Source: a virus. Taken from it: a stretch of 24,694 nucleotides of DNA. The position numbers and the translations under genes are program-made. Below are positions 1-24,694 of this stretch, piece by piece (the first letter of the stretch is position 1; every line of letters starts with the position of its first letter). The stretch is from the IMG/VR virus record IMGVR_UViG_3300046816_000250, positions 1-24,694 of that record; one strand, given 5' to 3'. The notes under the pieces were generated by a model that worked only from the letters and a program-made list of their open reading frames with translations, did no database searches and was not told the DNA's origin.

Positions 1-10
1 CAAAATATCG

Positions 11-217
11 ATGCGCGACGCGATGGTGGCAGCATGTGCCGCCGCTTTGATCGATAGGGAGGGTCATCAAACGCCCTGCTTGTCGGCGCTCGCCAGCGGC
101 GACGCGTGCCAGCCAGACGAGACGTTAAAGCGTTGCGCGATCTGCGGCTTTGTCGTCGATACGAAATTCGCCGCTGAAAAGCCGCCAATGGCCCCTGGTG
201 TGAGGATGCGGCCATGA
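11..217 (+). CDS. small hypothetical protein, possibly 5'-incomplete
   Basis: A 68-residue frame whose stop overlaps the start of the next gene (ATGA at 214-217), the same coupling used by the next two genes; this is the main reason to believe it is real. The frame is open to the window edge (codons at 2-10 contain no stop), so the true start may lie upstream, and no ribosome binding site can be judged. The protein has a lone CxxC (Cys-Ala-Ile-Cys) near residue 42 and a proline-rich end, and no recognised domain. It could be a small early phage gene. Function unknown; the start is uncertain. Confidence 0.45.
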   Translation: MRDAMVAACAAALIDREGHQTPCLSALASGDACQPDETLKRCAICGFVVDTKFAAEKPPMAPGVRMRP

Positions 218-486
218 CCAGCACGGTTGTTCATGCGAACGATTTGGATCGGGCACGCGCCTTGCTCGCCAACGACCCTGATGAAATGGATGAGGAGTGG
301 CTCGCGGAGATTATCGCTGCCGTCCGAGCCGAGGCAGTCGCGGCTGAGCGCAAGCGCATCGCCCGCCGGGTCAGTGAGCATCAGATACTTCGTTTTCAGG
401 TTGGACGCGATCCGCTGGTTGAGGTGAATGAGATCATCCAAGACCTCGCGCACGATATCGCTACTGATTGGGAAGATTACGAATGA
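214..486 (+). CDS. hypothetical acidic helical protein
   Basis: A 90-residue, strongly acidic and predicted mostly helical protein (Asp/Glu-rich around residues 20-45, then an Ala/Glu/Arg helix). Its ATG overlaps the stop of the preceding frame and its own stop overlaps the start of the following 28-residue peptide (ATGA at 483-486), which indicates translational coupling in a small operon. No catalytic motif, signal peptide or membrane segment is visible. The composition would suit a small phage regulatory or adaptor protein, but I do not recognise the family and assign no function. Confidence 0.6.
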   Translation: MTSTVVHANDLDRARALLANDPDEMDEEWLAEIIAAVRAEAVAAERKRIARRVSEHQILRFQVGRDPLVEVNEIIQDLAHDIATDWEDYE

Positions 487-569
487 CCGCGCCGACATCG
501 TGGCTCGCGCTCGCCGACGGGCTTCTCGCGCTCGTCGTGCTCACCGCAACCGTGGTCTTTGTGCTGTGA
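483..569 (+). CDS. 28-residue single-span membrane peptide
   Basis: This very small gene is only 28 codons, but sits exactly in an overlap chain: its ATG shares ATGA with the preceding stop (483-486) and its TGA shares GTGA with the following start (566-569). After a short N-terminus (MTAPTSW) nearly all residues are hydrophobic (Leu, Ala, Val, Phe), giving one transmembrane helix of about 20 residues with a single Asp near residue 12. Such peptides occur in phage early and lysis regions and can act as membrane modulators or small holins, but nothing in the sequence proves a role. Confidence rests on the overlaps and the clean hydrophobic helix. Confidence 0.5.
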   Translation: MTAPTSWLALADGLLALVVLTATVVFVL

Positions 570-784
570 CCGCGCAGCGTCGCCTCAACCCCGAGCGCGC
601 GATGCTCGACGAGGTAAGCCTCGACGTGTCGATCGGCCGCCGGCTCGGTGACGAGCTGATCGCCGCCGGCCGTGAGGTGGTCGACGCCTGGTACACAGCG
701 CGGCAGCACCGGAACATGCGTGCGGTGCGGATGCGAGCCGCGATCGAGCAACTGGAACGCCTGGTCGGGAGGCCGCGAGAATAA
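566..784 (+). CDS. hypothetical basic helical protein (GTG start)
   Basis: The likely start is the GTG at 566, which overlaps the stop of the membrane peptide (GTGA). The same frame is open further upstream (ATG at 428), but that extension would run through two other coupled genes and reads as an arginine-rich shadow. The 72-residue product is rich in Arg and Ala and mostly helical, with no recognised domain, signal peptide or cysteine. It is the last gene of the four-gene overlapping cassette; 149 bases of leader follow before the next gene. Function unknown. Confidence 0.55.
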   Translation: MTAQRRLNPERAMLDEVSLDVSIGRRLGDELIAAGREVVDAWYTARQHRNMRAVRMRAAIEQLERLVGRPRE

Positions 785-839
785 CTATCAAGTTTTTGGC
801 CGGGTCTATCAAGCGGGCGCTGCCGCCACCCGCCAAGTA

Positions 840-867
840 TCGGGAGCGCGGCTAGGGTAGCTCCCGA
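840..867 (+). other. 8-bp stem-loop in leader
   Basis: TCGGGAGC (840-847) and GCTCCCGA (860-867) are perfectly complementary around a 12-base loop. It lies 10 bases before the left arm of the larger inverted repeat. No U-tract follows, so it is not an obvious intrinsic terminator. Confidence 0.55.
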
Positions 868-875
868 ACCCCCGG

Positions 876-927
876 TCTCCTTGCACGGGCTGCCGCGCGC
901 TTACCCGCAAGGCGTTGTGCAAGGAGA
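876..927 (+). promoter_or_regulatory. 11-bp inverted repeat masking the ribosome binding site
   Basis: TCTCCTTGCAC (876-886) pairs perfectly with GTGCAAGGAGA (917-927). The right arm includes the AAGGAG Shine-Dalgarno sequence (921-926) that serves the TTG start at 934, so the helix would block initiation. CCTTGC (879-884) can alternatively pair with GCAAGG (907-912), which would leave the Shine-Dalgarno free. The pairing is seen in the sequence; the regulatory role is inferred. Confidence 0.55.
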
Positions 928-933
928 AGCACG

Positions 934-1413
934 TTGAACAAAACTAAGATTGCCGGCGCCATCGCGGCCTTAGCCCTGGCCGCTCCGCTGGCTTGGGAAA
1001 TTGCGGCCCCCGCGTATCGTCATCAACACGGCTGTATCAAATTCTACGGCGAGTGGTGGGGCGACCCCGATTTCGACAGTCAGTGGGTTTGCCCGTATGA
1101 CGTAAACCGCATGGCGGACATAGACTATCTCAGGCGCGTCGTCCTGAAGGTCAAGAATTGGAACGATCTTGCGCGAGTGATGCAGGAGCGAAAACCGAAA
1201 CTATCGCCGGCGCCCAAAAAGGTAGAGGCGCCGGAGCCTGAAAAGAAGGCCGAGTCCTTCGACTCGCTGTTGTCGAACCTCGGAAAGAATCCGGCCATAA
1301 CCGACCCGCCGAAGCCTTTACCTGAGACGCCAAAGCGACAGCCGATCCCCGCCACCCAAGTCTGCGGCCCGGATCACTGGCAAAAGGACCATTGGGAGCC
1401 CTCCTGCAAGTGA
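934..1413 (+). CDS. exported four-cysteine protein with proline-rich stalk (TTG start)
   Basis: The start is TTG at 934, seven bases after a strong AAGGAG (921-926); no ATG fits. The 159-residue product begins with a Lys-containing N-terminus and a hydrophobic stretch (residues 6-27) that looks like a signal peptide or membrane anchor. Four cysteines follow (C34, C53, C144, C158), suggesting two disulfides and a periplasmic location. Residues 87-142 are Pro/Lys/Glu-rich, like the stretched linkers of periplasm-spanning proteins such as TonB or some spanins. The family is not recognised; a role in the envelope (lysis or host-surface modification) is only a guess. Translation is probably limited by the hairpin burying its ribosome binding site. 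Its stop abuts the stop of the opposite-strand gene. Confidence 0.65.
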   Translation: MNKTKIAGAIAALALAAPLAWEIAAPAYRHQHGCIKFYGEWWGDPDFDSQWVCPYDVNRMADIDYLRRVVLKVKNWNDLARVMQERKPKLSPAPKKVEAPEPEKKAESFDSLLSNLGKNPAITDPPKPLPETPKRQPIPATQVCGPDHWQKDHWEPSCK

Positions 1414-2019
1414 TCATCGCCTGACGAGCGTCGCCGCGATCTCCCGCGCGGCACCGACCGCGCCTTCCTCGGCACCGCGATCGGGCGCCTTCAGCCATGT
1501 CACATAGATCACGCCCACGAAGGCGGCTGGGCTTGGCGGGATGGGGACGGCGCAGCCGCGTTGCATCCCCCTTTCGGCGAGGCGATGCACGACGGGCGAG
1601 GGCGCGGCGAGCGTCAGGTCCGCGCACGCCGGGTGCCCGTTGATCACGTCGACGAGCACTTGCAGATCGGTCGCCCGCACGACGAGCGGTAGCCGACGCG
1701 GCTCGGGGATCACGGGGCGTTCGCCATCATGCCGCCGAGCGCCGATGAACCGCTGAGAGTTGGTCGAGAGGTCGACGCTCCAGATCTGGACGAGGTCGGC
1801 GCCGGTGTCCTCGACCAGCTTTTCGAGCGCCGCCGGGACTGCCGCCGTGTTGAGCGATACTGCCGAGGGCGTCAGCCACGCCTCGATCAGCTCGTCGCGC
1901 TGCTCATACGCGACCCATCCCGCGCCGCCGACGACGAACAGCACGACGATCGCGACGACCCGCCACGGGCGGTCAACATAGGCGAGAACCTGGGCGAGAA
2001 ACGACGACGGGTCAGCCAC
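1414..2019 (-). CDS. membrane-anchored GAF-like protein, last gene of the late operon (GTG start)
   Basis: The 201-residue protein starts at a GTG (2017-2019) overlapping the end of the S74 fibre gene by 8 bases. Residues 20-40 form one transmembrane helix. The remainder alternates strands and helices in a pattern like a GAF domain: a helix around 60-72, a strand motif containing VQIWSVD near 78-84, a charged turn, and a closing strand (FVGVIYVTW, near 167-175) before a C-terminal helix. GAF domains bind small ligands or mediate dimers; here the assignment is by pattern only. Lysis genes often occupy this place after the fibres, so a holin-associated or lysis-timing role is possible but unproven. 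There is no catalytic muralytic motif. The downstream end abuts the convergent gene with no spacer. Confidence 0.6.
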   Translation of the reverse strand: MADPSSFLAQVLAYVDRPWRVVAIVVLFVVGGAGWVAYEQRDELIEAWLTPSAVSLNTAAVPAALEKLVEDTGADLVQIWSVDLSTNSQRFIGARRHDGERPVIPEPRRLPLVVRATDLQVLVDVINGHPACADLTLAAPSPVVHRLAERGMQRGCAVPIPPSPAAFVGVIYVTWLKAPDRGAEEGAVGAAREIAATLVRR

Positions 2020-2629
2020 CGAGCGCCGCGATCCGCGCTTCGAGCTCCTGGATCGCGCCGATCGCCGCGGCCAGCAGATGGCTGTAACTGACGTAACCCA
2101 GACCGTCCGTCTCGTTGTGATAGACCGCGCCGCGCAGCGGGGTCTCCGCGATCTCGGACGCGAGAAGCCCGAATGAGCGTGTCTCGCTATCGCGCAGGAA
2201 GTAGCTGACCGGGCGCAGAGCCTTTATGCCGTCGAGCATCGCGGCGGCGCCGAGCGGCTCGACATCCTCCTTGATACGGTCATCCGAGGTTTGAACCAGA
2301 TTGTTGCACGTAACGGTGCCGGCGACGTTGGCGTTGCCGGAAACCGTAAGCACCAGACCGATGCCGACGTTCCCGCCAAAGGTGCCGTGGTTCGCACCCA
2401 GATTGCCGGACAGGGTCAAGTTGCCGGCGAAACCGCCGTTACCGCCGACCGTAATGTCATTGCAGGCAAAATTGGCTGTTAGTGTGCCGCCAAGCGGCAA
2501 ATAAGGAGCACCAACCGTCACGGCTTGCAGCGCGGTGATCTCCGACTTGGCAGTGGCAAAGTTATCCCGGACGCTTTGCGTCGTCGGGTTTCCGGCCACT
2601 GGTTTGCTGGCGTCAATCGCAGATGTCAT
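2012..2629 (-). CDS. tail fibre with C-terminal S74 intramolecular chaperone/autoprotease
   Basis: A 205-residue fibre protein. Residues 1-40 are a short helical start; residues 45-110 are Gly/Asn/Thr-rich with GN-x-x-x-SGN type repeats, as in trimeric beta-helical fibre shafts. From residue 115 the sequence matches the peptidase S74 (endosialidase-type) chaperone: the SDDRIKED motif carries the Ser115-Lys120 catalytic pair, followed by LRPVSYF, FGLLASEI, YVSYSHL and a C-terminal helix that would form a trimeric coiled coil. In the family, the domain helps the fibre trimerise and then cleaves itself off before the Ser; here that would release the last 91 residues. GAAGGG lies before the ATG at 2629. 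Domain assignment is confident; the receptor is unknown. Confidence 0.88.
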   Translation of the reverse strand: MTSAIDASKPVAGNPTTQSVRDNFATAKSEITALQAVTVGAPYLPLGGTLTANFACNDITVGGNGGFAGNLTLSGNLGANHGTFGGNVGIGLVLTVSGNANVAGTVTCNNLVQTSDDRIKEDVEPLGAAAMLDGIKALRPVSYFLRDSETRSFGLLASEIAETPLRGAVYHNETDGLGYVSYSHLLAAAIGAIQELEARIAALGG

Positions 2630-2644
2630 CGTCTGCCCTTCTCG

Positions 2645-3331
2645 CTAAGTGATGATCGAGACCTCGGTCTGCCTCGGGCGCGGGCTGGGAAACGTGATGA
2701 TCGCATTTGCTCTGCCGCTGCTCATTCCGCGGGTCGCGCCCTGCATCACCGGACGGGTCGCCGCGGTCACCATCTGCGCCTTTGACTGAGCGGTGATCCG
2801 CCCCGCCAGCGATATCGTGCTCGGCAGGCGGGCCGAGGCCCTGGAGGCGGCAGCGATCTGCCCGGCGAGCGTGATATGGAGACCAAGCGCCGCCCGTGCC
2901 TGGCTCGTTGCCGTGAGCGCGGCACCCAGTGTGAGTCCACTGGGTGCCGCACCGGGGGGCCCGACGATCCCGACTCCGACGATGTGAGACACGCCACTCG
3001 TCGAGGCCGCCAACCCGTCCCAGGTGCTGCCGCCGGCATCCCAGGTGCTGTCGCCGGCATCCCAGGTGGACGCCGCTTCTGCGAGCGTGACGGCTGACGA
3101 GCCTGCTCCCGCCCTCGACGCGGAAAGGACGTTGGTCCCCCGAGGCCGGACGTGGATGGTGAGTGCGCCGGCGGCCTGGCTGCCCGCAGAGAGCGTGGCG
3201 GCTAGGCTAATTACGGTCGGCGCGGTTTTGACCGTCCCGACGCCGACGAGTTGGAACGCGCCGCTCGACGACCCCGACGCTACTGCCGACCCGACTCCTG
3301 CCCTCGACGCAGATAGGACGGCTGTCGCCAT
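2645..3331 (-). CDS. repetitive low-complexity tail-fibre-like protein
   Basis: A 228-residue Ala/Ser/Gly/Thr-rich protein with internal repeats. A unit of roughly 20-30 residues with the pattern (V/I/L)-S/T-L-A-x(4)-A-x-S-x-A-x-A-x-L recurs about six times (for example VLSASRAG, ISLAATLSAGS, ITLAGQIAAASRA, ISLAGRITAQSKA). A larger half-and-half duplication is marked by two VGVG motifs (VGVGTVK and VGVGIVG). Between the halves a heptad TWDAGDS / TWDAGGS / TWDG is encoded by a 21-bp DNA repeat. There are no cysteines and no signal peptide. It lies between the spike and S74 fibre genes, so a structural adhesin or fibre shaft is likely. No named family is recognised. Confidence 0.65.
   Translation of the reverse strand: MATAVLSASRAGVGSAVASGSSSGAFQLVGVGTVKTAPTVISLAATLSAGSQAAGALTIHVRPRGTNVLSASRAGAGSSAVTLAEAASTWDAGDSTWDAGGSTWDGLAASTSGVSHIVGVGIVGPPGAAPSGLTLGAALTATSQARAALGLHITLAGQIAAASRASARLPSTISLAGRITAQSKAQMVTAATRPVMQGATRGMSSGRANAIITFPSPRPRQTEVSIIT
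3018..3068 (-). repeat. 21-bp in-frame tandem repeat (about 2.4 copies)
   Basis: Copies at 3018-3038 and 3039-3059, followed by a partial copy at 3060-3068, differ by one base (c/t at 3030 and 3051). They encode the repeated seven-residue Ser-Thr-Trp-Asp-Ala-Gly unit in the fibre-like protein. The repeat keeps the reading frame, as expected for a length-variable adhesin segment. Confidence 0.85.
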
Positions 3332-3332
3332 A

Positions 3333-4850
3333 TCAGGCGATGGCGATGATGGGGTTTACGTAAACGGTTGTGCTTGCCCGCCCGAGGCGCACCTGGCCGC
3401 GCACCCGGCCCGCTTGCCGCGGCGTGAAGGTGACCACCAGTTTCTGCTTGACCGGCGTCGCCGGCGAGCTGTTCCACGTCGCGGTCGAGGCCGTCACGGC
3501 GGCATTCGTGGTCAGCACGTTGGTCGGCAGCGTATTGGCGAAGCTCCCGACAGATGATCCCGATGTGCCCTGGTATTCGAGCAGCAGCGAGACATCGTCG
3601 TTGTTGAGCGTCAGGCTGCTGATGATTTCGACCGTCGCCGTCTTGCTGCTACCGACCACCGTGTTCTCCACATCCATCCAGAAGCCGAACAGCGGGTTGA
3701 CCCATTTATCGACGTTCGTGCCCGACACCAGCTTGTGCGAGAAGGTGCCGACATCGTCGGTCGCGCCACCGCTCAAGGTGATGGTGCGCTCGGTGACCAC
3801 CGAACCCGCCGTCTGGTAGCTCTCGTTGATGATGTTGGTGCCGTCGAAGCAATTGACCAGCTCGACGATGTCCGCCGTGCTGACGTTGCCGCTGAATCGA
3901 GTGACACTAGAGGCGATCCGGCAACTGTCGAAGAGAAAACAACTGGCGACGGTGCCGACATTGGCAACCAACGTTCCGGTGACCGCGCTCAAGTCCGCTC
4001 CGCGCAGCGTCCCATACGTTCTCAACGACGACGACGCCGTATGGTTGAATAATACTGTTGGAAAAATGCTGCCAGCGATGGCTGATGGCGTGTTGACCCA
4101 TTGTAACTCGGAGCCGCCGATGTTTATGGCCTGCCCCGTATGACCAAATTGAAGCGTCGTATTATCAAAAATTATTCGTTGCCCGACAGAGACATAAAAT
4201 GAGCCAGCATTTGCCGTATTAGCGAAGAACGTGCAGTTCTTGAAGTATCCCGTCTTTTCAACAGCAGGAGACGATCCAGCGAATTGGATAACATTATTCG
4301 AAGTCTGTATGAATGATAGTCCTTGATAATAAGTATTGACCCGCGCCGGCAGAAACAAGCTGGCGCTGGCGCTGATTGTAGCGCCTGTTGTAAGGTCGGC
4401 GGCGGCCGGCGGCGTTGAGCCCGCACGATTGACGCAGAGGAATTGCAAAAGTCCAAAGCCCTGCGTGAGGGTGCTGCCGGAACCGGCCGTTCCGCCGGGA
4501 ACGGTTTCCGCGTGGTCGCTAGAGATAAAAACCCGGTCGCCGGCGGCATAGCGCACGATGCCGGTCGTCCCGTTAAGTGTCTGGTGGTCGCCTGCGGCCG
4601 CGGCCCAGAAATAGGTGCTCTGACCCGTCACGTTGGTGAACGTCGCCCCGCCCGTGGTAACTGTGCCATTGTTGCTGGTCTGCCAGGTCGGCTCGGTGCC
4701 GCTCGTGCCGGCCGTGGTGCAGCGGAACGCCCAGCGGGTGCTCTGTGCCGGCGCGGTCGGCTTGACGATGTCGCCGATGCTGTAGGCATGGCTCGCGACA
4801 AACGCCGAGATCGCAGCGTAAGCTGTGCTGCTCACGTACCAGTCAGCCAT
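3333..4850 (-). CDS. tailspike-like protein with beta-helix and carbohydrate-binding-like N-terminus
   Basis: A 505-residue protein. The N-terminal part (about residues 15-85) has the pattern Y-S-I-G-D-I-V ... F-R-C-T-T-A-G-T-S-G-T-E-P-T-W, reminiscent of carbohydrate-binding (CBM5/12-like) modules often found on phage fibres. Residues about 100-330 are strand-rich with N/T/S/G turns and motifs such as GYFKNCTFFANT and CFLFDSCRIAS, typical of a right-handed parallel beta-helix spike. The C-terminal 150 residues look like beta-sandwich modules. No polysaccharide-cleaving residues can be pinpointed. The ATG at 4850 follows AAAGGG by eight bases. The middle of the gene (about 4020-4350) is much more AT-rich than its ends, suggesting exchange of the receptor-binding part. 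Confidence 0.72.
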   Translation of the reverse strand: MADWYVSSTAYAAISAFVASHAYSIGDIVKPTAPAQSTRWAFRCTTAGTSGTEPTWQTSNNGTVTTGGATFTNVTGQSTYFWAAAAGDHQTLNGTTGIVRYAAGDRVFISSDHAETVPGGTAGSGSTLTQGFGLLQFLCVNRAGSTPPAAADLTTGATISASASLFLPARVNTYYQGLSFIQTSNNVIQFAGSSPAVEKTGYFKNCTFFANTANAGSFYVSVGQRIIFDNTTLQFGHTGQAINIGGSELQWVNTPSAIAGSIFPTVLFNHTASSSLRTYGTLRGADLSAVTGTLVANVGTVASCFLFDSCRIASSVTRFSGNVSTADIVELVNCFDGTNIINESYQTAGSVVTERTITLSGGATDDVGTFSHKLVSGTNVDKWVNPLFGFWMDVENTVVGSSKTATVEIISSLTLNNDDVSLLLEYQGTSGSSVGSFANTLPTNVLTTNAAVTASTATWNSSPATPVKQKLVVTFTPRQAGRVRGQVRLGRASTTVYVNPIIAIA

Positions 4851-4862
4851 GGTGGCAACCCT

Positions 4863-5522
4863 TTACGACGACCGAATGATCAGCGAACCCGCCGGGAACG
4901 CCGCCGACGAGCCGTTGGTGATCGATTGCGGCAGGATCTTGCGCACCATCCCGTTGCCGCTTGCGCTGGTGTTCACCGCGACGGTCGCGTTGGTGACGGT
5001 GAAGGTATCCGTTGCGACGGTCGCGACCGCGAGGCTGCCGGCGAAGTTGCTTGCGGAAAAGCTCGGGTCGGTGCCGCCATACTCGGTCGTCCAGCGGACA
5101 AGGTCGGCGACAGTATAGCCATGCGCCTTGGCGGTGATGACCGCGGGCGAGGCCGCGTTCACCGTAGCCGGAAGCCAATTGTAAGATCCGAAGAAATCCC
5201 AGCAGAGTAGATTGCCGGTGGAAGCGGCGTCATAGAGCCCGAAGCCGATGATGCTGCCCCAATCCGCGGTTGCCGTGGGAAAGGTCAGCGTGTTGGCGTT
5301 GCTGATCTGCGATGGCGCCGAACCCGAGGCCGCAGCCCAATCGGCAGCCGCCGTCGCGACGCGGGCATAAGCGCCGACCGTGGGTTCCGTAAACCCGGTG
5401 CCGGCGTCGCTGCCGACCGCGGTGAACAGCCCGAGATAGGCTGTCGGCAGGGTGTAGATCGCCGTCTTGCCGACAAGATGATTGAGGATGCCCTGCGAGG
5501 TACGGTCGGTGAATCCTGTCAT
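4863..5522 (-). CDS. phage tail fibre/tip protein
   Basis: A 219-residue protein starting with MTGFTDRTSQGILNHLVGK, followed by LGLFTAVGSDAGTGFTE and a YARV motif. This N-terminal arrangement is familiar from small tail proteins found among fibre genes of alphaproteobacterial phages. The middle contains a GFGLYDAASTGNLL motif common to the same proteins; the C-terminal half (from about residue 120) is a Thr/Ala/Val-rich beta domain. There is no membrane segment or signal peptide. It starts three bases after the stop of the upstream fibre gene, so it is co-translated with it. A structural role in the adsorption apparatus is likely; exact position unknown. Confidence 0.7.
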   Translation of the reverse strand: MTGFTDRTSQGILNHLVGKTAIYTLPTAYLGLFTAVGSDAGTGFTEPTVGAYARVATAAADWAAASGSAPSQISNANTLTFPTATADWGSIIGFGLYDAASTGNLLCWDFFGSYNWLPATVNAASPAVITAKAHGYTVADLVRWTTEYGGTDPSFSASNFAGSLAVATVATDTFTVTNATVAVNTSASGNGMVRKILPQSITNGSSAAFPAGSLIIRSS

Positions 5523-5525
5523 GGC

Positions 5526-6503
5526 TTAGCTCTCATATCCCACGAGGGTCAGGTGCAGATCGCTGAAGGTCGAGTCGGGTGATGCCGGCGCCCGTATCCG
5601 CAGGACGTCGCCCTGCGCGAAACTGATCGCCGCCTGGGTGGACATTGACCCGGTGACGGAGCCGGCGGCGAAAGTGATCGTCGCGACATTGGCGAACATT
5701 GTCGGAGCGCCCGCAACAGCCTGCGCGAGGGTGATCACGGTCGATGCGGTGGCGGCGACCGCGGCGCCCGCCTCGCTGGTGTGCCCGAGCCAGGCGCCGA
5801 GGTTCGCCGGCAACGTGACCGCATTAGAAAACTTGTGGAACAGCAGGTTCTGCGAGGCGGTCAGTGTTCCCGGCACATAGGCGCCGATGACGTATTTCGG
5901 GCGGTGGTTCTCGAACTTCCCCGAGCTGATGCTGTAGCTGAGCGTATCGAACGGCTGCGGCGAGGTGATTGCAATCAGGTCGATGCCGCCGAGGGCGACG
6001 TTCTCCCAGGCGCTGTCCGCGGCAATCCATTGCAGGAAGTCACGGTCCTGCAAGTCGGTCAGGTGCACGTCGGGAAGCGTCGATAGGCTCGCGTCAGCCG
6101 AGCCGAAGAGCCACAGGAATGCCGGCAGGCCGCCAATCAACAGATTGGGATCAAAGGTGGCGCCGCTGGTGTGCGAGATCTGCACCATGTAGATGCCGAG
6201 GTCGGTCACCTTGACGACATCAAGGGCCGCGTAAATCGTCGACGGCAACCACTCGTCGCGCCACCGGAAGGTCAGCACCGGCAAGGTAAACGGTCCCATG
6301 ACCTGACCATCCATGAGCGTGATGGTCATCTGCGTGCCGGAAACCGTGATTGAGGCGATCCCGTTGGGCGTCGCCGGATCGTTTTGCAGTTCGAAGATCG
6401 CCTCGGCGAGCGCCCAGAAGTTGCGGTCAATCTCATCCGGAGCCAGGTTGGCTCCCTTGCCGGCGCCCCACGGACCTAGCGTGCGGAAGACGATCGGGTC
6501 CAT
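5526..6503 (-). CDS. tail fibre protein with N-terminal attachment motif
   Basis: A 325-residue protein. Near the N-terminus it has GAGKGANLAPDEIDRNFWAL, a helix motif seen at the start of many rhizobial-phage fibre proteins and probably the tail-attachment end. Residues about 55-80 form a GTQMTITLMDGQVMGPF beta-hairpin-like segment. Residues about 80-118 (FRWRDEWLPSTIY...DVVK...GIYMVQISHTSG) resemble a carbohydrate-binding-like module. The rest is beta-rich, ending in a probable receptor-binding beta-sandwich. The start lies seven bases after the preceding stop. Function as a fibre is inferred from these motifs and from its place among adhesin genes. Confidence 0.72.
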   Translation of the reverse strand: MDPIVFRTLGPWGAGKGANLAPDEIDRNFWALAEAIFELQNDPATPNGIASITVSGTQMTITLMDGQVMGPFTLPVLTFRWRDEWLPSTIYAALDVVKVTDLGIYMVQISHTSGATFDPNLLIGGLPAFLWLFGSADASLSTLPDVHLTDLQDRDFLQWIAADSAWENVALGGIDLIAITSPQPFDTLSYSISSGKFENHRPKYVIGAYVPGTLTASQNLLFHKFSNAVTLPANLGAWLGHTSEAGAAVAATASTVITLAQAVAGAPTMFANVATITFAAGSVTGSMSTQAAISFAQGDVLRIRAPASPDSTFSDLHLTLVGYES

Positions 6504-6510
6504 TGCTGGC

Positions 6511-7842
6511 CTATCTCACGGTGGCGTGTTGTTGGATGGCCGGCTTTGGCGGCGGCGGCGATTGCACGCCGTGCAGGCTCGGGTCCGGCGAATAGGCGAC
6601 GATCGATCCCGTGGAAACGAGGTTCTCGGCCGGGACAGCGCTCGGCTTGCCGATCTCGTTGAGCTTGATCGCCTTGCCGGTGTTGTTCCCTGCGATCCAG
6701 TTCCCGCTGCCGTGCAGCAAAATATCGGCTTCCTTGCCGAGCAATTCCTGCGGTCCTTTTAGCGGCGGCACCCATCCGGCCGGCAGAGGAACCGGCGGCG
6801 GTGGGTTGGGTTTCTTCAGGGGATCGGCGGGCGTTCCGTCCTTGGTGATGAAAGCGCGGCGACTGGCCTCGTCCTTAGTGTCCAGCGAAACGCCGGTGAA
6901 GACCTGCAACTCGGCCATCTCGACAGCGTAGATGCGGTCCACATACGCCGCCGACGCCGGCAGGCCCAGCGCTGCATCCGAAGACGGAACGATCGCGGGT
7001 CCATAAGTACCCGTGGCTGGCGGCACAAATTGGTTTTCGTAGAGGGCGGATCCTGGAGCGCCACCGGAGATCGTGTACACGTTGTTGCTTACAATATTAT
7101 TATCGTCCATCCCGTCGCCGGTGTCCCTGAACGGCCGCAGGTTGTCCGCGCCCCGGTAGTCCACATCGTCGATCGCATACCACAACTGGCAAGTGCTCGT
7201 CGGGTTGGGTTGCCCGACCGACATATACCCGGCGAGGTCAAACGACAAAAGCAGGTGATGCCAGTGATCCCCGGTGATGATCCCACGCTTCGTCACCACT
7301 TGGAAATATTCAGGTTGCGCGTTGTAGACGAAGGAATTGTCGATCAGCGTTGCCCTATGATACTTGCCGTCCAACTGATCGGACACCCAACCCGAGCCCG
7401 GCGCGGTTGGCAGGGTGTTGCCCAACCCAACGTCCACAAAGTCGACCCGGCTCCGGTTTATTTGGGCGTTGGCGAATGGTGGTTGGTCGGCCGTCTGGAT
7501 ATGGAACACCAACGAGACGTTGCCCGCTTGGGAAAATACCCCGATGTAACAGGGGTCGACCGGGTCGGTTCCTGCCGGGTTGTAGATCGGGAAATCATAA
7601 ACGGGCTGGTGACCCTCGGGCGTCGTGTAGTGCCAGACGGCAACGTCTGTCAGCGGGCTGTCGTAGATGATCTTTTCCTGCGGCTTGCCAAACGTCACCA
7701 AGGATATCGCGGCGCCGAGGGTGGGCAGCGGTCCGGGTCCGATCTGTGCCTCGTCAATGGACGCCTTCGGAACGCGAAACCACAGCGACATGACGGCCTT
7801 GGAGAAATCGTCGATGCCGTTCTCCAGTTGGAGGTAACTCAC
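6511..7842 (-). CDS. large tail protein with LamG/concanavalin-like jelly roll (GTG start)
   Basis: A 443-residue protein with a GTG start overlapping the previous stop (GTGA). The sequence MSLWFRVP near the start, then HWHHLLLSFDLAG with downstream CQLWYAIDDVDY, is the typical signature of a LamG/concanavalin-like lectin fold (the 'H-x-H/W-h-h-h-S-h-D' strand followed by a 'h-Y-h-D' strand). The region from about residue 345 on is proline-rich (PPPPVPLPAGW) and has a short GNNTGKAIKLNEIGKP stretch. Jelly-roll domains of this type bind surface glycans, and this one probably sits on the tail tip. No catalytic residues are visible. Confidence 0.7.
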   Translation of the reverse strand: MSYLQLENGIDDFSKAVMSLWFRVPKASIDEAQIGPGPLPTLGAAISLVTFGKPQEKIIYDSPLTDVAVWHYTTPEGHQPVYDFPIYNPAGTDPVDPCYIGVFSQAGNVSLVFHIQTADQPPFANAQINRSRVDFVDVGLGNTLPTAPGSGWVSDQLDGKYHRATLIDNSFVYNAQPEYFQVVTKRGIITGDHWHHLLLSFDLAGYMSVGQPNPTSTCQLWYAIDDVDYRGADNLRPFRDTGDGMDDNNIVSNNVYTISGGAPGSALYENQFVPPATGTYGPAIVPSSDAALGLPASAAYVDRIYAVEMAELQVFTGVSLDTKDEASRRAFITKDGTPADPLKKPNPPPPVPLPAGWVPPLKGPQELLGKEADILLHGSGNWIAGNNTGKAIKLNEIGKPSAVPAENLVSTGSIVAYSPDPSLHGVQSPPPPKPAIQQHATVR

Positions 7843-8048
7843 CCGATCCTCTTGATGACGCGCGTCCTCATGCCGGCGGGGCTCACCGCCGGCGGTGGCG
7901 GTGGCGGTTTGGGTTTTGGCGGCCCGTCCCCCTCACCGAAATGCACCGCGAGGCCGCCCCAATTCACATCGACGAACACCTCCCACGGTGACGATCGGGT
8001 GACGTACCCCGGCGTGCCCAGTGCGGCGGGCGGCGGGTCGGCGGCCAT
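7839..8048 (-). CDS. small proline-rich hypothetical tail-region protein
   Basis: A 69-residue protein whose ATG follows directly after the previous TAG (TAG-ATG) and whose stop overlaps the next gene's GTG start (GTGA). It contains a run of eight prolines and lysines (PPKPKPPPPPP, around residues 43-54) and a short preceding beta-like stretch (VFVDVNWGGLAVHFG). There is no membrane segment or cysteine. Tight coupling to fibre genes suggests a small structural or fibre-assembly protein. No family recognised. Confidence 0.6.
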   Translation of the reverse strand: MAADPPPAALGTPGYVTRSSPWEVFVDVNWGGLAVHFGEGDGPPKPKPPPPPPAVSPAGMRTRVIKRIG

Positions 8049-8498
8049 CTACTGCTTGCCGTAGGTGAAGGTCCAGCTCGCCTTGCAGTGCTCGTCGGTG
8101 CTGTCGTACCCAGCGAAGAAACTATCCCACGAGGCAAGGTCTTCGGAGATCGACGTGGCCACAAAGGACATCTGGTTCCACGAGTTGTCGTCACAGCTTG
8201 CCTTGTCGCTTTTCTTCAGGGCCATCTTGATCGGCCGCTCGTAATCAATCCACTGATCGCTGGCCGGGTCGCCGTTCTTGTAAACGCGAACTGGTTCGCT
8301 CTGCCGCTGCTTTTCCTGCAATTGCTCGTCACAGCAGACCACCGAGATGCTGGGTGTGTCGGGGATCACTGCCTTCGCCTTGGCGCCCCAGATCAGGGTG
8401 GCGCGCTCGCGGCTGCCGGTCGGCGTCGATGGGATGATCGCGCGCCCCTGTGCGTTCGGCGACTGATAAGGCCGAACGATATATTCGAAGCCATCCAT
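8049..8498 (-). CDS. hypothetical phage protein near tail hub
   Basis: A 149-residue protein. A strong ribosome binding site AGGAGG (8506-8511), embedded in the last codons of the hub gene, precedes the ATG at 8498 by seven bases. The sequence begins MDGFEYIVRPYQSPNAQGRAI and shows IWGAKAKA, a CC pair near residues 55-56, and a C-terminal beta-like region (KASWTFTYGKQ). The beta-rich composition, absence of a signal peptide and location directly after the hub suggest a minor tail-tip component. I recognise no domain. Confidence 0.65.
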   Translation of the reverse strand: MDGFEYIVRPYQSPNAQGRAIIPSTPTGSRERATLIWGAKAKAVIPDTPSISVVCCDEQLQEKQRQSEPVRVYKNGDPASDQWIDYERPIKMALKKSDKASCDDNSWNQMSFVATSISEDLASWDSFFAGYDSTDEHCKASWTFTYGKQ

Positions 8499-8501
8499 GG
8501 G

Positions 8502-11294
8502 TCAGCCTCCTGGAGGTGCGGAAAGGTCGATGGTCTTCGGCAGCTTCAGCGGCGTCACCGCAGGGAAAAATGCGGTATCAAATTCCGCGCCCTGAAGAGG
8601 TTTCAGATCGAGCGTCACGGTCGTCGACAATTCCCGCATCACCTCGATCGGGTTGCCCAGGTTGCGCTCCAGCATCAGGGAGTCCTGATATTGAGACATG
8701 CTGCCGAGTTGCACGATCAATCCGTTGGTGACGATACATTCGTTGACCATCTGGTTGCGGTTGGGATGGGTCAGGTCGAGGCCGTCGTCGCTCACCACGA
8801 AATCGTCGAGCGTCTGATAAGCAATTTCGTCAGTCCCGCCGATGGCGATCTGAGATCCCGTGACCGCCTGGTAACCGAGATCGACGTAGGGGTTATCCAC
8901 ATACGCATTGACGCCTGCCTGCGGCGCAATCCCGGCGCCGGTCCCGATCGAGCAGCCTATGGTGAACTCGCCGAGCATCACGCCGCCGGTGCCGAAGCTG
9001 AGCTTGTAGCTCTTGACCTTGCCGACAGCGGCGCCGCCGGGCAGTCGGCGGTCGGTCAGCGACACGCTATTGCGCAAGGTGATGCCGAGCGCATCCTGCC
9101 ACGGCACCGCGAAGGTGACGTCGACTGCCCTCGCCCTGGCCCGCATTTTCGCGCGCGCCGCCAGCAGCAGATATTCAAACGAGGTCGCGCCGCGCGCGGT
9201 CTGGAAATAACTGCGATAGGCGACATTGCCGATCGGGATAGTGCCGCCAGGATCAACTCCCTTGTCGACGAACTCGGAATTGAGACTGATCGTCTCGCGG
9301 TCGCTGTCGGCCGAGTCGGATAATTCCCGCTGCACCGCGGCCGTTACCACCGCTGTCACGGTTTCCACCCGTTTGCGGTTGGCGCGGTAATCCAGCGTCA
9401 TGCGGATTTTGTAGACGTTCAACGGAAACTGGCCCGTAAACGTGCCGTAGGGGTTCAGGTAAACGTTGACGTTGGATTGATCCTGTGTCTGCCCGCCGGT
9501 CGGCGCCGGTGGCGGCGCCTGGCCCTCATAGTTCAGGACATAGGCTGTCTGGCTATCCGTTACCCCATCGGTGATGTAGCAGAGCGGTAGCCCCGTGGCG
9601 TCAGTGCCGGTGGTGAGCGACCAGCCGGCACCGATGCTTGTGCCTGCCCTGGGCCAATCGGATTTGAGACCGTCGCCGCAAAGACATTGGATCAGCCCGC
9701 CGCCACCACCGCCGAAATCATCCAACGCAAACGCCCAGCCATAAAAGGAACCCTGATCGTGGAAGGCGTTGATGATCCGCTGCGTGACATCGAGGCGCCC
9801 CTCGGCCTGCTGCTGCCAGGTGACGGTCCCGGTCACCATCGTCGAGACCAGCGGTGGCTGTCCGTAGGACAGGGTAAAGTGATCGTAAAGCGAAATGTCC
9901 TCGCCAATGTCGACGACGCCATCTTCACCTTCGAGGATGTCGCTGGTGGAAACCCCGAGGCTCACCCGGTCGATGTGCCACAGCGCTGAATAAGTCTCCA
10001 GCACCGTATCCGGGTTTGGCGGGGTGGTGATCCACACCGGGTCGAAATAGGGTGGCACCTGTAGCGACTGCGACCACGATTGTTTCTGCGCGTTGAAGTC
10101 GTCCGGCCGCGCGAGAAACTGAAGCTGCACGATCTCGCCGGCTTGCAGCTTTGGCACGCCGATGAGGCGGCCATTAAACAGCGGCACGAGGTCTGGTGTA
10201 TTGCCGTCCGGCGACCACGCCTGATCCCAGCTAAGCCAGCACCAGAGATAGCGCCCGACAGCCAGCAGCCCGAGTCCTGGGTTTTTCATGTCGACCGTCA
10301 GCGTCGCGAACCCGCCTTCCTCCTGGCTGATATCGATACCGATGATCTCCTCGTCGAAGCGGTTGTGCACGGCCGGATCGAAAGGCGCGGTCGGGGTGCG
10401 CGGCCCAGTGATCGTCAGGATCGCGTTGATCTCCGACGAGGTTGCCGGTTGGTCGAGCGTGATCGAGGTGCCCCCGTTTGGCGCGACGAAGCTGGCGCCG
10501 ACCTGAAGCCCGTTGCCGGTCATGTTGTAGACAAGCCCTGGCGTCAGGCTCATCAGGGCACTGGACGGTATATCGTCAATGCCGAACGGATCTCCTGTCG
10601 GGAAACCGCTCACCACCATCGGGAACTGACCGCTCGTCGTCGCCCTGACGGGTTGCTGCGCGATGGCGTAGCTGGTGAAATTCGTTACTTGCCCGAAGTC
10701 GTCGAAGCCTTGCGTGGTGTGCGGGGTTGCGGCGATGGTGTGAAGCGTGCCATGACCGCTGCCGTCGTAGTTGATATAGGCGACGTTGATCAGCATGATG
10801 CCGTCGGCGGTGGTGGAGATGATGCCGTCAAGATCGCTGGTGTGGATCGGCACGTTGGTTTCGCCGATGCCGGTTCCAGAGATGCCGTAAGTACCCGCCG
10901 GGAGGTCGCCGAGATTGAGCGCCACCGTGCTGCTCTCAGCGCTCACGGTGCCGAGCACGGTCCCGAGCACGACGGCTTTGGTCGTCTGGAAATCCTGCGA
11001 GGTATGCGTCGCGGTTGGAGCAGAGGTGAGATTGATCGAATTCGGCAGGCCGCTCAGCACGCTGTTGTCGAAGATGAAATAGGCGTCGAGGCCCGGCCCG
11101 GTGACGTGGTAGCCGGCGTCCTGTTCCAGGCTGTCGGTGCTGGCCAGATTGATCAGTTGAGCGATGCCGGCGTGGGTGTCGCCAACGATGGTTCCCAACA
11201 CCGGATTGGCTCCGTGCGTCGTGCCGTTGGTGACGAGGGTGAGCTGCTCCTCGATTGCCCCGCCAGCCCACGCGAAATAAAACGGCCCTGCCAC
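8502..11294 (-). CDS. tail hub/tip protein, 930 residues (GTG start)
   Basis: The start is a GTG directly after the preceding TAG (TAG-GTG, with GAGG just upstream). Residues 1-310 are Thr/Gly-rich beta modules with a recurring 'Y-x-h-(S/T)-G-x-G-h' motif (YHVTGPGL, YGISGTGI, YNMTGNGL). From residue 313 (FDEEIIGIDIS ... FATLTVDMKNP) to about 420 the sequence resembles the baseplate-hub/gp27-like region of siphovirus tail proteins: a large, acid-rich beta domain with YLWCWLSW and PLFNGRLIGVPK. Downstream there are a GGGGGG linker near residue 527, a long beta region, an RARARAVDVTF stretch, and a C-terminal hub-like end. It follows the distal-tail protein and precedes the fibres, the usual place for the tail hub. 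Exact domain boundaries are uncertain. Confidence 0.75.
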   Translation of the reverse strand: MAGPFYFAWAGGAIEEQLTLVTNGTTHGANPVLGTIVGDTHAGIAQLINLASTDSLEQDAGYHVTGPGLDAYFIFDNSVLSGLPNSINLTSAPTATHTSQDFQTTKAVVLGTVLGTVSAESSTVALNLGDLPAGTYGISGTGIGETNVPIHTSDLDGIISTTADGIMLINVAYINYDGSGHGTLHTIAATPHTTQGFDDFGQVTNFTSYAIAQQPVRATTSGQFPMVVSGFPTGDPFGIDDIPSSALMSLTPGLVYNMTGNGLQVGASFVAPNGGTSITLDQPATSSEINAILTITGPRTPTAPFDPAVHNRFDEEIIGIDISQEEGGFATLTVDMKNPGLGLLAVGRYLWCWLSWDQAWSPDGNTPDLVPLFNGRLIGVPKLQAGEIVQLQFLARPDDFNAQKQSWSQSLQVPPYFDPVWITTPPNPDTVLETYSALWHIDRVSLGVSTSDILEGEDGVVDIGEDISLYDHFTLSYGQPPLVSTMVTGTVTWQQQAEGRLDVTQRIINAFHDQGSFYGWAFALDDFGGGGGGLIQCLCGDGLKSDWPRAGTSIGAGWSLTTGTDATGLPLCYITDGVTDSQTAYVLNYEGQAPPPAPTGGQTQDQSNVNVYLNPYGTFTGQFPLNVYKIRMTLDYRANRKRVETVTAVVTAAVQRELSDSADSDRETISLNSEFVDKGVDPGGTIPIGNVAYRSYFQTARGATSFEYLLLAARAKMRARARAVDVTFAVPWQDALGITLRNSVSLTDRRLPGGAAVGKVKSYKLSFGTGGVMLGEFTIGCSIGTGAGIAPQAGVNAYVDNPYVDLGYQAVTGSQIAIGGTDEIAYQTLDDFVVSDDGLDLTHPNRNQMVNECIVTNGLIVQLGSMSQYQDSLMLERNLGNPIEVMRELSTTVTLDLKPLQGAEFDTAFFPAVTPLKLPKTIDLSAPPGG

Positions 11295-11756
11295 CTAGAC
11301 CTCTTCCAATGACAGGGACCACGGGACATTGGCTTCCCACTCCTCGCGCTCGACCTGGGAATCCACGACCATCATGGTGAACTGCGGACGGTAGTAGGTG
11401 AAAGCGTCCTCGGTGCGGACGCTGCCGGATACCGCGGGCCGGCCGGCAGACCCGCCCGTCGTCAGATATGCCATCTCAACCAGGGAATCGACATGCACCA
11501 CCATGCCGACCCACAAGCCGTCGAGCGCCGGCGGCGCCTGATCGTTGCCGGTGATCGTGAGTTGGTATTTGCGCATCTGCGGCGCACTGAGATCGACGAG
11601 GCCGCCGTTGACGGTGCGCGCCAGCTTGTCGGCGCCCTTGGCCTGGTCGATCGGTGCCAAGGTGCCGCGCAGGCCGCGGGCCGAGTAAGGGTTGACGCCG
11701 GGCGGCGCCGCAGAGAGATCGAAGCGGATGTCGAGCGAAGTGTACGGAATCGTCAT
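11295..11756 (-). CDS. distal/minor tail protein
   Basis: The start is the ATG at 11756, which overlaps the tape measure stop (TGATG); the frame extends further upstream, but that part lies inside the tape measure gene. The 153-residue protein begins MTIPYTSLDIRFDLSAAPPG and has APQMRKYQLTITGNDQAPP and a YYRPQFTMMVVD strand near the end. It is beta-rich with no membrane segment. Directly after the tape measure and before the hub, it matches the position of distal tail (Dit-like) or minor tail proteins. Function inferred from synteny; no diagnostic motif. Confidence 0.68.
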   Translation of the reverse strand: MTIPYTSLDIRFDLSAAPPGVNPYSARGLRGTLAPIDQAKGADKLARTVNGGLVDLSAPQMRKYQLTITGNDQAPPALDGLWVGMVVHVDSLVEMAYLTTGGSAGRPAVSGSVRTEDAFTYYRPQFTMMVVDSQVEREEWEANVPWSLSLEEV

Positions 11757-13534
11757 CAGCCGCCAGGCCGCGACGCGAACCACGACGGCTTGACGCCGGC
11801 CGAGCGGATCTGCTGGGAGTGCGCCGCGCTGACCAGCGCGTCGACGACGCTGCCGCTGCCCGACAGAGCAAAGGAACCGCCGCCGAGGTGCAGGTGCACC
11901 GCGCGCCCGCCCCCAGCGGCGGACGGCACCAGGCCGCCGGCGGCGAAGCGCAACGGCGGCCGCTCGACGAGGCCGCCGGCGGCATAGCCGTTGAGCCCGG
12001 AGAGGAAACCAAGGCCGAGCCGGCGAACCGCGGCCGCTCGTACAACGAATTCGCCGGCAGAGAGCCTAGCGGCAATGCTGTCGCTTGTCCCGCTGCCAGG
12101 TCCGCGCACATAGCCGCCCGAAGCCATCCCGAACGGCACCTCGGTGAGCGCGCTATCGCCGCCGGTAATGCCGCCGCCGCCACCACCGGCAGGCGGCGCT
12201 GCCATCGTCCCCATCTGGGCATTCCACCGATTGGCGATGCCGGCGCCGAGGTCATCAAACCAGCCGCCTAGATCGCCCCACGCCTGCTTGAGGTTGCCGA
12301 CGACGCGGTCTGAGCCTTCGGTGATGCTCTGCCCGGTCTGCTGCCACGCGTCGGCGATTTCTTGTGGGGTTTTCTTCAGCTCTTGCAGAGCGTCGGCAGA
12401 CTTCTGCGCCGCCGCGGTGACGGCCGGTAGCGCGGTCATCACGCCGCGGGTCTGGCCGCCCTCCGCTCGCGATGTCAGCGCCTCATGCGCCTCGGTGTAG
12501 TCGTCGACCAGCTTCTTGTCTTCCGGGGTAATCAATTGCCCGGTCGCCTTTTGCAGATCCCGTATCCGCGCGAGGGTGCCAGGCTTGGCGATCTCGTCGA
12601 GTGCGGCGGCGACTTCGCGATAGTTCTTGCCGAGCAGTTGCGTGCCGATCTCGGTTGCCACATCGATACGCCCGGCATCTTTCCATGCCTTGAGTCCCTT
12701 GGCGACATCGACGAGCAGCTTGTCCTGGTCTTGCAGCGAATTGTTGTACCGCGCGACCTTGATGTTGAGCGCTTCATATGCCGAAGTCGCGTCCTTGACC
12801 TCTGGCGGCGCCACAACCGATGCGCCGCGCTGGACTGTGACCATATGCGGTCCGGGGTGCATCGTCTGCTCGCCGCCCCTGAAGACCTGCACGCCGGATT
12901 GCTGGTCAGGCCCGCCGCCGCGCAGAATCTGCATCCCGCTGCCTAGCGTCTGTCCTGCGCGTTCCGCCGCGAGGCGGGCGGCGTCATAGGATCTACTAAG
13001 GGCAAACAGGATCTTGCCGGCATCCTCCGCGACGCCGCCGGTTGACTTTAGAATGTGTTCGAAAGCCTGGATCGTCGAAGTGTCAAAGCCGGTCGCCGCG
13101 GCTATCTTGTTGAGCTGGGTCACCTTGTTCGTGACATCCGTCACCGCCTCGCCGATTTTCCTGATCGCCTCGAAAATCACCGCACCGGCGATCCCGAATC
13201 GCACGGCTTTCCAGCTTTCGGCAATCGTCGCGATCCCAGTGGCGAGGCTCTTAAAGTCCCCAGTGAGTTTGCTGGCGCCTTCGCTCGACTCCTGGCGCAG
13301 ATCGCGTTGCTGCTGCTTTAGCTTGGCGATTTGGGCGGCGGCAGCCGCCGCGCCTGCGGATAGCTGGTCCACAAGAGGCGTGCGGCCCGCCGACATTTCC
13401 TGCTTCGCCGCAGCGTTGAGCTGTCGCAGCCAGTCGCGATAAATCGCCGTGGCGCGGGCCAGCTCACCGGGAAGCTTGGAACTGTCTACGCCAATGCCAA
13501 TGGTAAGATTGTTGGCGCCGCTCGACTGAACCAA
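11756..13534 (-). CDS. tail tape measure protein (TTG start)
   Basis: A 592-residue protein starting with TTG at 13534, immediately after the preceding TAA (TAATTG); GGGAG at 13541-13545 is six bases upstream. It has an N-terminal strand (NNLTIGIGVDSSKL), a long Ala/Gln/Lys-rich helical region (residues about 25-95), a hydrophobic segment around 105-125 (VRFGIAGAVIFEAIRKIG), a helical middle, and a Gly-rich C-terminus with MASGGYVRGPGSGTSDSIAARLSAGEFVV, the usual C-terminal signature of tape measure proteins. These set tail length and help deliver DNA; roughly 1.5 angstrom per residue would give a tail near 90 nm (family rule of thumb). No lysozyme-type catalytic domain is visible. Confidence 0.9.
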   Translation of the reverse strand: MVQSSGANNLTIGIGVDSSKLPGELARATAIYRDWLRQLNAAAKQEMSAGRTPLVDQLSAGAAAAAAQIAKLKQQQRDLRQESSEGASKLTGDFKSLATGIATIAESWKAVRFGIAGAVIFEAIRKIGEAVTDVTNKVTQLNKIAAATGFDTSTIQAFEHILKSTGGVAEDAGKILFALSRSYDAARLAAERAGQTLGSGMQILRGGGPDQQSGVQVFRGGEQTMHPGPHMVTVQRGASVVAPPEVKDATSAYEALNIKVARYNNSLQDQDKLLVDVAKGLKAWKDAGRIDVATEIGTQLLGKNYREVAAALDEIAKPGTLARIRDLQKATGQLITPEDKKLVDDYTEAHEALTSRAEGGQTRGVMTALPAVTAAAQKSADALQELKKTPQEIADAWQQTGQSITEGSDRVVGNLKQAWGDLGGWFDDLGAGIANRWNAQMGTMAAPPAGGGGGGITGGDSALTEVPFGMASGGYVRGPGSGTSDSIAARLSAGEFVVRAAAVRRLGLGFLSGLNGYAAGGLVERPPLRFAAGGLVPSAAGGGRAVHLHLGGGSFALSGSGSVVDALVSAAHSQQIRSAGVKPSWFASRPGG

Positions 13535-13687
13535 TTATTTCTCCCATTCCTTCAGTTGCGCGCGGATCGCCTTTTCGTCGGCACGAGCGGCGAGGGTGTT
13601 GAGGTGCAATTCTTCGCTAAGTTCCCGTTGGCGGCGGCGTTGCGCGATAAACAGGAACGCCTGTAATTGCCGCGGGGTGTAGTCCAT
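13535..13687 (-). CDS. 50-residue tail-assembly accessory protein (second chaperone reading frame)
   Basis: This gene starts at an ATG overlapping the stop of the upstream chaperone gene (TGATG, 13685-13689) and ends just before the tape measure start. The 50-residue product (MDYTPRQLQAFLFIAQRRR... KEWEK) is charged and helical. In siphoviruses, two overlapping frames lie between tube and tape measure genes (gpG and gpGT), the second usually made by ribosomal frameshifting. This small frame occupies the place of the T part. I see no classic slippery heptamer near the overlap, so reinitiation or an unusual shift is more likely. Alternatively it is a separate small protein. Confidence 0.65.
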   Translation of the reverse strand: MDYTPRQLQAFLFIAQRRRQRELSEELHLNTLAARADEKAIRAQLKEWEK

Positions 13688-14148
13688 CACTCCGCAGCGA
13701 TCATGACCGGCGGCAATGAGCTGCTCTGCTCCTTCGGCGCACTCGTAGCCTGATCCCCGCCAGATGGGCCGAGCGCCGGGCCGAGTGCGACGAACCCGGC
13801 CAGGCGTTCCAATAAAGGGTTGAGACCTCGCGGGAAGGTAAGGTCGCGGACCGCCGTCAGGCAGTCGAGCACCTCGTCTGGCGTGAGCAGGCTGCCATCG
13901 GCAATGGCTCCCGCGGCCTCGGGTTGATCGGCGGCCTCGGCAATGATGGTGCCAACCGCGTCCGGCGCCTGGGTGATCAGCTCGGCGACATCGACCTCGG
14001 GCGCGTTCTGGGTGAAGACGTTTCGCAGGCTGGGGAATTGCAGAAACAGATAGGCTATCTGCCGCAGGCCAAGACCGCGCAGCTCCAGATCGCCGGCGGC
14101 GATGGTGACGCTGCGCTTTTGCGGGACGATGTCGACCAGCGAAACCAT
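13687..14148 (-). CDS. tail assembly chaperone (gpG-like)
   Basis: A 153-residue protein whose ATG overlaps the tail tube stop (TGATG) and which lies between the tube and tape measure genes, the standard position of the tail assembly chaperone. Residues 1-120 are helical with Leu-rich stretches (LRQIAYLFLQFPSLRNVF, DEVLDCLTAVRDLTFP); the C-terminus is a disordered Ser/Pro/Ala tail. In other siphoviruses this chaperone binds the tape measure and is absent from the mature virion. Assignment is by synteny and composition. Confidence 0.75.
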   Translation of the reverse strand: MVSLVDIVPQKRSVTIAAGDLELRGLGLRQIAYLFLQFPSLRNVFTQNAPEVDVAELITQAPDAVGTIIAEAADQPEAAGAIADGSLLTPDEVLDCLTAVRDLTFPRGLNPLLERLAGFVALGPALGPSGGDQATSAPKEQSSSLPPVMIAAE

Positions 14149-14708
14149 CAGGGCCCGACCGTCGCCATAAACGCCAGTTGGAGATTCTTAAAGCTGAACT
14201 CGTCCATGTGCATGTTCAGGGTCGCCTGCTTCTCGTGGATTACTTCCAAATCTTTGGACCGGATGCCGAGCCTTGAGCTGTAGTGGCTCAGCACCGTGAT
14301 GTTGGGCGTGAATTCGAACACCGGCACATTGCCGACATCGCGATAGGCGCTGTCCGGTGGTGTGATTCCCTGGAGGATCTGCACCGAGACGATGCCCTTG
14401 CCGATGTAGTAGAGGGTCGTCAGCGGCGAAACCGCCGTGGTGTCGGGATGGGTGATCGTGCCAAAGAAGCCGGTGACGGGATCGACCAGGACTTCGCCGG
14501 TCACCTGAAGGTTTCCCCATTCATCCTGGATCATGCCATAGGCGACATTGGCCGGTCGGAACATCACGTTGGTCAGTTCCATCGTGACTTGCGGGCCGAT
14601 GGCGTTGGCACCGACAAATTTTACTTTGCCGACGAGTTGGTTGGCAGCGAGCACATTGAGCGTGCCCGGCGTTGCGGCGAGCGGTGTAGCTGTGTCTCTT
14701 CCTTGCAT
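14148..14708 (-). CDS. major tail tube protein
   Basis: A 186-residue beta-rich protein preceded by a very strong AGGAGG (14717-14722) eight bases before the ATG, in keeping with a highly expressed structural protein. The sequence contains VKFVGANAIGPQVTMELTN and FGTITHPDTT, and a C-terminal strand pattern (SKDLEVIHEKQATLNMHMDE) consistent with the tail tube fold. It is followed by chaperones and tape measure and preceded by the terminator, the classical siphovirus order. The Shine-Dalgarno overlaps the stop codon of the terminator gene. Tube assignment is by order and composition rather than a diagnostic residue. Confidence 0.8.
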   Translation of the reverse strand: MQGRDTATPLAATPGTLNVLAANQLVGKVKFVGANAIGPQVTMELTNVMFRPANVAYGMIQDEWGNLQVTGEVLVDPVTGFFGTITHPDTTAVSPLTTLYYIGKGIVSVQILQGITPPDSAYRDVGNVPVFEFTPNITVLSHYSSRLGIRSKDLEVIHEKQATLNMHMDEFSFKNLQLAFMATVGP

Positions 14709-14720
14709 CGGTTGTTCCTC

Positions 14721-15368
14721 CTAGAGCAGGTAGGTTTCGGAGCTTTGGCCGACAACCAGTTTCAGCGGGATCACGGCGCCGGCAATCTGCCCGTTGTGGC
14801 CTGGGTCTTTCTGAACTTCGCCCTCTATCCGGCAATACATCACGCCGTTGACGCCGAGGTTTTGCCGGAAGCCGGTCGGGGTCGGGTAGAGCGCCGTCTC
14901 GATGCCATCGATTAGGGTATTGAGCGTTGCAGCCGGGACGGCGTTCTGATCAGCACCGACCCGCGTATATACCCAGGCTTCGCAGTGCAGTTCGATCAGC
15001 GCCGGCTCGTTCGAGCCGCGCGGCGGGTGCATCTCGCTGATCTCGACAAGGTAAAGCGCAGGCATGTCCTGTTCTGCGGTGGGGTCCGCCAGGCGCCGTG
15101 TCACGGTCTGAAACCCTTGTGTTAAGGCAGACGCGGTGCGGTCGGCGATTGCCGGCAGGGATATCCTCACCGCTGGGGTGATCGTCACGATCGTGGCATC
15201 TGCCGGCAGTCCGTCGCCGATCACCGGCATGCCGACCATGAGGCCGGTGGTATCACTGACATTCGCGAGTGCGGTATCGCCGGCCGTGGTGTCGGCGGTG
15301 AAGTTGAAGACCAGCGGCGGCGAGGTCAGCTTGGCGAACAGCGCGCCCATGATAATTTCGCGGTTCAT
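14721..15368 (-). CDS. tail terminator/completion protein with inserted beta module
   Basis: A 215-residue protein with ATG at 15368 overlapping the stop of the gp10-like gene (ATGA). Residues 80-215 have the features of tail completion proteins: VEISEMHPPRGSNEPALIELHCEAWVYTR, NTLIDGIETALYP, and a C-terminal beta region (GAVIPLKLVVGQSS). Residues about 32-75 (TALANVSDTTGLMVGMPVIG...) carry an inserted 'GDGLPADATI' type beta motif, otherwise typical of fibre or Ig-like modules. Tail terminators cap the tube and join the head; the position immediately before the tube gene supports this. The insertion makes this one larger than the usual family size. Confidence 0.75.
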   Translation of the reverse strand: MNREIIMGALFAKLTSPPLVFNFTADTTAGDTALANVSDTTGLMVGMPVIGDGLPADATIVTITPAVRISLPAIADRTASALTQGFQTVTRRLADPTAEQDMPALYLVEISEMHPPRGSNEPALIELHCEAWVYTRVGADQNAVPAATLNTLIDGIETALYPTPTGFRQNLGVNGVMYCRIEGEVQKDPGHNGQIAGAVIPLKLVVGQSSETYLL

Positions 15369-15835
15369 CGCTGCACTTCCGCCAGCGATTTGTCGACCGC
15401 CTGCTGAAGCTCAGCGAGTATCTTGGCGCGCATCTCCTCCGCGGGGCCACGCAGAAAGCGTCGTTCAGCAATGTTGGCCTGCCGCCGGTATCCCCTGACG
15501 CCAACGCCGCTACGCCGTTCGTAAGACTTCACCGGAAAGCCCCGGTGCGCGCCATATTCAAGCGCAGCGGCGGCGACGTTGTGGCCACGACCGCTCGGCC
15601 CGAGGATCCGCACCCGACCGAGGATGGCGTTCTCGCGCTCGTCGACAAAACTCCGCGTCTCCGCATTCAGCCTACCAGTCCGATGCGGCTCGGTGGCGCG
15701 GACCTTGAGGAGCAATTCGTTGACCAGACTGGTGATTTTGACACGCAGGTTGGTCTTCAGCGCCATCGGCAACCGATCGAACATCAGTTTGACGTTTCTC
15801 TCGTCGACCTCGGTGGTGAAGACCGGCGCCATCAT
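15365..15835 (-). CDS. HK97-gp10-like head-tail joining/tail completion protein
   Basis: A 156-residue basic protein starting with two Met codons at 15835, overlapping the connector stop (GGATGATG). The motif RATEPHRTGRLNAETRSFVDE followed by ALEYGAHRGFPVKSYER (the 'E-Y-G' then basic segment) is the hallmark of the HK97 gp10 family; the C-terminus ends in a long helix. In this family the protein helps connect tail to head. Neighbours on both sides (connector and terminator) agree. Confidence 0.85.
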   Translation of the reverse strand: MMAPVFTTEVDERNVKLMFDRLPMALKTNLRVKITSLVNELLLKVRATEPHRTGRLNAETRSFVDERENAILGRVRILGPSGRGHNVAAAALEYGAHRGFPVKSYERRSGVGVRGYRRQANIAERRFLRGPAEEMRAKILAELQQAVDKSLAEVQR

Positions 15836-16458
15836 CCGATGAGTCCTCGCCGATAACCGTCGAGCACGCCGGCGATGTCCTGCGGGATGGTGGCGCCGCC
15901 GGGCATGCCGCCGACCCAGAACTCCTGGCGGCCAAGGCCGGGCGATTCCTGCGCGCGCAGCATGGGATCGCGGCCGCGGCCGGCATTATCCATCGTGCAG
16001 AGATCAAGTACCGCCTGCTGCACGTCGTAGGGGATCTCGGCAAAGCCGGCGGTGTAGGTCACCACCAGCGAGGTCGAGCTTTGCCAGAGGTACGGGGTGG
16101 TGATCCTGTAAACAAGGCCGGCGTCCTGGTCGAGCGCCAGGTCGTTGGCAGGATCGAGCGCGGCACCGTCGATGGTGATGGTGATCGTCGCCGGATCGAC
16201 CGGCGCCTGGGCGAGGATCAGCGGTTCGCCATCCCGTCCGGTGACGCCGCCGCGGTAGGTCTCGGCGTAGGTCTGCACGGCAAAGATCCGATTGCAGTAT
16301 TGCTCGGCCTGCGTGCTGGTGCGTGCGATGACCTTCGTCATCCAGGCGTCATTCGCCGTGTCGTTCGGTTTCACCCGCAGCTGCTCGCGCAGATCGTCGA
16401 GGGTGATGAGGCTGCGCACCGGCGCCGGTACGGTGACGGTCGTGAAGAGCGCTCTCAT
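15832..16458 (-). CDS. head-tail connector (gp6-like)
   Basis: Starts at ATG 16458, which overlaps the collagen-like gene's stop (ATGA). An open frame continues upstream to 16710 but is a basic shadow of the collagen-like gene. The 208-residue protein has [35 protein letters not shown] and [12 protein letters not shown], the helical pattern of phage gp6-like connectors (helix-loop-helix with an internal strand region, residues about 75-150). Connectors form a ring below the portal and close the head. The assignment is supported by the gp10-like and terminator genes that follow. Confidence 0.85.
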
Positions 16459-17159
16459 CGCCGGCCGCTGGACTCGCCATGGAAAAGTTCGAAGAGGGAC
16501 CGGAGGTCGAGCACCGGCCCGGTCGATCCGTCGCTCCAGATCGGTGCGGCGCGGTATTCCTGAATAGCCCAATCGACGTGCCTCGGCGCGGCTGGCCCCG
16601 CGGGTCCGCGCTCGCCCCGTTCTCCTGCCTTGCCACGGCCGCCGACCTGGCCCGACAACGCCCAGCCATCGCCGGGCAGCGCCCCCGGATCGTCGCACCG
16701 GGCGCGCCATTCCGAGCCGTGGAAGGTGACGAGATCGAACTTGCGGTACGCGCGTTCACGGTCATAAAGCCCGCAAACTTCGCCGACCGGCGCGGCGGCG
16801 CCTGGTGCCCCTGGCGGCCCCGCCTCACCGGGCGCGCCAGGAGGCCCAGGAAGGCCCTGTTCCCCCGGCGGCCCCGTGATAGCCTCCCCCGGCTCTCCCC
16901 GCGCTCCGGCCTCGCCCGGCGGCCCCGGCGGGCCGTTCTGCAAAGCGGCGAGTTTTTCACCGATCAGGCGCTCGACACGCAACTCGCTCTCGGCCTGGCT
17001 GGCGCGGATCTCGGCCAGCGCCAGAGACACGGTGAGCTTTAGCTCTCGCTCGATTTGCGCAGCGACCGCGCCGAGTTCGTCTGCGAGAGCGTCAAGCGGC
17101 GAGATGTCGGGCACGGGATGATCTGAAGCGAGTGACGTTGGTGGCGAACTGGTTAGCAT
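16455..17159 (-). CDS. collagen-like fibre protein with carbohydrate-binding-like insert
   Basis: I prefer the ATG at 17159, preceded by GGGGA at eight bases; ATG 17168 is an alternative. That start lies inside the portal gene, with a 68-base overlap. The predicted protein (234 residues) has a coiled-coil-prone helix (about 24-71), a long Gly-X-Y collagen-like stretch (75-124), a module containing [21 protein letters not shown]...PGDGWAL (131-169), a second Gly-X-Y stretch (172-192), and a short C-terminal end. In known phage fibres, collagen repeats and such modules make a rigid trimeric stalk with glycan binding. Its place between portal and connector is atypical for a fibre gene, so it may decorate the head or neck. 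Confidence 0.72.
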
Positions 17160-18555
17160 TCGGCACATCCCCGGAGTCTGCGGAAGGCGAATCCTCGGGC
17201 GGTGCGGCCGGTGCAGAAGCGGGCGCCGAGGTCGCGGGCGGCGTCGCCGACCAGGCGCTGAGCGGCACGACCTGCTGCTGCACACGGGGCTCGTCGCCGT
17301 CTTCCGCCTCGGGCAGGTCTTCCAGGCGGCGCGCCTCGTTGGGTGAGAAGATGCCGCCTTGGACACCTTGCGCCAGCGCCGCGATGCGGTCTTTCAGGTT
17401 GCTGCGCTCCAGCGCCGCGGTGTCGAGCTCGAGGTATTCGTCCGGCCAGCCGCCGAGGCCGAAGAAATTGCCGACGGCTTCCTCGATATGGTTGAGGCAG
17501 AAGCCGAGCCCCGAGGCAATCCAGAAGCGCATCAAATTCTCAGTGCTGGCGGCCTTGGGCGGCGCCCCCGCGGTGAACAGGCTGAGCAGCTCCAGCGGTA
17601 TGCGATAGACCGAGGCGATGCGCCCATCGGTGATCTGGAGCATCTCGGCGAGTTGCGCGTCGCGGCTGGTGGTTGCGGTCTGCTCCCATTTGAGGCCGCC
17701 GGTGAGGATCGGCGTGCGGCCGGCGCCGGCGCCGCTGGTGACCTCTTCCCAGCGCGCCCTGGTCGCGGCGACCTGCGCCTCGTCAAAGAGGTCGGGGGTG
17801 GTTAGCACGCCGCTCGGCCGCGCCTGGTTGGCGGTGAAGGCCAGCGCCTGCTGCACCATCGCGTTGGAGGCGGCAATGTCGGTCATCGCGTTGACCAGCG
17901 GCGGCTCGCCGATCAGCGGGCGGTAACGCATGTTGCGGGTATCGAGCCGGATGTGCAGCACGTCCCGCGCCGGAACGGCGGTCAGCGCATCGTGCGGGAT
18001 GCTGGCCTCGACCATCGGGTTGCCGGCGACGTTGTAATAGACGCTGCCATCGACGGCGACGTGCGGTGCCGAGATCCGCGAATCCATCAGGTGCAGCTCG
18101 CTGACCTCGTAGCGGTTGTTGCGCAGCGCCAACGCATAAGCGTTGCCGGTGTCGTAAAGCGCGCCGGTGAGGTTGAGCAGGAAGTCGCTGATCGACTGAT
18201 AGCTGTTCGGTCGTTTGAGGATGCGCGAGAGCGCCGAATTCGCCACCCGCTCGCGGCCGCCATCGCCGGTCGAGCGCCAGTGCGTGCCGGGACACATTGC
18301 CGTCGTTTGGGAATAGGCCGCGACACAGGCATAGACGATCGCGCCGCCGCCGGCCGGCAGCGGGTTATAGCCCAGTTGCCAGTAATTGAGGGGCCAATCG
18401 GTAGGGATGATGCCGCCGCCGAGCGGCAGCAGGTAGCCGTTGCCGATCTGCTGCTTGGCGCGCGGGCGCAGGATGCGGCCGGCGGCCGACAGCACCCGCG
18501 CCAGCGCCGTCGATTCAGCCACGGCGGCTGCGGCTGCGGGTGGCGCCATTGCCAT
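17092..18555 (-). CDS. portal protein (HK97 type)
   Basis: A 487-residue portal protein. Diagnostic features include [18 protein letters not shown] and [15 protein letters not shown] near residues 58-90, [20 protein letters not shown] near 110-130, [12 protein letters not shown], and [20 protein letters not shown] (about 310-330) with downstream [14 protein letters not shown]. The C-terminal 70 residues are Pro/Ala/Ser-rich and disordered. The portal ring is the DNA entry vertex and binds the terminase. ATG at 18555 gives a 41-base overlap with the Ig-like gene; a second ATG at 18549 is equally possible. The portal gene follows the capsid gene here, reversed from the usual HK97 order. Confidence 0.92.
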
Positions 18556-19024
18556 TCACCGCAACCGCGTTCGATGGCGGCGCCGCCGTCGAGCCATTGG
18601 CGTTCGTCGCGGTGACGACGCAACTGATGCTGGTGCCGCTGTCGCTAGCGACCACGGTATAGCTGTCGCCGGTGCCAAGCTCGCTCTCGCCGTCGCTCAG
18701 CCACTGGTAGGCGTAGGAATGCGGTTCCGCGTCCATGCCGGCCCAGTTCCCCATCGTGCAGGTCAGTGTGCCGCCGACAGCAACTGTCTCCGGCTGCACG
18801 CTGGGAACGTCGATGTTGATCGGCGGCAGCGATTCCGGCGGGGGGCCGCAGGCGACCAGCATGGCGAAATCATTTTGTGCCTGGGTCATCACCGGGGTGA
18901 GGTCGTCGCCGTCGCGTGCGACGATCCGTGGCTCCCCTAGCGGCGCCGTCAGGATCACCGCTTTCACCATCTCGTCGGCTTCCGCCTGGCTTGGATATGG
19001 GCTCAGATCCTCTTCCGGCATCAT
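18515..19024 (-). CDS. Ig-like domain protein, possible head decoration
   Basis: Two ATG codons lie in tandem (19024 and 19021); the second is better spaced from AGGAG. Numbered from 19024 the protein is 169 residues. The N-terminal 60 residues are acidic and mostly helical; residues 75-155 form a beta-sandwich with an Ig-like pattern: a conserved Cys pair (C89, C135), core Trp108 (YQWL), a S-D-S-G-T-S-I-S-C-V-V-T-A-T-N motif, and a final NAVAVNG strand. Ig-like modules decorate phage capsids and tails and can bind host surfaces. Its place between capsid and portal suggests a capsid decoration or assembly protein. The start overlaps nothing; the end overlaps the portal gene. Confidence 0.7.
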   Translation of the reverse strand: MMPEEDLSPYPSQAEADEMVKAVILTAPLGEPRIVARDGDDLTPVMTQAQNDFAMLVACGPPPESLPPINIDVPSVQPETVAVGGTLTCTMGNWAGMDAEPHSYAYQWLSDGESELGTGDSYTVVASDSGTSISCVVTATNANGSTAAPPSNAVAVNGNGATRSRSRRG

Positions 19025-19042
19025 CGTCTCCTTTGGTGACGA

Positions 19043-19068
19043 TCCGGCGCAGCAACCACTGCGCCGGA
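19043..19068 (-). other. 10-bp stem-loop just after the capsid gene
   Basis: TCCGGCGCAG (19043-19052) and CTGCGCCGGA (19059-19068) are perfectly complementary with a six-base loop. It is in the 66-base gap between the capsid stop and the Ig-like gene. No T-run follows, so a full terminator is unlikely; it could stabilise the capsid message or lower read-through to the genes after it. Confidence 0.6.
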
Positions 19069-19090
19069 ATGCGCCAGGTGTACCGTCGTC

Positions 19091-21034
19091 CTACCAAGTG
19101 ACCGCCGCAATCCAGGCGATGACGCCGGTGCGGCGCATGGCCCAGTTCATCGGCAGGATCATGCGCAGCGCCAGGCTGTCGGTCTGGTACATCGACCGCG
19201 TCGGCGTTGCGACGACACCCGAGCCTTGTGCGCCGGTCGTCAGTTGCAGCGGCGTCGTGTCCTCAAAGTGCAGCGTCGCCTGGTCGCTGACCTCAAAGCG
19301 CGGGTCGTCCCCGCTCACCGACATGAAGTCGGCGGCGTCCAGCAGCATGACTGTCCCCGATGTCTGGGTGCTCGAAACAATCACCGGGTAGCCTTGCAGC
19401 GTCCTGCCGTCGATTTCCTGCTTGAACGGGAAAACGCCGTTCGCCGTCGCCGTCAGGCCGATCGAGTTGGTCTGCGACGGGTGCATGATCCACACGGGCG
19501 ACCGCAGCGAATTGGCGGCGGCCAGAACGTTGATCATCTGCTTGATGTCGCCGACCAGCGCGGTGAATCCGCCGCCGGCCGTCGGTGTCAGGCCGGCAAC
19601 GCCACTGCGCAATCCGGCTGGCCGCACGCCGCTCACCGCCGTCGCATCGAGCAGGATCGTGTCGATGGCGATATGCGTGTCTTCCATGATCAGCGAGCGC
19701 AGGATGGCTTCAATCTGCGGGTTGGAATGCTCGGCGATTTCCCGCGTGTACGACGTAATCACCGCCATCTTTTTCAGGCCGATGGTGATCGGCGTGAAGG
19801 CCGCCTGCCTCACGGGGATCGGCGCGCCTTCGGCGATGAACGACCCCGCGACCGTGGGTGTGGTGACGCGGGTCGGCATCGACAGCACCGCAAAACGCCC
19901 GAGGGTTGCTCTGAACCCGTAGGACGACAGCGGCCCATAGACCGAGCCGGGATAGAGCAGATCGAGGAACTCGCCATATGTCGTGGTGGCGAGGGTGTCG
20001 GCCCAGCCCGCACCGCCGATCGTTGCCGGCGCGCTGGCGGCGCGGATAAACCAGTCGCTGACCCCGCGGGTAACGTCGAAATCGCCGTAACTGCCATAGC
20101 GTTCCTGCATCACCACATCGATCGGCTTTTTGGTGATGTGCGACAGCGCCACGCACGCCATGTGGCGCAGGTACAGATATCCCGGCTCCTCCTTCTTTTT
20201 CGGCTGCGCCCAGGTTTTGGGTGCGCTTGCCGGCAGCGGCTGGTTCGGTGCGTACACCGTGGTGCGGGCCGCCGGGACGTTGATGGCTTCGCTTGCCGTG
20301 GCACCGAGCGCCTTCTCGGCCCGTTCCCAGGTGGCGATAAGGTTCTGCGCTTCCTCGATACGCAGGGTGAGGTCGTCCATCTTCGATGATTCGTCGGGGT
20401 CGATGCTGGTCAACTGGTCGCGCATGGCGACGAGCTCGGTCTGTTTGGCTTGGATGCGTTCGCTGAGCTGGTTCATCGGTTTGTGCTTTCGGATGAGGGT
20501 GTCTGATCCGGCTGGCACGCCGATGGGCCGCTGATCCGGCTCGGCTGGCACGCCGAAGATCAGGCTTTGCGTCTCGCGGGATAGTCCGATGGACTTGGCT
20601 ATCGCCAAGGCATTCGCATTAGCGGGCACGCTGACGAGCGAGCACTCGACGAGTTCCTGTTCGAGGAAGTGCAGGCCGCCGTTCTTTGAGCCTTCGAGCG
20701 GCTCATATTTGCTCGGGTGAAACCCGACCGAGACCGCGCGCAGCACGCCGGCGTCGACCGCCGCCTTGATCTCGCGCTGCCGGTCGGAGACCGGGTCCAG
20801 CAGGTCGAGGCGGCCGGTGAGTGCGCCGCGGCGAACGCCGACATCGGACCACTTGCCGATCGGGAAGCTCGCGTCGTGGCCGAATAGCGCCACGGGGTTG
20901 CGCCGGAAATTGTCGAGCAGCCAGCCATCGGGATCGATCACGTCGCCCATGCGGTCGACGCTGCCGTCGGACATGACGAACTCTTGCGGATCGCCGGCCG
21001 GAGGCGGCGCCGCTTTCTCTTTGGTGCGGATCAT
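19091..21034 (-). CDS. fused prohead protease - scaffold - major capsid protein (HK97 type)
   Basis: A 647-residue fusion. Residues 1-170 are an S78 (HK97 U35-type) prohead protease: His53 in FGHDA, Ser102 in VSVGF, and a likely acidic third residue near Glu130 (in ELVECSLVSVPANA). Residues about 187-245 form a coiled coil (NQLSERIQAKQTELVAMRDQL) that corresponds to the scaffold (delta) region. From about residue 285 to the end is the HK97-fold capsid protein (for example PTVAGSFIAEGAPIPV, GLKKMAVITSYTREI, AIDTILLD, GYPVIVSS, WAMRRTGVIAWI). In this family the protease cuts itself and the scaffold out during maturation. There is no Shine-Dalgarno before the internal Met186, so a single precursor is likely. 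The start overlaps the regulator stop (TGATG). Confidence 0.93.
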   Translation of the reverse strand: MIRTKEKAAPPPAGDPQEFVMSDGSVDRMGDVIDPDGWLLDNFRRNPVALFGHDASFPIGKWSDVGVRRGALTGRLDLLDPVSDRQREIKAAVDAGVLRAVSVGFHPSKYEPLEGSKNGGLHFLEQELVECSLVSVPANANALAIAKSIGLSRETQSLIFGVPAEPDQRPIGVPAGSDTLIRKHKPMNQLSERIQAKQTELVAMRDQLTSIDPDESSKMDDLTLRIEEAQNLIATWERAEKALGATASEAINVPAARTTVYAPNQPLPASAPKTWAQPKKKEEPGYLYLRHMACVALSHITKKPIDVVMQERYGSYGDFDVTRGVSDWFIRAASAPATIGGAGWADTLATTTYGEFLDLLYPGSVYGPLSSYGFRATLGRFAVLSMPTRVTTPTVAGSFIAEGAPIPVRQAAFTPITIGLKKMAVITSYTREIAEHSNPQIEAILRSLIMEDTHIAIDTILLDATAVSGVRPAGLRSGVAGLTPTAGGGFTALVGDIKQMINVLAAANSLRSPVWIMHPSQTNSIGLTATANGVFPFKQEIDGRTLQGYPVIVSSTQTSGTVMLLDAADFMSVSGDDPRFEVSDQATLHFEDTTPLQLTTGAQGSGVVATPTRSMYQTDSLALRMILPMNWAMRRTGVIAWIAAVTW

Positions 21035-21945
21035 CAGAATAAACTCGGTTGCACGGGCGGCATCGGTTTCGGGAATTCAATGATTGTAGTGCCTTGCGCT
21101 ATCTTCAGATTGTCCTGAAAAGCGCGAAAGTGTGCTTCAATACTGTGTCGCGGTATTCGTCCCGTCAGCAGTCCTTGATTGATGTCTTTATCGACCAACC
21201 AAAAATTGGTGATGTGTGGGTTATCAACCGTGTAAAAATGTTCAATTTCAGCAATTGGTTTGCCATCAATGCCTCTTATTAGACTGAGACGATCATCGAC
21301 GATCTGAACACCAGTCACCGGAGACTTGCCGCCGTAAAACCGAGAAACAACATAAATTAGCAGGCGCTCATGCTTTTTCCCGGCAGCGCGGATCTTGCTT
21401 TTGAGAACTCGCTTGATCTCCTCGACCTCGACTCGCACGTCCTTAACTTCATCGCGGACGAGATCAAGATTACCGTTGACGGCGTCGACTTTGTCCTCCA
21501 TCCGATCGATAGCCCGATCTTGATCGTCGAACCGAATGGCTAAAGGGCGGACGATCTCCCGTATGGCCGCTATGAACTCCTCGTGCGTCGTAATGTCGGG
21601 GCGCGAGTTAAGTAATTCCTCCATCTGGTTGAACGCCTGAATGTAACGAATTTGAAATGACGCCGCTTTGTCCCCGCTCCACTTTTGAACCAGAAATGTA
21701 AAACCGTCACGAGTAAGATCAAATGCCGGTAGGCGCTTGCCCTGCTCTGAAATATAACTGGTGGGACGAAACCAATTTAGAGAACGCAAATCTGCGTTCT
21801 CCTCTAACCGAGTTTCGATGTCCCGTAAAACGTCCGCGTGCCGTTTTCCGAACTCTGAGGCCACGTCGAGACTGCTGACGACAGGCGTTCGCCCATCAGC
21901 CCGCAACCGCAGTTGTTCACATAATGCGGGGAGATTATCGGTCAT
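21034..21945 (-). CDS. Rha-type phage regulatory protein with C-terminal HNH-like region
   Basis: A 303-residue protein. Residues 20-110 match the Rha regulator domain (PVVSSLDVASEFGKRHADVLRDIE, then a beta segment and FTFLVQKWSGDKAA, characteristic of the family), which in other phages blocks growth or lysogeny choice in certain hosts. Residues about 140-185 form a coiled coil. Residues 191-283 resemble an HNH endonuclease shape (VVSRFYGG..P.TG, EIEHFY at 234-238, KDIN at 253-256, FRAFQDNL) but the metal-binding Cys are absent, so it may be a degenerate binding domain. The gene is far more AT-rich than its neighbours (one 60-base line near 21240 is 40% GC), which suggests recent acquisition. 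GGGGTGA precedes the ATG. Confidence 0.8.
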   Translation of the reverse strand: MTDNLPALCEQLRLRADGRTPVVSSLDVASEFGKRHADVLRDIETRLEENADLRSLNWFRPTSYISEQGKRLPAFDLTRDGFTFLVQKWSGDKAASFQIRYIQAFNQMEELLNSRPDITTHEEFIAAIREIVRPLAIRFDDQDRAIDRMEDKVDAVNGNLDLVRDEVKDVRVEVEEIKRVLKSKIRAAGKKHERLLIYVVSRFYGGKSPVTGVQIVDDRLSLIRGIDGKPIAEIEHFYTVDNPHITNFWLVDKDINQGLLTGRIPRHSIEAHFRAFQDNLKIAQGTTIIEFPKPMPPVQPSLF

Positions 21946-21973
21946 CGTTTCACCCCATTGGTGCGGAGGTCCA

Positions 21974-22381
21974 TCAGAATTGCGCCCAGTAGAAGATCGT
22001 GGTCAGGCTGCCGGTGCCGAAGGTCTGCACGCACACCGCTTGGCCGGGTGGCGTCGATTCACCCGTCGCGAAGGGAATGCGATTGACAATCACGGTGTTC
22101 GGCGGCATCGGGATCGAGTTCAGCAGCACCGACTGGTTGCTGACGCAGTCGCGCCCGGTGCCGGTCAGCAGTTGGAACGAGAAATCTGCAGACGTGCCGC
22201 TGTGGATCAGCACAAAGCCGCAGAGATAAATCCGCTTCCCAGCGACCGCCGCCACCTTCTCGGTGATCGCCGAGGCGCCGGTGGTGGTGTTGCTGCGCCA
22301 TTGGTCGCACGGCCGCGATTGCGCGAAGGCGTGGCTCGCCGTCAGCGCCAAAAGCAGCACTGCGAGAAGAATGCGGATCAT
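21974..22381 (-). CDS. exported four-cysteine beta-sandwich protein
   Basis: I chose the ATG at 22381, which overlaps the zinc-ribbon stop (ATGA); the upstream extension to 22426 would run into that gene. The 135-residue product has a classical signal peptide (Arg3, hydrophobic core to Ala20, AFA|Q cleavage). The mature part has C25, C54, C79 and C117, probably two disulfides, and a beta-rich pattern (VAGKRIYLCGFVLIHSG, LLTGTG, TTIFYWAQF). Similar beta folds without signal peptides occur in phage structural genes. An exported protein inside the packaging/head module is unusual and could act on the host envelope (for example superinfection exclusion). Function not known. Confidence 0.68.
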   Translation of the reverse strand: MIRILLAVLLLALTASHAFAQSRPCDQWRSNTTTGASAITEKVAAVAGKRIYLCGFVLIHSGTSADFSFQLLTGTGRDCVSNQSVLLNSIPMPPNTVIVNRIPFATGESTPPGQAVCVQTFGTGSLTTIFYWAQF

Positions 22382-22530
22382 CGGTCTGACTGAAGCAATT
22401 CGGCCACGACCAGCGCGGCTGGCCAACTGGCCGCGTCATCCGGCTCATCCGCTTTCATCGGCTGGCCGCAGTTTGAGCAGTTCGCGGAATCGGCGGAATT
22501 TTCCGCTCCGCAATGCGGGCAGGTCTGCAT
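22378..22530 (-). CDS. 50-residue zinc-ribbon protein
   Basis: A very small gene with GGAG (in AAAGGAGAC) before the ATG at 22530 and 14 bases after the terminase stop. Its N-terminus holds two CxxC knuckles (CPHC at 4-7 and CSNC at 18-21), the pattern of a zinc ribbon. The rest is acidic with an Ala/Leu helix at the end. The stop overlaps the next gene (ATGA). Zinc ribbons bind nucleic acid or protein; nearby packaging genes make a terminase or nucleic-acid accessory role plausible, but nothing shows it directly. Confidence 0.68.
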   Translation of the reverse strand: MQTCPHCGAENSADSANCSNCGQPMKADEPDDAASWPAALVVAELLQSDR

Positions 22531-22544
22531 CCGTAAGTCTCCTT

Positions 22545-24062
22545 TCAGCCGATCAGTGCGCGGACGTTGAACGGCATTCGTGTGTTGACCGTGGCGGCAC
22601 TGACTGCCATGGCCAGCGCCTGCATCCCGTCGATACGGCCCGACGACTTGGCCTTCTCCAGCTTGCGGTTGCCGGCCGGGTCGGTGACCACCGTGGCGTT
22701 GGCCGCGCACATCGTCATCACCGGGTGCATGCCGTGCCGCAACCGCTCTTGCAGCGCCACCGTCTCCAGCGCATCCAGCGCCGGCGCCATGTCGCGGAAG
22801 CCTTGGCCATGCTCCTCCAGCGGCAGGTTCAGCCCGATCGCCGTGGTCGCCGCCTTGAGCTCGTCGATGCGCCAACGGTCAAAGCGGATCGAGCGGATGT
22901 TGCAGCGTTTCGAGATCTCGCCGAGCCGCTGTGCGACAAAGCCGTAATCGATCGTCACACCCGGCACCGCGGTGATGAATCCCTGCTGCGCCCAGGTGTC
23001 ATACGGCGCCTTGTCGCGTTGTGCCCGGTCGCGCAGCGTGTCGGCCGGCGTCCAGAAATGCGGCCACACATTCCACGTTCCGGCCGGACCCTCGGCGACC
23101 AGCACCAGCGCCGTCAGATCCTGCCGCCCCGACAGGTCGAGCCCGCCATAAACCGGGCCGTTGGCGAAAGCTTCCATCTCCGGCGCGCCGCCATTGGCCT
23201 CCCATACCGACAGCGAGAACAGTTGCGCCAAAGCACTGACACGCTGGTTGAGGTGCAGGTTCCTGAACGCCGACTCGAAGCTCGGCATCCGCTGCGCCTT
23301 CTCGGCCAGCTTGGCGATCTCGCCGATGTTGAGGAAGTCGCCAAGCGCCGGGTTTGCCTGCCGCCAGGTCGCCGGGTCGTCGAGCGCCGCATCCTCGGCC
23401 GCGGCGAACAGGATCAGCTTCTGCGTCGGGTCAGTGCCGGCCTTGGCGTAATCGATGAGCTGCGACAACAGGTCCGCCGCGGTCGGCGCCTGGGTCGAGA
23501 TGACGATCGACAGCGGGTGCTCGTGCGCCCCCATCGCCGTCTCCAGCGCGTCGTAGAGGTCGCTCTTCGGCCCGCGCACCTGGCCCAGTTCGTCGTGGAT
23601 GACGAGCGCGGGACTAAACCCGAACGTCGTCTTCGCATCCGCGGCGAGTGCTTTGTAGCGCGACCCCGTCAGCGGCGAGAACAATTCCTTCGCCGAGTCC
23701 CGCACCACCACCAGGTTCGGATCGCTCATCTCGCGCGACATCCGCACCATCTTCGCCGCCAGCGAAAACACGATCGACGCCTGGTCCCGCGACTGCGCCG
23801 ACGAGAAGAGCTGCGCGTTGCGCTCGGCCTCGGGGCCGACCAGATGCGTCACCACCAGCATCGCAATGAGCGCCGTCTTGCCGTTCTTGCGCCCCATGCT
23901 GACGATCGCCTGGCGCGTCGGCGTGTCGTAAATCTGGTGAATGATCGCCTTCTGCCAGTCGCGCAGCCGGATCGGCTCGCCGACATGCGCACCCTCGGGC
24001 GTCACCAGGTACTTTTCGATAAAGCGGATGACCCGATCGGCGCGGTCGGGTGTCACTGCCAC
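22545..24062 (-). CDS. terL: large terminase subunit (HK97-like, GTG start)
   Basis: The likely start is GTG 24062, with GAGG five to six bases before and one base after the stop of the small membrane gene. A longer frame begins at 24146 but lies over that gene. Numbered from this start (505 residues), the ATPase motifs are SMGRKNGKT (Walker A-like, 55-63) and ALVIHDEL (Walker B, D157-E158). The nuclease part carries GGLDLSGRQDLTAL (catalytic Asp) and a distal RIDGMQALAMAV with another Asp. This enzyme cleaves concatemeric DNA and drives it into the prohead, with the small subunit choosing the start. It is the usual packaging motor for HK97-type heads. Confidence 0.94.
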   Translation of the reverse strand: MAVTPDRADRVIRFIEKYLVTPEGAHVGEPIRLRDWQKAIIHQIYDTPTRQAIVSMGRKNGKTALIAMLVVTHLVGPEAERNAQLFSSAQSRDQASIVFSLAAKMVRMSREMSDPNLVVVRDSAKELFSPLTGSRYKALAADAKTTFGFSPALVIHDELGQVRGPKSDLYDALETAMGAHEHPLSIVISTQAPTAADLLSQLIDYAKAGTDPTQKLILFAAAEDAALDDPATWRQANPALGDFLNIGEIAKLAEKAQRMPSFESAFRNLHLNQRVSALAQLFSLSVWEANGGAPEMEAFANGPVYGGLDLSGRQDLTALVLVAEGPAGTWNVWPHFWTPADTLRDRAQRDKAPYDTWAQQGFITAVPGVTIDYGFVAQRLGEISKRCNIRSIRFDRWRIDELKAATTAIGLNLPLEEHGQGFRDMAPALDALETVALQERLRHGMHPVMTMCAANATVVTDPAGNRKLEKAKSSGRIDGMQALAMAVSAATVNTRMPFNVRALIG

Positions 24063-24063
24063 G

Positions 24064-24225
24064 TTATCCTCGTAACCCCGGCAGGAAGAGGAACAGGCCG
24101 AGCAGCAAGACTGACACAAAGGCGAGGAACGCCTGCCCGGCAGCAAACGGCGCCAGCGGCGGGAACGGCGCGATGGTCAGCACCCATAAAAACATTGTTA
24201 CCACAAAAAGTATCTCGATTATCAT
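24064..24225 (-). CDS. 53-residue two-span membrane protein between terminase genes
   Basis: The ATG shares ATGA with the small terminase stop (24222-24225) and the TAA is one base before the large terminase GTG. The product has two hydrophobic segments (about 3-20, IIEILFVVTMFLWVLTIA, and about 33-50, FLAFVSVLLLGLFLFLP) separated by a Pro/Ala/Gly turn (FPPLAPFAAGQ). That is the shape of a small holin or an integral membrane modulator. No lysis gene is near it and I recognise no family. Being embedded with both terminase genes suggests it is made with them. Confidence 0.65.
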   Translation of the reverse strand: MIIEILFVVTMFLWVLTIAPFPPLAPFAAGQAFLAFVSVLLLGLFLFLPGLRG

Positions 24226-24650
24226 GCCACCGCCCGGAGCTTCACCGCGCCGCCTCCTACCAGTTCGTCACCGGGATCTTTTGTCACCTCGTCGCGCTTG
24301 GCCTCGTGAACTTCGACCGCGGCCTGGACTGACAGCCGCAGCAGCCGCGCCGACATCGCGTAGTTAATCCGCAGCGGCCGCAGCTCCGTCAGCACCAGTT
24401 CACGACCCTCCTTCGACCCCACCGGAAACCGTCGCAACCGCCGCCAGACCTCCTCCAGACGTGCCTGCGTCTCGCAATGATCGGCAAGCAACCCCAACGC
24501 ACCACCGCCAAACCAATCGATCGGCTTCGACGCGGCGACTGATCGCCAGATGTGCTTGGCACGGGTCGACAAGTCGCGCGGCGGGTCAGGCCGCTTTTTA
24601 CCGGCTCGGTAAAATAAAGCTGCTTTCTCTTCAGCGGTTCTGCGTGGCAT
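24222..24650 (-). CDS. terS: small terminase subunit (P27-like)
   Basis: A 142-residue basic, helical protein. The stretch PPRDLSTRAKHIWRSVAAS followed by LADHCETQARLEEVWRRL and RINYAMSARLLRLSVQAA resembles the P27 family of small terminases. The subunit recognises the packaging site on DNA and regulates the large subunit. The ATG at 24650 has no clear Shine-Dalgarno in the 44 available bases upstream, and the operon promoter is probably outside the window. Its stop overlaps the start of a small membrane gene. Confidence 0.8.
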   Translation of the reverse strand: MPRRTAEEKAALFYRAGKKRPDPPRDLSTRAKHIWRSVAASKPIDWFGGGALGLLADHCETQARLEEVWRRLRRFPVGSKEGRELVLTELRPLRINYAMSARLLRLSVQAAVEVHEAKRDEVTKDPGDELVGGGAVKLRAVA

Positions 24651-24694
24651 GATAGTAAAACCCGTTACAATCCGAAAAAGACAAAAAGGAAACG

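Follow-up and report, generated by a model that had tools for sequence, protein, structure and literature searches.

Comparison of int-alpA RNA leaders points to a built-in translation switch accompanying unrelated prophage cargo genes

Does the leader in front of a TTG-initiated viral gene act as a translational switch, and if so, what kind of RNA is it? The gene in question (934–1413, plus strand, as are all features below unless noted) lies in a 24,694-nucleotide viral record, IMGVR_UViG_3300046816_000250, which was analyzed over its whole length and is referred to here as the window. It encodes a 159-amino-acid protein with an exported-looking N-terminus and no family match, and its Shine-Dalgarno, AAGGAG (921–926), sits 7 nt upstream of the TTG at 934; the related contig L004 carries a TTG at the equivalent position. 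A sequence-only reading of this DNA had proposed that one arm of the leader enters two mutually exclusive helices, one of which buries the Shine-Dalgarno. Both helices are indeed present: an 11-bp perfect inverted repeat (876–886 with 917–927) and a 6-bp helix (879–884 with 907–912). The same reading held that such pairing is unlikely by chance, and 2000 dinucleotide shuffles of 785–960 bear this out for the 11-bp repeat (11 of 2000) but not for repeats of at least 8 bp (445 of 2000). The latter frequency makes the 8-bp stem that it had placed at 840–867 unremarkable. This repeat (840–847 with 860–867) exists, but it is at chance level, is broken in the relatives L008 and L016 and is incompatible with the P1 helix described below, and we rejected it as a part of the switch. 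The folding energy of 785–960 is likewise ordinary (z −0.42), and the case therefore stands on comparison rather than on energy.

The leader belongs to a known RNA family, a membership that had gone unnoticed. Across the whole window, an Rfam search returned a single match, int-alpA RNA (RF02996; 845–912, 38.6 bits against a cut-off of 35.8), and our own covariance model also recovers the leader (845–936, 49.1 bits). The Rfam alignment, our model and covariation across 101 leaders place a three-way junction here, composed of P1 (846–852 paired with 892–898), hairpin 1 (855–865, stem 855–857/863–865) and hairpin 2 (871–889, stem 871–874/886–889). The hairpin-2 loop (875–885) is the arm common to both helices and, judging from the Rfam alignment, the permutation test and the covariation presented below, a probable built-in anti-Shine-Dalgarno. 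The 6-bp helix corresponds to the conserved int-alpA pseudoknot, in which loop bases 879–884 pair with the 3′ tail at GCAAGG (907–912), a decoy copy that we call rep1. The second partner of the loop, rep2 (GTGCAAGGAGA, 917–927), is the complement of 876–886 and holds the Shine-Dalgarno, which is presented in the loop of a small hairpin of its own (917–932, stem 917–920/929–932), also overlooked at first and present throughout the family. Since the arm is a hairpin loop within a three-way junction, both alternatives would be pseudoknots or kissing pairs rather than nested stems, a point missed in the first reading. RNAfold, which cannot draw pseudoknots, favors a nested stem in the window. We nonetheless rejected a plain nested-stem reading of the 11-bp repeat, which would destroy the covarying junction. 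Further upstream, the conserved block begins with a direct repeat of CTATCAAG (785–792 and 806–813, 21 bp apart), which could possibly be an operator or promoter.

The leader recurs in close relatives of this locus. A search with the downstream protein yielded no relatives and a nucleotide search of phage records gave no match; the neighboring gene at 1414–2019 (minus strand) led to 21 viral contigs. In five of these (L002, L003, L004, L008 and L016), the leader is 90–95% identical to ours from about window position 782 to the Shine-Dalgarno, and all five exceed the Rfam cut-off for int-alpA. The genes 3′ of these leaders differ. The downstream proteins of L003, L004 and L008 have only a C-terminal CGPDHWQKDHWEPSC motif in common with the window protein. 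This shared C-terminus, CGPDHWQ(K/R)(D/N)HWEPSC, follows unrelated N-termini, which suggests that 5′ gene parts have been shuffled behind one leader. In L016, the downstream gene encodes a superinfection immunity protein (PF14373, E 2.2e-17), and comparison with L009 identifies a unit of about 436 bp, made up of the leader and this gene, that is missing from L009. The two contigs match closely on both sides of this unit, with 99.4% identity across 335 bp of one flank and 92.7% across 923 bp of the other, and the difference sits upstream of the gene that matches window 1414–2019. Between its flanks, L009 has just a stub, CTATCAAGTTT, and then a terminator-like hairpin; the stub retains the first CTATCAAG copy alone. 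Leader and gene, present together in one contig and absent from the other between near-identical flanks, thus behave as one cassette. Elsewhere in the window, a Rha-like/anti-repressor gene (21034–21945, minus strand) sits between the genes for the capsid and the large terminase, which is unusual for a regulator.

Pattern scans of viral and genome contigs, together with model searches that covered about 600 genomes, yielded 226 leaders, of which 145 were non-redundant after quality filtering. Of 398 genomes drawn from a single phylum, 52 contain at least one leader. Nearly everywhere, the order continues past the Rfam boundary in the same way: the junction is followed by rep1, then by a short hairpin whose loop holds the Shine-Dalgarno (rep2), and finally by a start codon, the latter picked by rule. 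The MAFFT alignment of the Shine-Dalgarno hairpin was too poor for column counts, and we therefore compared it with shuffles: its mean stem score is 4.02 as against 3.03 (z 17.3), and the stem sequences themselves vary widely. The three-way junction covaries richly in the 101-leader alignment and its joints (CUAG, GAAA and CUG) are conserved. The GAAA joint had suggested a hammerhead ribozyme, which we ruled out by eye because the CUGANGA strand is absent. The tips of hairpin 1 fall into a few discrete sequences (GACG, GGCC, CUGAUC and UAGCU), sometimes on an extended stem, as in L173, L175 and L230, and may be a recognition site. In some genomes, two or three int-alpA leaders follow one another on the same strand (G037:C33 2650–5157 and G129:C2 289410–290168), spaced as closely as about 700 bp, as if leader-plus-gene cassettes had been stacked.

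The genes behind these leaders are diverse. In 138 of the 145 leaders, an open frame of 35 codons or more starts 20–60 nt behind P1, and the 138 encoded proteins are mostly non-homologous, forming 76 blastp clusters. Most match nothing in Pfam or PHROGs. Among the few that do are an HNH nuclease, an exonuclease, a methyltransferase, RepA and a ParB-like protein, and neither database reveals a function common to the downstream genes. Two loci have a gene order consistent with the family name: integrase, leader, variable gene and AlpA-like gene in L023, and leader, variable gene and AlpA-like gene in L037, with AlpA recognized by eye in both.

Could the match between loop and ribosome-binding site be due to chance, or to the plain likeness of any Shine-Dalgarno to any anti-Shine-Dalgarno? 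Any CCUU loop will find a partner in a purine-rich ribosome site or in an AAGG, runs of about 4 arise even between permuted pairs, and the folding energy of the leader is ordinary. We tested 126 leaders by permutation, a procedure that breaks relatedness without modeling it. The mean longest Watson-Crick run between the loop and its own rep1 is 5.37, compared with 4.04 after permutation (z 16.3), and with its own rep2 it is 4.84, compared with 3.97 (z 11.5); each beats all 5000 permutations. The excess persists when each distinct loop hexamer is represented once (54 leaders; z 10.9 for rep1 and 9.6 for rep2), and the stretch behind the ATG that served as a control reaches z 1.1. The rep2 match is 3 bases or fewer in 15 of the 126 leaders, and L121 has no clear copy. 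For covariation, we used a covariance model whose paired elements were limited to P1 and the two hairpins, such that the loop and rep columns of the resulting alignment of 101 leaders were left unpaired. In this alignment, complementarity to the loop forms exactly two sharp peaks, at rep1 and rep2, and the covariation scores (0.261 versus 0.169 for rep1; 0.310 versus 0.238 for rep2) were reached by none of 500 shuffles in either case. Slid controls fall below the true register, although a slide of one column is nearly equal because the copies change register between leaders; for rep2, double changes are even more frequent at slide −1 than at the true register. In addition, loops that depart from CCUU retain matching copies (GCATCG/GATGC, TCCGCA/GCGGA, CTCTCC/GGAGAG and TCCTG/CAGGA). 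Against these observations, an origin in chance or generic likeness is already largely refuted and hardly credible. Loss of the pairing in homologous leaders had been named as what would speak against a switch; the pairing is instead retained and covaries, and homologous leaders support the view that one arm has two exclusive partners, one of them the Shine-Dalgarno.

We propose that the window leader is a cis-acting int-alpA translational leader in which a built-in anti-Shine-Dalgarno loop engages either a decoy or the ribosome site, and we put the probability of this reading at roughly two in three. Its component parts, their conservation, their covariation and the specificity of each loop for its own site are seen directly in the sequence comparison. 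In the proposed mechanism, the three-way junction would display the hairpin-2 loop as a built-in anti-Shine-Dalgarno. Pairing with rep1, just behind the junction, would form the pseudoknot and keep the ribosome site outside the pairing; pairing with rep2, in the short hairpin loop by the start codon, would block it. The two pairings need the same loop bases and are mutually exclusive, and their balance should therefore set translation of the next gene, here a prophage cargo gene. By sequence and covariation, the leader has the exclusive pairings, one freeing and one blocking the Shine-Dalgarno, that are expected of a translational riboswitch. We infer an exchange between the two states, a drop in translation when rep2 is paired, and a trigger, whether protein, RNA, ligand or temperature, that tips the balance. 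The window is the family extreme for rep2 pairing (−16.4 kcal/mol, compared with −9.7 kcal/mol for rep1), and because rep2 pairing is so much the stronger, translation is predicted to be "off" by default.

Family-mean duplex energies for the two pairings are equal (−8.4 and −8.3 kcal/mol), as might be seen if the leader were static, its pairings merely fixing a low level of translation or protecting the RNA with no signal to flip them. The lack of a known trigger and the lack of a function common to the downstream genes fit such a leader too. However, a second loop-complementary copy, retained in most leaders, exceeds what a fixed hairpin needs, as does a richly covarying junction, and we consider a static leader quite improbable. 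At the other extreme, the cis-acting leader could be a riboswitch in the narrow, ligand-binding sense, a special case in which a small molecule bound by the junction steers the choice between rep1 and rep2. A compact three-way junction with conserved joints and a pseudoknot 5′ of the Shine-Dalgarno would suit this role, but the downstream genes have no common pathway and therefore suggest no ligand; we regard this special case as very unlikely.

The leader could also act in trans, as a member of a family whose Rfam type is sRNA. A released junction could use the hairpin-2 loop to silence the Shine-Dalgarno sites of other mRNAs as well as its own, and both the complementarity of the loop to Shine-Dalgarno sequences and the T-rich stretches behind P1 in some members are compatible with a trans-acting sRNA. 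The window, however, has no T run behind P1, and the fixed layout of leader, Shine-Dalgarno hairpin and start codon speaks against such an RNA. Moreover, in genomes with multiple leaders the loop prefers its own Shine-Dalgarno over those of the other leaders (summed score 184 versus 168 expected; 5 of 5000 permutations). This within-genome match favors action in cis, and a trans-acting sRNA appears unlikely.

Weinberg and colleagues reportedly described the int-alpA RNA in 2017, using comparative genomics. The window leader resembles the family in its above-threshold sequence and structure, its three-way junction and a loop complementary to the 3′ tail, and close relatives share the integrase gene upstream on the same strand (1–3.4 kb away in four of them; the window is a fragment without int). 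It differs in that the Rfam model stops at rep1, to which we add the Shine-Dalgarno hairpin and the second copy, and in the cis role proposed here in place of the sRNA type. A further difference is that AlpA (PF05930) is absent from the window and six related contigs, all possibly fragments; the alpA neighborhood gave the family its name and lies outside the Rfam model. In the literature searched, a single paper names int-alpA, as one row of a table listing sRNAs detected in genomes. The literature searched, with subscription papers and supplements outside its reach, offers no mechanism for int-alpA, and the downstream Shine-Dalgarno hairpin and the double complementarity of the loop thus appear to be undescribed. 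SAM-II and preQ1-II are translational riboswitches in which the Shine-Dalgarno is trapped in a pseudoknot. They similarly are compact pseudoknotted leaders whose pairing can occlude the ribosome site, but the int-alpA leader has no known ligand, precedes unrelated genes and contains a decoy Shine-Dalgarno copy that would compete for the loop. In the repZ leader of IncI-type plasmids, the pseudoknot has an activating role that is opposed by an antisense RNA. There too, on a mobile element, the loop of a hairpin finds its partner in a distant stretch close to the ribosome site; in int-alpA, by contrast, the loop is predicted to pair with the Shine-Dalgarno itself and the decoy lies within the same leader.

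The covariation between loop and Shine-Dalgarno makes the orphan int-alpA family a testable translational leader and explains why the family retains both loop and tail. More tentatively, and at somewhat less than even odds, int-alpA RNAs may be widespread, self-contained translational switches that move as leader-plus-gene cassettes in prophages and satellites, with the junction serving as a sensor that selects the decoy or the ribosome site. If so, any cargo gene behind such a leader would fall under one shared signal. Our findings suggest how many unrelated prophage cargo genes, including those for superinfection immunity, could be jointly silenced or released.
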